From contig JAFTVX010000025.1 in assembly GCA_017465575.1 (NCBI GenBank), positions 1 to 49,375 of the forward strand: 49,375 nucleotides of DNA, given 5' to 3'. The notes below the pieces were generated by a model. It did not search any database. It saw nothing but the letters and a program-made list of their open reading frames with translations, and was not told where the DNA came from. How positions within the stretch are numbered: position 1 is the first letter of the stretch; every line of letters starts with the position of its first letter. Source of the DNA: Alistipes sp. Its GTDB lineage: Bacteria > Bacteroidota > Bacteroidia > Bacteroidales > Rikenellaceae. Below, piece by piece: positions 1-49,375 of the stretch. The position numbers and the translations under genes are program-made.

Positions 1-359
1 GAGTCTCGTGCTTCTTCTGATAGCAGATGTGTTTGATATGTAAAAGGTACAAATTTAAAAGCAAATCACAACCTCCTCGCTTGCCACCTTTGCAGCGTTC
101 GAGATGTGTTTGATATGTCAAAGGTACAAATTTAAAAGCAAATCACAACGGTGGTTAGAGTTACGCTGTTGTCCTCGACGATGTGTTTGATATGTCAAAG
201 GTACAAATTTAAAAGCAAATCACAACGGAGTACACCATCGAAGGCATAGAGGGCAGATGTGTTTGATATGTCAAAGGTACAAATTTAAAAGCAAATCACA
301 ACGAACTCCACCAAGCCATCGGCTGGGTTAAGATGTGTTTGATATGTCAAAGGTACAAA
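1..359 (-). CRISPR. CRISPR array edge, 47-bp repeats (consistent with subtype II-C)
   Basis: Four full 47-bp repeats lie at 26-72, 103-149, 180-226 and 256-302, and a truncated one at 332-359. They are separated by spacers of 30, 30, 29 and 29 nt, and the array continues off the left edge. Read on the minus strand the repeat starts GTTGTGATTTGC and ends AAACACATC. A 47-bp repeat beginning this way with about 30-nt spacers is the form I associate with Bacteroidota subtype II-C (Cas9) arrays. Minus is taken as the crRNA strand because the GTTGTG end would follow each spacer and pair with tracrRNA. No cas gene or tracrRNA is visible, so the subtype is inferred from the repeat alone. The repeat at 26-72 carries one substitution. 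The right-end copy lacks the 5' half of the repeat. Confidence 0.93.
103..149 (-). promoter_or_regulatory. Promoter embedded in each CRISPR repeat
   Basis: On the minus strand each full repeat reads GTTG at repeat positions 1-4, then 19 nt, then TACCTTTG at positions 24-31. This fits the Bacteroidota housekeeping promoter (TTTG or TTG near -33, TAnnTTTG near -7). The predicted transcript would start around repeat positions 35-38 and run into the next spacer. The same arrangement occurs at 180-226 and 256-302; this entry marks a representative copy. Repeat-internal promoters are known from other type II-C arrays such as Neisseria meningitidis. Their use here is inferred from sequence only. Confidence 0.6.
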
Positions 360-395
360 AAACAGATTGGAGCAACTCTTTGTCGCTCCAATCTG
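355..395 (-). terminator. Intrinsic terminator of the DUF2795 gene
   Basis: A perfect 11-bp stem (363-373 with 385-395, arm CAGATTGGAGC) has an 11-nt loop. On the minus strand it is followed by a run of T (357-362). It lies 36 bp after the stop of the leftward DUF2795 gene. The T-run merges directly into the truncated CRISPR repeat, so the terminator and the end of the array are fused. Confidence 0.85.
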
Positions 396-430
396 CCTTA
401 TCTGCCGATAAAAATCAGCCAATAAATCTT

Positions 431-652
431 TTAATACTCCTCCTCGTCAAAGAAGAAATCATCCTTTGAGGGGTAGTCGGGCCAGATGTCTTCGATTGAC
501 TCGTAGATGTCGCCCTCGTCCTCGATCTCCTGAAGGTTCTCCAATACCTCGAGTGGTGCGCCCGAGCGTACTGCATAGTCGATAAGCTCCTCCTTGGTTG
601 CGGGCCAGGGAGCATCCTCCAACTTTGAAGCAAGTTCCAATGTCCAATACAT
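431..652 (-). CDS. DUF2795 domain-containing small protein
   Basis: A 73-aa acidic protein. The central segment PWPATKEELIDYAVRSGAP followed by LEVLENL matches the DUF2795 pattern (Pro-Ala-x-Lys-x-Glu-Leu, then a Gly-Ala-Pro turn and a short helix). The C-terminus is strongly acidic (DDFFFDEEEY). DUF2795 proteins are small soluble proteins of unknown function, found widely in bacteria. The ATG at 652 is preceded by an A/T-rich leader and a good promoter, so the start is well supported. It is monocistronic, with its own terminator downstream. Neighbouring the CRISPR array appears incidental; nothing in the protein suggests a Cas role. Confidence 0.8.
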   Translation of the reverse strand: MYWTLELASKLEDAPWPATKEELIDYAVRSGAPLEVLENLQEIEDEGDIYESIEDIWPDYPSKDDFFFDEEEY

Positions 653-727
653 AGTTGCTACTTTTTAAATATAATTATTTTCGTTAGTTGCGTGACTAAA
701 TAATGCTATGTTGCGCTAATTAGCGTG

Positions 728-756
728 CAAATATATAAAATATTTTATACAAACAA
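728..756 (-). promoter_or_regulatory. Promoter of the DUF2795 gene
   Basis: On the minus strand TATATTTG (735 to 728) matches the TAnnTTTG -7 element. A TTG (756 to 754) lies 18 bp upstream as a -33 element. The predicted start is near 723, giving a leader of about 70 nt. Confidence 0.55.
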
Positions 757-807
757 TAGTATTAGTGCAAAAACTTTGAACATCAGACCTTTTGCCGTTG
801 TTTTGCA

Positions 808-1359
808 TTACGGAATCCAGAGCCTCTCTTCGACCTTCAAACGCTCTGTAAGCACTCTGGCGAGGGTATAGAGGTAGTCCGAAAGGCGGTTGAGATATTT
901 TGTTGCCGAGCTATCAACCTCTGCATCTTCGCCCGCTGCAAGAGCTGCTCGCTCGGCACGACGGCACACCGTACGGCATACATGTGCCAACGAGAGCATA
1001 GTGTGGCCACCGGGGATTGTGAACTTGGTGATTGGCTGCAACTCGTTCTGCCACTCGTCAATCTGCTTTTCGAGTGCTGCGATATGCTCCTCGGCGATAG
1101 GGGCAACCTTGCCCTCGCCACCACGACCTACGGCAAGCAGGGCTGCTACGGTCATCAGTCGGCACTCCACCTCGCGCAAGCCCTCGATAAGGTTATCGGT
1201 GCGCTCGTCGTCCGAGAGCTTGTCGGCAAGCAGAGCGATAAATGCCGTAAGTTCATCCACAGTGCCGTATGCCTCGACGCGGGCATCGTACTTCTTGACA
1301 CGCTCACCGCCAATTAGCGATGTGGTGCCGTTATCACCAGTCTTTGTGTATATCTTCAT
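808..1359 (-). CDS. PduO-type ATP:cob(I)alamin adenosyltransferase
   Basis: A 183-aa cytoplasmic enzyme that transfers the adenosyl group of ATP to cob(I)alamin, making adenosylcobalamin, the cofactor of mutases such as methylmalonyl-CoA mutase. The N-terminal KIYTKTGDNGTTSL is the family's ATP-binding signature. The C-terminal SATKYLNRLSDYLYTLAR corresponds to the conserved RYLNRLSD helix. The length is typical for the family. The longer open frame upstream (to 1647) is out-of-frame read-through of the neighbouring gene; the ATG at 1359 begins exactly at the conserved N-terminus. It is the last gene of a leftward operon after the flavoprotein and the methyltransferase-like gene. Confidence 0.93.
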   Translation of the reverse strand: MKIYTKTGDNGTTSLIGGERVKKYDARVEAYGTVDELTAFIALLADKLSDDERTDNLIEGLREVECRLMTVAALLAVGRGGEGKVAPIAEEHIAALEKQIDEWQNELQPITKFTIPGGHTMLSLAHVCRTVCRRAERAALAAGEDAEVDSSATKYLNRLSDYLYTLARVLTERLKVEERLWIP

Positions 1360-1376
1360 ATTGCGAAAATTTATCG

Positions 1377-1889
1377 TTATAGGGTAAATCGTTGCTTGGG
1401 TAGGTGGTTGTTGAAAATCAGCAGATAGGCACGATTGTCCACCGTTGTCGATGGGTGGTTGTCTATCAACTCTCGGCATACACCCCAACGCTCTGCGGTG
1501 TGGTAGGGGCTCATAATGGCGAGTGTTGCACCAGCCTCTCTTGCTCTCTCGGCATAGCGTGCCAACTCCTCGGCAGGGGTTGCGAGGGTGGCGATAATCA
1601 ACGCCGTAGGCTCTATGCGGTCGATAGCGAAGGTGGGGTAGTTGCAATGCGTTGCGAGGTTTTGAAGCTCGATAGCACGGCGGCGGGGTATCTCTCGCTC
1701 CATCAGCGCATCGTAGATATCGTGCTTGTCGCCAATCAGCGTGCGGCGCATAAATACTTGGCGCACAATGTTATAGATATAGGGCGAGTGAACACCATGG
1801 CCACGGAAGTAGCGGGCACGCCTAAGATGCCTACCGAGGTGCTTTAAGCCGTAAAGCCTCTGTTTTAGTGTTCTGCCCGAGCGTTTCAT
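1377..1889 (-). CDS. Small methyltransferase-like protein (hypothetical)
   Basis: A 170-aa basic protein. Near the N-terminus the motif RGHGVHSPYIYNIVRQ resembles the HGxHSPFVF signature of a Bacteroidota family annotated as class I SAM-dependent methyltransferases. Those proteins are usually longer (about 240 aa) with a glycine-rich SAM-binding loop. Here the middle is short and no clear GxGxG loop is visible, so catalytic activity is doubtful; it may be a reduced relative. A later segment (ALIIATLATPAEELARYAERAREAGATLAIMSPYH) looks like an alternating beta/alpha stretch of a Rossmann-type fold. It lies between the flavoprotein (3 bp gap) and the adenosyltransferase (17 bp gap), in one leftward operon. 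Confidence 0.55.
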   Translation of the reverse strand: MKRSGRTLKQRLYGLKHLGRHLRRARYFRGHGVHSPYIYNIVRQVFMRRTLIGDKHDIYDALMEREIPRRRAIELQNLATHCNYPTFAIDRIEPTALIIATLATPAEELARYAERAREAGATLAIMSPYHTAERWGVCRELIDNHPSTTVDNRAYLLIFNNHLPKQRFTL

Positions 1890-1892
1890 AGT

Positions 1893-3140
1893 CTACTTTT
1901 TTAGCTGTCCTGCAAGACGGCCTGTCGAGAATGCAATCTGCATATTGTAGCCGCCAGTGTTGGCATCGATATCGAGTACCTCGCCTGCAAAATACAAGCC
2001 CTTAACCTTCTCCGACTGCATAGTGTAGCGGTTTACCTCCGAGCAGTCTACACCACCAGCCGTAACGATGGCATACTGGAAGGGGGCGTAGTCCGAGATT
2101 GGGAATACCATACCCTTCAAAATCTTTACAAGGCGTAGCTTCTCTTGCTCGGTGAGCTTGCCAACATAGGTCTTCGAGTGGAAGTCCACCTCCTTTGCCA
2201 AGGGCACCACCATCTGCTTGGGAACAAGTTTGCGCAGCAACTCCGAGAAGAACTCCGATGATTGCATCTCGGCTATCTCGCGGTCGATACGGGCAAGCAA
2301 GGTCTCCTCGTCGAGTGCGGGTTTGAGGTCTACGACAATCTTCACGCGCTTCTCATCGATGATAGCATCCACAGCATCACGGCTCATGCGCAGAGCCACA
2401 GCACCCTCGATGCCTCGCTCCGAGAAACCGAGCTCGCCAAACTCCTCCTGCTTTAGCTCGTTGTCGATATAGAGTTTCGCGCCTACATTCTTGAGCAGTA
2501 GGCCGTTGAGATACTCCTTCTGTGGGTGCGATGTAACCAACGGAGTAAGCGATGGGCGCACTGGCTCGATGTTGTGGCCAGCGGATGCTGCAAAGTCGTA
2601 GCCATCGCCCGTAGAGCCAGTCGAAGGGTAGCTAACGCCACCCGTAGCGACGATAACATTCTCTGCCTCCTCGCGTCGCTCAAAGCCTCGAGCATTGCGG
2701 TAGCGGATACCCGTAACCTGACCGTTAAAAGTCTCGATGGCAGTAACTTGGGTTTTGTAGACAATCTTCACGCCCTTATCCTCGCAGAAGTCGACCAAGG
2801 CATTGGCGATATCCCACGCCTTGCCGCTCTTGGGGAATACACGCTCGCCACGCTCGGTCTCGAGCTTTACGCCAATACGCTCGAAAAAGCGGATTGTAGC
2901 GCGGTTGTTGAACTCGGCAAAGGCTACCGAGAAGAACTCCTGGTTGGTGCGCACCTTCTCCAAAAACTCCTCCGCTGGGCGAGCATTCGTAAGGTTGCAA
3001 CGACCCTTACCCGTGATGCGAATCTTGCGACCCGCCTTCTCCATCTTCTCGACAAGAAGTACCGAGCGACCGCTCATCGCTGCTGTGCCTGCTGCCATCA
3101 AACCTGCGGCTCCTGCGCCGATAACAATTACATCGTACAT
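1893..3140 (-). CDS. NAD(P)/FAD-dependent oxidoreductase, BaiN/HI0933 family
   Basis: A 415-aa flavoprotein. The dinucleotide-binding motif GAGAAG is at residues 8-13 and the family signature ITGKGRCNLTN at about 42-52. A second nucleotide-binding stretch (VIVATGGVSYPSTGSTGDGY) is mid-protein, and the C-terminus carries AGGVDCSEVN and a final GEVLDIDANTGGYN motif. HI0933/YhiN-family proteins bind FAD. One member, BaiN, acts in bile-acid 7-dehydroxylation in Clostridium, but that role cannot be transferred here. Length is normal for the family. It is the first gene of the operon, with a good promoter just upstream (3177-3207). The ATG at 3140 precedes the Rossmann motif directly. Confidence 0.9.
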   Translation of the reverse strand: MYDVIVIGAGAAGLMAAGTAAMSGRSVLLVEKMEKAGRKIRITGKGRCNLTNARPAEEFLEKVRTNQEFFSVAFAEFNNRATIRFFERIGVKLETERGERVFPKSGKAWDIANALVDFCEDKGVKIVYKTQVTAIETFNGQVTGIRYRNARGFERREEAENVIVATGGVSYPSTGSTGDGYDFAASAGHNIEPVRPSLTPLVTSHPQKEYLNGLLLKNVGAKLYIDNELKQEEFGELGFSERGIEGAVALRMSRDAVDAIIDEKRVKIVVDLKPALDEETLLARIDREIAEMQSSEFFSELLRKLVPKQMVVPLAKEVDFHSKTYVGKLTEQEKLRLVKILKGMVFPISDYAPFQYAIVTAGGVDCSEVNRYTMQSEKVKGLYFAGEVLDIDANTGGYNMQIAFSTGRLAGQLKK

Positions 3141-3176
3141 ATATAATTTCAGTTTTGTCTAAACAAAATTAATTCA

Positions 3177-3207
3177 CAAATATACGCAAAAATGCCGAAA
3201 CAATCAA
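3177..3207 (-). promoter_or_regulatory. Promoter of the flavoprotein operon
   Basis: On the minus strand TATATTTG (3184 to 3177) is an exact TAnnTTTG -7 element. TTG (3207 to 3205) lies 20 bp upstream. The predicted start is about 30 nt before the ATG at 3140. Confidence 0.6.
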
Positions 3208-3222
3208 CTGCTTAGCCATTTT

Positions 3223-3335
3223 TTTAGTTGTTAGTTATTAGTTGTTAGTTTTAATACCATTAAGACCATAGGACTCTAAGACCGTAAGAACTTAGAAGTT
3301 CTATTCCTTTCGTCTTACTTGTCCTCTCGTCGTAA
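3223..3335. repeat. Dispersed intergenic repeat, copy 1 (TTAG and AAGACC modules)
   Basis: A low-complexity module of TTAGTTGTTAGTTATTAG type (3224-3252) is followed by AAGACCATAGGACTCTAAGACC and then CTATTCCTTTCGTCTTACTTGTCC. The same module order recurs at 20876-21013 and 25141-25232. The right part of this copy runs into the 3' end of the truncated gene at 3315-3764 and supplies its last codons and stop. It is probably a non-autonomous repeat; no coding capacity is visible. Confidence 0.7.
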
Positions 3336-3764
3336 AAACCCTTTACTCTTTGCATACTGCGTACGGTCGACACCAAACTTATCGACTAACCACCGCGCAT
3401 GGTTGCTCAGCGTTCGGCACTCGCAACACTTATTATACACCCACTCGGGAATATAGCCAACTGGGGGAGGAGGGGGAGGAGTTCGGTGTTCAGTGTTCGT
3501 TCGTTCGTTTTCCCTATGAAAAAGAACGAACGAACACTTATCTTCCTTTAACCAAGGGTTATCCTCAAAGTATTGCTTGGGTGTGTAGTGATAACCACAT
3601 TTATCAAGGCGGTTACATTTACCTGCCTTATCATTGATATATACATTATTATTATATGTATCAATATATTTGGTAAATGATTGTTTACGACCACACTGAG
3701 GGCAATTATATCTTGTTGCTCTGCCTCGGTATTTCTCTAATTGATATCTGTAATTATTATTCAT
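3315..3764 (-). pseudogene. Truncated DUF6371-type zinc-ribbon, primase-like protein of mobile elements
   Basis: A 149-aa reading frame. The N-terminal part (RYQLEKYRGRATRYNCPQC, then CNRLDKCGYHYTPKQYF) holds a Cys-x2-Cys and Cys-x4-Cys zinc ribbon and the GYHYTP motif that I associate with DUF6371 proteins of Bacteroidota mobile elements. These resemble phage or plasmid primases and are normally 300 aa or more, with a Toprim-like C-terminal half. Here the frame ends soon after SNHARWLVDKFG, at the point where a dispersed repeat begins, so the catalytic half is absent. A poly-proline stretch and the residues ENERTNTEH are encoded by the (GTTC)n hairpin at 3484-3540. It is AT-rich and codon use is unlike its neighbours. 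Family assignment is from memory and moderately sure. Confidence 0.5.
3484..3540. repeat. (GTTC)n hairpin, inverted copy A, inside the truncated gene
   Basis: GTTCGTTCGTTC and GAACGAACGAAC arms flank a loop of GTTTTCCCTATGAAAAA. A nearly identical sequence lies in inverse orientation at 4003-4058. It falls inside the reading frame 3315-3764 and is translated there. Confidence 0.75.
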
Positions 3765-3786
3765 ACTGAGATTATTATTATCAGTG

Positions 3787-3853
3787 AGTTAAAATGGGTT
3801 AAAATGTTTCTTCAGCGGAAGTTTTATAGAAACTAATAACTAACAACTAACAA
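3787..3853. repeat. Dispersed intergenic repeat, copy 2 (GAGTTAAAATG and GGAAGTTTT modules)
   Basis: GAGTTAAAATGGGTTAAAATG is followed by TTCTTCAGCGGAAGTTTTAT and then CTAATAACTAACAACT. The same order is seen, allowing for orientation, at 21025-21088 and 29728-29816. It lies between the truncated gene (start 3764) and the HTH gene (end 4056). An inverted copy of the GAGTTAAAATG module (AACTCATTTTAACCCATAG) follows at about 3945-3982, so 3890-3982 could fold as a long imperfect hairpin. Confidence 0.65.
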
Positions 3854-4002
3854 CTCTCATTTCTAATGAGTTAATATGTGTTACAATAGGTTAATATGAT
3901 TTTATATTGGTATATGTTTTATATAATTCTTTTATAAAACATTTTAACTCATTTTAACCCATAGTAACCCATTTTAACCCATTATCACTATCTGTTTGTT
4001 TT

Positions 4003-4058
4003 GTTCGTTCGTTCTTTTTTATAGGGAAAACGAACGAACGAACGAACACCGAACACTA
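4003..4058. repeat. (GTTC)n hairpin, inverted copy B
   Basis: GTTCGTTCGTTC, a TTTTTTATAGGGAAAAC loop, then GAACGAACGAACGAACACC. It is the inverse of the copy at 3484-3540, including the CCCTAT loop and the adjoining GGTGTTC. It directly abuts the stop codon of the HTH gene and could act as a weak stem-loop after that gene, though no T-run follows. Confidence 0.75.
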
Positions 4059-4229
4059 CTCTTTGTTTAAGAGAGTGTGAACTGATGAAATACTCTTATA
4101 CCCCAGTTCCTCGGCAATCTGTCGATAACTCTTTCCCTCCTCGCGCATTGCTCGGGCAAGTTCGGCCTTCTCGTCACGCTCCTCGTTACGCTCGCGAAGG
4201 AGGTTGAAGGGCACTCGTTCGCTACCCAT
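4056..4229 (-). CDS. Small helix-turn-helix protein
   Basis: A 57-aa frame. It begins MGSERVPFNLLRERNEERDE and continues into ARAMREEGKSYRQIAEELGY, then SISSVHTLLNKE. The segment from REEGKSYRQIAEELGYKSISSVHTLL is a clear helix-turn-helix of the kind found in resolvase C-termini and sigma-4-like domains: R/K-x-G-x-S-x-x-x-IA, a turn, then a recognition helix. An acidic/basic helix precedes it. Such tiny HTH proteins are common in Bacteroidota mobile elements; this one sits just upstream of a truncated mobile-element gene. Its start codon lies only 23 bp from the first unit of the palindrome array at 4253-5437, which makes binding to these palindromes an attractive but untested idea. Confidence 0.7.
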   Translation of the reverse strand: MGSERVPFNLLRERNEERDEKAELARAMREEGKSYRQIAEELGYKSISSVHTLLNKE

Positions 4230-4252
4230 TTGTATATGTGTGGACAGCCATT

Positions 4253-5437
4253 GGGTGTTAAAAATAGTACCTAATTATAGATAGTCTAACCTCACCATGG
4301 GTGTTAAAATCGCACCCACATCATAGTTGTGCTAACCTCGCCATGGGTGTTAAAAATCGCACCCACATCATAGTTGTGCTAACCTCGCCATGGGTGTTAA
4401 AAATGACACCCGCAACAAAGTGGACAGCTTGTTATGTGGGTACTAAAATGATACCCATATCACAGAAATACTGGTTCGCTGTGGGTGCTAAAAATGACAC
4501 CAAAACAAAATGGCACACTTGTTATGTGGGTACTAAAAATGATACCCGCAAGGTGTTAAAAATGCACCTTATTCTGTCTATAAATGATGTGGGTGTTAAA
4601 AGTCGCACCCCGCAAGGTACTAAAAATCGCACCTTATTAAGTCGCCCACAAATGATGTGGGTGTTAAAAATGACGCCCATATCATAGTTGTGTTAACCTC
4701 GCTGTGGGTGTTAAAAATGACACCCGCAAGGTGCTAAAATTAACACCCTATTATGCACCGACAAATGATGTGGGTACCAAAAATGACACCCCCAACAAAG
4801 TGGGCAGCTTGTTATGTGGGTATTTAAAATGACACCCGCAAGGTACTAAAAATCGCACCTTTGCATTCCATAAAAAAGCAATGATGCGGGTGTTAAAAAT
4901 GATACCCACAAGGTACTAAAAATCGCACCTTTACATTCCCAAAAAAGCAATGATTCGGGTATCTTAATAGTTACCCGTGCGGGTGTTAAAAATCGCTCCT
5001 CTTCATTTCAAAAAAAAGTAATGATGTGGGTATCTAAATAGTTACCCGTGCGGTTTTGGATTGAGTCCGTGTTTAGTGTGTGCGGGTATCTAAAAAGATA
5101 CCCATGCGGGTGTTAAAAATGACACCCACAAGGTACTAAATCGCACCTTTGCATCTCAATTAAAGCAATGATTCGGGTATCTAAAAAGATACCCGTGCGA
5201 TTGTGGATTAAGTCCGTGTTTAGTGTGTATGGGTATCTAAAAAGATACCCATGTGGGTGTTAAAAATGACGCCCACATCCGCAGATATACTGGCTCGTTG
5301 TGGGTACTAAAAATGATACCCTAAAATTATATGGCACACTTGTTGTGCGGGTGTTAAAAATGATACCCACAAAGTACTAAAAATCTCACCTTTGCATTCC
5401 CCAAAAAGCAATGATGCGGGTATCTATTTAGGTACCC
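4253..5437. repeat. Array of about 31 short palindromes (GGGTGTTAAAAAT-ACACCC type)
   Basis: This 1.2-kb gene-free stretch is filled by about 20-bp palindromic units, typically GGGTGTTAAAAATGACACCC. Starts of units I counted include 4253, 4299, 4345, 4392, 4438, 4483, 4528, 4591, 4659, 4706, 4772, 4818, 4888, 4956, 5028, 5084, 5108, 5174, 5231, 5255, 5302, 5349 and 5418. A second class, AAGGTACTAAAAATCGCACC followed by TT, lies at 4550, 4614, 4730, 4840, 4910, 5130 and 5372. Arms change together (GGGTGT/ACACCC, GGGTAT/ATACCC, AAGGTG/CACCTT), with G-T wobbles in some units, while the AAAA-rich centre stays constant. Sequences between units also recur (for example CATAGTTGTGCTAACCTCG and AGCTTGTTATGTG), so they are not CRISPR spacers. 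It lies between the 3' end of rdgB and the 5' end of the HTH gene. No coding function is likely. Confidence 0.85.
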
Positions 5438-5462
5438 GCATCATCTATTATGTTTTTTAGTT

Positions 5463-6035
5463 TTAACTTCTTAGCACCTTGACCAAGGCGGCAACGGCAC
5501 GACCACGATGCGATATAGCATTCTTCTCGTCTGCCGACATCTCGGCGAAGCAACGGTCGTAGCCCTCGGGAACGAATAAGGGGTCATAACCGAAGCCCTC
5601 GCTTCCCGACTCCGAGAGTGCGATATGTCCATTTACGATGCCCTCGACTTGAACCTCCTCGCCACCGCGTATTAGCGAGATAACGGTGCGGAAGCGAGCA
5701 CGGCGGTTCTCCTTGCCCTCCAGCTCTCGAAGTAGTTTGCGGTTGTTGGCTGCAAAGTCGTGGCCGTCGGTTGCGTAGCGTGCAGAGCGAACACCGGGTG
5801 CGCCATTTAGCGCCTCGACCTCCAAGCCAGTGTCGTCGGCAAAGCAGTCGAGACCAGTGCGGTCGTAGACATAACGGGCCTTGATTGTGGCATTCTCATC
5901 GAGCGTTGAGCCAGTCTCGGGGATATCCTCCGTAATGCCTACCTCTTTGAGTGTAACTAACTCAAAATCATCGCCCAAGACAGCCTTTACCTCCGAAAGT
6001 TTGTGGGCATTATTTGTTGCAAATACTATCTTCAT
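5463..6035 (-). CDS. rdgB: XTP/dITP diphosphatase (RdgB/HAM1 family)
   Basis: A 190-aa enzyme that hydrolyses non-canonical purine nucleoside triphosphates (ITP, dITP, XTP) to monophosphates, keeping them out of DNA and RNA. The N-terminal [13 protein letters not shown] is the substrate-binding signature. [24 protein letters not shown] holds the catalytic acidic residues. [11 protein letters not shown] and the final [11 protein letters not shown] are also diagnostic. Length is as expected. The ATG at 6035 overlaps the stop of the lipoprotein gene (ATGA), so translational coupling is likely. It is the last gene of a three-gene leftward operon and reads toward the palindrome array; no clear terminator separates them. 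Confidence 0.95.
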
Positions 6036-6787
6036 AGTGCGTTGTCGTATGTTTCAATATCGTTGTAGCAATGGATATATACCGTGGCGTCGTATGGTTC
6101 GTAGTCATCGCGATTTTTCACTATCTCGACATATGCCTCATCGGTGGTTTTATACATCTTGTCGTAGCACGAGATGCTAAGGCTACCATTGAGTAAACGG
6201 TTGTAATCGCGGTTGATAACCAGTGGCTTAGAGATGTTGGTGGTTAGCGTCAGAGGCCTTTTTACGCTCTCCTCGGGGTCTATCATCAACATCTCGCCAT
6301 CAAGAACGATGTTGTTATCCGTATCGCGATATAGCGTAAAATCGCCATTGCCTGTCGATTCGTCGTGTCCCAAAGAGTTGAACTTAGCCTTGTAGATACC
6401 ACTCTCGCTTAGCTCTAAGTCGATGTCGTAGTGGTTGCCTCCTGTGCGTGTGATATGCCAATTATGGCTATCCTTAACCGTAATTAGGGTAGTTATTGAG
6501 CCACCATAAGCCGTGTTGTAAACAAGTGTGTGGAGGTTGCCATCAACCTTGATATCGTAGTTGCTGAAGTGGGTTTGCTTGAAATCATCTTGAAGCTCGT
6601 TGTCCTCAAGGAGCGTATATTCGCCATAGAGCTCCAAAAATTCCATAATCTCAACTACACGAGCGATATCCTCTCTTACGCCCTGCCACATCCACGAACC
6701 AATAGTGCGATTGGGTGTATACTCTTCGCCCCACTCACAGCTTGTAAGTGTGAGAAGTGCTACCATAATATATATAAGTCGTTTCAT
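6032..6787 (-). CDS. Hypothetical lipoprotein
   Basis: A 251-aa protein with a lipoprotein signal peptide, [17 protein letters not shown], lipidated at Cys17. I chose the ATG at 6787 over the in-frame TTG at 6796 because it starts the basic/hydrophobic signal directly. The mature part is polar and rich in Asp, Tyr and Thr, with strand-like alternation ([26 protein letters not shown]). No domain is recognised. It would be anchored in the periplasm or exported to the outer membrane. It lies between an outer-membrane barrel-like gene (12 bp upstream) and rdgB, which it overlaps by 4 nt. The pairing of lipoprotein and barrel suggests an envelope role unrelated to rdgB. Confidence 0.7.
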
Positions 6788-6799
6788 AGTTGCCAAAGT

Positions 6800-7474
6800 T
6801 TAAAATCTAACACCTAAGCCTGCGCGAGCAACGCCCGAAGCACCACCGCCAAACTCAAAATATCCGTAGACCTTCTCGCCAACCGACAAGCCTACCCAAG
6901 TGGCATCATAGAAGAAGAAGGTCTCCTGCGCTAGACCAAAGGCGGTCATTGCGCCAAGACCCAACGACGAGTACATCTTTACGATATCGCGGTTGAGCCA
7001 CTGGAAGCGGGCATTGACCATGGCATTGAGCGCCGAAATAGCTACTCGACCGTGTCGCTCGCCTGTGTGTGCGTGTGTGCGTGTGCGGTACATAGAGACA
7101 TACGAACCCTTGACGCCGATAGCAAACCAGTTGTTTACGGCGTAGCTATATTCGAGCGAGATAACGGGCGTTAGGCGCAACTCGCCATAGTTGAAGCGAT
7201 AGTGCGCCAATATGTCGCTCATAGTCTCGTTGTCCGATGGAAAGTTTGCATCGAAGGTGGTGTCGAGATAGAAGAGCTGCGATAGTCCCGTAGCGCCCAA
7301 ACCAACACGCAAGTCGTGGCGATAGAGCGTAGGGGCATAGTCCTTATAGCTCTCGCCAATGTATCTGACCGTCGTAGTCTGAATTTCGGCAGGCTCACTC
7401 TGTATAGCCTCAACCTCCTGCGCCACAAGTGACACGGGAAGAAGCAGAGCCAATAGAAGTAGTAGTTTTCTCAT
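6800..7474 (-). CDS. Outer-membrane beta-barrel-like protein (hypothetical)
   Basis: A 224-aa protein with a signal peptide (MRKLLLLLALLLPVSLVAQ). The mature part has alternating hydrophobic/polar strands with many aromatic residues (LRLTPVISLEYSYAVNNWFAIGVKGSYVSMY), and it ends in GLGVRF, a terminal Phe typical of outer-membrane barrels. It has no recognised named domain; it resembles the small opacity-type barrels of Bacteroidales. It is first in the operon with the lipoprotein and rdgB, behind a strong promoter at 7506-7538. Function is unknown. Confidence 0.7.
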   Translation of the reverse strand: MRKLLLLLALLLPVSLVAQEVEAIQSEPAEIQTTTVRYIGESYKDYAPTLYRHDLRVGLGATGLSQLFYLDTTFDANFPSDNETMSDILAHYRFNYGELRLTPVISLEYSYAVNNWFAIGVKGSYVSMYRTRTHAHTGERHGRVAISALNAMVNARFQWLNRDIVKMYSSLGLGAMTAFGLAQETFFFYDATWVGLSVGEKVYGYFEFGGGASGVARAGLGVRF

Positions 7475-7505
7475 AGGTCTTGGTGTTTTGTTCTCATTTC
7501 TTTTG

Positions 7506-7538
7506 CAAAGTTACATACGAAATAGCCCTTGTGCCAAA
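7506..7538 (-). promoter_or_regulatory. Promoter of the barrel-lipoprotein-rdgB operon
   Basis: On the minus strand TAACTTTG (7513 to 7506) is a TAnnTTTG -7 element. TTTG (7538 to 7535) lies 21 bp upstream at -33. The start is predicted near 7501, leaving a leader of under 30 nt. Confidence 0.65.
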
Positions 7539-7632
7539 TTTTTGGGCTTCAAATTTTTCCACTTTGCTGCTTGCAATCAGTTGATAATCAATGATTAACG
7601 ATAGGGTAGAAAAGTGAATTTTTCCAAGTGCT

Positions 7633-7679
7633 GATAATCAGCGAGTTACGAGCATTAAATCTTTAATTCGCTGATTATC
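7633..7679. repeat. Perfect 12-bp inverted repeat after the HAD gene
   Basis: GATAATCAGCGA (7633-7644) pairs with TCGCTGATTATC (7668-7679) across a 23-nt loop. A further TGATAATCA palindrome lies at about 7580-7590. The repeat sits 25 bp beyond the HAD phosphatase stop. No clear T-run follows on the minus strand, so it may be a weak terminator or a binding site. Confidence 0.6.
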
Positions 7680-7704
7680 TGTTATTTATGTTGTTTGGTG
7701 GTGT

Positions 7705-8547
7705 CTATTCTCTTGCAACCTCAAGCTCTGAGAGTCGTTCGTCCATTACAATCTTGTCGATAATAGTCTTAACCACGGTGTCAATCTCGGTGCCCTCGCA
7801 ATAGTTGGCAGGGCATACATGATTTACACGATTGTCGCGGATAAGGTCGTTGAGCAACGAGCGCTGACCCTCCTCCTCGGGATTATAGACAGCGATAGAG
7901 TGACCGCCAAAGTTCTTGACCAACTTCATACAAGGAATATCGGTCGTACCGTCGCCAAAGTATATCATTCGTGAGAATGGCACAGGGCGCTTCGACTCCT
8001 CCATAAAGCGGTTGACATCCTTGGTGTCGAATACCGACTCTACGCCCTTGTTGATTTTGAAGATAAACTGCGTCTTATTCGTATAGTTTACCGCCACGGC
8101 AGGCCAGTAGGCGATGCCATCGACATTGTAGAGGAACGAGCAAGCGTAGATATTCTTAAACTCGTGGGCGATTGCCGTACCCTCGATAATCTCCTTTAAG
8201 CCCGATGAGTTTACATAGTGCAAGATGCGCACACCACGCTCTGCACCATACTCATTTATGCGCTTGAACCACTCCTCGACACCTGCGTAGAACTTCACAT
8301 TGCGCCCCGACTCACGGAATGCCTCACGCCTAAGCGACAGACCCTTCGACTGCGCAGCCTGAATCATTCTCGCCATATAGGTCAACACCTGGTCGGCATC
8401 CTGCTCCTCGGCAAGGGTGTTAGCCTCGTGCCAAAACTCCATGTTGCTCTTACCAACTGCAGGGATAAAGTCATACTCCTGCATATTGCCTGGGGCCAAA
8501 GTGCCGTCGAAATCGTAGATTAGCGCTACGGTAATCTTATCTGCCAT
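7705..8547 (-). CDS. HAD-family phosphatase
   Basis: A 280-aa cytoplasmic haloacid-dehalogenase-superfamily hydrolase. Motif I is YDFDGT (nucleophile Asp12 and acid/base Asp14). Motif II is the serine in ILHYVNSSGL, and motif IV is YFGDGTTDIPCMKLV. The cap lies between motifs I and II and is mostly helical. This arrangement is like phosphoserine-phosphatase-type HADs, but the substrate cannot be read from the sequence. It is monocistronic and divergent from the nitroreductase gene, with 91 bp between starts that carry promoter elements for both directions (8573-8601). Confidence 0.88.
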   Translation of the reverse strand: MADKITVALIYDFDGTLAPGNMQEYDFIPAVGKSNMEFWHEANTLAEEQDADQVLTYMARMIQAAQSKGLSLRREAFRESGRNVKFYAGVEEWFKRINEYGAERGVRILHYVNSSGLKEIIEGTAIAHEFKNIYACSFLYNVDGIAYWPAVAVNYTNKTQFIFKINKGVESVFDTKDVNRFMEESKRPVPFSRMIYFGDGTTDIPCMKLVKNFGGHSIAVYNPEEEGQRSLLNDLIRDNRVNHVCPANYCEGTEIDTVVKTIIDKIVMDERLSELEVARE

Positions 8548-8572
8548 ATACCTATTTTTTATATAACCCGTT

Positions 8573-8601
8573 CAAATATACAAAAAAAATCACTATTTTT
8601 G
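8573..8601. promoter_or_regulatory. Divergent promoter elements, HAD phosphatase / nitroreductase
   Basis: Plus strand: TATTTTTG at 8594-8601 fits the -7 element for the nitroreductase. Minus strand: TATATTTG (8580 to 8573) fits the -7 element for the HAD gene. No good -33 partner is visible for either. The two promoters overlap the same 30 bp. Confidence 0.5.
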
Positions 8602-8638
8602 CACATAATGAGTCTAAATATTTAAAATATCGATAATT

Positions 8639-9172
8639 ATGGATTTCAAAGAAGTTGTATCGAAGCGCCGTTCTACTCGTCGCTATACTGGCAAACCCGT
8701 TGAGGTTGAGCGCCTTCGCTCGGCAATGGAGTTGGCGTTGAAGGCTCCCTCGTCGAAGAATACCCGTTCGACACGCCTTATGGCCGTAACCGACCTTAAA
8801 CGAGTTCACGCCCTTGGTGCGCTACGCGACTGGGGCTCAAGCCTTTTGGAGGAGGCGGGCGCTGCTATCGTCGTACTTGGCGACGAGGAGGCAAGCCCTA
8901 TGTGGCAGACCAATGCCTCGATTATGGCTACGGTGTTGCAGTTGGCATTGGTAAACGAGGGCTTGGCATCGTGCTGGGTGCATGTTGGCGACTACCTAAC
9001 GCTGAAAGACGACCCCACAAGCAAGCGTAGCGAGGATTATGTGAAGGAGGTTTTGCCCGAGATACCCGCTGACTATCGTGTGTGGTGTGTAATCTCTATT
9101 GGCTATGCCGACTACACTCCCAAGCCTCTGCCCGACTACGAGGGCCCCGAGCGATTGCTCTTTGTGGAGTAA
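8639..9172 (+). CDS. Nitroreductase family protein
   Basis: A 177-aa flavin-dependent oxidoreductase. The N-terminal FKEVVSKRRSTRRYTGKPV is the FMN-binding RRS/R-R-Y signature of nitroreductases. Next come APSSKNTRS (a flavin-contacting loop) and the central helix ALVNEGLASCWVHVG. The C-terminal VISIGYADYTPKPLPDYE matches the IGYP-x-xxP region. These enzymes are dimeric FMN proteins using NAD(P)H; physiological substrates are unknown for most gut Bacteroidales members. It is monocistronic, with a hairpin terminator after the stop. Confidence 0.9.
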   Translation: MDFKEVVSKRRSTRRYTGKPVEVERLRSAMELALKAPSSKNTRSTRLMAVTDLKRVHALGALRDWGSSLLEEAGAAIVVLGDEEASPMWQTNASIMATVLQLALVNEGLASCWVHVGDYLTLKDDPTSKRSEDYVKEVLPEIPADYRVWCVISIGYADYTPKPLPDYEGPERLLFVE

Positions 9173-9185
9173 TGTCGTAAATATT

Positions 9186-9217
9186 AAGGCGCAACACAAT
9201 CGGGTGTTTGCGCCTTT
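9186..9217 (+). terminator. Terminator of the nitroreductase gene
   Basis: AAGGCGCAACAC pairs with GTGTTTGCGCCTT (one bulge) around an AATCGG loop, 13 bp after the stop codon. The T-run is short (TTT then AAAA). Confidence 0.65.
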
Positions 9218-9231
9218 AAAATTCGATTAAC

Positions 9232-9268
9232 CTAAAAATGAAAGGGCCACCGCATTGGTGACCCTTTC
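9232..9268 (-). terminator. Terminator of the M16 peptidase gene
   Basis: GAAAGGGCCACC pairs with GGTGACCCTTTC (9240-9268, one mismatch). On the minus strand the stem is followed by ATTTTTAGG. It lies 20 bp beyond the peptidase stop. Confidence 0.8.
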
Positions 9269-9288
9269 GATGTTTCTGCATCTAGTGA

Positions 9289-12111
9289 TTACTCTGCCTC
9301 GGGGCGCATAATAACCAAGGTGCGGTTGTTGTCCTTAAGGATGCGCTCAGCAAGAGCCTTAACATCCTCAGCACCTACGCTCTCGAGAATCTTGAGGTAG
9401 TCCTCCTTGTAGTTGTAGCCCTCCTCATACCAGCGGTCGATAGCTGACATCCAGCCGCTGTTGTTCTCCAAGACATTAGCGTAGTTCTTCTGCAAGAACT
9501 CCTTCGACTTAGCAAGGTCATCTGCCAAAGGACCCTCCTCGGCAATCTTGCGAATCTCCTTGTCGCAGATCTCAACAAGCTCGTCAGCCAACTGCTCGTT
9601 GGTGTCGAATGCGATGATCATCATATAGTTCTCAACGGGGTACTCCTCGATGCCACCCTGAACCTGTACACCATAGGTGCCACCCTTCTCCTCACGGATA
9701 GATACCAAGTAGCGTGAATCAAGAGCACGGCTCAAGAGGTCCATTGCCATACGGTTGCGAGCGTTGTCCTCCAAGTCGCCAGAGTAAACCAAGCGAACAG
9801 ATACCTTAGGCTGCTGCATAGGAGTGCGGAAGTCGTTGGTAACAACACCCTTAGCGAAGCGAACGCCATCGTCAACAACAGCATAGTCTACCTTCTTCGA
9901 AGTGGGGAGTGAACCGATATACTTCTCAACAAGGGGCTTCAAAGTCTCGAGGTCTACATTACCAGCGATTACGAAGCGGAAGTCATCAGCATAGCCGAAG
10001 AGCTGTGAGTGAACAGCCTGCAAAGCGGGGATGTTGATAGCCTCAATCTGAGCACCAGAGGTGATCTGACGACGGATGTGGTCGCCATAAAGGGTCTTCT
10101 GGAACTCCTTGCTTGAGATGTAGTTGGGATCTGACTCCATATTCTTGAAGTAGGGGATATACATCTTCTTCATATTGTCCAAGTCGGTCTGGTCGAAGCG
10201 AGGAGCAGTGAAGTTGAGGTACATAAGCTGGAGGATAGTCTCCAAATCCTTGGGTGAACCACCTGCCGATACGCTGTGCTCATAAGCACCTACACCGGTC
10301 TGTGCCCAAGCCGACTTACCCGAAAGCTGCTTTGCAAGCTCGTTAGCCGAGAACTCCGAGATACCCGACTGACCCATAACCATCGAGAGGAATGCACCCT
10401 GATAGTAGTCAGCATCGCTGAGCAATGAGCAACCACCCTTCGAAGTAGCGTTGATCATAACCTCATCAGCCTTCAAGGTAGAGGGGCGAACAACAACGGT
10501 GATACCATTCTTCAATACCCACTCGGTGTAACCAAGCGACTCGTTGTAAGAGGTAGCCTTAACCTTCGAACCCTTGAACTTCTTTGCAGGGTCGATCAAA
10601 GGCTTCTTAACGGTGTTATCCTTGTAAGGCTCAATCTCGGCAGCCTCAACCTCTGCGATAACGGCCTTAATCTCCTCGTCGGTAGGAATTGCAAGACCCT
10701 CCTTTTTGGGCGAGCGAGCAAGGATTACCAGGTTCTCGTTGGGGCGAACAAGCTGTGCGTATGCCTGATTGATCTGGTCAACGGTGAGGCTGGTGATAAG
10801 AGCCTGGTCGATCTGCCACTCCATCTCGGCATCCATCATAGTGGTACCCTTGGCGTAGTTGTCGAGGTAACGCTGTGCAAACTGACCGTTGGTTACATCG
10901 TTGCGGTTGGTGTACTGACGCTCTGCATAGCGCAACAACTCCTGCTGTGCGCGCTCAAACTCGCCAACGGTGAAGCCGTGGCGGCGCATACGCTCCATCT
11001 CGGTGTAGATAGTGCGGAAAGCATCAAGGATACGACCCTCGTGAGCAGTTGCAGAGAATGCGGTAGACTCCATAGTGGGGCAGATACCGATGCCACCCTC
11101 CGACATACCACCACCAAGGATGGGGGCGTCAGCCTTCTGTGAAAGCTCCTCGAAACGAGCATTCATCATCTGACCTACGAAGCTGTAGATAAGGTCGGTA
11201 GAGTAACCAATCATAGTACCCTTGAGCTCCTTGGGAAGTGCATCACGACGAGCAAACATCATAACGCTTGACTGGGTGAGCTCGGGATCAGAGAATACAG
11301 AGATGATAGGCTCCTCGGTAGCGGGCACCATAATAACCTCCTTCTGTGCAGCATCAGCGGGTGAAGCGGGGATGTCAGCCATCAAGGTCTTAATCTTCGA
11401 CTCAATCTGGTCTACATCGATATCACCAACGATAACGATTGCCTGATACTCGGGACGATACCACTTCTTGTAGAAGTTCTCCAAAGAGGTGTGGTCGAAC
11501 GACTCCAAGCCCTCGAGGTAACCGATAAGGTTGCGGTGCTCGTAGATAGAGCCCTTGAAGAGGTTGCGGAGCATATCGTTCTGGGCACGAAGCTGTGCGC
11601 CATCGCGAGTACGAAGCTCCTCCTTGATAACACCACGCTCCGAGTCAATCTCGGCGGGCTGCAAGGCGATGAACTGCGACCAGTCGTGGAGGATAAGAAG
11701 AGCAAGGTCTACATTCTCCTCGTTAACGGGAAGGTCCATAACCATATACTGGGTGCAGTCCCAAGAGGTGAAGGCGTTGAGGTTCAAACCGAACTGAACA
11801 CCGATGGTCTCAAGTTTCTCGATAAGCTGCTTGCCGGGGAGATTCTTGGTACCGTTGAAGGCCATATGCTCGAGGAAGTGAGCAAGACCCTGCTGGTCAT
11901 CCTCCTCCTGAACAGCACCTACATCGTGGTAGATGTAGAAGCTTGCCTGGCCCTTGGGCTTCTCGTTGTGGCGAATGTAGTAGGTAAGTCCATTCTCAAG
12001 ACGACCTACGCGAACATTCGGATCTGCGGGCAGGGGAGCCATAGGGTCCTGCGCACAGAGGCTCGTAACACCAATCAAAAGTGCAACGAGTGAAAAGATA
12101 AGTTTACGCAT
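9289..12111 (-). CDS. M16 family zinc metallopeptidase (two-domain)
   Basis: A 940-aa exported protease of the insulysin/PqqL type. A signal peptide (MRKLIFSLVALLIGVTSLCAQ) is followed by a first M16 domain with the inverted zinc motif HFLEH at residues 78-82 and the downstream metal-binding Glu region (ERGVIKEELRTR). A second, presumably inactive, M16 domain occupies the C-terminal half (from about 560), without HxxEH. The length matches periplasmic M16 peptidases of Bacteroidota, which degrade peptides in the periplasm. It is monocistronic, with a -7 element (TATATTTG, minus, 12189 to 12182) upstream and a good terminator downstream. The codon use is notably biased to well-expressed codons, suggesting abundant expression. 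Confidence 0.93.
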   Translation of the reverse strand: MRKLIFSLVALLIGVTSLCAQDPMAPLPADPNVRVGRLENGLTYYIRHNEKPKGQASFYIYHDVGAVQEEDDQQGLAHFLEHMAFNGTKNLPGKQLIEKLETIGVQFGLNLNAFTSWDCTQYMVMDLPVNEENVDLALLILHDWSQFIALQPAEIDSERGVIKEELRTRDGAQLRAQNDMLRNLFKGSIYEHRNLIGYLEGLESFDHTSLENFYKKWYRPEYQAIVIVGDIDVDQIESKIKTLMADIPASPADAAQKEVIMVPATEEPIISVFSDPELTQSSVMMFARRDALPKELKGTMIGYSTDLIYSFVGQMMNARFEELSQKADAPILGGGMSEGGIGICPTMESTAFSATAHEGRILDAFRTIYTEMERMRRHGFTVGEFERAQQELLRYAERQYTNRNDVTNGQFAQRYLDNYAKGTTMMDAEMEWQIDQALITSLTVDQINQAYAQLVRPNENLVILARSPKKEGLAIPTDEEIKAVIAEVEAAEIEPYKDNTVKKPLIDPAKKFKGSKVKATSYNESLGYTEWVLKNGITVVVRPSTLKADEVMINATSKGGCSLLSDADYYQGAFLSMVMGQSGISEFSANELAKQLSGKSAWAQTGVGAYEHSVSAGGSPKDLETILQLMYLNFTAPRFDQTDLDNMKKMYIPYFKNMESDPNYISSKEFQKTLYGDHIRRQITSGAQIEAINIPALQAVHSQLFGYADDFRFVIAGNVDLETLKPLVEKYIGSLPTSKKVDYAVVDDGVRFAKGVVTNDFRTPMQQPKVSVRLVYSGDLEDNARNRMAMDLLSRALDSRYLVSIREEKGGTYGVQVQGGIEEYPVENYMMIIAFDTNEQLADELVEICDKEIRKIAEEGPLADDLAKSKEFLQKNYANVLENNSGWMSAIDRWYEEGYNYKEDYLKILESVGAEDVKALAERILKDNNRTLVIMRPEAE

Positions 12112-12181
12112 AAGTTTGTAAATTAAATAATTATGTTAGTGAATAAATTTATCGTTTGCTCTTTTCGCCTAATAAATCAAG

Positions 12182-12189
12182 CAAATATA
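12182..12189 (-). promoter_or_regulatory. -7 element upstream of the M16 peptidase
   Basis: TATATTTG on the minus strand, 71 bp before the ATG. No convincing -33 element at the usual spacing is visible. Confidence 0.4.
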
Positions 12190-12312
12190 CGATTTTTTGC
12201 TCAAATCTGCGCTTCTTTCGCTATATTTTTTTCTTATTCAGTAATAAAGGTTACTTATAAAGTAATACACGCCTAACAAACGCAGAGTATATTTTGTTAT
12301 TATGTGTGGTGC

Positions 12313-12356
12313 AGAAAATGTAAAGACCAAAGCATATGGTGGTGACTTTGGTCTTT
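12313..12356 (-). terminator. Terminator of the sigma factor operon
   Basis: AAAGACCAAAG (12322-12332) pairs perfectly with CTTTGGTCTTT (12346-12356). On the minus strand the stem is followed by ACATTTTC. It lies 22 bp past the stop of the membrane protein gene at 12379. Confidence 0.75.
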
Positions 12357-12378
12357 ATTATTTATGGTCTTTGTTGCT

Positions 12379-12960
12379 CTACTCCTCGCGTTTAAGGTCG
12401 CGTGTAGCGTTGATAATCTCGTTGGCGGTGCGCAAAGATTTAGCGAGGTTGCTGATGCCGAGTACGAGACCGACAATAAGACCTACTACGGCACCGCAAG
12501 CAATGGCAATCTCTCCCGTTTTCCATATCTCATAGCCCATACCTCCAAGCCAAATAACGAGGAAGGGGATAGAGAAGTAGAGCCACTGGATATTCATACG
12601 CTTGTAGCGAATCATCGTTTCGGCAATCTCGACAATGGTGTAGCGCGAGAAGTATTCGTCACGCAGACCTTTGCAAGTCTGCCACTCATAGAAGGCGGCA
12701 ATGAGTAAAAATGCAGCACCTATGTAGCCGTAGATGATGTTGAAGCCGAGGAAGTGCATCGCCCAAATCATATGGGGCGAAAAGATGAGGGCAAGCACTA
12801 TAAGTGCTATGCTTCGGCGCATCAGTTTGTTCGCCTTTTCTGACATTGTCCTACGCATCATACGCTCTGTAATCATACGCTCGGAGTTGAGCATATCCTT
12901 AAGTTTGGCGAGCTGGTCGCGCATATCGTTAAGTTCCTGATAATCTTTATTGTCGTTCAT
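12379..12960 (-). CDS. Membrane protein encoded with an ECF sigma factor
   Basis: A 193-aa protein. The N-terminal 45 residues are charged and likely coiled coil (YQELNDMRDQLAKLKDMLNSE). Four hydrophobic segments follow: SIALIVLALIFSPHMIWAM, IIYGYIGAAFLLIAAFY, LYFSIPFLVIWLGGMGY and IAIACGAVVGLIVGLVLG. It starts 11 bp after the sigma factor stop, so the two are co-transcribed. Such pairs are common in Bacteroidales, where the membrane partner is suspected to act as an anti-sigma factor. No zinc-finger (HxxxCxxC) anti-sigma motif is present, so that role is only inferred from context. Confidence 0.75.
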   Translation of the reverse strand: MNDNKDYQELNDMRDQLAKLKDMLNSERMITERMMRRTMSEKANKLMRRSIALIVLALIFSPHMIWAMHFLGFNIIYGYIGAAFLLIAAFYEWQTCKGLRDEYFSRYTIVEIAETMIRYKRMNIQWLYFSIPFLVIWLGGMGYEIWKTGEIAIACGAVVGLIVGLVLGISNLAKSLRTANEIINATRDLKREE

Positions 12961-12971
12961 ACCATTTCAAG

Positions 12972-13451
12972 TTATTCGTTAGTCATATTTTTGAGTTGCT
13001 CTTTTATGCGGTAGAGCTTAACCGACACATTCTTTACAGAGATGCCGACAATCGAGGCAATCTCCTCGTAGCTCATATTTTCGAGCCACAGCAGAACAAT
13101 CGCTCTGTCGAAAGGTTGTAATCGGTGGATGCGCTTGTGGAGCATCTGCATCTGGCGACTATCGCTATCCTCATCGGTGTAGAGGTTGCGGCTCATATCG
13201 AGTTTTAGCGATGATGAACGGCGTTTGCTTCGCTCCATCGAGATACAGGTGTTGAGGCTGATGCGCCAAATCCAAGTGGCGATTTTGCTGCGATGCTCAA
13301 AGCCATCGAAGCCGTGCCATAGCTTGATAAGCACCTCTTGGAAGAGGTCATCTGCCTCGTCGCTAGACTTGGCAAACATAAAGCACACGGAGTATATCGT
13401 GCTTCGGTGTTCGCGAACGATATTCGTAAATTCTCTCTCTTTCTCTGTCAT
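12972..13451 (-). CDS. ECF-type RNA polymerase sigma factor
   Basis: A 159-aa sigma-70-family protein. Region 2 is visible as SVCFMFAKSSDEADDLFQEVLIKLW with the -10-recognition stretch KIATWIWRISLNTC. Region 4 follows as LQPFDRAIVLLWLENMSYEEIASIVGISVKNVSVKLYRIKEQL, with a clear helix-turn-helix. The size is typical of ECF factors. It is co-transcribed with a four-helix membrane protein. Upstream, CAAAATTA at 13525-13532 gives a minus-strand TAATTTTG -7 element. The signal and regulon cannot be read from the window. Confidence 0.9.
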   Translation of the reverse strand: MTEKEREFTNIVREHRSTIYSVCFMFAKSSDEADDLFQEVLIKLWHGFDGFEHRSKIATWIWRISLNTCISMERSKRRSSSLKLDMSRNLYTDEDSDSRQMQMLHKRIHRLQPFDRAIVLLWLENMSYEEIASIVGISVKNVSVKLYRIKEQLKNMTNE

Positions 13452-13577
13452 AATTTTAGTTTGTTAAGTAGGCTATTGTCGACTGCCTTTTACTCATTAG
13501 ACGCCAATGGCACACTATTAACTACAAAATTACGAAAAAAACTTTAATTTTATTTTCGCCGAGTGCCGAAGGTTTCG

Positions 13578-13585
13578 TATCTTTG
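13578..13585 (+). promoter_or_regulatory. -7 element of the thioesterase gene
   Basis: TATCTTTG on the plus strand, 22 bp before the ATG at 13607. The predicted start of transcription (about 13590) lies downstream of the in-frame TTG at 13583, which excludes that TTG as the start codon. Confidence 0.6.
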
Positions 13586-13606
13586 CATATAAATAAAGTA
13601 TCGAAT

Positions 13607-14332
13607 ATGGCAGAGATTACTACATATAAGTATCGTGTAGAGCCACAGGATGTGGACTTTACACTACACGCATCGGCAAGTGCGATTGTAAACTATATGC
13701 TCAATGTTGCGGGTCGTGATGCCCACAACAAGGGCTTTGGTGTTGAGGTGTTGCAGGATAGCTCGTTTACTTGGGTGTTGTTGCGCTTCTGCGTAGAGAT
13801 TGAGTACCGCCCCGAGCAGTACGACGATATAGAGATTGATACTTGGATTTCGGACTTCAATCGCCTTACCTCGACCCGTAACTTCCGTATGCGCATTGGC
13901 GATAGGGTTATTGCTTCGGGTGTTTCGCAGTGGTGTGTGCTCAATATGGAGACCCGCCAGTCGGTGGATATGTCGATGATGAAGGAGGCACACGATAGAT
14001 TTATCGTTGCAGAGCCATCGCCCATCGCTGCACCAGTTCGTCTGCGCGCTATCGAGGCAGAGGCATCGGTTTCTCGCCCTGTGGTATATAGCGATATCGA
14101 CTTTAACCGCCATATGAACACCTTGCGCTATGTCGATTTGATTTTCGACACACTGCCCCTTGAGCAGTTTGAGAAGGGCGATGCTATGCGCCTCGATATC
14201 AACTTCTTGGCAGAGGCTCGCTATGGCGAGGTGGTGTCGGTAGGTTATCTCGATACCGATAATGGTCGCCAGTTTGAGATTTCGTCGGATGCCGACAAGG
14301 TATTGTGCCGTGCAAAGATAGAGTATAAATAG
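13607..14332 (+). CDS. Acyl-ACP thioesterase
   Basis: A 241-aa cytoplasmic enzyme that releases fatty acids from acyl-carrier protein. It has two hotdog halves. The first starts YRVEPQDVDFTLHASASAIVNYMLN; the second starts RPVVYSDIDFNRHMNTLRYVDLIFD, whose DxNxHxN-like Asp-Asn-His pattern is the catalytic signature of FatA/FatB-type thioesterases. Length is normal. The start at 13607 is used rather than the in-frame TTG at 13583, because that TTG lies inside the promoter -7 element. The glycosyltransferase gene follows by 3 bp, so the two are co-transcribed. Confidence 0.9.
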   Translation: MAEITTYKYRVEPQDVDFTLHASASAIVNYMLNVAGRDAHNKGFGVEVLQDSSFTWVLLRFCVEIEYRPEQYDDIEIDTWISDFNRLTSTRNFRMRIGDRVIASGVSQWCVLNMETRQSVDMSMMKEAHDRFIVAEPSPIAAPVRLRAIEAEASVSRPVVYSDIDFNRHMNTLRYVDLIFDTLPLEQFEKGDAMRLDINFLAEARYGEVVSVGYLDTDNGRQFEISSDADKVLCRAKIEYK

Positions 14333-14335
14333 AGA

Positions 14336-15478
14336 ATGATGAAGCGAAGGTTGAAGATTGCCGTTGTTGGTCCCGCGCACCCATATCGCGGTGGCTTGGC
14401 ATCTATTATGGAGACTATGGCCCGTGAGTTTCAGTCGCGTGGCTACGATGTAGACATACTGACCTTTACGCTTCAATACCCCTCGTTGCTCTTTCCGGGC
14501 AAGAGTCAGACGGTAGATACCCCTGCACCCAAGGATTTGCGTATCCGCAGAAGACTTTCGACCATCAACCCCCTTTCGTGGTGGAGTGTGGGTCGAGAGC
14601 TACGAAAGGCAGAGCCAGATATCGTGCTGATGAAGTATTGGACACCTTTTATGGCGCCCGCATTCGGCATGGTGGCACGCCTTGCACGCAAAAATCGTAA
14701 AACAAAGGTTATCTGCCAGATAGATAATGTCGAGCCCCACGAACATCATATTGTCGATAAGCCCTTTAACCGCTACTATCTACGCTCGGTAGATGGTTTT
14801 ATCTATATGTCGGAGCAGGTACACGGTGAACTGAAAGCCTACACCTTAGCCCCTGCGCACTTCTCGCCACACCCTATGTTTGAGCATTTTGGCGCGAGGG
14901 TAGAGCGCACGGAGGCGTGCCGAAAACTTGGTCTTGACCCCAAGGTGCGCTATGCGATGTTCTTTGGTCTAATCCGCGACTATAAGGGGTTGGATACGCT
15001 GCTTGATGCTTGGCAGAAGTTTCGCCGTGAGGGTCATAAGCTGTTGATTGCTGGCGAGTTCTACGCTTCGCGAGATAAGTATATGGCACAAATCGAGCGC
15101 CTTGGTCTGCAAGATGATATCGTGCTTCACGACTTCTTCGTTGCCGATAGCGATGTCCGCTACTACTTCTCGGCGGCGGACTATGTGGTATTGCCCTATA
15201 AGACCGCTACGCAGAGTGGCGTAACGCAGATATGCTACAACTTCTGTACGCCAGTAATCGTTACTCGTGTGGGTGGCTTGGCGGAGATTGTGCCTGATGG
15301 TAAGGTGGGCTTTGTGTGCGACCCATCGGTTGAGGGTGTGCGCAACGCTATTGAGCGAATATATGAGGGGGATACCCTCGAACGCTTCCAAGAGAATATG
15401 AAGGAGGAGCGCAAACGCTTTTCGTGGCAGGCGATGTGTGATGCTATCGAGGAGCTCTACTACGAACTAATCAAGTAA
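14336..15478 (+). CDS. Glycosyltransferase, GT4-like
   Basis: A 380-aa GT-B fold glycosyltransferase. The N-terminal domain begins KIAVVGPAHPYRGGLASIMETMAREF, with the glycine-rich acceptor loop. The C-terminal donor domain contains VRYAMFFGLIRDYKGLDTLLDAW, LLIAGEFY and the end motif YKTATQSGVTQICYNFCTPVIVTRVGGLAEIV, where the conserved E-x7-E position reads Q-SG instead of E-SG. It probably acts in cell-surface glycan synthesis; donor and acceptor are unknown. The start could be either of two adjacent ATG codons (14336 or 14339). It overlaps the convergent acyl-CoA reductase gene by 12 nt. Confidence 0.87.
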   Translation: MMKRRLKIAVVGPAHPYRGGLASIMETMAREFQSRGYDVDILTFTLQYPSLLFPGKSQTVDTPAPKDLRIRRRLSTINPLSWWSVGRELRKAEPDIVLMKYWTPFMAPAFGMVARLARKNRKTKVICQIDNVEPHEHHIVDKPFNRYYLRSVDGFIYMSEQVHGELKAYTLAPAHFSPHPMFEHFGARVERTEACRKLGLDPKVRYAMFFGLIRDYKGLDTLLDAWQKFRREGHKLLIAGEFYASRDKYMAQIERLGLQDDIVLHDFFVADSDVRYYFSAADYVVLPYKTATQSGVTQICYNFCTPVIVTRVGGLAEIVPDGKVGFVCDPSVEGVRNAIERIYEGDTLERFQENMKEERKRFSWQAMCDAIEELYYELIK

Positions 15479-16441
15479 GAAACGCATTGTATCTACGCCA
15501 TCGGCGTAATCCGTAAGGGTGGGGTATTGCGCTCTGCCAAAGGGTACGCTATGCTCGATTGGTGCGTGCGAAACGACACATTGGATATTCTCGCGGTGCT
15601 CGTCGAGCCACATCACAACCTCTGAAAAGTCGCTATACTCTCGTCTAGTAACGATAGCGGTAGACTCCGAGAAGTCGTTACCCTCCGTAATAAGAAAACC
15701 TCCAGCATCAGAGAACTCCACACCACGCATCGTAAGCAAGGCTCGTTGTGTGGCGATATTGCGCTGTTGCTTGGGGTTTGATGCGGCGCACTTCGGGACA
15801 TTGATGCGGAAGTGGCGAGGAACGAAAATCATCGCAACAGAGCGACAACCAAGCCCCGAGTAGGCAGTGATATCGGTGCAGAGTGCCGATAGCTCCTCGT
15901 CGCTCTCACGACCATCGAGAACAGCGACAGAGTGTCGGCTGCCACGAAGCAGAGTGCGGGTTGAGGCGAAGTGCTCACGGAAGTAGCGGTTGGCATCATC
16001 ACCACCCGTAGCAATAGCCATATCGTAGTGCTCGTCGGCAGAATATTTCTCTATTCCTATGTCGGGATTTATATTCCACAACTCACTGATAACAAACTCC
16101 ATTAAGACCTTGTCCTTACTCGATGGTTTAACTGCACAGATGTGTCCGCTTGCCACAACGCACATAAGGTCGAAGAATCCCACCAACGGAATATTTCCAG
16201 CCATAACGACAGCCACTCGCTTGGGCTCTAAGGTTGGCGTATATTGGTGCAACCAATCCTCGATCCTCTCTCGTTGGAGCATCTCGGAGCATATAGCATC
16301 TACGGCACGAAGGATATCTTCGCGCGTAAACCAGCCATTCTCGGCGATAGCCTGCTCGATAACGCCATTGGTGCGCTCATCCGTGCCAAAGTTAAGAAGA
16401 CGAGAGCCAAGCGTGGAGAGTGTATCAACGATATTTATCAT
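15467..16441 (-). CDS. Acyl-CoA reductase, LuxC family
   Basis: A 324-aa protein of the LuxC/acyl-CoA reductase type within the aldehyde dehydrogenase superfamily. Features are VAVVMAGNIPLVGFFDLMCVVASGH, the nucleotide-binding core AVKPSSKDKVLMEFV, and YSGLGCRSVAMIFVPRHF with a probable catalytic Cys about residue 200. In Vibrio, LuxC reduces acyl groups to aldehydes for luminescence. In Bacteroidota this family is widespread with no known luminescent role. It is the last gene of a tight leftward operon after the exonuclease (ATGA overlap at 16438-16441). It is convergent with and overlaps the glycosyltransferase gene by 12 nt. Confidence 0.82.
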   Translation of the reverse strand: MINIVDTLSTLGSRLLNFGTDERTNGVIEQAIAENGWFTREDILRAVDAICSEMLQRERIEDWLHQYTPTLEPKRVAVVMAGNIPLVGFFDLMCVVASGHICAVKPSSKDKVLMEFVISELWNINPDIGIEKYSADEHYDMAIATGGDDANRYFREHFASTRTLLRGSRHSVAVLDGRESDEELSALCTDITAYSGLGCRSVAMIFVPRHFRINVPKCAASNPKQQRNIATQRALLTMRGVEFSDAGGFLITEGNDFSESTAIVTRREYSDFSEVVMWLDEHRENIQCVVSHAPIEHSVPFGRAQYPTLTDYADGVDTMRFLLD

Positions 16442-16932
16442 AGAATTCTAAGTGCTATGGCAGCGCAGGCCTCGGCATCGGCCAAGGCGTGGTGGTGCTG
16501 GTTGAGGTTATATCCGCAGACCGAGGCTACGGTGGGCAGCTTGTGGTTGGGTAGTTGCTTGCCAAAGACCTTGCGTGCAGCACGACAGGTGCAGTGGAAG
16601 GTGTAGTTGGGGTAGGGCATACCGTAGGCCTCGTGCACAGCACGCAAGCAACCCTCGTCGAAGGGCGCGTTATGCGCTACGAAGGGCAGACCCGCAATGA
16701 GGGGTTGCAGCTCACGCCAAACAAAGGGGAAACCAACCTGAAAGTCGGTATCTCGGCGTGTCATACCGTGAACGGCGGTGCAGTATGGCGAGTAGAAGTT
16801 GGGGACAGGGCGGATAAGGCGGTGTTCGCGTGCCACAACACGACCATCACGCACAACGACAATACCCACCGAGCAGACACTCGAGCGGTTGTTGTTGGCG
16901 GTCTCGAAGTCTATGGCAACAAAGTCTCTCAT
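16438..16932 (-). CDS. 3'-5' exonuclease, DnaQ-like (DEDDh)
   Basis: A 164-aa exonuclease-domain protein. Motif ExoI is AIDFETANN (Asp8, Glu10). ExoII is AHNAPFDEGCL, with its Asp. ExoIII is HHALADAEACAAIAL, with the catalytic His and Asp, so the active site is complete. Stand-alone proteins of this type may act in proofreading or RNA turnover. The ATG at 16932 lies 2 bp after the stop of the DUF5106 gene, and the gene overlaps the acyl-CoA reductase by 4 nt, so all three are probably translated from one message. Confidence 0.88.
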   Translation of the reverse strand: MRDFVAIDFETANNNRSSVCSVGIVVVRDGRVVAREHRLIRPVPNFYSPYCTAVHGMTRRDTDFQVGFPFVWRELQPLIAGLPFVAHNAPFDEGCLRAVHEAYGMPYPNYTFHCTCRAARKVFGKQLPNHKLPTVASVCGYNLNQHHHALADAEACAAIALRIL

Positions 16933-16934
16933 CG

Positions 16935-17873
16935 CTATCGCTGCTCCTCGCTAAGTGCAATCATATACTCAATTTGGCCGACATCGGTGCCGTCCTTGAC
17001 CATCACACGCTTCTCGCTATCAAGTAGATAGAGCGCAGGGATAGCACGAAGGTTATAGAGTCTCTCGCGCGAAATCGCCATATCGGCATCGTAACCCGAA
17101 ATCCAACGCTTGGGCATCTCGGGTTGATAGTCGCGCCACGCCTGAATATCGCTATCGGGGTAGATAGCGAGGATTTTTAAGCGACCCATCTCCTGAAGCT
17201 CGTTGAGCATCGGCGAGGCCTCAATCTGCTCGGTAATCTCGCGACACATAGGGCAACCGGGGTTGTTGAGCATCACGATAAGGTAGTCGCTATCTATTGC
17301 GTGCATCTTCGCCTTACGACCATTGAGCAGGGTATACTCAAAGTCGTTTGCCGTGTGGTTAAGGCGGTTGAGCTTGCAGATTTCAAGGTCGTAGGCGGGA
17401 ATCATACGCTCATACTCGTCGAGTAGCGCAGACTCTGCCAAGGTCTCCAAGACGGGGATATAGTACTCGTCGTTGCGCAACGGAGAGTTGGGGTCGTGGA
17501 GCACCATCTCGGTAATTGTCGAGAAGAACTCCAAAACAGGGCGGCTACGCTCGGCACGGTGCATCAAAGCACGCATAAGAGAGTCGGCACGCTGTGGCTC
17601 GATAAACATCACATACGACGCCATAGCCTCGCATAGGTCGATGGTGTCGTAGGCAACGACTAACGAGTCGGCATCGAAGTCGAACTTATCCCAGTAGGTC
17701 GCGATATAGCGGTAGTAATCCTCTTGGGTCTGTATCTGTGAGATATCGCCCGTGCGCTCCATACGGCGAGTGCCTGGCTCATAAACGATAGCCTCGGTCT
17801 CCGCCTTCTTGGGCTGGTTGTTACAACCAACGGCAATGAGTGCGACGACAAAAAGGAATAAAACTCTTCTCAT
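16935..17873 (-). CDS. DUF5106-like thioredoxin-fold lipoprotein
   Basis: A 312-aa lipoprotein (MRRVLFLFVVALIAVGC, lipidated Cys17). The N-terminal half is helical (QEDYYRYIATYWDKFDFDADS, the DUF5106 pattern I recall from Bacteroidota). The C-terminal half is a thioredoxin-like fold with MLNNPGCPMCREITEQI, giving a Cys-x2-Cys active site, and the cis-Pro region LRAIPALYLLDSEKRV. It is probably a periplasmic thiol oxidoreductase; the partner is unknown. It heads the operon with the exonuclease and the acyl-CoA reductase. Only 52 bp separate it from argS, and that gap holds the argS terminator. Confidence 0.8.
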   Translation of the reverse strand: MRRVLFLFVVALIAVGCNNQPKKAETEAIVYEPGTRRMERTGDISQIQTQEDYYRYIATYWDKFDFDADSLVVAYDTIDLCEAMASYVMFIEPQRADSLMRALMHRAERSRPVLEFFSTITEMVLHDPNSPLRNDEYYIPVLETLAESALLDEYERMIPAYDLEICKLNRLNHTANDFEYTLLNGRKAKMHAIDSDYLIVMLNNPGCPMCREITEQIEASPMLNELQEMGRLKILAIYPDSDIQAWRDYQPEMPKRWISGYDADMAISRERLYNLRAIPALYLLDSEKRVMVKDGTDVGQIEYMIALSEEQR

Positions 17874-17885
17874 TGTTTGCTAAAT

Positions 17886-17917
17886 GAAAAAAGAGCCCGC
17901 CCCGTCGGGACAGGCTC
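17886..17917 (-). terminator. Terminator of argS
   Basis: On the minus strand GAGCCTGTCCCG and CGGGGCGGGCTC form a GC-rich stem (17893-17917), followed by TTTTTT. It starts 8 bp after the argS stop and ends 13 bp before the next gene's start codon. Confidence 0.85.
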
Positions 17918-17925
17918 CGTAACTG

Positions 17926-19704
17926 TTACATACGCTCGGGAACTGCGATACCCAAGAGCGACATTGCCGAACGAATGGTGCGTGCCACCTCCGAGGCGAG
18001 CTTGAGGCGCAAAGCACGAACTGCCTCGTTCTCCTCCTTGAGGATTGAGTGGTCGTGGTAGTAGCCGTTGAACTGCTTGGCAAGGTCGTAGGCGTAGGCT
18101 GCAACAACCGAGGGGGCAAACTGCTGACCTGCGGTGCGAACCGTTGCAGGGTACTCCGAGAGAGCCTTGATAAGCTCTACCTCCTCGGGAAGGAGCTCTG
18201 CCGAAAGGTAGCTATCGGTGTTGATGCCAGCCTCGTCTGCCTTACGCATAATCGAGCGAATACGCGCGTGGGTGTACTGAATGAAGGGGCCAGTATTGCC
18301 GTTGAAGTCGATACTCTCGCGGGGGTCGAACAACATGGTCTTCTTGGGGTCTACCTTCAAGATAAAGTACTTCAAGGCGCCAAGACCTACCATCTCCGAA
18401 ATCTTCGCTGCCTCCTCCTCAGAGCAACCATCGAGCTTGCCCAACTCGTCGGACATCTCGCGGGCTGTGCCAATCATATCGGCGATAAGGTCGTCGGCAT
18501 CTACTACCGTACCCTCGCGCGACTTCATCTTACCCTCGGGCAACTCAACCATACCGTATGAGAGGTGGAAGATATTGTCGCTCCACTCATAGCCGAGCTT
18601 CTTCAATACGAGCTTCAATACCTGGAAGTGGTAGTTCTGCTCGTTGCCCACAACATATATCATATCGTCGAGCTTGTTCTCCTCGAAACGGCTCAATGCA
18701 GTACCCAAATCCTGGGTCATATATACCGAGGTGCCATCGCCACGCAACAGGAGTTTCTGGTCAAGACCATCTGCCTCGAGGTCAATCCAAACAGAGTTAT
18801 CCTCCTTACGGAAGAATACGCACTTTTTGAGGCCCTCCTCTACAAGGCTCTTGCCCAAGAGGTAGGTCTGCGACTCGTAGTATACCTTGTCGAAATCGAC
18901 ACCCATAGCCTTGTAGGTTACATCGAAGCCCTCGTATACCCAGCCGTTCATCTTTTCCCAGAGAGCGTAAACCTCGGGGTCCTTAGCCTCCCACTTACGC
19001 AACATCTCCTGCGCTGCAAGCATCACAGGTGCGCACTTCTTGGCCTCGTCCTCAGAGATGCCCTTTTCGGCCATTAGAGCCTTGACCTCTTGTTTGAAGT
19101 GCTTGTCGAACTCGACATAGTACTTACCTACAAGGTGGTCGCCCTTCATGCCCGATGACTCAGGGGTCTCGCCATTGCCATAGAGCTGCCAAGCAAGCAT
19201 CGACTTGCAGATGTGGATACCACGGTCGTTCACCAAGTTAACCTTGATGACATTGTGGCCGTTGGCCTTGAGGATAGTAGCTACCGAATAACCGAGAAGG
19301 TTGTTGCGGATATGGCCCAAGTGGAGGGGCTTATTGGTATTGGGTGATGAGTACTCAATCATAATGGTGCGACCCGATGAGGGTGCAATGCCATAGTTCT
19401 CGGTCTCGACAATCTCCTTGAAGCGTGCCGACCAGAACGATGCATCTACCGAAAGGTTGAGGAAACCCTTGATTACATTGAAACTCTTAATCTCGGGTGT
19501 CGAAGCCACAATCTTCTCGCCAAGCTCGGTGGCTGTAGCCTCGGGTGACTTGCGTGATGCACGCAATAGGGGGAATACAACGACGGTATAGTCGCCCTCG
19601 AACTCCTTGCGTGTCTTCTGAATTTGGAGGTTGTCGCTTGCGCCATACAACTCCTCGGCTGCACGCGCCACAACACCTGAAATAAACTCTTCGATATTTA
19701 TCAT
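17926..19704 (-). CDS. argS: Arginyl-tRNA synthetase
   Basis: A 592-aa class I aminoacyl-tRNA synthetase charging tRNA-Arg. SSPNTNKPLHLGHIRNNLLG contains the HIGH-type signature (HLGH). KMSKS is replaced by GKMKSREGTVV, as usual in ArgRS. The N-terminal Add1-like domain (about 1-110) and the C-terminal DALR anticodon-binding domain (KQFNGYYHDHSIL to VARTIRSAMSLLGI) are both present. Length is typical. The start at 19704 follows a promoter with TATCTTTG (19739 to 19732) and TTTG (19762 to 19759). Confidence 0.97.
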   Translation of the reverse strand: MINIEEFISGVVARAAEELYGASDNLQIQKTRKEFEGDYTVVVFPLLRASRKSPEATATELGEKIVASTPEIKSFNVIKGFLNLSVDASFWSARFKEIVETENYGIAPSSGRTIMIEYSSPNTNKPLHLGHIRNNLLGYSVATILKANGHNVIKVNLVNDRGIHICKSMLAWQLYGNGETPESSGMKGDHLVGKYYVEFDKHFKQEVKALMAEKGISEDEAKKCAPVMLAAQEMLRKWEAKDPEVYALWEKMNGWVYEGFDVTYKAMGVDFDKVYYESQTYLLGKSLVEEGLKKCVFFRKEDNSVWIDLEADGLDQKLLLRGDGTSVYMTQDLGTALSRFEENKLDDMIYVVGNEQNYHFQVLKLVLKKLGYEWSDNIFHLSYGMVELPEGKMKSREGTVVDADDLIADMIGTAREMSDELGKLDGCSEEEAAKISEMVGLGALKYFILKVDPKKTMLFDPRESIDFNGNTGPFIQYTHARIRSIMRKADEAGINTDSYLSAELLPEEVELIKALSEYPATVRTAGQQFAPSVVAAYAYDLAKQFNGYYHDHSILKEENEAVRALRLKLASEVARTIRSAMSLLGIAVPERM

Positions 19705-19731
19705 TGTTACCTATATTTATAATCGTGGTTG

Positions 19732-19762
19732 CAAAGATAGGAAAAAAAGAGCAAAGGTCAAA
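19732..19762 (-). promoter_or_regulatory. Promoter of argS
   Basis: Minus strand: TATCTTTG (19739 to 19732) with TTTG (19762 to 19759) 19 bp upstream, an exact match to the Bacteroidota consensus. Transcription should start about 20 nt before the ATG. Confidence 0.7.
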
Positions 19763-19824
19763 GAGCAGAGAGCAAAAGTTATTTGAGGAGGGTGTTGTGT
19801 GGTGGTGATTTGCAAAAAAGATTG

Positions 19825-19832
19825 TATCTTTG
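19825..19832 (+). promoter_or_regulatory. -7 element of the dus gene
   Basis: TATCTTTG on the plus strand, 18 bp before the ATG at 19851. A TTTG (19809-19812) is closer than the usual -33 spacing. Confidence 0.5.
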
Positions 19833-19850
19833 CCCAATAATTCTTAAACT

Positions 19851-20873
19851 ATGAAGATTGCAGATATTGAGTTGGGCGATAAGCCTCTCTTCCTTGCGCC
19901 GATGGAGGATGTTACCGACCCCTCGTTTCGCTATATGTGTAAAAGGTTTGGTGCCGATGTCGTCTACACCGAGTTTATCTCGTCGGACGGCCTAATACGC
20001 GATGCTTGGAAGTCGCGTGCAAAGCTCAATATCGCTGATTATGAGCGACCTGTGGGCATCCAAATCTATGGCCACATGATTGAGCCTATGGTCGAGGCGG
20101 CACGCATTGCCGAGAGCGCCAACCCCGATATTATAGATATCAACTTCGGTTGCCCCGTCAAGAAGATTGCCAACCGTGGTGCTGGCTCGGGTATGATGCG
20201 CGACCCCGACCTGATGGTCGAGATGACACGCCAGATTGTGCGTGCCGTAAACAAGCCTGTAACGGTCAAGACACGCCTTGGCTGGTCGGACGAGATGAAG
20301 AATATCGAGGAGATTGCGCTCCGCCTGCAAGATGTTGGTATTGCGGCACTTACCATTCACGGTCGCACTCGTTCGCAGATGTATCGTGGCGAGGCGGACT
20401 GGACACTGATAGGCAAGATTAAGAATGACCCACGCATCACAATACCCATTATCGGCAATGGCGATGTCGACTCGGCCGTAAAGTGTAAAGAGATGTTCGA
20501 TAAATATGGCGTTGATGGCGTGATGATTGGTCGTGCTACATACGGTCGCCCGTGGATTTTCCGTGAGTGCAAGCACTACCTCGAAACGGGTGAGATTCTG
20601 CCACAGCCATCGGTTGTTGAGCGTGTGGAGATAGCAAAGGAACATCTTGCTAAATCGTTAGAGGTCAAGGGCGATAGGGTAGGTATCTTGGAGATGCGCC
20701 GACACCTTACCAACTACTTCAAGGGTCTGCCCGACTTCAAGCAAACTCGCCTAAAACTCGTTACATCGTTTGATGCAGACGAGATACGCTCGACCCTCGA
20801 CTATGTTGCCGAGCGTTGGGGTGACTTCGATATGCGTGATGCCGTTCCCGCACCGCTATCGCACGATATATAA
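19851..20873 (+). CDS. tRNA-dihydrouridine synthase
   Basis: A 340-aa flavoenzyme that reduces uridines in the tRNA D-loop to dihydrouridine using NADPH. It is a TIM barrel starting FLAPMEDVTDPSFRYMCKRFGADVVYTEFIS, the Dus signature. The catalytic-Cys segment is INFGCPVKKIANRGAGSG. FMN-binding residues lie in VTVKTRLGW, ALTIHGRTRSQMYRG and VMIGRATYGRPWIF. The C-terminal helical tRNA-binding region (MRRHLTNYFKGLPDFK) is present. It is most like the DusB subgroup, but the subgroup was not tested. It is monocistronic and followed by a 300-bp repeat-rich intergenic region. Confidence 0.93.
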   Translation: MKIADIELGDKPLFLAPMEDVTDPSFRYMCKRFGADVVYTEFISSDGLIRDAWKSRAKLNIADYERPVGIQIYGHMIEPMVEAARIAESANPDIIDINFGCPVKKIANRGAGSGMMRDPDLMVEMTRQIVRAVNKPVTVKTRLGWSDEMKNIEEIALRLQDVGIAALTIHGRTRSQMYRGEADWTLIGKIKNDPRITIPIIGNGDVDSAVKCKEMFDKYGVDGVMIGRATYGRPWIFRECKHYLETGEILPQPSVVERVEIAKEHLAKSLEVKGDRVGILEMRRHLTNYFKGLPDFKQTRLKLVTSFDADEIRSTLDYVAERWGDFDMRDAVPAPLSHDI

Positions 20874-20875
20874 GA

Positions 20876-21125
20876 TAGTTTTTAGTTATTAGTCGTTTAG
20901 TTGTTAGAGTTTAGTTTAATGACCATAAGACCTTAGGACTTTAAGACCATTAGGACTTTTCTCCTATCGTCTTATTGTCTTACTTATCCTATCGTCTTAA
21001 TGACTCTCTCGTCTCTTTCAAGAATGAGTTAAAATGAGTTACGATGAGTTAAAATGAGTTAAAATGCTTTTTCAGTGGAAGTTTTCTAAAAAATCATTGC
21101 TCATTTCTAATTTCTAATTGCTCAT
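20876..21125. repeat. Dispersed intergenic repeat, copy 3 (longest, all modules)
   Basis: The 302-bp gap between dus and the Omp85-like gene contains the full module order. TTAGTTATTAG-type sequence comes first (20881-20918). It is followed by AAGACCTTAGGAC and AAGACCATTAGGAC with CTCCTATCGTCTTATTGTC (20929-21013), then GAGTTAAAATGAGTTACGATGAGTTAAAATG-type sequence (21025-21066) and TTTTTCAGTGGAAGTTTTCT. CTCATTTCTAATTTCTAATTGC closes it. No gene is seen. Confidence 0.7.
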
Positions 21126-21126
21126 T

Positions 21127-21176
21127 GCTCATTGAAAGAAAAAGAGCAAAGACCCGAAAATCTTTGCTCTTTGCTC
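21127..21176 (-). terminator. Terminator of the Omp85-like gene
   Basis: AAAGAGCAAAGA pairs with TCTTTGCTCTTT around a short GACCCGAAAA loop. On the minus strand it is followed by TTTCTTTCAATG. It lies directly after the stop at 21177. Confidence 0.75.
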
Positions 21177-22607
21177 TTAGAACAGGTAGCCTGTGTTGAT
21201 GTAGAATGCACCCTTGCCGTCCTGGTTCTTGATGATGGGGTCTTTGCTAAACTTGCTGACGGGCAAGCCATACTCGAAGGCCACGATGAAGTTCTGATTC
21301 ATAATGAAGCGCAAGCCACCACCTACGGTGATATGTGGGCGGTCAGCCTTTGCACCCTCGGCCATATATGCCTCATACTCCGAACGATACTGCTCCTCGC
21401 CACGGAACGACATATCACGACCCTTCGTCACCATAGTACCGTCAGAGAAGATGTTTAGACCAAAGGCGATATTCTGCTTCCATAGCGTAAACTGCACAAA
21501 ACGCCAGCGCAACTCGACATTGTACGATGCCATATCCAAGCCCTGCACACGGCTACGCATAATACCACGAATAGTGCGGTAGCCACCCATACCATCGCGG
21601 TCGTAGGTCTGACCCATAGTGGTGATATAGGGCAATACATAGTAGGGTGTATCGTTGCCGAAAGAGCCCTCATAATTAAGACGATAGGCGAATGTGAGGA
21701 TGTCGTTCTTCACGATAGGCACATAGTGGCGGAAGGTTGCCGAATAGCGGTAATAGGGGTTGGTGGTGCCGAGCCACTTGGGAGCCATCATAAGGTGTGC
21801 CTCGGCCCAGATACCGCGCGAGGGAGCACCCTCCTTATCGCGTGTGTCGAACAACAAACCTACACGCACCGAGCTATTCAGACCACCCCAAGCCTCATCC
21901 TCCGAGATAAGACCCCACTTGCGGTACTGGTCAAAAATCGTAGGCTCATCGGCGGGGAACATCTTCTCCTCCTTCTTGTTTTTGTTAATCTTGTCGAGGT
22001 TTAGAGCACCCTGCTTATTATATCCCTGCTTGAAGTAGCTGAGGTGGTAGCCAGCCTCCCAGAAGAGCTTCTTATCCCAAATGTTACCCACAAAGTCGCT
22101 CTTGAAGAGTATCGCAAGGCGGTTGATGCGGTACTTGGGGGTGTAGATGTAGTTATCGAGGTTCTCCTTATCCTTACCCAACGCTACACGCTCGTGGTCG
22201 TAGTGCGACATATAGCCGTTGAAGCCGTAGAAGTCCATCGCCTTGTCGTTGGTGATGGTGAGTGCCGATGACCAGCGCACGCCAGGGATAAGAAAGCGGT
22301 TGTCGTACGACACGACAAAGAGCTGTGAGCCCTTGGTGAAGAACGATGCCTCGAAGTACCAGTGCTGACGGGTGTTGGGGTACATCGAGCCATCGCCAAA
22401 GTCGTAGATATTGAGCAGGGCACCGAGCTGGAAGCCCTTGTCGGCATCGAAAGCCACGGCGGGCAGAGGGCCGAAGTTGTAGCCAGTCTTTACAATCTCC
22501 TTCTTCTTTGGAGCTTCTGCCGTAGCGGTGTCGGCATCGGTAGTTTGGGCGTAAAGGCTTGTTGCAAAGAGTGTTGCAACAGCCAAAACAGCGTAGCGTA
22601 GTTTCAT
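21177..22607 (-). CDS. BamA/TamA-family (Omp85-like) outer-membrane barrel protein
   Basis: A 476-aa exported protein. A signal peptide (MKLRYAVLAVATLFATSLYAQ) is followed by a short linker and then barrel strands throughout. VGLLFDTRDKEGAPSRGIWAEAHL matches the D-x-R-D-x-x-x-P-x-x-G signature of Omp85-type barrels, and GGYRTIRGIMRSRVQG matches the L6-loop VRG(Y/F) region (here IRG). It ends in YINTGYLF, a C-terminal aromatic insertion signal. POTRA domains are absent, as in the short bacterial surface antigen proteins. Substrate is unknown. It is co-transcribed with the PlsC-like acyltransferase 9 bp upstream, perhaps linking envelope lipid and outer-membrane functions. Confidence 0.82.
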   Translation of the reverse strand: MKLRYAVLAVATLFATSLYAQTTDADTATAEAPKKKEIVKTGYNFGPLPAVAFDADKGFQLGALLNIYDFGDGSMYPNTRQHWYFEASFFTKGSQLFVVSYDNRFLIPGVRWSSALTITNDKAMDFYGFNGYMSHYDHERVALGKDKENLDNYIYTPKYRINRLAILFKSDFVGNIWDKKLFWEAGYHLSYFKQGYNKQGALNLDKINKNKKEEKMFPADEPTIFDQYRKWGLISEDEAWGGLNSSVRVGLLFDTRDKEGAPSRGIWAEAHLMMAPKWLGTTNPYYRYSATFRHYVPIVKNDILTFAYRLNYEGSFGNDTPYYVLPYITTMGQTYDRDGMGGYRTIRGIMRSRVQGLDMASYNVELRWRFVQFTLWKQNIAFGLNIFSDGTMVTKGRDMSFRGEEQYRSEYEAYMAEGAKADRPHITVGGGLRFIMNQNFIVAFEYGLPVSKFSKDPIIKNQDGKGAFYINTGYLF

Positions 22608-22616
22608 AAAGTTATG

Positions 22617-23939
22617 TTATTCTGTTAGTATTCTCTTGATTTTGCGATATTTAAGGCGCAAGGGCTTGTTCATAAGTAGCTTGATGTCTGATATGAGCAA
22701 TCGCACCAAACGCCACGACTCCTGAGCCACGATAGGTGCGGGAAGTAGAGCCAGCGTAATGGGCAATGCCCACTGCCACGGCAGGGCGATATAGGCCACC
22801 ACCGAGTAGATAATCATCAGCACGGGCCACACGACAAGGTTTACAAGATAGCGCACCGAGTTGCGGAATGCAGGGTCCTTGAGCATCGTGAATACCCACG
22901 CAGTAACGCCATTTAGTGGCAATGTGAGCAACGATGCGGGGAGGGTGTAGGGTAGCGTCACGATAAGGAACAACACCTTCAAGATGCGTGAGAAGATGGG
23001 ATACTGAACCGATACCGATTTGAGGCTGATGCTCTGGGCGGTACGCATATCGTAGGCCTCCTTGCCCAAGCGCAATAGCTCCTCGGCAACCTCGGGCTGT
23101 GATTCGCGCAACTGCGCTATCTCGCGGATAGTGCGGTTGTTAGCCTCGAAATGGGCATCAAGACCCTTGAGAGGCTTGCCATCGACAACGAATTTATAGT
23201 TTTTAACCTGTCGCTTAACCACCGTAGCGCAAATCTCATACATCGCATCGTAGTCCTCATCGTTGGGAATATGGAATATCGAACGGTGCATACGCTCCGT
23301 AAGCAGGTCACGCATTGCCGTAATCTGCTCGGCCTGAGATATTTCGGCGTTCTCCGAAAGGAAGCGACCGACATTTATAGGCTCGCCAATCTGCACACGC
23401 ACCGTAGAACGGAAACGGAAGAACGAGCCATAGCGCAAGCCTACGGGCACGATATAGAGTGGCGTATCGGGCATAAGCTCGACTGCCGAGAGGGCGATGC
23501 GGAAGATGCCCTTAGAGAGGGGCAACGATGAATATTTTGCCTGATGTGTACCCTCGGGAAAGATGCAGAAGGGGACACCATCACGCAACACATCTACGGC
23601 ACGCTCGATAGTCTCGTTGTTCTTCTTGACCTCCTCGTAGCCATCCCTCATACGCATAATGGGCATAATCTTTAGGAACGAAAGAATCTTCGCAATCTTG
23701 GGGTTGCGGAAGATGTCGGCACGCGCCACAAAGACCTTGGGGCGGTGGTCGATAGCGAGAATCACCATCGCGTCCATAAGGGCGTTGGTGTGGTTGGGTG
23801 CAAAGATTACTGCGCCATCCTTGGGGATAAACTCTCGGCCTACATACTTAATCTTGCGGTACGATAGTTTGAGCGCCAAGTCGGTGTAGTAGCGCAAAAA
23901 GTCGTAGGCGAAGTTATAGTCTTGAATCTTCTTTGCCAT
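22617..23939 (-). CDS. 1-acyl-sn-glycerol-3-phosphate acyltransferase-like (PlsC family)
   Basis: A 440-aa membrane-associated acyltransferase. The catalytic motif NHTNALMD (H-x4-D, His50 and Asp55) and the substrate motif FCIFPEGTHQAK (FPEGT) are intact. The C-terminal half adds hydrophobic segments (VLFLIVTLPYTLPASLLTLPL, VVWPVLMIIYSVVAYIALPW and ITLALLPAPIVA) beyond the usual 250-aa enzyme. It probably acylates a glycerophospholipid or related lipid at the inner membrane. It lies between the bile acid:sodium symporter family gene (18 bp) and the Omp85-like gene (9 bp) in one leftward operon. Confidence 0.85.
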   Translation of the reverse strand: MAKKIQDYNFAYDFLRYYTDLALKLSYRKIKYVGREFIPKDGAVIFAPNHTNALMDAMVILAIDHRPKVFVARADIFRNPKIAKILSFLKIMPIMRMRDGYEEVKKNNETIERAVDVLRDGVPFCIFPEGTHQAKYSSLPLSKGIFRIALSAVELMPDTPLYIVPVGLRYGSFFRFRSTVRVQIGEPINVGRFLSENAEISQAEQITAMRDLLTERMHRSIFHIPNDEDYDAMYEICATVVKRQVKNYKFVVDGKPLKGLDAHFEANNRTIREIAQLRESQPEVAEELLRLGKEAYDMRTAQSISLKSVSVQYPIFSRILKVLFLIVTLPYTLPASLLTLPLNGVTAWVFTMLKDPAFRNSVRYLVNLVVWPVLMIIYSVVAYIALPWQWALPITLALLPAPIVAQESWRLVRLLISDIKLLMNKPLRLKYRKIKRILTE

Positions 23940-23957
23940 AGGCTCGGTGGTATTGCG

Positions 23958-24923
23958 TTATGCCAAGGGTCGACGACGGAAGAGTGATGCTACCGAAAGA
24001 CCCGAAACAATGTGCCATACACCCCACAATGCGGTGATAAAGAGCATACCGCCGTTGTTGTCCCAGATTGCGGGGTCGAAGATTGCAGGGTTGAAGAGCA
24101 AGATAAGACCAAGACCCGAGTTCTGAATACCCACCTCGATAGTCATCGAGCGACGGTCGGCCTTGGGAAGATGGAAGAGTGTTGCGCCACCATAGCCTGT
24201 CGAGAGCGCACAGCCATTGTGGAAGATAACAGCCAAAAGTGCGCAGAGGATTGATGCAACAACCTGATATGTACCCTCCAATGCTGAGATAACCTTCGAC
24301 AGCGACACGATAACCATACCGAAGAAGAGGATTACTGAGAGTACCTGCGAGGGCTTCATAAGGCGCTTTGTGGCGTTGGGGAAGTAGTGTGCAAAGGCGA
24401 TGCCCAATACGATAGGCAAGCCTAAGAGGAGCATGATCTGCTCGAACATATCGCCAAAGGGGATAACGAGCGTGGGAATCTCGTTGTTAAGACTCGTTAG
24501 CTTGCAGTAGAGTGTGCCCCACGCCCAGAAGTTGATAGGCGTAACGATAGGTGCTGCGGCAGTCGTAACGGCGGTCATCGACACCGAGAGCTCGATATTG
24601 CCCTTGGCAAGCGACGACATGAAGTTTGAGATATTGCCACCAGGACACGATGCCACGAGCAACATACCGATAGCCACCATAGGTGTGATTATGGAGTTGA
24701 GTGCGAGGGCTACGGCGCAGGTAACGGCGGGGAGTGCTACCCACTGCAACATAATGCCAACGATTACCGATTTGGGCTGACGGAAGACATCCTTGAAGGT
24801 CTCGACCTTGATGCCGAGAGCCACGCCAAACATTACGAGCGCGAGAATAATGTTTACAAGGGTCATTTCACCCGCACCGAGGTTGGGGTTTAGCGGGTCG
24901 AGTGTAAGCAAAAGTTCTTTCAT
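23958..24923 (-). CDS. Bile acid:sodium symporter family carrier
   Basis: A 321-aa inner-membrane protein with about nine hydrophobic segments. MTLVNIILALVMFGVALGIKVETF begins the BASS fold. CPGGNISNFMSSLAKGNIELSVSMTAVTT is the conserved crossover motif, and the later IEVGIQNSGLGLIL holds the second. This family transports organic acids with sodium; the substrate in gut bacteria is not predictable. An in-frame GTG at 24953 would add 10 residues, but the ATG at 24923 fits family N-termini better. Upstream, a TATATTTG -7 element (25049 to 25042) gives a leader of about 110 nt. Confidence 0.87.
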   Translation of the reverse strand: MKELLLTLDPLNPNLGAGEMTLVNIILALVMFGVALGIKVETFKDVFRQPKSVIVGIMLQWVALPAVTCAVALALNSIITPMVAIGMLLVASCPGGNISNFMSSLAKGNIELSVSMTAVTTAAAPIVTPINFWAWGTLYCKLTSLNNEIPTLVIPFGDMFEQIMLLLGLPIVLGIAFAHYFPNATKRLMKPSQVLSVILFFGMVIVSLSKVISALEGTYQVVASILCALLAVIFHNGCALSTGYGGATLFHLPKADRRSMTIEVGIQNSGLGLILLFNPAIFDPAIWDNNGGMLFITALWGVWHIVSGLSVASLFRRRPLA

Positions 24924-24974
24924 ACTTTGAGTGTGTGGTGACACTTCTGCCACCTTTTTGGGTTAATATCTTTG

Positions 24975-24997
24975 GGCATAAGGGTTTGGTATGCCCT
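24975..24997. promoter_or_regulatory. Leader hairpin upstream of the BASS-family gene
   Basis: GGGCATA and TATGCCC form a 7-bp stem with a 9-nt loop inside the predicted 5' leader (minus strand) of the BASS-family carrier. No T-run follows. It may be incidental or a weak regulatory structure. The rest of 24998-25140 is AT-rich with nothing else identified apart from the -7 element at 25042-25049. Confidence 0.35.
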
Positions 24998-25140
24998 TGT
25001 GTTTGTGTGCTGTACCAATATTATATATACACGATACGCGACAAATATACTCTATATATTCCATATAACTATGCGTTTTTGGACTTTTTTTCGCATTTCT
25101 TGGTCGATATAAGTATTTATGCGTAGCGAAGAGAGGGAGA

Positions 25141-25232
25141 GTTGTTAGTTTTTAGCTATTAGTTTTAAGACCATTAGGATTTTTCTCCTATCGTCTTAAA
25201 AAACTATCAACTAATAACTAAAAACTAACAAC
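25141..25232. repeat. Dispersed intergenic repeat, copy 4: 92-bp palindrome
   Basis: The outer arms are 24 nt with one mismatch: 25141-25164 (GTTGTTAGTTTTTAG...) against 25209-25232 (...CTAAAAACTAACAAC). Inside are TTAAGACCATTAGGA and CTCCTATCGTCTTAA, which also pair in part. The end abuts the promoter of the DUF819 gene (TACCTTTG 25240-25247). In this copy the TTAG module occurs at both ends in inverse orientation, giving a complete hairpin. Confidence 0.8.
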
Positions 25233-25239
25233 TTTTTCT

Positions 25240-25247
25240 TACCTTTG
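25240..25247 (+). promoter_or_regulatory. -7 element of the DUF819 gene
   Basis: TACCTTTG on the plus strand, 26 bp before the ATG at 25274. The -33 region falls inside the 92-bp palindrome and shows no TTTG. Confidence 0.5.
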
Positions 25248-25273
25248 CCTTGCTAACCCTTTAAAAGTTAAGT

Positions 25274-26446
25274 ATGGCAATTCTAAATTTTGTGGTGCTT
25301 GGCGCACTCTTCTGCCTTCTGCCAGCCGTTGTGTTGTGGCTATGTCGTCGCTTTCCGTTGCTCGATAAGTTAGGGCCTATTATGGTGCTTTATGGACTCG
25401 GTATCCTTATCGGAAATATCGGTTGGCATCCTGCTGAGATGCCTGTTGCTCAGGAGATTGCAACAAGCGCATCTATACCTTTGGCTATCCCGATGATGCT
25501 CTTTGCTTGTCGCTTTACTATGAGCGAGGCGAGCCTCCAACTGCGTGTCTGCATCAGTGGCTTTCTTGCCGTGTTTGTCGCTATTGTGGTGGGCTATCTA
25601 TGCTTTGGAAAGCATATTGCGGAGGGTGCCGAGATTGGCGGTATTATGTCGGGAATGTATACGGGCGGTATGCTCAATGCAGCGGCCCTGCAACAGATTT
25701 TCCGTGTCGAGGAACAGGCCTATGTCATTATGTGCTCCTACGATATTGTCATCTCGTTCCTCTATCTTGTATTCTTGGTGTCGGTAGGCTTTAAGTTCTT
25801 CCGTTGGCTCTATGGCGAGCGTAAGACGACTCAACTATCGGCAGAGGATAAGGCGGAGCTTGAACGACAGATTGCCGAGCAGAAGCGCAACCCCTACGAG
25901 GGTCTTTGGTCGAAGGAGGGTATGTGCGAACTCGCTAAGATTGTGGGCGTTACGCTCCTCCTTGTGGCGCTCTCGGCACTCGCCACATTGCCCTTCCCCT
26001 CGGAGTGGTTTATGGTGATTTTCATCCTTGTGTTGAGCACCTTGGGCGTTGTCTGCTCATTCTTTAAGCCTATCCGTGCGCTCAATCGTAGCTTCGATAT
26101 CGGCATGTATCTTATCTATATTTTCAGTGTCGCTATGGCATCTATGGCCGACTTCTCGACGCTCAACTTGGCAGATGGCGCAAATCAGATTGCCTTCCTC
26201 TGCGTTGCGGTCTTTGGCTCGCTGTTGCTCCACGCCTTGTTCTGTCGACTCATGCGTGTCGATGCCGACTCTATGGTCGCTTCGTCGGTGGCCTTTGTCA
26301 ACTCGCCTCCTTTTGTGCCTATGATGGTCGTTGCGATGAAGAACAAGAGTGTGCTGTTGGTGGGTCTTGGAGCAGGTATCGTGGGCTATGCCTTGGGTAA
26401 CCACTTCGGTGTACTTATGGCATCGCTCTTAGGTATGATAGCGTAG
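25274..26446 (+). CDS. DUF819 family membrane protein
   Basis: A 390-aa polytopic inner-membrane protein with about ten hydrophobic segments, beginning FVVLGALFCLLPAVVLWLC. The stretch GGIMSGMYTGGMLNAAALQQIF matches the conserved (S)G-x-YTGG-x-N motif of DUF819/YjcL proteins. A matching second-half motif, SSVAFVNSPPFVPMMV, lies near the C-terminus, suggesting an inverted-repeat carrier fold. A charged cytoplasmic loop (ERKTTQLSAEDKAELERQIAEQK) separates the two halves. Substrate is unknown. It is monocistronic, with a perfect bidirectional hairpin terminator downstream. Confidence 0.82.
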   Translation: MAILNFVVLGALFCLLPAVVLWLCRRFPLLDKLGPIMVLYGLGILIGNIGWHPAEMPVAQEIATSASIPLAIPMMLFACRFTMSEASLQLRVCISGFLAVFVAIVVGYLCFGKHIAEGAEIGGIMSGMYTGGMLNAAALQQIFRVEEQAYVIMCSYDIVISFLYLVFLVSVGFKFFRWLYGERKTTQLSAEDKAELERQIAEQKRNPYEGLWSKEGMCELAKIVGVTLLLVALSALATLPFPSEWFMVIFILVLSTLGVVCSFFKPIRALNRSFDIGMYLIYIFSVAMASMADFSTLNLADGANQIAFLCVAVFGSLLLHALFCRLMRVDADSMVASSVAFVNSPPFVPMMVVAMKNKSVLLVGLGAGIVGYALGNHFGVLMASLLGMIA

Positions 26447-26462
26447 CGCCGACGCCTTTGCA

Positions 26463-26510
26463 AAAATAGATATCCCCAAGGCAGAAACCTTGGGGATATT
26501 GCTGTTTGTT
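26463..26510. terminator. Bidirectional terminator between DUF819 and NifX-like genes
   Basis: ATATCCCCAAGG (26470-26481) pairs perfectly with CCTTGGGGATAT (26488-26499). The plus strand continues TGCTGTTTG; the minus strand continues CTATTTTTG. It sits between two convergent genes. Confidence 0.88.
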
Positions 26511-26521
26511 AGGCGGTTAGC

Positions 26522-26869
26522 CTATTTGCATTCGTGGTGGTGGCACGCCTCGCCCGAGTCCATTACGAAGCCGAGTAGGTAGCCCTGAACAACGGCGTTG
26601 ATGTCGCCCTTACAGCCTCGGATAACCTTGATGTTGTGGCTCTCGAGTTTGTTCTTCGCACCCTCGCCCATATTGCCTGCCAGCATTAGCTCGATGCCCA
26701 TCTTTTCCATATCGGCAGCGATGCCCGATTTGCAACCGCAACCCTCGGGAGAGTCGAGGCGCGAGGTCGAGATAATCTTCTTATCCTCCACCTCGAAGAT
26801 GGTGTAGTAGGCGCAATGACCGAAGTGGTCGTCGATATGACCATCGCGTGTAGGAACTGCAATCTTCAT
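26522..26869 (-). CDS. NifX/NifB-type iron-molybdenum cluster-binding family protein
   Basis: A 115-aa protein of the dinitrogenase iron-molybdenum cofactor family (COG1433 type). The pattern MKIAVPTRDGHIDDHFGHCAYYTIFEV is the family's signature (HFG-x-C). It continues with GCGCKSGIAADMEKMGIELMLAGNMGEGA and GCKGDINAVVQGYLLG. The C-terminus has a His/Cys-rich tail (ACHHHECK) that could bind metal. No nif genes are nearby, so nitrogen fixation is not implied. Stand-alone members are common in anaerobes and their role is unclear. A long hairpin element lies directly upstream. Confidence 0.85.
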   Translation of the reverse strand: MKIAVPTRDGHIDDHFGHCAYYTIFEVEDKKIISTSRLDSPEGCGCKSGIAADMEKMGIELMLAGNMGEGAKNKLESHNIKVIRGCKGDINAVVQGYLLGFVMDSGEACHHHECK

Positions 26870-26904
26870 AAAAAAAACTGAAATAAAGTTACAGAGATGT
26901 AATC

Positions 26905-27032
26905 AATTTCTTGTTAGAAGGTAGTAGATGCAACGCTCGGCAAAAGAAATGCGGATGGGCTGTACTTGGCGTACTGCTCATTCGCATTTACTTTTGTTAG
27001 CGGCAGCAGATGCTACCTTATCACAAGAAATT
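26905..27032. repeat. 128-nt extended hairpin between mdh and the NifX-like gene
   Basis: The outer arms AATTTCTTGT (26905-26914) and ACAAGAAATT (27023-27032) pair perfectly, followed by AAGGTAG/CTACCTT. The inner stem pairs CAAAAGAAATGCG (26941-26953) with CGCATTTACTTTTG (26983-26996, one bulge), then ATG/CAT and GC/GC, closing on a loop that itself contains GTAC twice. The outer arm overlaps the mdh stop codon. No T-run follows on either strand, so a simple intrinsic terminator is unlikely. It may be a mobile palindromic element or a structured RNA. Confidence 0.75.
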
Positions 27033-28023
27033 AGAGGTTGGGGTTGATCTTAGACCACTCCTCAATAGCGGGTACGATACCCAAAGTTACCAACTCGTCA
27101 CGCATCTTGCAGAGGTGAGCGTACGAAGCGTCGAGCTTAGCAATCTCCTCCTCGGTGCCTACGGGCATCTTGTAAGAGCAACCGTTCTGGTCGAGTACGG
27201 TGTCCATAGCCATCATGATGTGGTTGTACTTCTCGTTAGATACATAGGTACCTGCGGGGAAACGGAAGGGCTCGCCACCCATTACCGAGCGAATCATCTC
27301 TACAGAGAGGTATGAGGGGCTCTGGAATGATGAACGACCACGAAGCTTGATGATAGCGGCACCGCCCTGGGTTACAGCCTTCTTCATCTCCTCCCACTCA
27401 GCCTCGGGGAACTCCTCGGTGCCGATGATGTCGGTAAGCTTGCGACCAGCAACCTTCACTGCGCTGCCGAATACTGCCATCTGCTCACCGTGGCCACCAT
27501 AAGTAGCGCAACCCTCAATCTCGCTCTGCATAACGCCGAACTTCTTAGCCAAAGCGCTCTTAAGACGAGTAGTGTCCAAACCAGCAAGTGTAGTCACCTG
27601 ACCGGGCTTCAAGCCAGAGTAGAGCAAGGTTACAAGACCAGTAAGGTCAGCGGGGTTGAAGATGATAACAACATGCTTAACATCGGGGCAGTAGGTCTTG
27701 ATGTTCTTACCGAGCTGCTCTGCAATCTCGCAGTTGCCCTTCAACAAATCCTCACGGGTCATACCCTCCTTACGGGGAGCACCACCTGAAGAGATGATGT
27801 ACTTAGCGTCCTTAAATGCCTCAGCAACATCGGTAGTAGCTGTGATGTTTACATTGTCGAAACCGCTCTGACGCATCTCCTCAGCAACACCCTCAGGTGA
27901 GAATACATCGTAGAGGCAGATGTTGCTGGTGAGGTTCATCATAAGAGCTGACTGAACCATGTTTGAACCAATCATACCGGCAGCGCCGACGATAACGAGC
28001 TTGTCGTTAGTAAGAAAAGCCAT
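27031..28023 (-). CDS. mdh: Malate dehydrogenase (lactate/malate dehydrogenase family)
   Basis: A 330-aa NAD-dependent dehydrogenase interconverting malate and oxaloacetate, used by Bacteroidales in the reductive branch toward fumarate and succinate. LVIVGAAGMIGSNMVQSAL is the N-terminal Rossmann motif, followed by LYDVFSPEG (NAD-selective Asp). IIFNPADLTG and GLDTTRLKSALA (substrate-binding Arg) follow. YGGHGEQMAVFGSAVKV holds the catalytic His. Length is typical. Codon use indicates high expression. The promoter (28098-28128) is strong. The stop codon lies in the outer arm of the 128-nt hairpin. Confidence 0.92.
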   Translation of the reverse strand: MAFLTNDKLVIVGAAGMIGSNMVQSALMMNLTSNICLYDVFSPEGVAEEMRQSGFDNVNITATTDVAEAFKDAKYIISSGGAPRKEGMTREDLLKGNCEIAEQLGKNIKTYCPDVKHVVIIFNPADLTGLVTLLYSGLKPGQVTTLAGLDTTRLKSALAKKFGVMQSEIEGCATYGGHGEQMAVFGSAVKVAGRKLTDIIGTEEFPEAEWEEMKKAVTQGGAAIIKLRGRSSFQSPSYLSVEMIRSVMGGEPFRFPAGTYVSNEKYNHIMMAMDTVLDQNGCSYKMPVGTEEEIAKLDASYAHLCKMRDELVTLGIVPAIEEWSKINPNL

Positions 28024-28097
28024 AGTTTTAGAAATTTTTTAAGTTATTATTTAATTGAATTTGCTTTCGTCATTTGTTGTCCATACAAATATCCTTG

Positions 28098-28128
28098 CAA
28101 AGTTAGAAAACATTTCAGCGTAATGCAA
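28098..28128 (-). promoter_or_regulatory. Promoter of mdh
   Basis: Minus strand: TAACTTTG (28105 to 28098) with TTG (28128 to 28126) 20 bp upstream. The leader is about 70 nt. Confidence 0.65.
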
Positions 28129-28208
28129 GCAAAACCGAGAAAAAATTTACTCTACATCCACTCATTGGCAACCCTTATACCTCTATAAAAAATAAAGATA
28201 GAGTTTTG

Positions 28209-28240
28209 TTTGCTCTTGTGAATAGTTTTTGCTACTTTTG
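28209..28240 (+). promoter_or_regulatory. Promoter of the suf operon
   Basis: TTTG (28209-28212), 20 bp, TACTTTTG (28233-28240): a full match to the Bacteroidota consensus. Transcription should start near 28246, which excludes upstream in-frame start codons at 28206 and beyond. Confidence 0.7.
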
Positions 28241-28262
28241 CACGCTAATAATAAAGCACTGT

Positions 28263-29717
28263 ATGGCTATGTCAGAGACTAAAGATAAAGATATATTAAA
28301 CTCTCTCGAAACGAGCGAATATAAATATGGCTTCGTTACCGATATCGAGACCGATACAATTGGTCGAGGACTGTCGGAAGATGTCATTCGCCTAATCTCG
28401 GAGAAGAAGGGTGAGCCAGAGTGGATGTTGGAGCGCCGATTGAAGGCCTACCGCCATTGGCTCACTATGAAGCACCCCAACTGGGCGCACTTGGACATTC
28501 CCGAAATCGACTTTCAGGATGTTATCTACTACGCAGCACCCAAGCAGAAGAAGGTGCTTAATTCGATGGACGAGGTAGACCCCGAATTGAAGCGCACATT
28601 CGACAAACTCGGTATTCCTCTCGAGGAGCAGATGGCATTGGCTGGCGTTGCGGTCGATGCCGTTATGGACTCGGTGTCGGTTAAGACAACATTCCGCGAG
28701 ACCTTGGCCGAGAAGGGTATTATCTTCTGCTCAATATCAGAGGCTATCAAGGAGTACCCCGAGCTTATTAAGAAGTATCTTGGCTCGGTAGTCCCCTATA
28801 CCGACAACTTCTATTCGGCACTCAATGCTGCTGTCTTCTCGGATGGCTCGTTCTGCTACATTCCGAAGGGTGTTCGTTGCCCTATGGAGCTATCGACCTA
28901 CTTCCGCATCAATGCCGAGGGTACGGGTCAGTTTGAGCGTACGCTAATCGTGGCTGATGAGGGCTCTTATGTGAGCTACTTGGAGGGCTGCACAGCACCT
29001 CGCCGTGATGAGAATCAGCTCCACGCCGCCGTTGTCGAGATTGTCGTGGAGAAGGATGCCGATGTCAAGTACTCAACGGTGCAGAACTGGTATCCTGGCG
29101 ACAAAGATGGCAAGGGCGGTATTTACAACTTCGTTACGAAGCGTGGCTTGTGCCGTGAGGGTGCACACCTCTCGTGGACACAGGTCGAGACTGGCTCGGC
29201 AATCACCTGGAAGTATCCGAGCTGTGTACTGCTTGGCGATAACTCGTCGGGCGAGTTCTACTCGGTGGCAATGACCAACAACTACCAGCAGGCAGACACG
29301 GGCACGAAGATGATTCACATCGGTCGTAACACCCGTTCACGCATCGTGTCGAAGGGTATCTCGGCAGGTAAGTCGCAGAATGCCTACCGTGGCTTGGTCA
29401 AGGTGGCAAAGGGTGCGGAGAATGCCCGCAACTACTCGCAGTGCGACTCGTTGCTTATCGGCGATAAGTGCGGTGCGCATACCTTCCCCGTTGTGGAGTG
29501 CCACAACTCAACTGCCGTGTTGGAGCACGAGGCTACGACATCGAAAATCTCGGAGGACCAGCTCTTCTACTGCAACCAGCGTGGTCTCTCGACCGAGGAT
29601 GCCGTGGGTCTTATCGTCAATGGCTATGCCCGCGAGGTGTTGGCAAAGTTGCCTATGGAGTTTGCTGTCGAGGCACAAAAGCTACTCTCTTTGTCGTTGG
29701 AGGGCAGCGTGGGATAG
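28263..29717 (+). CDS. sufB: Fe-S cluster assembly scaffold SufB
   Basis: A 484-aa component of the SufBCD scaffold complex that builds iron-sulfur clusters in the cytoplasm. The region [26 protein letters not shown] and [34 protein letters not shown] are SufB hallmarks. The C-terminal core includes [13 protein letters not shown] and [19 protein letters not shown], with the conserved Cys, and [22 protein letters not shown]. The ATG at 28263 ([10 protein letters not shown]) is chosen because the promoter start lies near 28246; an ATG at 28269 is also possible. It is the first gene of the suf operon, separated from sufC by a dispersed repeat. Confidence 0.96.
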
Positions 29718-29727
29718 AGCTAAACGA

Positions 29728-29816
29728 TGAGTTATTAGTTATTAGTTTTTAGTTTTAATACTTCCACTAAAAAACATTGTAACTCATTTTAACCCATTTT
29801 AACCCACTATCGAATT
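29728..29816. repeat. Dispersed intergenic repeat, copy 5, between sufB and sufC
   Basis: GAGTTATTAGTTATTAGTTT and TTAGTTTTAA are followed by TACTTCCACTAAAAAAC and then TAACTCATTTTAACCCATTT. In reverse complement this is the same module order as 3787-3853 (GTTAAAATG units, GGAAGT, then CTAATAACT units). It separates sufB from sufC by 126 bp inside an operon that is usually compact. Confidence 0.75.
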
Positions 29817-29843
29817 AGTAATAAGTAAAAAACAAAAAGATAT

Positions 29844-30599
29844 ATGTTAAAGGTAGAGAATCTTCACGCCTCGGTTGGCGATAAGGAGATATTAAAGGGC
29901 ATCAACCTCGAGGTTAAGGCTGGTGAGGTGCATGCCATAATGGGCCCCAATGGCTCGGGTAAGTCTACGCTTGCTTCGGTCTTGGCGGGCAACGAGAAGT
30001 TTACCGTTACGGAGGGTAAGGTGGAGTTCGAGGGCGAAAACCTCCTCGACCTCGCTATCGAGGAGCGCTCACGCAAGGGCATCTTCCTCGGTTTCCAGTA
30101 CCCCGTCGAGATTCCTGGCGTTACGATGGCCAACTTTATGAAGCTCGCTGTAAACGAGCACCGCAAGGCTCGTGGCGAGGAGCCATTGTCGGCTGCAGAA
30201 TATCTGAAGATGATGCGCGAGAAGTCGGCAATCGTCGAGCTCGACCCCAAGCTCACCTCTCGTTCTGTTAATGAGGGCTTCTCGGGTGGCGAGAAGAAGA
30301 AGAACGAGATATTCCAGATGGCGATGCTCAACCCCAAGCTCGCAATCCTCGATGAGACCGATTCGGGTCTCGATATCGATGCTTTGCGTATCGTTGCTAC
30401 GGGCGTTACTCGTCTGCATACCCCCGAGAATGCTACGGTGGTTATCACCCACTATCAGCGCTTGTTGGACTATATCGTGCCCGACTATGTGCATATCCTC
30501 TACAAGGGTCGCATCATCTATACTGGCGATAAGACGCTCGCTTTGAAGCTTGAGAAGGAGGGCTACGACTGGCTTATCAACGACTACAAGGAGGAGTAA
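29844..30599 (+). CDS. sufC: Fe-S cluster assembly ATPase SufC
   Basis: A 251-aa ABC-type ATPase that powers the SufBCD scaffold. Walker A is GPNGSGKST (about residues 35-43). The Q-loop lies in IFLGFQYPVEIPGV. The signature is FSGGEKKKNEIFQ, which is the SufC variant. Walker B is AILDETDSGLDIDAL, and the switch histidine is in VVITHYQRLL. It has no membrane domain. Length is typical. It is followed by sufD after 2 bp. The start at 29844 (MLKVENLHASVGDKEIL) is the usual SufC N-terminus. Confidence 0.97.
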   Translation: MLKVENLHASVGDKEILKGINLEVKAGEVHAIMGPNGSGKSTLASVLAGNEKFTVTEGKVEFEGENLLDLAIEERSRKGIFLGFQYPVEIPGVTMANFMKLAVNEHRKARGEEPLSAAEYLKMMREKSAIVELDPKLTSRSVNEGFSGGEKKKNEIFQMAMLNPKLAILDETDSGLDIDALRIVATGVTRLHTPENATVVITHYQRLLDYIVPDYVHILYKGRIIYTGDKTLALKLEKEGYDWLINDYKEE

Positions 30600-30601
30600 C
30601 T

Positions 30602-31396
30602 ATGCAGAGCATAATGCAAAATATGGTTGCCGTGTCGTCGAGTGGCAAGGTGGGTAGTGGTCGTTGGTCGCTTGTTGCTGACCACGATGCCCAGATTGTT
30701 GTCGAGGGCGGTTGCCGTGCAGAGATTATAATCGCCGATAGCGATGCTGTTGTTAAGCTCAATATCACAGTTGAGCCTAACGCCTTGTTGTCGGTTGTTC
30801 ACGCCGTAACGGCTGGTGGCACAACCACTATCGACTACACCCTCTTGGAGGGTGCATCGTGCCGTGTAACAGAGGTTGTCTTGACCTCGTCGGAGCTTAA
30901 TATCTCGGCTCGCTTGGATGCCCCTATGGCAAGTTTCGAGCTCGATGGCGCCTTTATCCTTACGGGTGATGAGAGGGGTAGTGTTAAGGTCGATGTTGCA
31001 CACAATGTCGCCGATTGTACCTCACGCACCTCGTTCAAGGGTGTTGCTTCGGGCAGGGCTACGGGTCGCTTCTCGGGCTTGGTATATGTTGCTCCCGATG
31101 CTCAGCGCACTAACTCCGAGCAGTCGAGCCGCAATGTCGTGATTGGCGATGCCCATATCGACACCTTGCCCCAGTTGGAAATCTATGCCGACGATGTTAA
31201 GTGTAGCCATGGTGCTACCGTGGGCCAGATGGATAGCGAGGCTGTCCTCTATATGCGCCAGCGTGGTCTGTCGTTGGTTGATGCCAAGCGCTTGCAGATT
31301 GAGGGCTTTGTGGCGGATGTCGCTATGCACTCATCTATCTCGGATACGGCAGAGCGACTCACCGAGCTTATTTCAGCAAAACTCGAAACGCTATAA
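30602..31396 (+). CDS. sufD: SufD-family Fe-S assembly protein (short form)
   Basis: A 264-aa SufB/SufD-family protein. The beta-helix core is visible as runs of short strands (RAEIIIADSDAVVKLNITVEPNALLSVVHAV). The conserved C-terminal block ends with KCSHGATVGQMDSEAVLYMRQRGLSLVDAKRLQIEGFVADV, where the CSHGAT-G-x-D motif carries the SufD His and Cys. Typical SufD is about 430-450 aa; the N-terminal helical domain of some 150 residues is missing here. The frame is intact and the start is 2 bp after sufC, so this looks like a natural short form. It forms the SufBCD complex with its neighbours. Confidence 0.9.
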   Translation: MQSIMQNMVAVSSSGKVGSGRWSLVADHDAQIVVEGGCRAEIIIADSDAVVKLNITVEPNALLSVVHAVTAGGTTTIDYTLLEGASCRVTEVVLTSSELNISARLDAPMASFELDGAFILTGDERGSVKVDVAHNVADCTSRTSFKGVASGRATGRFSGLVYVAPDAQRTNSEQSSRNVVIGDAHIDTLPQLEIYADDVKCSHGATVGQMDSEAVLYMRQRGLSLVDAKRLQIEGFVADVAMHSSISDTAERLTELISAKLETL

Positions 31397-31398
31397 CG

Positions 31399-32616
31399 AT
31401 GTTTGATATTAGGAAGATACGCGCCGATTTCCCTATTCTTCAGCGTACGGTCAATAACCGCCCCTTGGTCTACTTCGACTCGGGTGCTACGGCACAGAAG
31501 CCGTTGTCGGTGATTAACCTTACCGACGAGCTTATGCGTGACCACAACGCCAATATTCATCGTGGCGTTCACCACCTCTCAGGCAAGATGACCGAGATGT
31601 ACGAGGAGGCACGCGAGAAGGTGCGTCGGTTTATCGGTGCTGAGTGCCGTGAGGAGGTTGTCTTTACCTCGGGTGCTACGGCGTCTATCAACCTTGTGGC
31701 GTATGCCTGGTCGGAGCGCTTCTTGATGGAGGGCGACAATATCGTCGTTAGCGAGATGGAGCACCACTCCAATATCGTGCCTTGGCAGTTGGCAGCCCAG
31801 CGCAAGGGTGCTGAGTTGCGTGTTTTGCCCTTTGACGATAGGGGAGAGTTGCGCTACGATATGCTTTCGTCGCTTATCGACTCGCGCACCAAGCTTGTTG
31901 CCGTTACCGAGGCCTCGAATACCCTCGCTACTTGCCCCAATTTAGAGCCTATCGTGGCTGCGGCCCATAGTGTTGGCGCAGTCGTTATGGTCGATGGCTG
32001 TCAGGGTATTGTCCACGGTGGTGGCCGTGTTGCGGAGCGTGGCTACGACTTCTACGCTATGTCGGGTCATAAGCTCTATGGCCCTACGGGTATCGGCGTG
32101 CTGTATGGTCGTAAGGAACTCTTGGAGGCTATGCCTCCGTTTATGGGCGGTGGCGATATGGTCGATAAGGTTACCTTCGCCAAGACCACCTACGCCCCTC
32201 TACCGTTGAAGTATGAGGCTGGCACAGCCAACTTTATCGGTGCTGTGGGTCTTGCAGCGGCTATCGACTATGTCGAGAGCATCGGTATGGAGCAAATCGA
32301 ACAGCACGAGCAGGAGTTGTTAAAGTATGCCACCGAGGAGCTTCGAAAGATTGAGGGCTTGCGTATCTATGGCGAGGCAGAGAGGCGCTGTCCGCTTATC
32401 TCGTTCACCATCGAGGGTACTCACCCCTACGATGTGGGTATGATTCTCGATAAGTTGGGTGTCGCTATCCGTACTGGTCACCACTGTGCCGAGCCTGTTA
32501 TGACTCACTTTGGCGTTACGGGTATGTGTCGTGCCTCGATTGGCATGTACAACACCAAGGAGGAGGTTGATATCCTCGTTCGTGGTGTCGAGCGAGCAGT
32601 AATGATGTTAAAATAG
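31399..32616 (+). CDS. sufS: Cysteine desulfurase SufS
   Basis: A 405-aa PLP enzyme supplying sulfur from cysteine for cluster assembly. The N-terminus is FDIRKIRADFPILQRTVNNRPLVYFDSGATAQKP. The PLP lysine is in YAMSGHKLYGPTGIGVLYG. The catalytic persulfide Cys is in AIRTGHHCAEPVM, and GVTGMCRASIGMYNTKEEVD closes the active site. Length is normal. It is the last suf gene; no sufE or sufU is seen in the window, so the sulfur acceptor must be encoded elsewhere. A MITE lies 4 bp after its stop. Confidence 0.96.
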   Translation: MFDIRKIRADFPILQRTVNNRPLVYFDSGATAQKPLSVINLTDELMRDHNANIHRGVHHLSGKMTEMYEEAREKVRRFIGAECREEVVFTSGATASINLVAYAWSERFLMEGDNIVVSEMEHHSNIVPWQLAAQRKGAELRVLPFDDRGELRYDMLSSLIDSRTKLVAVTEASNTLATCPNLEPIVAAAHSVGAVVMVDGCQGIVHGGGRVAERGYDFYAMSGHKLYGPTGIGVLYGRKELLEAMPPFMGGGDMVDKVTFAKTTYAPLPLKYEAGTANFIGAVGLAAAIDYVESIGMEQIEQHEQELLKYATEELRKIEGLRIYGEAERRCPLISFTIEGTHPYDVGMILDKLGVAIRTGHHCAEPVMTHFGVTGMCRASIGMYNTKEEVDILVRGVERAVMMLK

Positions 32617-32620
32617 ATAA

Positions 32621-32810
32621 GGGAGGTTCTATAAATTAGGTCGAGTTGATTTTGAGTTTTTTTTTTGAGTAGATTTCTCAGCTCTTCCGAAAGCGCAATG
32701 CGAGCATTGTAACTGAGGAAAGATGAGAAATATGCCAAAATAAATTCAAAAGCGACCGAAATAGGAATCTCTCAGAACGCAAACTTATTTACTAATTTAT
32801 AGAACATCCC
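32621..32810. mobile_element. 190-bp MITE with 3-bp target duplication (TAA)
   Basis: Terminal inverted repeats of 19 bp (GGGAGGTTCTATAAATTAG at 32621-32639 and CTAATTTATAGAACATCCC at 32792-32810) match at 18 positions. The direct repeat TAA flanks both ends (32618-32620 and 32811-32813). Internal segments also pair (for example GATTTCTCA with TGAGAAAT and GGTCG with CGACC), so the element is a long imperfect palindrome. It has no transposase. The TNA-type 3-bp duplication resembles IS1031-group (IS5 family) insertions, but the parental element is not in view. It separates sufS from tmk and ends 6 bp before the tmk start codon. Confidence 0.85.
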
Positions 32811-32816
32811 TAATAT

Positions 32817-33494
32817 ATGTTTATTGTCCTTGAAGGTCTTGACGGTGCTGGTAAGTCTACGCAGATTGCTAAGTTGAGTGCTATGTTTCGTGAGCGTGGC
32901 GTGGAGTCGGAGTATCTGCACTTTCCTCGCTTCGATGCACCTGTCTATGGCGACCTTATAGCTCGCTTCTTGCGTGGCGACCTCGGCTCTTTGGAGCAGG
33001 TAAATCCCTATTTGGTGGCTCTGCTCTATGCTGGCGACCGTGCCGACGCTGCCCGCACTATCCGTGGCTGGTTGGCTGAGGGTAAGGTGGTTATCGTCGA
33101 CCGCTATGTCTACTCTAATATCGGCTACCAGTGTGCCAAGATGCCTCAGGGCGATGAGCGCAGGGCGTTGCGCAACTGGATTCTTACGACCGAGTTTGAG
33201 GAGTTCGATATCCCTCGCCCCGACTTGTCGTTGTTCCTCGATGTGCCTTTTGCCTTTACGACCAAGAAGCTCACCGAGACCCGTGAGGGTGATGACCGTG
33301 CCTACCTGAATGGTGGCAAGGATATCCACGAGGCTTCGCTCGACCTTCAACGCCGTGTGCGTGAGGTCTACTTGGAGTCTGCCGAGGAGTGTGGCGATTT
33401 GAAGGTTGTAGATTGCTCAACCGACGATGGCGCTATGGCATCTCCCGATGTTATCTACGAGCGAATTATGGAGTATGTAAACGCCATTTTATAA
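32817..33494 (+). CDS. tmk: Thymidylate kinase
   Basis: A 225-aa kinase converting dTMP to dTDP. The P-loop is GLDGAGKST (residues 7-15). The substrate motif DRYVYSNIGYQCAK (DRY) is mid-protein, and the lid follows at about 160. The 225 aa is slightly longer than the 205-215 aa typical of bacterial Tmk. The only 5' sequence is the MITE, whose end lies 6 bp before the ATG, so expression must come from the suf operon or a promoter inside the MITE. The DoxX-like gene follows immediately, with the stop at 33494 and the start at 33495. Confidence 0.93.
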   Translation: MFIVLEGLDGAGKSTQIAKLSAMFRERGVESEYLHFPRFDAPVYGDLIARFLRGDLGSLEQVNPYLVALLYAGDRADAARTIRGWLAEGKVVIVDRYVYSNIGYQCAKMPQGDERRALRNWILTTEFEEFDIPRPDLSLFLDVPFAFTTKKLTETREGDDRAYLNGGKDIHEASLDLQRRVREVYLESAEECGDLKVVDCSTDDGAMASPDVIYERIMEYVNAIL

Positions 33495-34550
33495 ATGTTG
33501 TCCGTAAAGCACATATCGCTTAACCTACTGCGCTGGTTGTTCGGCGCAGTCTTCCTATTTTCTGGACTTACCAAGGCGGTAGACCCTGTCGGCACCTCGG
33601 TCTTTGTTGAGAAGTACTTGATGACATACGGCCTTGATGCCCTGTTGGAGTTTGCTTTGCCTATTGCTATCGCTCTTGCAACGGTTGAGTTGGCTTTGGG
33701 TATTGCGATGGTTGTCAATGCCTTTCATCGAGCAACTCTCCGTGTTGCCTTACTCTTCGTTGCTATCTTTACAATCATTACCTTGTTGAGTGCTACGGTG
33801 CTTCCTATTGGCGATTGTGGCTGTTTTGGCGATGCTGTTAAGCTCTCGCCTTGGGCTACTTTCTGGAAGAATATCGCGCTGTTGGTTGTCGTTGTTGTGC
33901 TCGTTAAGTACGATAATGAGGAATACGCGACTTCGCTTACGCAGATTGTTGTATGCTTGGTGGGCTTGCTCTTTGCGTTGGGCATCAACCTCTACGCCTT
34001 GCGCCATCAGCCTCTGGTCGACTTCTTGCCCTACAAGGTTGGCACCGACCTACGCACCGCAGTTGCCGAGGAGCGAGCTAAGGCTGCGGAGAACATAAAA
34101 CTTGTCTTCAAGGATAAGACCACTGGCGAGGAGCGCCTGTTTGCCTCTACCGATAGCGACTGTTGGTTAGATGCCAATTTGGAGTATGTCGATGTGCGCC
34201 AAGAGGCAGTGCCCGATGCCAAGTTTGCGGACTTTGCTATCTACGATGCCGAGGGCAACGATGTCTCAACTGCGCTTTTGGAGCAGGAGGGGCGTAGTGC
34301 GTGGTTGTGTGTAGCCTCGTTGGACGCAGTTGATAATGAGCGCGAACGAGGTATCACATCGCTTTTAGAGCAATACCCAGCCCACGCAATCAAGGTGCTT
34401 ACATCGGCAGAGTGCTGTGGAGAGATGTTTGGCTTGGAGTGTTACAAGGTCGATGCTATGACCCTGCGTTCGATGATGCGCTCCGAGATTGGCGTTATTA
34501 TTATAAATAGTGGTGTGGTGGAGCTAAAGGCCGATATCCGCGATATCTAA
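33495..34550 (+). CDS. DoxX/MauE-like membrane protein (BT_3928-type)
   Basis: A 351-aa protein. The N-terminal half is a four-helix DoxX/MauE-like membrane domain (WLFGAVFLFSGLTKAVDPVGTSVF, LPIAIALATVELALGIAMV, ALLFVAIFTIITLLSATVLP), with the motif GDCGCFGDAVKLS holding a redox-type Cys-x-Cys. The rest, after about residue 180, is a soluble domain outside the membrane, rich in Cys in SAECCGEMFGLECYK. This arrangement is recalled from Bacteroidota BT_3928-family proteins. It may pass electrons to periplasmic thiols, but no function is established. It abuts tmk and is followed by a strong terminator. Confidence 0.78.
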   Translation: MLSVKHISLNLLRWLFGAVFLFSGLTKAVDPVGTSVFVEKYLMTYGLDALLEFALPIAIALATVELALGIAMVVNAFHRATLRVALLFVAIFTIITLLSATVLPIGDCGCFGDAVKLSPWATFWKNIALLVVVVVLVKYDNEEYATSLTQIVVCLVGLLFALGINLYALRHQPLVDFLPYKVGTDLRTAVAEERAKAAENIKLVFKDKTTGEERLFASTDSDCWLDANLEYVDVRQEAVPDAKFADFAIYDAEGNDVSTALLEQEGRSAWLCVASLDAVDNERERGITSLLEQYPAHAIKVLTSAECCGEMFGLECYKVDAMTLRSMMRSEIGVIIINSGVVELKADIRDI

Positions 34551-34574
34551 CCGCACAACATATCTTGGCAAGAT

Positions 34575-34611
34575 AATTGACCGACCCCGAGGGAACGGTC
34601 AATTTTTTTTG
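34575..34611 (+). terminator. Intrinsic terminator abutting the RND operon start
   Basis: ATTGACCG (34576-34583) pairs with CGGTCAAT (34596-34603), followed by TTTTTTTT. It ends 3 nt before the ATG at 34614. It would end the tmk/DoxX transcript. A poor -7 element (TATCTTGG, 34561-34568) lies just upstream, so it could alternatively sit in the RND leader as an attenuator. Confidence 0.85.
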
Positions 34612-34613
34612 CT

Positions 34614-35645
34614 ATGCGTAAAACATTATCACTTCTTATTTTGTTGCTCGCTGTCGGTTGCTCCTCAAAGGTCGCCTATAAACCACAGCCTCGCCCCGTT
34701 AAGGTTGCTATTGCCTCGGCACTCACCACCGTAGACCGAGAGTTTGCAGCCTTGACTACCGCTGACGATGCCGTAAATCTCGCATTCAAACTGTCGGGTA
34801 GAGTCGTAGATATCCCTGTTGCCAAGGGTCAGTTTGTGGCTCAAGGCGAGGTACTTGCCGAGTTGGATAGTCGTGATGTAGAGCTTCAGGTGTCGGCATC
34901 CAAGGCTGCCTATACCGAGGCGCAATCTCGCTTGGAGCGTGCCCGCCGACTACTGCAACACGATGCTATATCTTTGCAAGAGGTGGAGTCGCTTGAGAGC
35001 AGTGCTGCTCAGGCACTTACCGCCTACGAAAACGCCCTCGATTTATTGTCCGATACTCGTATTGTAGCCCCCTTTGCAGGTGTTGTCGAGCGTACCTATG
35101 TCGATGCTTGGCAACGAGTGCAGTCGGGCGAAACCGTGGTGCGATTGGTAAAGCCCGTTTCGACCACCGTAGGCTTTACTGCGCCCGAAAACCTTGTTTC
35201 GGAACTATCGAAGCCTACCACCCACTTCTCGGTGCGCTTCGAGGCCTTCCCCGACCAAACCTTTACGGCAGTAATCAAGAGCTTTGCCCGCACCTCGTCA
35301 GATGCCTTGGGTTTTCCCGTGTCGTTGCGATTAACAGATGTCGATAGCGATAAGTATGCTATCTCGCCGGGTATGACCTGCACCGTAACGGTTACTCTGC
35401 CCGAGAGAGTTAGTGATTCGGTTGTTGTACCACTTACGGCAATATATGCTCCACAGTGGGGTGGAGAGTATGTCTGGGTGGTCGATTCGAATGACCGTGT
35501 CGAGTTGCGTGGTGTTAAGCTTGGCGCTCCCGTTGGCGATAAGAGTGTCGCTATTCTCCACGGTCTGCGCGAGGGCGAGAGGGTAGTTGTGGCAGGTGTC
35601 TATCAGCTCTACGAACTGCAAAAAGTAACCATCTTAGCAGAGTAG
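34614..35645 (+). CDS. RND efflux periplasmic adaptor subunit (HlyD/MFP family)
   Basis: A 343-aa lipoprotein (MRKTLSLLILLLAVGC, lipidated Cys). The biotinyl-lipoyl-like domain (GRVVDIPVAKGQFVAQGEVLAELD) is split by a coiled-coil hairpin (SKAAYTEAQSRLERARRLLQHDAISLQEVESLESSAAQALTAYENAL). Beta-barrel and membrane-proximal domains follow. It links the inner-membrane pump to the TolC channel. It is the first gene of a three-gene operon with the permease (6 bp gap) and TolC. The start is fixed by the lipobox. An intrinsic terminator lies 3 nt upstream. Confidence 0.92.
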   Translation: MRKTLSLLILLLAVGCSSKVAYKPQPRPVKVAIASALTTVDREFAALTTADDAVNLAFKLSGRVVDIPVAKGQFVAQGEVLAELDSRDVELQVSASKAAYTEAQSRLERARRLLQHDAISLQEVESLESSAAQALTAYENALDLLSDTRIVAPFAGVVERTYVDAWQRVQSGETVVRLVKPVSTTVGFTAPENLVSELSKPTTHFSVRFEAFPDQTFTAVIKSFARTSSDALGFPVSLRLTDVDSDKYAISPGMTCTVTVTLPERVSDSVVVPLTAIYAPQWGGEYVWVVDSNDRVELRGVKLGAPVGDKSVAILHGLREGERVVVAGVYQLYELQKVTILAE

Positions 35646-35651
35646 TGGCGT

Positions 35652-38600
35652 ATGGCAAATATCACGAAATATGCTGTCGGACATCGCTCCATAACTTGGT
35701 TTTTCCTCGCCGTGATGCTCCTTGGTGGTATCTACGCCTTTGATTCGTTGGGCAAGAAGGAGGACTCTACCTTTGTAATAAAGAGTGCTATTGTTAGTTG
35801 TCACTATCCAGGTGCTACGCCCGAGGAGGTCGAGAGTAGCATCGTTATCCCTCTCGAGCGCGAGTTACACACCCTCTCCAATATCCATAAGATTAGCTCC
35901 GAAGCGCACTTTGGCTATGCTCGCCTTGTGGTCGAGTTGCAACCCTCGCTTAGTCCCGAGCGTATCCCACAACTATGGGACGAACTGCGCTCAAAGGTGG
36001 CAAATGTCGAACCTCTGCTCCCCGAGGGTGCAAGCGAAATCAGTGTTGCCGATGACTTTGGCGATGTCTACGGATTGTACTACGCCTTGGCAAGTGATGG
36101 CGGTTTTTCGTGGAGCGAACTCCGCACCGAGGCACGCAATATCCTAACACAACTCTATACGGTCGAGGGTGTGGAGAAAGTGATGCTCTATGGCGAGCAA
36201 CAGCCCGTCGTTAATGTCGTTATCTCGCCCTCGACACTTGCCGCTTTCGACCTTCGCCCCGATGATATTGCAAATGCCTTGCGTGGACAAAATGCGGTGA
36301 TGGATATCGGTATTCGTCGTGCTGGCGAGGTCGATATCTATCTCGCTGAGGGTACGACATATAACTCGATTTCGGATATTGAAAATCAGTTGCTTACAGC
36401 ATCCGACCATAAGCAGTATCGCTTGGGCGATATTGCGCGTGTTGAGCGTGCATATCGTGAGCCACAGAGCGTTGTTATGCGTGTCGATGGTCGCCGTGCA
36501 ATAGGTATAGCCGTTGCCACCGACCCTAATCTTGATATCGTGGCGGTGGGCGATAATGTGGAGCATCTGCTCGACCAAATAACGGACAGGCTCCCTGCGG
36601 GAATGACCATCGAGACCCTCTATCCCGAAAACGATATTGCCCGCCAAGCAAATAACGACTTCTTGGCAAACCTCTTGGAGTCGTTGGCTATCGTTATTTT
36701 ACTCGTTATGCTCACTATGGGTTGGCGCTCGGGTGTTGTCGTTGGCTCGTCGTTGCTCTTTGCTATCGGCGGAACACTCCTTGTGATGTTGCTTGTTGGT
36801 GAGGGATTAAATCGTACCTCGTTGGCGGGATTTATTATTGCTATGGGTATGTTGGTAGACAATGCTATTGTCGTTACGGATAATACACAGATACTTATCG
36901 GTCAGGGTGTTACGCCTTATCGTGCCTCTATTCGTGGTGCAACGGAGCCTCGTTGGGGGCTGCTTGCAGCAACCATTGTGGCTATTCTGTCGTTTCTGCC
37001 TCTACAACTTGCACCTTCGTCGGTGGCTGAGATTATTCAACCCCTGTTTGTCGTTGTCGCCCTATCGTTGCTCTTTAGTTGGGTGCTCTCGATTACGCAA
37101 GTGCCGATGATGTGTGTCGATATGGTGCATGGTGTGTCGGATAGTGGCGAACAGCGCTCCCGTTGGTTTTATCTCGTTGTGCATAGGGTGTTGGGGCATC
37201 GTTGGGCTACGATATTTGTTGCTGTCGCTTTGTTCGCTGGCTCATTATGGGCAATGGGGCGTATGCCTCAAAACTTCTTTCCGCAGTTGGATAAACCCTA
37301 TTTCCGTGTCGATGTTCTTCTCCCCGAGGGCTACGATATAGCTACGACAGATGCTACACTTCAACGCCTAACCGCTTGGTTAAAAGTACAAAGTGAGGTA
37401 AAGCGCGTATCGGCAACGGCAGGTGCAACACCACCTCGCTACTACCTTGCAAGTAGCAGCTACGCCAACCGCCCCAACTTCGGCAATCTGCTTGTCGAAC
37501 TCCACTCTTCGGACTATACGGCAGATGTCGAAAAGCGTTTTGCCGAGTGGGTCGAGGCGAATGAGCCCGATGTCTGGTTGCGTTCATCGCTCTTTAAGCT
37601 CTCGCCTGTGCCCGATGCCGTTATAGAGTTTGGTTTTGTGGGCGAGAATGCAGACACGCTTGCCCGACTAACTCACGATGCTATGCAGATTATGGAGCGC
37701 AGTGGCGAGGCGCAGAATATTCGCAATAGTTGGGGTAATCGTGTTGCATTGTGGCAACCTCGCTACTCGCAGATTAAGGCGCAACGACTTGGTGTTGAGC
37801 GAGGTGCAATGTTGCGCTCGTTGGAGTTGGCAACCTCGGGTCTTACGATTGCCGAGTACCGCGAAGATGACCTTACGCTACCCATATTGTTGCGCTCCGT
37901 TGCCCCTGCCGATAGCGCAATTACCTCGCTTGAAACGATGCCCGTATTCTCTCGCTCGGGCAACACCTTCTCTGTCGAGCAGGCGGCTGCGGGCTTTGAC
38001 TTTGGTTTTGTTGGCTCGGTTGTTAAGCGCCAAGATTCCGAGCGTGTGATGATGGCACAGTGCGACCCAATGCGTGGTGTAAATACTATTAGTCTACTTG
38101 AATCGTTGCGCAAGGCGATTGAAAACGAAGTGGTTATCCCCGATGGTTATCGCTTAAAGCTCTATGGCGAGGAGGAGAGCCGTGAGGAGTCCAACGAGGC
38201 ACTCGCTTCGCAACTACCTACGGCACTACTGCTAATATTCGTCGTTCTGCTTCTGCTCTTTGGCTCGTTGCGTTCAACTATTGTGGTTGTCGTTACGCTT
38301 CCGCTAATCTTTGTTGGCGTGGTCTTGGGGTTGCTTGTTACGGGCAATATGTTCGACTTCTTCTCGTTGCTCGGCCTACTCGGTTTGGTGGGTATGAATG
38401 TCAAGAATGGTGTGATTCTTTTAACCCATATCGAGCGTGTTCGTGCCTCGGGCATCAAGCCTATCGAGGCCGTTGCCCACGCCACTGCCGACCGCTTTAT
38501 TCCAGTGGTCACGGCATCGGGTACTACTGTGCTTGGTTTAGTGCCTTTGCTCTTCGATTCAATGTTTAAGAGTATGGCTGCAACGATTATGGGAGGCTTG

Positions 38601-38672
38601 GTTGTTGCTACGCTATTGGTGCTTCTGGTATTGCCTACGGTCTATTCACTTATTTATCGTATAAAACAATGA
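35652..38672 (+). CDS. RND efflux permease subunit (AcrB/MexB superfamily)
   Basis: A 1006-aa inner-membrane pump with the usual 12-helix layout in two similar halves. TM1 is SITWFFLAVMLLGGIYAF. The TM4 proton-relay region is GMLVDNAIVVTDNTQIL (Asp at about 400). The TM10 region is LGLLGLVGMNVKNGVILLTHIERVR, with the coupling Lys. Large periplasmic porter domains lie after TM1 and TM7. The sequence favours the HAE (drug) over the CusA (metal) type, because the Cus methionine cluster is not apparent; substrate is unknown. It overlaps the TolC gene by 4 nt (ATGA). Confidence 0.94.
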   Translation: MANITKYAVGHRSITWFFLAVMLLGGIYAFDSLGKKEDSTFVIKSAIVSCHYPGATPEEVESSIVIPLERELHTLSNIHKISSEAHFGYARLVVELQPSLSPERIPQLWDELRSKVANVEPLLPEGASEISVADDFGDVYGLYYALASDGGFSWSELRTEARNILTQLYTVEGVEKVMLYGEQQPVVNVVISPSTLAAFDLRPDDIANALRGQNAVMDIGIRRAGEVDIYLAEGTTYNSISDIENQLLTASDHKQYRLGDIARVERAYREPQSVVMRVDGRRAIGIAVATDPNLDIVAVGDNVEHLLDQITDRLPAGMTIETLYPENDIARQANNDFLANLLESLAIVILLVMLTMGWRSGVVVGSSLLFAIGGTLLVMLLVGEGLNRTSLAGFIIAMGMLVDNAIVVTDNTQILIGQGVTPYRASIRGATEPRWGLLAATIVAILSFLPLQLAPSSVAEIIQPLFVVVALSLLFSWVLSITQVPMMCVDMVHGVSDSGEQRSRWFYLVVHRVLGHRWATIFVAVALFAGSLWAMGRMPQNFFPQLDKPYFRVDVLLPEGYDIATTDATLQRLTAWLKVQSEVKRVSATAGATPPRYYLASSSYANRPNFGNLLVELHSSDYTADVEKRFAEWVEANEPDVWLRSSLFKLSPVPDAVIEFGFVGENADTLARLTHDAMQIMERSGEAQNIRNSWGNRVALWQPRYSQIKAQRLGVERGAMLRSLELATSGLTIAEYREDDLTLPILLRSVAPADSAITSLETMPVFSRSGNTFSVEQAAAGFDFGFVGSVVKRQDSERVMMAQCDPMRGVNTISLLESLRKAIENEVVIPDGYRLKLYGEEESREESNEALASQLPTALLLIFVVLLLLFGSLRSTIVVVVTLPLIFVGVVLGLLVTGNMFDFFSLLGLLGLVGMNVKNGVILLTHIERVRASGIKPIEAVAHATADRFIPVVTASGTTVLGLVPLLFDSMFKSMAATIMGGLVVATLLVLLVLPTVYSLIYRIKQ

Positions 38673-39910
38673 GAAATACCTTATTAATAGTCGCTATCTT
38701 ACTGATTAGTTTAGGTAGAACGACTGCGCAAATATCCCTTGATGACTATCGATATGCCGTTGCTGATTATAGCAACGAATTGGGTAGTGCTCGATATGCT
38801 ACCATAGGTGCAGAGGCTGACCATCGCCGAGCCAAAAAGAACTACTTGCCTTCGGTACAGAGTTCGCGCGATATGGTCTTAAACTTCCGCAAAAAGGAGG
38901 GCGGTAGGCGTGTCGATTGGGTTATGCGCCCCGAGATTACGCAGCCCGTCTTCGATGGTGGCGCTCTGCGTGCCGAGACCAAGCAAGCGGAGGAGGCTTT
39001 GAAGGTTGCTCGTGCTGATGAATTACGGGCGATGCTCGATGTTGTTTACGAGGCTGAGGCGGCGTATTGGTCGCTATCGCGTGCCGATATCTACCGCAAG
39101 GCTATCTCGGACTATCTCGCTATCGTTAGGTCGTTACGAGAGGTGGTGTTGCACCGCTTCGAGGAGGGCTATATCTCGAAGAGTGACCTTCTGCAAGTTG
39201 AGTCACGAATGAGCGATGCTGAGTATCAGTTGTCGGCTGCCGAGCAGAGCTATTTAGTTGAGTTACACAACTTTAATATATTGCGTGGCGAGAGTCCAAA
39301 CCTCGCCGTCGAGCTGAAAAACTCTATCCTCGATTCGATAGCTATGCCCCTAAGGGTTGATGTCGAGTCGGTGGTGAGGTTTCGCCCCGAGTATCGTGCA
39401 TCGGTAGCTCGCTCCGAGTCGGCACGATGGGGTGTTAGGGCTGCATCGGCAGAGTTTATGCCCTCGCTAAATGTCTCGTTGTTTGGTGTGGTCGATGCGG
39501 GTGAACTGAAAGGCGGAAAGATTGAGTTGGATGGTGGTATGCTCTTCTCGTTTACTACACCGATATTCCACTTTCGTGAGCGTAAGCAGGCGATGATTTC
39601 GGCTCGCAGTGTCCACCATCGTGCCGAATTGGCGGTGGCGGATATGGTCGATAGGATAACGCTTGAGGAGAGTGATGGTTGGACAAATATTCTAAACAGC
39701 CGTTCGCGTGTCGATGCCACACGCCGTAACCTCGACCTTGCACGCGAGAACCTCGAAATCAGCACCTACTCCTACCGTGAGGGATTATCCACGATTCTCG
39801 ATGTTCTGCAAGCGCAGATTAGTTGGTTGCAAATCTATACAAATGCTATTACGGCACAATACGACTACGCTATTGCAGTTGCTGAATATAAGCGTATTAC
39901 ATCGCACTAA
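38669..39910 (+). CDS. TolC family outer-membrane efflux protein
   Basis: A 413-aa exported protein (signal MRNTLLIVAILLISLGRTTAQ). Two outer-membrane efflux repeats are visible with their long coiled helices, AYWSLSRADIYRKAISDYLAIVRSLREVVLHRFEEGYISKSDLLQVESRMSDAEYQLSAAEQ and, in the second half, the matching EISTYSYREGLSTILDVLQAQISWLQ. It forms the outer-membrane exit duct for the RND pump encoded just upstream. The 4-nt overlap with the permease suggests coupled translation. A clean terminator (39917-39946) ends the operon. Confidence 0.93.
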   Translation: MRNTLLIVAILLISLGRTTAQISLDDYRYAVADYSNELGSARYATIGAEADHRRAKKNYLPSVQSSRDMVLNFRKKEGGRRVDWVMRPEITQPVFDGGALRAETKQAEEALKVARADELRAMLDVVYEAEAAYWSLSRADIYRKAISDYLAIVRSLREVVLHRFEEGYISKSDLLQVESRMSDAEYQLSAAEQSYLVELHNFNILRGESPNLAVELKNSILDSIAMPLRVDVESVVRFRPEYRASVARSESARWGVRAASAEFMPSLNVSLFGVVDAGELKGGKIELDGGMLFSFTTPIFHFRERKQAMISARSVHHRAELAVADMVDRITLEESDGWTNILNSRSRVDATRRNLDLARENLEISTYSYREGLSTILDVLQAQISWLQIYTNAITAQYDYAIAVAEYKRITSH

Positions 39911-39916
39911 TAGTTA

Positions 39917-39946
39917 AGGGGTTACCGCAGAAGTAACCCCTTTTTC
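39917..39946 (+). terminator. Terminator of the RND operon
   Basis: AGGGGTTAC and GTAACCCC form the stem (39917-39940), followed by TTTTTC. It lies 6 bp after the TolC gene stop. Confidence 0.88.
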
Positions 39947-39966
39947 GCATCCGTGTGCCTCGCTGA

Positions 39967-40374
39967 CTATGCCTTTATGTCGTTGGTCGCAACTATTGAT
40001 ACTTCGTGTGATAGTGGCGCTATCTTGCGAAGCATCTGAAGTAGTCCGCAATACTTGTCGTGTGCAAGGTTGATAGCACGGCTTATCGTCGTCTCATCCT
40101 TGAGCGTTGGGCACTCGGCGCGGTAGATAATATTGAAACTCGTAAAGCGACTCTCGGCAACCACTGTGGGTGTCGAAAGTGTGCCTTCGAGGGAGAGTTC
40201 CAAGAGTTGTAGGGTGGAGATATGCTCCTTAAGCATACCGATAATCGTTAGTCCTGCACAGTTGGCGGCGGCATAGAGCAGCAACTCCTTGGGGTTGAGC
40301 TGGTCGGCACTTCTACCGTCGGTAGATTTGAAGTGCCTATCGCTATCGAGCGAAAGTGTGATTTTTAGTGTCAT
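39967..40374 (-). CDS. OsmC-like peroxiredoxin family protein
   Basis: A 135-aa small thiol protein of the OsmC/Ohr family, which reduces organic peroxides or binds thiol compounds. The two conserved active-site cysteines are present: Cys39 in AAANCAGLTIIGML and Cys109 in AHDKYCGLLQML. The upstream in-frame extension to 40464 (MAKIIYFYEIY) is not used, because the ATG at 40374 starts the usual MTLKITLSLDSD N-terminus and the extension overlaps the divergent gene's promoter region. Only a degenerate AATATTTG -7-like sequence (40387 to 40380) is seen before it. It is monocistronic and convergent with the TolC gene. Confidence 0.85.
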   Translation of the reverse strand: MTLKITLSLDSDRHFKSTDGRSADQLNPKELLLYAAANCAGLTIIGMLKEHISTLQLLELSLEGTLSTPTVVAESRFTSFNIIYRAECPTLKDETTISRAINLAHDKYCGLLQMLRKIAPLSHEVSIVATNDIKA

Positions 40375-40452
40375 ATTGCCAAATATTTGTTTTGTATGGC
40401 GTAGATGGGCAATAATCGTTCCCAATAATGCGTATATTTCGTAGAAATATAT

Positions 40453-40460
40453 TATCTTTG
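40453..40460 (+). promoter_or_regulatory. -7 element of the TPR gene
   Basis: TATCTTTG on the plus strand, 25 bp before the ATG at 40486. No good -33 element is visible. Confidence 0.5.
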
Positions 40461-40485
40461 CCAAGATTATTTCAACAAACGAACT

Positions 40486-43461
40486 ATGCGAAAAGAGATT
40501 ATATTGTTAGCAGCACTATCGCTGTTTGCTTTTACTACGGCTGTGGCACAGAGTCCATCGGGTGATATTCCTGCCCGCAAGGCTGCTGTCGAGGAGCTTA
40601 TGGAGCGTATGCGTTGGGCGGATGCTCGAGCCATTCTTGGCTCGATGCGTGGCGAGCTCGACCCCGTAAAGGACCGCTTCGAGGTGGAGTGGGTTGACTA
40701 CCACTCGGTGCGTTGCGCTGTGGAGCTTGGCTCGGAGGATGCCGAGGGTATGATGATTGGTTTCCTTAACGAGTATCCCGCCAGCCTCTACGGCAACCGT
40801 ATGCAGTTCCAGTTGGCATCGTACTACTGCGACGAGGGTGCTTTGTCTGTGGCTGAGGAGGAGTTCGAGCGAGTTAAGTACAAGGCGTTGGATGCCCGCG
40901 AGAAGGAGCGCTACGATATCCGTATGGGCTATATCCGCTTTGTCGAGGGCGACTATTCGGCAGCTTTGGAGCACTTTCAGCGTATCTCGCGCCAGAGCGA
41001 CTACTACCCCCACGCACTATATTACATATCGTATATCGCCTATGTAAACGAGGATTTCGATACCGCCACCGATGGCTTCAAACAGTTGGTCGATGTCGAG
41101 CCATATCGTGGTCTTGCGCCATTCTATCTTATCCAGATTGAGTATCGCCGTGGCAACTACGACTATGTTGTCGAGACGGGCGAGCAGCTTGTCAATGCTG
41201 CGAATGGTGAGGTCTACGACGACTTGGTGCGTGTAATGGCTGAGGCATACTTTGCCAAGCGCGACTACTCGCAGTCTATCCGCTATATCAAGCAGTATCC
41301 CAAGGAGAAGATGGGTCGTCAGGAGAACTATATCAAGGGCTACTCGCTCTATCGTATGACACGCTACACGGAGGCTGTCGAGCCTTTGAAGAGTGTCTGC
41401 GGTGCCGATGATGACCTTACGCAGAATGCCTCTTACCACCTTGGCGACTGCTACTTGCGCCTTGGCAATAAGAGCGCTGCTGCCGATGCCTTTGCTATGG
41501 CTTCGTCGAGCGACTTCGACAAGGATATCGAGGAGGATGCCTTGCTTAACTATGGTCGTCTAAAGTATGAGCTTGGCGGTGGTCGCTTCAACGAGGCGGT
41601 AAATATCCTTACGGAGTATTCGGAGCGCTACCCTAAGTCGAAGCATATCGAGGAGGTGCACTCTTTGCTCATTGCTGCCTACTACAACTCCGAGAACTAC
41701 GATGCTGCCTATGCCGCTATCAAGAGCCTTGCAAATCCCGATAACGAGATTAAGGCGGCTCTGCAGAAGGTGGCTCTGTTCCGTGCTGTCGAGGCTGTTA
41801 AGCGTGGCGATTTAAGCTCTGCCGAGGAGTTGCTTTCGGAGGCTGAGCAGATTGGCCTAAGTCCTAAGTATAACGCCCTTACGCTCTACTGGCAGGGCGA
41901 GGTGGCATATCTTCGTGGCGATATGCAGCGTGCCGAGGAGCGCTATATGGCATATATGCGCCGAGCACCCAAGAGTGAGGCGGAGTATGCCTATGCCAAC
42001 TATGGCTTGGGCTATGCTCGCTTTGCCGAGGGTAAGATGGAGGATGCTGCCGATGCCTTCGAGAACTTCGTTCAGGCATACTCTACACGCGATGGCTATA
42101 TGTACGATGCCCATAACCGCTTGGGTGATGCCCGTTATACTATGCGTGAGTTTGCCAAGGCTCGCAAGGCGTATAATGTCGTGGTGTCGTCGACATCTTC
42201 GGGTCGCGATTATGCTCGCTATCAGCTCGCTATGGTCGATGGCATCGAGCGTAAGACCAAGAGCAAGATTGAGCGCTTGAAGGCTATCGTCGAGGATGGC
42301 AAGGGCGACTATGTCGATGATGCTTGGTATGAGTTGGGTCGCACCTATATGGCCGATGAGCGCTACAAGGAGGGCGCTCAGACTCTTCGTGACTTTACGA
42401 ATGCCGATACAGGCTCGCCCTACTATATCTCGGCTCTCTCGGATTTGGGCTTGGCATACTACAATATCAACCAAAAGAGCGAGGCTTTGAAGTGCTATGA
42501 GGAGGTTGTGGCATACGACCCCCAGTCGTCAGCTGCGTTGGAGGCGATGCGTGGCATCCGTGAGATTTATGTTGGCGAGGGTCGTATCGACGACTACTTT
42601 GCATACGCCGAGCGTAGTGGCGTGCAGAGCGATATGTCGGCTGCTGCGCGTGACTCGTTGAGTTTTGCAGCCGCCAAGACTCTCTATCTTGATGGCTCTA
42701 TGATAGATGCACGCGAGAAACTAAAGTCCTACTTGAAGAACTTCAAGAGTGGCTATTACCGCACCGAGGCATTGTTCTACCTCTCGGATTGCTATGTTCA
42801 GGAGGGCGATAACGAGTCGGCTATCAGCTCTATGGACGAACTTTTGAAGCAGGGCAAGACACAGTATACCGAGCGTGTTTTGGGTGTCTATGCTCCTATG
42901 GCGTTCGACATGAAACTCTACGAAAAGTCGGCTGATGCCTACCGCAGTCTCTACGATGTTGCATACAACGAGAATACTCGTCGCTTGGCTTCGGAGGGCT
43001 ACTCGGAGGCTACGGTGCTTACCAACGATGGGGCACTGATTAAGGCTATGTACGACAATCTGCTCGCTATGCCCGATGCTACATCGTGGGCGTTGCGCCA
43101 TGCAATGTTGGCAAAGGCAAATGTTTTGCGTGAAGAGGGTAGCGACGAGGCAATAGCGCTCTACACCGAGCTTTCGCAGGATATCTCTACCGTGGAGGGT
43201 GCAGAGGCTTACTACCGCCTTATCGAGGATAAGTACAACAAGACCCAATATGCCGAGGCGGAGCAGATGGTATATAATATGGGTAATTCGGGCTCGATGT
43301 ATTGGCAGGCAAAGACCTTTATCGTCTTGGGCGATATCCTTGTTAAGCAGGGCAATAACTTCCAGGCTCGTGCTACATATCAGAGTATTGTCGATGGCTA
43401 CACCCCCGCCGATGATGGTATCGTTGCCGAGGCAAAGGCTCGAATCAAGAACCTTAAATAA
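40486..43461 (+). CDS. Large tetratricopeptide-repeat periplasmic protein
   Basis: A 991-aa exported protein (signal MRKEIILLAALSLFAFTTAVAQ). Almost the whole mature part is TPR-like helical pairs with the usual A/G-x-x-Y/F pattern, for example DYSAALEHFQRISRQSDYYPHALYYISYIAYVNEDFDTATDGFKQL, and repeats such as YYNINQKSEALKCYEEVVAYDP. There are perhaps 15-20 repeats. It probably works as a protein-protein scaffold in the periplasm or at the outer membrane. The stop and the start of the next gene overlap as TAATG, so it is coupled to the outer-membrane barrel. Partner and function are unknown. Confidence 0.88.
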   Translation: MRKEIILLAALSLFAFTTAVAQSPSGDIPARKAAVEELMERMRWADARAILGSMRGELDPVKDRFEVEWVDYHSVRCAVELGSEDAEGMMIGFLNEYPASLYGNRMQFQLASYYCDEGALSVAEEEFERVKYKALDAREKERYDIRMGYIRFVEGDYSAALEHFQRISRQSDYYPHALYYISYIAYVNEDFDTATDGFKQLVDVEPYRGLAPFYLIQIEYRRGNYDYVVETGEQLVNAANGEVYDDLVRVMAEAYFAKRDYSQSIRYIKQYPKEKMGRQENYIKGYSLYRMTRYTEAVEPLKSVCGADDDLTQNASYHLGDCYLRLGNKSAAADAFAMASSSDFDKDIEEDALLNYGRLKYELGGGRFNEAVNILTEYSERYPKSKHIEEVHSLLIAAYYNSENYDAAYAAIKSLANPDNEIKAALQKVALFRAVEAVKRGDLSSAEELLSEAEQIGLSPKYNALTLYWQGEVAYLRGDMQRAEERYMAYMRRAPKSEAEYAYANYGLGYARFAEGKMEDAADAFENFVQAYSTRDGYMYDAHNRLGDARYTMREFAKARKAYNVVVSSTSSGRDYARYQLAMVDGIERKTKSKIERLKAIVEDGKGDYVDDAWYELGRTYMADERYKEGAQTLRDFTNADTGSPYYISALSDLGLAYYNINQKSEALKCYEEVVAYDPQSSAALEAMRGIREIYVGEGRIDDYFAYAERSGVQSDMSAAARDSLSFAAAKTLYLDGSMIDAREKLKSYLKNFKSGYYRTEALFYLSDCYVQEGDNESAISSMDELLKQGKTQYTERVLGVYAPMAFDMKLYEKSADAYRSLYDVAYNENTRRLASEGYSEATVLTNDGALIKAMYDNLLAMPDATSWALRHAMLAKANVLREEGSDEAIALYTELSQDISTVEGAEAYYRLIEDKYNKTQYAEAEQMVYNMGNSGSMYWQAKTFIVLGDILVKQGNNFQARATYQSIVDGYTPADDGIVAEAKARIKNLK

Positions 43462-45158
43462 TGAAGACTATGCAGAAGATATATCGTTTTTCGCTTATTG
43501 CTGTTGCTTTGTTTGGCATTGCTGTGTCGCTCTCGGCACAAGAGAGCAAGCGTGTGGAGGTAACCTCAATCTACAACCCCGAGGTTGCGGGTGCAAGCAA
43601 GCTGATGGCACCTACGACCATTAACGACAACCCCGCAATTGAGCCTACCATCGAGTATTCGGTCGAGCCTGCCACTTGGCAGATAGGTCTCTCGGCACAC
43701 AACTTCCGCCCTGCAACGGCGACATATTGGGATTTCTCGCGTTCGAAGTCTTGCTTCTTGCGCCTTGGTGCGGGCTATCCTCTAACTTCGGATTTGGCAT
43801 TCCGCAATGCTACGGTTAGTCAGGGTGCGGGCTTCTTTGGTCTTTCGCTTGACCATAAGGGTGATTTTGGTCGTCGAGTAAATAGCGTTGGCGAGAAGTT
43901 GGCGATGAAGGAGAGCTTCAATACCGAGAACGGCATCAAGTTCTATGGTGGTGTATATGCTGGTCGTCGCCTTTTTGATGCCAAGCTTGGCGCTAATTTC
44001 GACTTCTTTAAGGCGTATCCCGATGCTGCTGACTTGACAAGCGACCTTATCTCACGCAATGGCGTAGACCTTGCTTTGCGTTTTGGCGATAGCTTTACAG
44101 ATTTGTCGTATATCAACTTCTCGGTCGAGGCTCACAGTAAGCTGATGTTCCATTCGCAGCCCCCTGTTGGTCATTGTAACTATTCTGTAGATATGATGCT
44201 CACGGCAGGCGCATCGGCTCGTGTAGGCAGAGAGTTTGGCGAAAATAGGGTAGAGGTTGATGGTGGCTACGATATCTGGCTCAACCCTTGGCAGGATTAT
44301 CGCGATAGTCGTTTCTTTGTTGGCGCAATGTACTCGCGTAGCTTCGGTATCGTCGATGTCGAGGCTGGCGTAAAGTATATGCGCGACAAGGTGCGTGCCC
44401 GTGAGAAGGCTTCGCACTTTGTGATGCCGAGCGCCAAGATTTTGTTTGATATACAGCGTGCCGCTTTTGCTCCCTATATCGAGTTTAACACGGTGGTTGG
44501 TCAGAATGGCGTGATGTCGTTGCTCGAGAAGAACCCCTATCTCGACTTGGAATATGGTAAAGGCATTAAGGGCTACGATGCTATGGCAAATACCCGTAGC
44601 TACGACCTCTCGGTAGGCTTTACTGGTACGGCACACGCAACACGCTTGGCATATCGTGCCTATGCCGGTGTTAGCTTTATGCGTGACCGCATCTATTGGT
44701 TCGTTACTCGCCCTGGCTTCTTTGGTGCTCATGCTGCCGATGATACCCACTTCTTTGCGGGTATCGAGGTTGAGTATCGCCCTGTGGCAGGATTGGATAT
44801 CAGCCTTGGCTTCAACGCCAACACCGATAGCGGCAATTCGCCCTATCTCTATTCCGATCCCAAACTCACGGCGGACTTGAAGGTGCAGTATACCTTGAAG
44901 CGCTGGAAGTTCTACGCTTCGGGCGCTATGCTTGGTGCTCGTAAGTTTTCGGGCGTTATTGGCGAGGACGGCAAAGCGCCTATCGCCTTTGAGGTCGGCA
45001 CGAAGTTCGATGTTGGTGCAGGTGTTAGCTACCGCATAAGCCGTGATTTCGAGGTATATGCCGATGGTATCAACCTGCTTAATAGCCGCCTCTACGACTT
45101 TGCGCACTACTACCGCAATGGCGCAGGCTTCAAGGCGGGTGTGAAGATTCATTTCTAA
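43461..45158 (+). CDS. Outer-membrane barrel protein partnered with the TPR protein
   Basis: A 565-aa exported protein (signal ends at LSAQES). The N-terminal segment RVEVTSIYNPEVAGASKLMAPTTIND recalls the N-terminal region of a Bacteroidota family sometimes called TonB-dependent receptor-like. The remainder is a beta-barrel with alternating aromatic strands (FRLGDSFTDLSYINFSVEAHSKL-type), ending in GAGFKAGVKIHF with a terminal Phe. No plug domain with a TonB box is evident. Translation is coupled to the TPR gene (TAATG overlap), so the two likely form one envelope complex. A long antisense open frame (44052-45389) is an artefact of codon bias. Confidence 0.75.
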   Translation: MKTMQKIYRFSLIAVALFGIAVSLSAQESKRVEVTSIYNPEVAGASKLMAPTTINDNPAIEPTIEYSVEPATWQIGLSAHNFRPATATYWDFSRSKSCFLRLGAGYPLTSDLAFRNATVSQGAGFFGLSLDHKGDFGRRVNSVGEKLAMKESFNTENGIKFYGGVYAGRRLFDAKLGANFDFFKAYPDAADLTSDLISRNGVDLALRFGDSFTDLSYINFSVEAHSKLMFHSQPPVGHCNYSVDMMLTAGASARVGREFGENRVEVDGGYDIWLNPWQDYRDSRFFVGAMYSRSFGIVDVEAGVKYMRDKVRAREKASHFVMPSAKILFDIQRAAFAPYIEFNTVVGQNGVMSLLEKNPYLDLEYGKGIKGYDAMANTRSYDLSVGFTGTAHATRLAYRAYAGVSFMRDRIYWFVTRPGFFGAHAADDTHFFAGIEVEYRPVAGLDISLGFNANTDSGNSPYLYSDPKLTADLKVQYTLKRWKFYASGAMLGARKFSGVIGEDGKAPIAFEVGTKFDVGAGVSYRISRDFEVYADGINLLNSRLYDFAHYYRNGAGFKAGVKIHF

Positions 45159-45160
45159 AA

Positions 45161-45773
45161 ATGACCGATAATGTAAAAGTGGAGTAATGACGAGGCGGCG
45201 ACACTGCCTCTGTGGAGAAGATTGGCTTGGCGACCTGCGCTCTTGGATGGGCGACAGGCGCTGTTGAAGGGCTTGGCATGGCTGATTGTAGCCACCCTGC
45301 TTTCGTGGTATTTCCGTGTGGCACCCACATCGACCATAGCGTTCGATGTTGCGGGATATGTGGCACTGTGGAAGTGTTTGGTGGAGCAACTATTGTTGTG
45401 GGGTGCTACGGCTGTGATGCTCTATTTGGTGATGGCGCTTACGGGTAGCGAGTGTAATTTTAAAGAGTTGGCATCGCGCGTGTTGTATGCGCGCCTGCCG
45501 ATATATCTTCTTATTCTGCCCGCTATTATCGGTGGCTTCCGTGTGGAGTATGCCGTGGTGGTTAACGACCCTATGCAGGCATTTGCGGAGTATCCCTTGA
45601 CTATCGCCTATGCCGTGTTTGCTGTGGTGATGGTCTTGGCGTATATTTGGTGGAACTATCGTGTCTTCGCGAAGGTGCGTGGCACGGAGGATATGCGTGG
45701 TGGGGTATTCTTCGTTGTGGGAATAGCCCTCGCTTACGAGGTGTCGCAGTGGCTGATGTCGCTCCTTGGATAA
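45161..45773 (+). pseudogene. Yip1-like membrane protein with a 5' frameshift
   Basis: The intact downstream frame (TTG at 45222 to 45773, 183 aa) encodes a polytopic protein with four or five hydrophobic segments (LAWLIVATLLSWYF, LLLWGATAVMLYLVMALTG, YLLILPAIIGGF, IAYAVFAVVMVLAYIWW, VVGIALAYEVSQWLMSLLG), similar to Yip1-family membrane proteins. In the same frame coding continues upstream as NDEAATLPLWRRLAW but has no ATG. An ATG at 45161 (MTDNVK), 2 nt after the previous gene's stop, is in another frame and stops after eight codons. Removing one A from the AAAA run at 45175-45178 joins the two into MTDNVKWSNDEAATLP. So the gene is either frameshifted, phase-variable, or miscalled by one base. 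Confidence 0.75.
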
Positions 45774-45778
45774 GGACA

Positions 45779-45786
45779 CAAAAAAA
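45779..45786 (-). terminator. U-tract of the SRP RNA gene
   Basis: AAAAAAAA on the plus strand gives a run of T after the GGGTAAG/CTTACCC closing stem of the SRP RNA, consistent with intrinsic termination of the minus-strand gene. Confidence 0.7.
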
Positions 45787-45884
45787 GGGTAAGCTACTTA
45801 TATCGCACCGCTACAACCACATACCCTTGCTCGATTCCTCGCCTGGGGGAGTTCTGTAGGAGCTGGTCGTATAAGACTTACCCG
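45787..45884 (-). ncRNA. ffs: Signal recognition particle RNA (bacterial small form)
   Basis: On the minus strand the ends GGGTAAG and CTTACCC pair, followed inward by TCTTATA/TATAAG-type pairing. The domain IV core CCAGGCGAGGAATCGAGCAAGG has the diagnostic symmetric loop CAGG/AGCA, the GGAA tetraloop region and the asymmetric A-rich bulge. The 98-nt size is right for a small SRP RNA. It binds Ffh and targets membrane proteins. It starts just after a consensus promoter (TACTTTTG, 45896 to 45889, with TTTG 19 bp upstream) and ends in a T-run. Confidence 0.87.
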
Positions 45885-45888
45885 GGCA

Positions 45889-45919
45889 CAAAAGTACAAA
45901 AAAAATGTATCTTTGCAAA
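45889..45919. promoter_or_regulatory. Overlapping divergent promoters of SRP RNA and mltG
   Basis: Minus: TACTTTTG (45896 to 45889) with TTTG (45919 to 45916) 19 bp away for SRP RNA. Plus: TATCTTTG (45908-45915) for mltG. The mltG -7 element lies inside the SRP RNA promoter, directly next to its -33 element, so RNA polymerase can hold only one at a time. Confidence 0.7.
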
Positions 45920-45932
45920 AAAAAAGAGAATA

Positions 45933-46943
45933 ATGCGTAAAAAAATTATAGGCATACTTCTGTTACTCGTTGCTGCTGTGGCGGTTACGCTATATTTAGC
46001 GTATAATATGTTCTACGGCTCGGCAGTCGAAAAATCGTTTACTGTAACCCTTACGAACGATGATAGTTACTCGGCAAAGGTCGATAAGATTAAGGAGCAT
46101 ATAGACCATCACTTCGCCTTTGACTTCTATGCCGACCGCATCGGGTTGAGTCGCTCGATAAAGGCAGGCAAGTATACCTTCGACGAGGGCGCAACGGTTA
46201 TCGAGATTGCCCGTAAGCTGAAGTTCGGCAATAGCCGTGCTGTGCGCCTTACGATTAACAATGCTCGAACTCCTGAGGCGTTGGCGGGTCGTATTGCTCG
46301 ACAGATTGATGCCGACTCAGTGGCTGTGTTGGGAGCGTTAAAGGATAAGGCGCTTATCGAGGAGATGGGCTTTAAGTCGGCTGAGGCTATGTTCTCGATA
46401 TTTATACCAAATACCTACGAGGTGTATCCCGATATCGAGCCCGAGGCGTTGGTGCGTAAGTTGAAGGATGAGTCGGATAAGTTCTGGACAAAGCATACCG
46501 AGAGGGTGGCATCGCTCGCTCTTACGCCCTACCAGATTATGACCCTTGCATCTATTGTCCACGAGGAGACAAATGCCGTAGACGAGATGCCCCGTATTGC
46601 GGGTGTATATCTCAATCGCCTATGGAAGGGTATGCCCTTGCAGGCTGACCCTACGGTGAAATATGCTGTGGGCGACCCCACTTTGAAGCGCATATTGTTC
46701 CGCCACTTGGAGGTCGATTCGCCCTATAATACATATAAGGTACTGGGCTTGCCTCCTACGCCTATTGCAATGCCCGATATGGCGGCTATCGAGGCGGTGC
46801 TCAACTATGAGAAACACGACTACCTCTATTTCTGCGCTCGCCCCGAGATGGATGGTCGTCATAACTTTGCCCGCACACATCGTGAACACGAACGCAATGC
46901 TGCGGCATATCATCGTGCACTTGAACGACAGAATATCAGATAA
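45933..46943 (+). CDS. mltG: Endolytic transglycosylase MltG
   Basis: A 336-aa inner-membrane peptidoglycan lytic transglycosylase thought to end glycan strand growth. The single N-terminal membrane helix (IIGILLLLVAAVAVTLYLAY) is followed by a LysM-like region and the catalytic YceG domain. IMTLASIVHEETNAVDEMPRIAGVYLNRL carries the catalytic Glu. LQADPTVKYAVGD and SPYNTYKVLGLPPTPIAMP follow, all diagnostic for MltG. Length is typical. It is divergent from SRP RNA and followed 2 bp later by the DUF4199 gene. Confidence 0.95.
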   Translation: MRKKIIGILLLLVAAVAVTLYLAYNMFYGSAVEKSFTVTLTNDDSYSAKVDKIKEHIDHHFAFDFYADRIGLSRSIKAGKYTFDEGATVIEIARKLKFGNSRAVRLTINNARTPEALAGRIARQIDADSVAVLGALKDKALIEEMGFKSAEAMFSIFIPNTYEVYPDIEPEALVRKLKDESDKFWTKHTERVASLALTPYQIMTLASIVHEETNAVDEMPRIAGVYLNRLWKGMPLQADPTVKYAVGDPTLKRILFRHLEVDSPYNTYKVLGLPPTPIAMPDMAAIEAVLNYEKHDYLYFCARPEMDGRHNFARTHREHERNAAAYHRALERQNIR

Positions 46944-46945
46944 CT

Positions 46946-47539
46946 ATGAATAATAATTTTTGGAATGATGCACTGCGTAGCGGTGCAATCCTCGGTCTTT
47001 TGATGGGTGCTTCGCGCATCTTCGAGAGCTATATGCTCTTTATTAGCGATATGAAGGGTGTCAACACACTCCTCGTCATTGAGTGGTTGGTGGCGGCTGT
47101 GGCATTTGTCTATCTGCTCTATCGCTTTGCTAAGCAGCGCTCGATGCGCTTTTCGGAGAAGGAGGGCTATAGCTATGGTCAGGCACTAAGCTATCTGCTT
47201 ATGGTGTCGATACTTACGGGTGTTATCGTAGGTGTTTCGGAGTTCTTCTTCAACCAGATTGTAGGCTACGATGCTATCGTTGCGGGCTATATCTCGCTGA
47301 TAGATGAGTATGGCGAGATGGTTGCCTCGGCAGGCGTTCCCACATCGAGTATGCAGGTGCTTGAGCAGTTGAAGGCTACGATGCGCAATGCTGTGGAGCC
47401 AACAATCCTTAACAGTGTCTTCTCGGCGCTCAACCTCTACTTTATGACTGGAGGTATCCTTGCCCTTCTGATTTCGGCATTTGTTAAGCGTGAGGCTAAC
47501 CCTTTTGCAGAGGATAAACAGAGTGAAAACGATGAGTAA
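46946..47539 (+). CDS. DUF4199 membrane protein
   Basis: A 197-aa protein with four hydrophobic segments (GAILGLLMGASRIFESYMLF, LLVIEWLVAAVAFVYLLY, ALSYLLMVSILTGVIVGVSEFFFN and FMTGGILALLISAFV). This matches the DUF4199 family of Bacteroidota, whose genes often lie upstream of a GT2 glycosyltransferase, as here. The function is unknown; a role with the lipid-sugar transferase is plausible. It overlaps the glycosyltransferase start by 8 nt. Confidence 0.85.
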   Translation: MNNNFWNDALRSGAILGLLMGASRIFESYMLFISDMKGVNTLLVIEWLVAAVAFVYLLYRFAKQRSMRFSEKEGYSYGQALSYLLMVSILTGVIVGVSEFFFNQIVGYDAIVAGYISLIDEYGEMVASAGVPTSSMQVLEQLKATMRNAVEPTILNSVFSALNLYFMTGGILALLISAFVKREANPFAEDKQSENDE

Positions 47540-48473
47540 TAAGTTGGATATTTCGGTTGTTGTGCCCCTCTATAATGAGGAGGAGTCGTTGCCCGAGTTG
47601 GTGGCGTGGATTGACCGTGTGGCACACGAAAATAGCCTAAGCTATGAGATAATTATGGTCGATGATGGCTCTACCGATTCGTCGTGGGCGGTTATCGAGG
47701 AGTTGCGCAAGCAGAATGAGGCTATTCGTGCAATTAGCTTTATGCGCAACTACGGTAAGTCGGCAGCCTTGTATTGTGGCTTCGAGATGGCAGATGGCGA
47801 GGTGGTATTCACTATGGATGCCGACCTTCAGGACTCGCCCGACGAGATTCCCGAGATGCGCCGTATGATTTTGGAGGAGGGCTACGACCTTGTGTCGGGC
47901 TGGAAGCGCAAGCGCTACGACCCCATCGGCAAGCGTTGGCCTAGCAAGTTCTTCAACCTTACAGCACGCATTATGTCAGGCATCCGCCTTCATGACTTCA
48001 ACTGCGGACTTAAAGCCTATCGCCGTAAGGTGGTCAAGGCTGTGGAGGTATATGGCGAGATGCACCGCTATATCCCCATCTTGGCGAAGAATGCGGGCTT
48101 TAAGCGTATTGGCGAGAAGATTGTCGAGCACCACGAACGCAAGTATGGCCACTCAAAATTTGGCATCGAGCGTATGGTGAAGGGTTACCTCGACCTTATC
48201 AGCATCACCTTTATGTCGCACTTCGGTCGTTCGCCGATGTACCTCTTTGGTGGCCTCGGCACGCTGATGTTCCTTGCGGGATTTGTCGCTGTAATGTGGA
48301 TTATCATCGAGAAGTTTACAATCGGCGCACCACTTACCAACCAGCCTCTCTTCTACCTTGCGATGCTTGCTATTGTGCTTGGTGTGCAGCTATTCCTTGC
48401 AGGCTTCCTTGGCGAGATGATTAACCGCCGCTCAGCCGACCGTAATAAGTATTTAATTGATAAAACTTTATAA
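47532..48473 (+). CDS. Glycosyltransferase family 2, GtrB/DPM1-like
   Basis: A 313-aa membrane-bound transferase. The GT-A domain starts DISVVVPLYNEEESLPELV. Metal and sugar-nucleotide binding residues are in VDDGSTDSS and MDADLQDSPDEIP, and the acceptor region is in DFNCGLKAYRRKVVKAV. Two C-terminal helices (MYLFGGLGTLMFLAGFVAVMWII and LFYLAMLAIVLGVQLFLAGFLGEM) anchor it. GtrB-like enzymes move a sugar from UDP to undecaprenyl phosphate for later surface modification. The ATG at 47532 (MSNKLD) is preferred over the upstream start at 47481, which lies inside DUF4199. Confidence 0.9.
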   Translation: MSNKLDISVVVPLYNEEESLPELVAWIDRVAHENSLSYEIIMVDDGSTDSSWAVIEELRKQNEAIRAISFMRNYGKSAALYCGFEMADGEVVFTMDADLQDSPDEIPEMRRMILEEGYDLVSGWKRKRYDPIGKRWPSKFFNLTARIMSGIRLHDFNCGLKAYRRKVVKAVEVYGEMHRYIPILAKNAGFKRIGEKIVEHHERKYGHSKFGIERMVKGYLDLISITFMSHFGRSPMYLFGGLGTLMFLAGFVAVMWIIIEKFTIGAPLTNQPLFYLAMLAIVLGVQLFLAGFLGEMINRRSADRNKYLIDKTL

Positions 48474-48474
48474 G

Positions 48475-48936
48475 ATGATTCAGCGTATTCAGACACTTTA
48501 TTTGCTAATTGTTACTGCGTTAATGGCAGTAACACTCTTTGCTCCTATCGCCACATTCTCGTCTGCCGATGCGGTATACACCCTCGGCGCATTCTCTCTT
48601 GCGGGTGATGGTGAGTCGCAGAGCACACTATGGATGGGCATCGTGCTTGTTATTGCTACGGTATTGCCCCTTGTTACAATCTTCCTCTTTAAGCGCCGTC
48701 AGCTCCAGGTGCGCCTCTGTGGTGCCGAAATTGTGGTTTTGCTCGGTGCTGTGGCATTTATCGCTATCTACTATTGGCTTGCAGCAAGCAACGCTCTTGG
48801 CGATATAACCATTGAGCATAAACAACTTGGCTGGGCTGCACCTATGCCTTTGGTGTCGCTCGTATTGACCTATTTGGCGGGTCGTGCCATCTTCAAAGAT
48901 GAGCTCTTGGTGCGCTCGTTGGATAGAATCAGATAA
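48475..48936 (+). CDS. DUF4293 membrane protein
   Basis: A 153-aa protein with four hydrophobic segments, starting MIQRIQTLYLLIVTALMAVTLFAPIATF, the typical DUF4293 N-terminus. TLWMGIVLVIATVLPLVTIFLF and IVVLLGAVAFIAIYYWLA follow, and the C-terminal helix is PLVSLVLTYLAGRAIFKDE. Function is unknown; the family is restricted to Bacteroidota. The ATG at 48475 is chosen over the in-frame 48457 start because it matches the family and lies one base after the GT2 stop codon. Confidence 0.88.
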   Translation: MIQRIQTLYLLIVTALMAVTLFAPIATFSSADAVYTLGAFSLAGDGESQSTLWMGIVLVIATVLPLVTIFLFKRRQLQVRLCGAEIVVLLGAVAFIAIYYWLAASNALGDITIEHKQLGWAAPMPLVSLVLTYLAGRAIFKDELLVRSLDRIR

Positions 48937-48973
48937 GAAAAATGGGGTGTGCAAGAAAAAAAGTTGCAGAAAA

Positions 48974-49005
48974 TTTTGCAGATTTGAAAATAATGTCTAC
49001 ATTTG
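48974..49005 (+). promoter_or_regulatory. Promoter of tRNA-Leu
   Basis: TTTTG (48974-48978), 19 bp, TACATTTG (48998-49005). Transcription should start about 20 nt before the tRNA. Confidence 0.7.
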
Positions 49006-49029
49006 CACACCATTTCAGAGAAATCTGAT

Positions 49030-49113
49030 GCCCAGATGGCGGAATCGGTAGACGCGCTGGTCTCAAACACCAGTAGGTTCACCCCTGTGCCGGTTCGACC
49101 CCGGCTCTGGGTA
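49030..49113 (+). tRNA. tRNA-Leu (anticodon CAA)
   Basis: An 84-nt cloverleaf with a long variable arm, as expected for a class II tRNA. The acceptor pairs GCCCAGA with TCTGGGT, then A73. The anticodon stem CTGGT/ACCAG encloses the loop CTCAAAC, giving anticodon CAA (reads UUG codons). The T arm is CCGGTTCGACCCCGG. The genomic 3' end reads ACAC rather than a full CCA, so CCA is added after transcription. Confidence 0.95.
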
Positions 49114-49116
49114 CAC

Positions 49117-49152
49117 GAAAAGAGAGGAACGAGAGTTTCTCTCTTTTTTTTG
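49117..49152 (+). terminator. Terminator of tRNA-Leu
   Basis: AAAGAGAGGAA and TTTCTCTCTTT form the stem, followed by TTTTTTTG. Confidence 0.82.
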
Positions 49153-49375
49153 TGTTTGGTTTTTTGTGTTTGTCGAGAGCCGACCTTTGGTCGTTGTGTG
49201 CGTTGCGGTATGGCTCTATACGAGCAAGCTCGCCAAGCCACACCACAACCCCCACAGGCTAAGGCCTAATGCTCTCGCCAACGAATATCGTAACCCAACA
49301 CCGCGGTACTCACCTTAAATGGCGGTTGCGCGGATATTATAGTGATTTATTGCTCGACCTCCGAGAGGTCTGCGC
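49153..49375. other. Unassigned right-end region
   Basis: No gene can be supported in 49153-49375. A frame opening at ATG 49269 (MLSPTNIVTQHRG...) runs off the edge and could be the 5' end of a gene, but it is short and carries no recognised motif. Short palindromes occur (TGGCTCTATACGAGCAAGCT with its partner near 49211-49241, and CGACCTTTGGTCG near 49180). The region follows a tRNA gene, a common integration site, but no direct attachment repeat is visible. Confidence 0.3.

Follow-up and report, generated by a model that had tools for sequence, protein, structure and literature searches.

Arrays of short palindromes in Alistipes and related genomes as predicted amplified operators of small solitary HTH proteins

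A mosaic of near-palindromic units next to rdgB

What are the short palindromes that fill positions 4253 to 5437 of a 49,375-nt stretch of DNA from Alistipes sp. (contig JAFTVX010000025.1; the whole stretch is hereafter called the window), and what might read them? The original prediction, made from the letters of the window, described an array of about 31 short palindromes with an AAAA-rich centre, conserved distances, and intervening sequences that are themselves repeated. This description holds. All 31 near-palindromic units could be enumerated individually on the forward strand within 4253..5437, at the coordinates predicted, and AAAA is present in most of them. Start-to-start distances fall at 23–24, 40–47, and 56 bp, and the spacers, which are 3–36 nt in length, recur; in other arrays of the same genome, distances of 57 and 69 bp are found additionally. 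The basic form of a unit is RGGT-N4-AAAA-N4-ACCY, i.e., two 8-bp arms that flank four A residues. This strict form is matched by 17 of the 31 units, whereas 2000 mononucleotide shuffles of 4253–5437 yielded 0.0 matches on average; the remaining units are one or two bases longer or shorter, or carry a changed core base.

When labelled by eye, the array is a mosaic of about 25 units of a class-1 type, with half-site GGGTRYYA, and 6 units of a class-2 type (GGGTATCT/GGGTACCT). The first unit (4253..4272) belongs to class 1, ends in ACCT, and lies at the junction with a truncated 57-aa ORF. Class-2 units are present at 4957..4976 and 5028..5047 (both GGGTATCT...AGTTACCC), at 5084..5103, 5175..5194, and 5231..5250 (each with perfect 8-bp arms), and at 5418..5437, the final unit of the array, which reads GGGTACCTAAATAGATACCC on the reverse strand and lies 25 bp from the stop codon of an rdgB/Ham1 gene (5463..6035, reverse strand). 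Two segments of 116 nt within the array (5015..5130 and 5162..5277, forward strand) share 90% identity, a segmental duplication that points to growth of the array by block duplication. At the corresponding loci of 29 relatives, palindromes were absent downstream of rdgB in all cases (0.7–1.5 kb examined each). No target duplication could be read at rdgB in the comparison with these empty sites, because the sequence after rdgB differs among relatives.

Outside the array, the window contains an inverted-repeat element (3785–3994) with 10-bp TTAACCCATT-type repeats, the arms of which are 92% complementary across 25 nt. A similar motif is present inside array spacers on contig C31 of the same genome (L015, between ~2325–2457 and 7421–7554).

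The adjacent 57-aa ORF is the remnant of a longer gene

The ORF that borders the array (4056..4229, reverse strand) had been described as a small HTH gene whose start codon lies 23 bp from the array, and its product had been put forward as the binder of the units. The distance of 23 bp between array and ATG is correct, but the ORF is the C-terminal stub of a gene of ~340 aa, the earlier part of which is missing at the array junction, and it does not belong to the HTH family that is linked to arrays elsewhere (HTH89, see below). At 19 homologous loci from 19 genomes, taken from 40 other places found, the 57-aa homologue is in 16 cases the C-terminus of a longer frame (334–482 aa), and a homologue of the neighbouring Zn_ribbon_16 protein (149 aa; 3315..3764, reverse strand) lies near it in 14. 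None of the 19 loci contains palindromes in the 1.6–3.2 kb covered at each. Only the last part of the gene remains in the window. Upstream, its open frame reaches into the first unit, and the array thus adjoins a gene remnant. This unrelated stub also gave a weak match to the model of the repeat-binding protein Cbp1 (E 0.016, far under the cut-off).

The 57-aa ORF was therefore rejected as a candidate for the binder, its product being very unlikely to recognize the units as judged from the homologous loci. An operator or iteron array of this protein would agree with the separation of only 23 bp, but with the ORF being a stub and its homologous loci free of palindromes, we consider it close to impossible. 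The same applies to the plasmid-type origin that had been suggested, as the arrays are spread over many contigs, with sister arrays between ordinary genes on several contigs other than that of the window.

Sister arrays in the source genome and in related genomes

Many more units were found in the genome from which the window derives (1.95 Mb in 47 contigs, 94% complete). The patterns GGGTNNYNAAAANNNNACCC and RGGTNNNNAAAANNNNACCY gave 70 and 126 matches genome-wide, respectively, versus 0 for each reversed control pattern. About 12 clusters of near-palindromic 20-bp sites were located, on contigs C11, C14, C24, C27 (two places), C31 (two places), C32 (the window), C35, C45, and C47, along with single sites, and C44 carries an extra array of another site class. 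These arrays are ~0.1–1.4 kb in length and intergenic, and the N-termini of the flanking ORFs revealed no common function of the adjoining genes. From 10 of 11 arrays (C24 yielded none), 68 spacers of 20–60 nt were grouped by single linkage in one orientation; 52 of these fall into 6 families, each common to two or more arrays, with the largest family (29 members) visibly merging at least two types. From such sharing it would seem that units and spacers were copied together, in blocks, among intergenic places.

We searched a sample of 250 genomes of the family (Rikenellaceae) for units. At least one match was found in 71 genomes, at least two in 47, and at least three in 39, and all of the latter belong to genera g1 and g20. 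The inner arms vary by genome, and include ATCG/CGAT, ATTA/TAAT, TTAC/GTAA, AGGT/ACCT, ATAC/GTAT, AGCA/TGCT, and others. A wider scan of contigs gave, among the matches listed, mostly single sites in unrelated bacteria. With a looser regular expression, only 1 of the viral stretches among the matches listed (at least 120) contained two units, the rest having one or none. As the viral matches listed are chance-like singles, a viral origin of the units was rejected.

In the source genome and in two relatives (G106 and G130), the array upstream of HTH89 is found in the same place with differing numbers of units, and array contents differ from species to species. Dispersed units of two further genomes were counted at 18 of the 22 loci of G086 (four from one cluster were omitted) and all 8 loci of G155, using crude ORFs of at least 100 aa: 25 of 26 are intergenic, with 13 at gene starts versus 12 at 3' ends.

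A number of variations on the basic layout were observed. On many contigs of G086, where HTH89 was not found, palindrome doublets recur ~50 bp apart (GGGTAACA..AGCAACCC beside GGGTATTA..AGATACCC). Eight dispersed copies of GGGTATCGAAAACGATACCC are present in G155 (L136, L412–L415, L417, L419, L421), several of which extend to longer palindromes of up to 36 bp (AACAAGAT...ATCTTGTT). The arrays of G106 (L193, L194, L196) also contain, between their palindromes, CATTGCGAGG...CAATGACG and CTCAGGATGACA-like repeats, which we take to resemble repeats common in other bacteria. Chimeric units, with a left half of one class and a right half of another (e.g., GGGTAGGT-AAAA-GTATACCC in G106), occur in L193–L201 and other array loci, as if halves had been swapped at the AAAA centre, or as if the reader tolerated both classes.

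A small solitary HTH gene is linked to the arrays

One small gene, which we named HTH89, recurs at the arrays of other genomes. Searching the 250 genomes yielded 33 matches at E <1e-15, distributed over 25 genomes. The frames are ~70–115 aa in length, with the exception of a full-length DUF2442-HTH protein of 140 aa in G066. At 30 of the 33 loci, a unit lies at most 500 bp from HTH89, and in 23 of those the nearest unit is on the upstream side; at the three loci without a unit (G184, G203, and G183:C12), the contig on the 5' side is only ~40, 196, and 404 bp long. As a control, we used 17 loci of weaker, mostly longer homologues, of which 3 had a palindrome within 500 bp, two of those three being single operators (see below). 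Comparison of 31 array or HTH89 loci showed that the HTH is the sole gene family to recur in 30 of them; the other large groups obtained for these loci were an antisense frame of the HTH gene and groups of 3 loci, mostly explained by local synteny. At least two palindromes are found in 24 of 25 genomes with HTH89, versus 23 of 225 without it (Fisher p 2e-19). The association with an HTH gene that had been proposed is thus borne out, but it concerns a different family than the adjacent 57-aa ORF.

Three paralogues in the source genome adjoin three site classes: one gene lies beside class-1 units (C31:3764–4033), another beside class-2 units (C31:6978–7247), and the last beside units of a third class, GGGTATAC/GGGTAGGT (C44:38438–38632). 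A fourth match of the HTH89 type, weak and longer, is encoded on C17. HTH89 proteins scored 20.6–21.5 bits with PF01381 (HTH_3), below the curated cut-off of 23 (E-values of 2.5e-4 to 4.7e-4), and the best result of a profile search against the PDB was a lambda-repressor-like protein (E 0.049). DUF2442 gave no match in three of the HTH89 proteins, each 89 aa long. Plasmids and phages had no match to HTH89 at 1e-5, and only weak generic HTH matches were found in defence and phage protein libraries. For 8 pairs of HTH89 genes, which have some sequences in common and of which two are near saturation, dN/dS was 0.03–0.11; one further pair of low divergence gave 0.25, and the pair G083/G100 was left out as it was out of frame. 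These values point to purifying selection on HTH89.

At several loci, HTH89 lies directly upstream of, and on the same strand as, groES-groEL (3 loci; L197, L247, L251), htpG (3; L192, L254, L255), a lepA-like gene (2; L195, L205), or ubiA (2), one of each having been identified by Pfam and the rest by similarity. A position just upstream of highly used genes could make loss of HTH89 costly. The gene is not found in all carriers of the palindromes. Sixteen of the 250 genomes have at least three palindromes and no HTH89 match below 1e-15, and a profile search of these 16 carriers detected only longer homologues (open frames of 138–167 aa), in 4 of them. Neither HTH89 nor a longer homologue was found in the richest carrier, G086 (>100 sites, 88% complete). 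Similarly, G106 contains many sites of the AGGT/ATAC class, yet just two HTH89 genes, both of other classes. In carriers without HTH89, readers have therefore been lost or are absent from the assemblies, or the sites additionally serve another factor.

The conserved feature is a half-site present twice

The arms of the units had been claimed to co-vary as base pairs, with RNA hairpins, DNA cruciforms, or two-fold symmetric protein sites as the feature under selection, and a covariation test on the units had been proposed. Pooled over classes, the inner arms of 272 units from 13 genomes form 765 of 1088 Watson-Crick pairs, versus 455.8 when right arms are shuffled. In the window, where classes are mixed as well, 42 of 68 inner-arm pairs are formed versus 32.9 (p ~0.013). 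Against shuffles within classes, however, no excess is left. Class 1 of the source genome, represented by 82 units from the window and 11 other loci, forms 180 of 328 inner-arm pairs versus a shuffled mean of 190.6, and class 2 forms 75 of 92 versus 75.7. The values for classes of other genomes are 130 of 172 versus 140.9 (G194), 110 of 140 versus 109.1 (the A-AAAA-T class of G106), 42 of 48 versus 40.1 (G152), and 30 of 32 versus 30.0 (G083), and covariation was significant in none of these sets, nor in the 'other' units of the source genome. The pairing excess in mixed classes is a difference between classes. Moreover, units of the GGGTACTA-AAAA-TGACACCC type, which have two mismatches of the C-A type, are frequent (8 of 111). 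What is conserved is the half-site (GGGTRYYA in class 1), present twice, rather than the pairing. As the excess disappears within classes and the half-site is kept twice, the data speak for one of the readings of the original prediction, a protein site with two-fold symmetry, and against the other two, RNA hairpins and cruciforms.

Structured RNA elements or DNA cruciforms that are selected for base pairing would explain why the arms are near-complementary in almost all units and why pairing across classes is so far above that of shuffles. In addition, a weak pairing excess is present at the three flank positions outside the 20-mer in the source genome (p 0.012, 0.002, and 0.038 for positions 1–3, uncorrected), and the first class-3 unit past the stop codon of the HTH89 gene on C44 (L240 2170–2205) is lengthened by CACAC/GTGTG with a run of T after it, and as such resembles an intrinsic terminator. 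These two observations leave room for minor structural roles of the units. With covariation significant in no class tested, C-A type mismatches common, and no match of the array to Rfam at gathering scores, which led us to reject its identity as an RNA family, we regard selection for base pairing as highly improbable.

Recognition helices and site classes change together

Residues of the predicted recognition helix were compared with the inner arms at 29 of the 33 HTH89 loci, leaving out G203, G184, and G183:C12, which have no unit, and G066, which has one. The two vary together (n = 29), with a Mantel r of 0.75 and, once distance over the remainder of the protein is controlled for, a partial r of 0.63 (p 0.00025); the four helix columns of this test had been picked after viewing the table. 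Helix positions are numbered relative to the Asn at the start of the helix, a placement based on the Pfam HTH_3 alignment. A scan of all 48 variable columns placed +9, +5, and +2 at the top, with -9 also significant and +1 borderline; position +9 is variable in only 4 of the 29 proteins. When the scan was restricted to a non-redundant set of 19 less similar proteins, the permutation limit was exceeded by +9, +5, and +2 only; related genomes being non-independent, this test removes kinship only in part.

Specifically, proteins with NE(T/S)LMQ(Q/H)Y are found mainly with ATTA arms (those of G239, G221, G241, and G098 being mixed or different), NASLMQQY with GTTA/ACTA, NRTLMQQY with ATCT/ACCT, LMRNY and LFRNY with ATCG, LFQNY with ATTA/ATTG, PxLMRQY and SEVLMRQY with TTACA, and SEKLLQHY with AGCA. 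The table has exceptions, in that QQY proteins pair with ATTA, GTTA/ACTA, ATCT, or mixed arms. Wherever +5 is Arg, position 7 of the site is C (G on the opposite strand), in 5 of 5 cases. A Gln at +5 usually goes with T (A on the opposite strand), but is found with C in NRTLMQQY and SEKLLQHY. The pattern at +5 would fit Arg–G and Gln–A contacts. Across related genomes, the comparison is strongly suggestive of a dedicated tiny HTH protein as the binder of each site class, as we predict here. Eight or nine site classes are matched to proteins that differ at few recognition-helix positions, and could thus serve as a natural experiment on HTH specificity and site evolution.

Single operator-like palindromes upstream of some longer homologues

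The weaker homologues of HTH89 are mostly frames of ~135–175 aa. In the longer homologues tested (G066, G076 at L405, and G220 at L237), the HTH is preceded by DUF2442, and DUF4160 is encoded by the upstream gene in both loci tested (L232, L405). Some longer homologues start differently, and appear HicB-like by eye (e.g., L406, L407). DUF4160 and DUF2442 are listed as the toxin-antitoxin pair dhiTA in the accessible text of one study (PMC8198452), and are entered as a toxin-antitoxin pair in that of another (PMC12654330).

A single 20-bp palindrome of 8-4-8 geometry lies upstream in 6 of 18 longer-homologue loci, and such an operator is absent from the other 12. The sequence is AGGTCTAA-AAAW-TTAGACCT in four loci, TGGTCTAA-AAAA-TTAGACCT in one, and GGGTATTA-AAAA-TAATACCT in G066. 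Five of the six operators have TTTG before and ATATTTG after them, with TATATTTG beginning at the last operator base. In Bacteroidales promoters, we take this position to correspond to the interval from the -33 box to the -7 box (TAnnTTTG). In G221, G106, and G130, a unit at the HTH89 gene is directly followed by TAnnTTTG, so that the -7 side is retained. Among array units in general, such a box follows in 0 of 320 readings in the source genome and 3 of 324 in others, and both boxes in none; the readings cover both strands, and a symmetrical unit may count twice.

The DUF4160/DUF2442-HTH operons thus have two features in common with the HTH89 loci, namely the HTH domain, which is homologous, and an upstream 8-4-8 palindrome, the latter in 6 of 18 loci. 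They differ in that they have one site, that the HTH is fused to DUF2442, and that DUF4160 is found alongside (in the two loci tested). With single operators of this geometry upstream of some longer homologues, the units of the arrays resemble amplified operators, those of an antitoxin-like DNA-binding domain that probably became separated from its former partner domains. The suggestion that the array is operator-like gains support from the linkage to HTH89 and from the operator-like position in some relatives.

Proposed origin of the arrays and alternative explanations

Considering these results, the array is quite probably a cluster of amplified operators, i.e., predicted sites for HTH89 dimers, that are dispersed as intergenic mosaics. 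A dimer of HTH89, a small protein of the XRE/HTH_3 type, would bind each 20-bp unit, in which two facing 8-bp half-sites lie on either side of a 4-bp A/T centre. The protein encoded at C31:3764–4033 would read class-1 units (GGGTRYYA), and its paralogue encoded at C31:6978–7247 would read class-2 units (GGGTATCT/ACCT). HTH89 is homologous to the C-terminal DNA-binding domain of the DUF2442-HTH proteins in DUF4160/DUF2442 operons. Most likely, this domain came to stand alone and multiplication of its operator gave rise to tandem arrays, probably in that order, and the arrays would then have been copied in blocks, spacers included, to further intergenic sites. As for their action, the HTH89 gene would most likely be autoregulated via the nearest unit or units, while the dispersed arrays would be occupied at many sites by the same protein. 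The linkage, the class specificity, the co-variation of helix and arms, the operator-like position in some relatives, and the common spacer families are all apparent from the sequences compared. On the other hand, the 16 carriers without HTH89, the 12 of 18 longer-homologue loci without an operator, and the exceptions in the helix table count against amplified operators. In addition, the dispersed sites have no preference for gene starts, unlike ordinary operators, and the palindromes of up to 36 bp in G155 are longer than an HTH dimer should need.

Whether the units and HTH89 together represent an undescribed class of bacterial repeat is, in our view, evenly balanced. In such a class, an antitoxin-derived domain would have been freed from its toxin partner and its operator amplified to dozens to hundreds of dispersed sites, with reader and repeat co-evolving as several independent pairs per genome. 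If true, selfish spread of the reader–repeat pair or a role of it in nucleoid organisation would be conceivable. For one bacterial family, copied operators that have their own reader would be a candidate answer to the question of the nature and origin of intergenic palindrome mosaics, and suggest a possible route from a toxin-antitoxin-type regulator to a genome-wide repeat system.

A true regulon, in which the array and the single sites are the operators by which HTH89 controls adjacent genes, would be consistent with the location of HTH89 upstream of groES-groEL, htpG, lepA-like genes, and ubiA, and with the promoter-like position of the site in some relatives. We find it doubtful, however, as promoter boxes are rare at array units, the dispersed sites are without a start bias, and array contents vary among species. 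Transposable palindromic repeats of the REP/BIME/REPIN or MITE type, mobilized by a transposase acting on the hairpin and with HTH89 as an accessory or passenger, could account for much of the layout: the palindromes, their intergenic placement and dispersed copies, the recurring doublets of G086, the long stems in G155, the spacers common to arrays, and an rdgB locus that is without palindromes in 29 of 29 relatives. This explanation nevertheless seems unlikely. The Y1 transposase (PF01797) was found neither in the source genome nor in any of the 21 other carriers tested, and its 2 matches among 40 genomes were both in genomes with 0 palindromes; identity with RAYT/REP was rejected on this basis. 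No transposase-like gene is present among the recurring groups at 31 loci, and the fact that the arm sequence follows the HTH recognition helix would be left unexplained.

Comparison with known repeat systems

Among the titles and abstract openings of open-access papers listed by our searches, none describes an element in which an operator-like repeat is paired with a solitary HTH protein that co-evolves with it. According to the original prediction, no described element with such a layout was known. This is true for the sequence of the units, but the layout is shared with the neisserial intergenic mosaic elements and their dRS3 repeats (NIME/dRS3; PMC3898611). In the accessible text of that paper, these comprise inverted repeats of 20 bp, in which the outer arms are conserved and the centre varies, and recurring element families of 30–160 bp, in intergenic arrays of 200–2700 bp. 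A mosaic of short inverted repeats and recurring spacer families in intergenic arrays is found here as well. The systems differ in several respects. The dRS3 core ATTCCC(N8)GGGAAT is not matched by the RGGT-N4-AAAA-N4-ACCY units, and dRS3 has almost 700 copies, versus 70–126 matches in the source genome. dRS3 is a target of phage integration; our scan of viral contigs gave chance-like single matches among those listed. Unlike in NIME, the inner arms here form classes matched to small HTH proteins that are encoded beside the arrays.

REPtrons, as presented in the accessible text of PMC3733652, likewise consist of short intergenic palindromes, clustered or single, and a linked gene in repeat-specific versions. 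Here, the linked gene encodes an HTH protein without a recognised catalytic domain rather than a tyrosine transposase (RAYT), the units have no within-class base-pair covariation, and the GTAG tag is lacking; no GTAG (or CGTC) end tag was found when the unit flanks were read by eye. Among Bacteroidales, the BrickBuilt MITE of Porphyromonas gingivalis also forms intergenic repeat arrays, with a period of 23 nt (PMC4596501). In the accessible part of that description, it is composed of direct repeats (AGAYCATARTATCCTCTCRTRTG) within an element that has terminal inverted repeats, a leader, and a tail; the repeat sequence differs here, and identity with BrickBuilt was rejected for this reason. CRISPR arrays have near-identical repeats, unique spacers, and cas genes, whereas the spacers of the present arrays recur. 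An HTH-type protein that binds the repeats of a CRISPR array is known in Cbp1 (PMC4390879). From what the accessible text of that paper gives, Cbp1 is archaeal, contains several HTH repeats, and is encoded away from the arrays, and is as such a logical analogue only.

Elsewhere in the window, two RNA genes were located: a Bacteroidales small SRP RNA (RF04183) at 45783–45890 on the reverse strand, and a tRNA-Leu at 49030–49114 on the forward strand.
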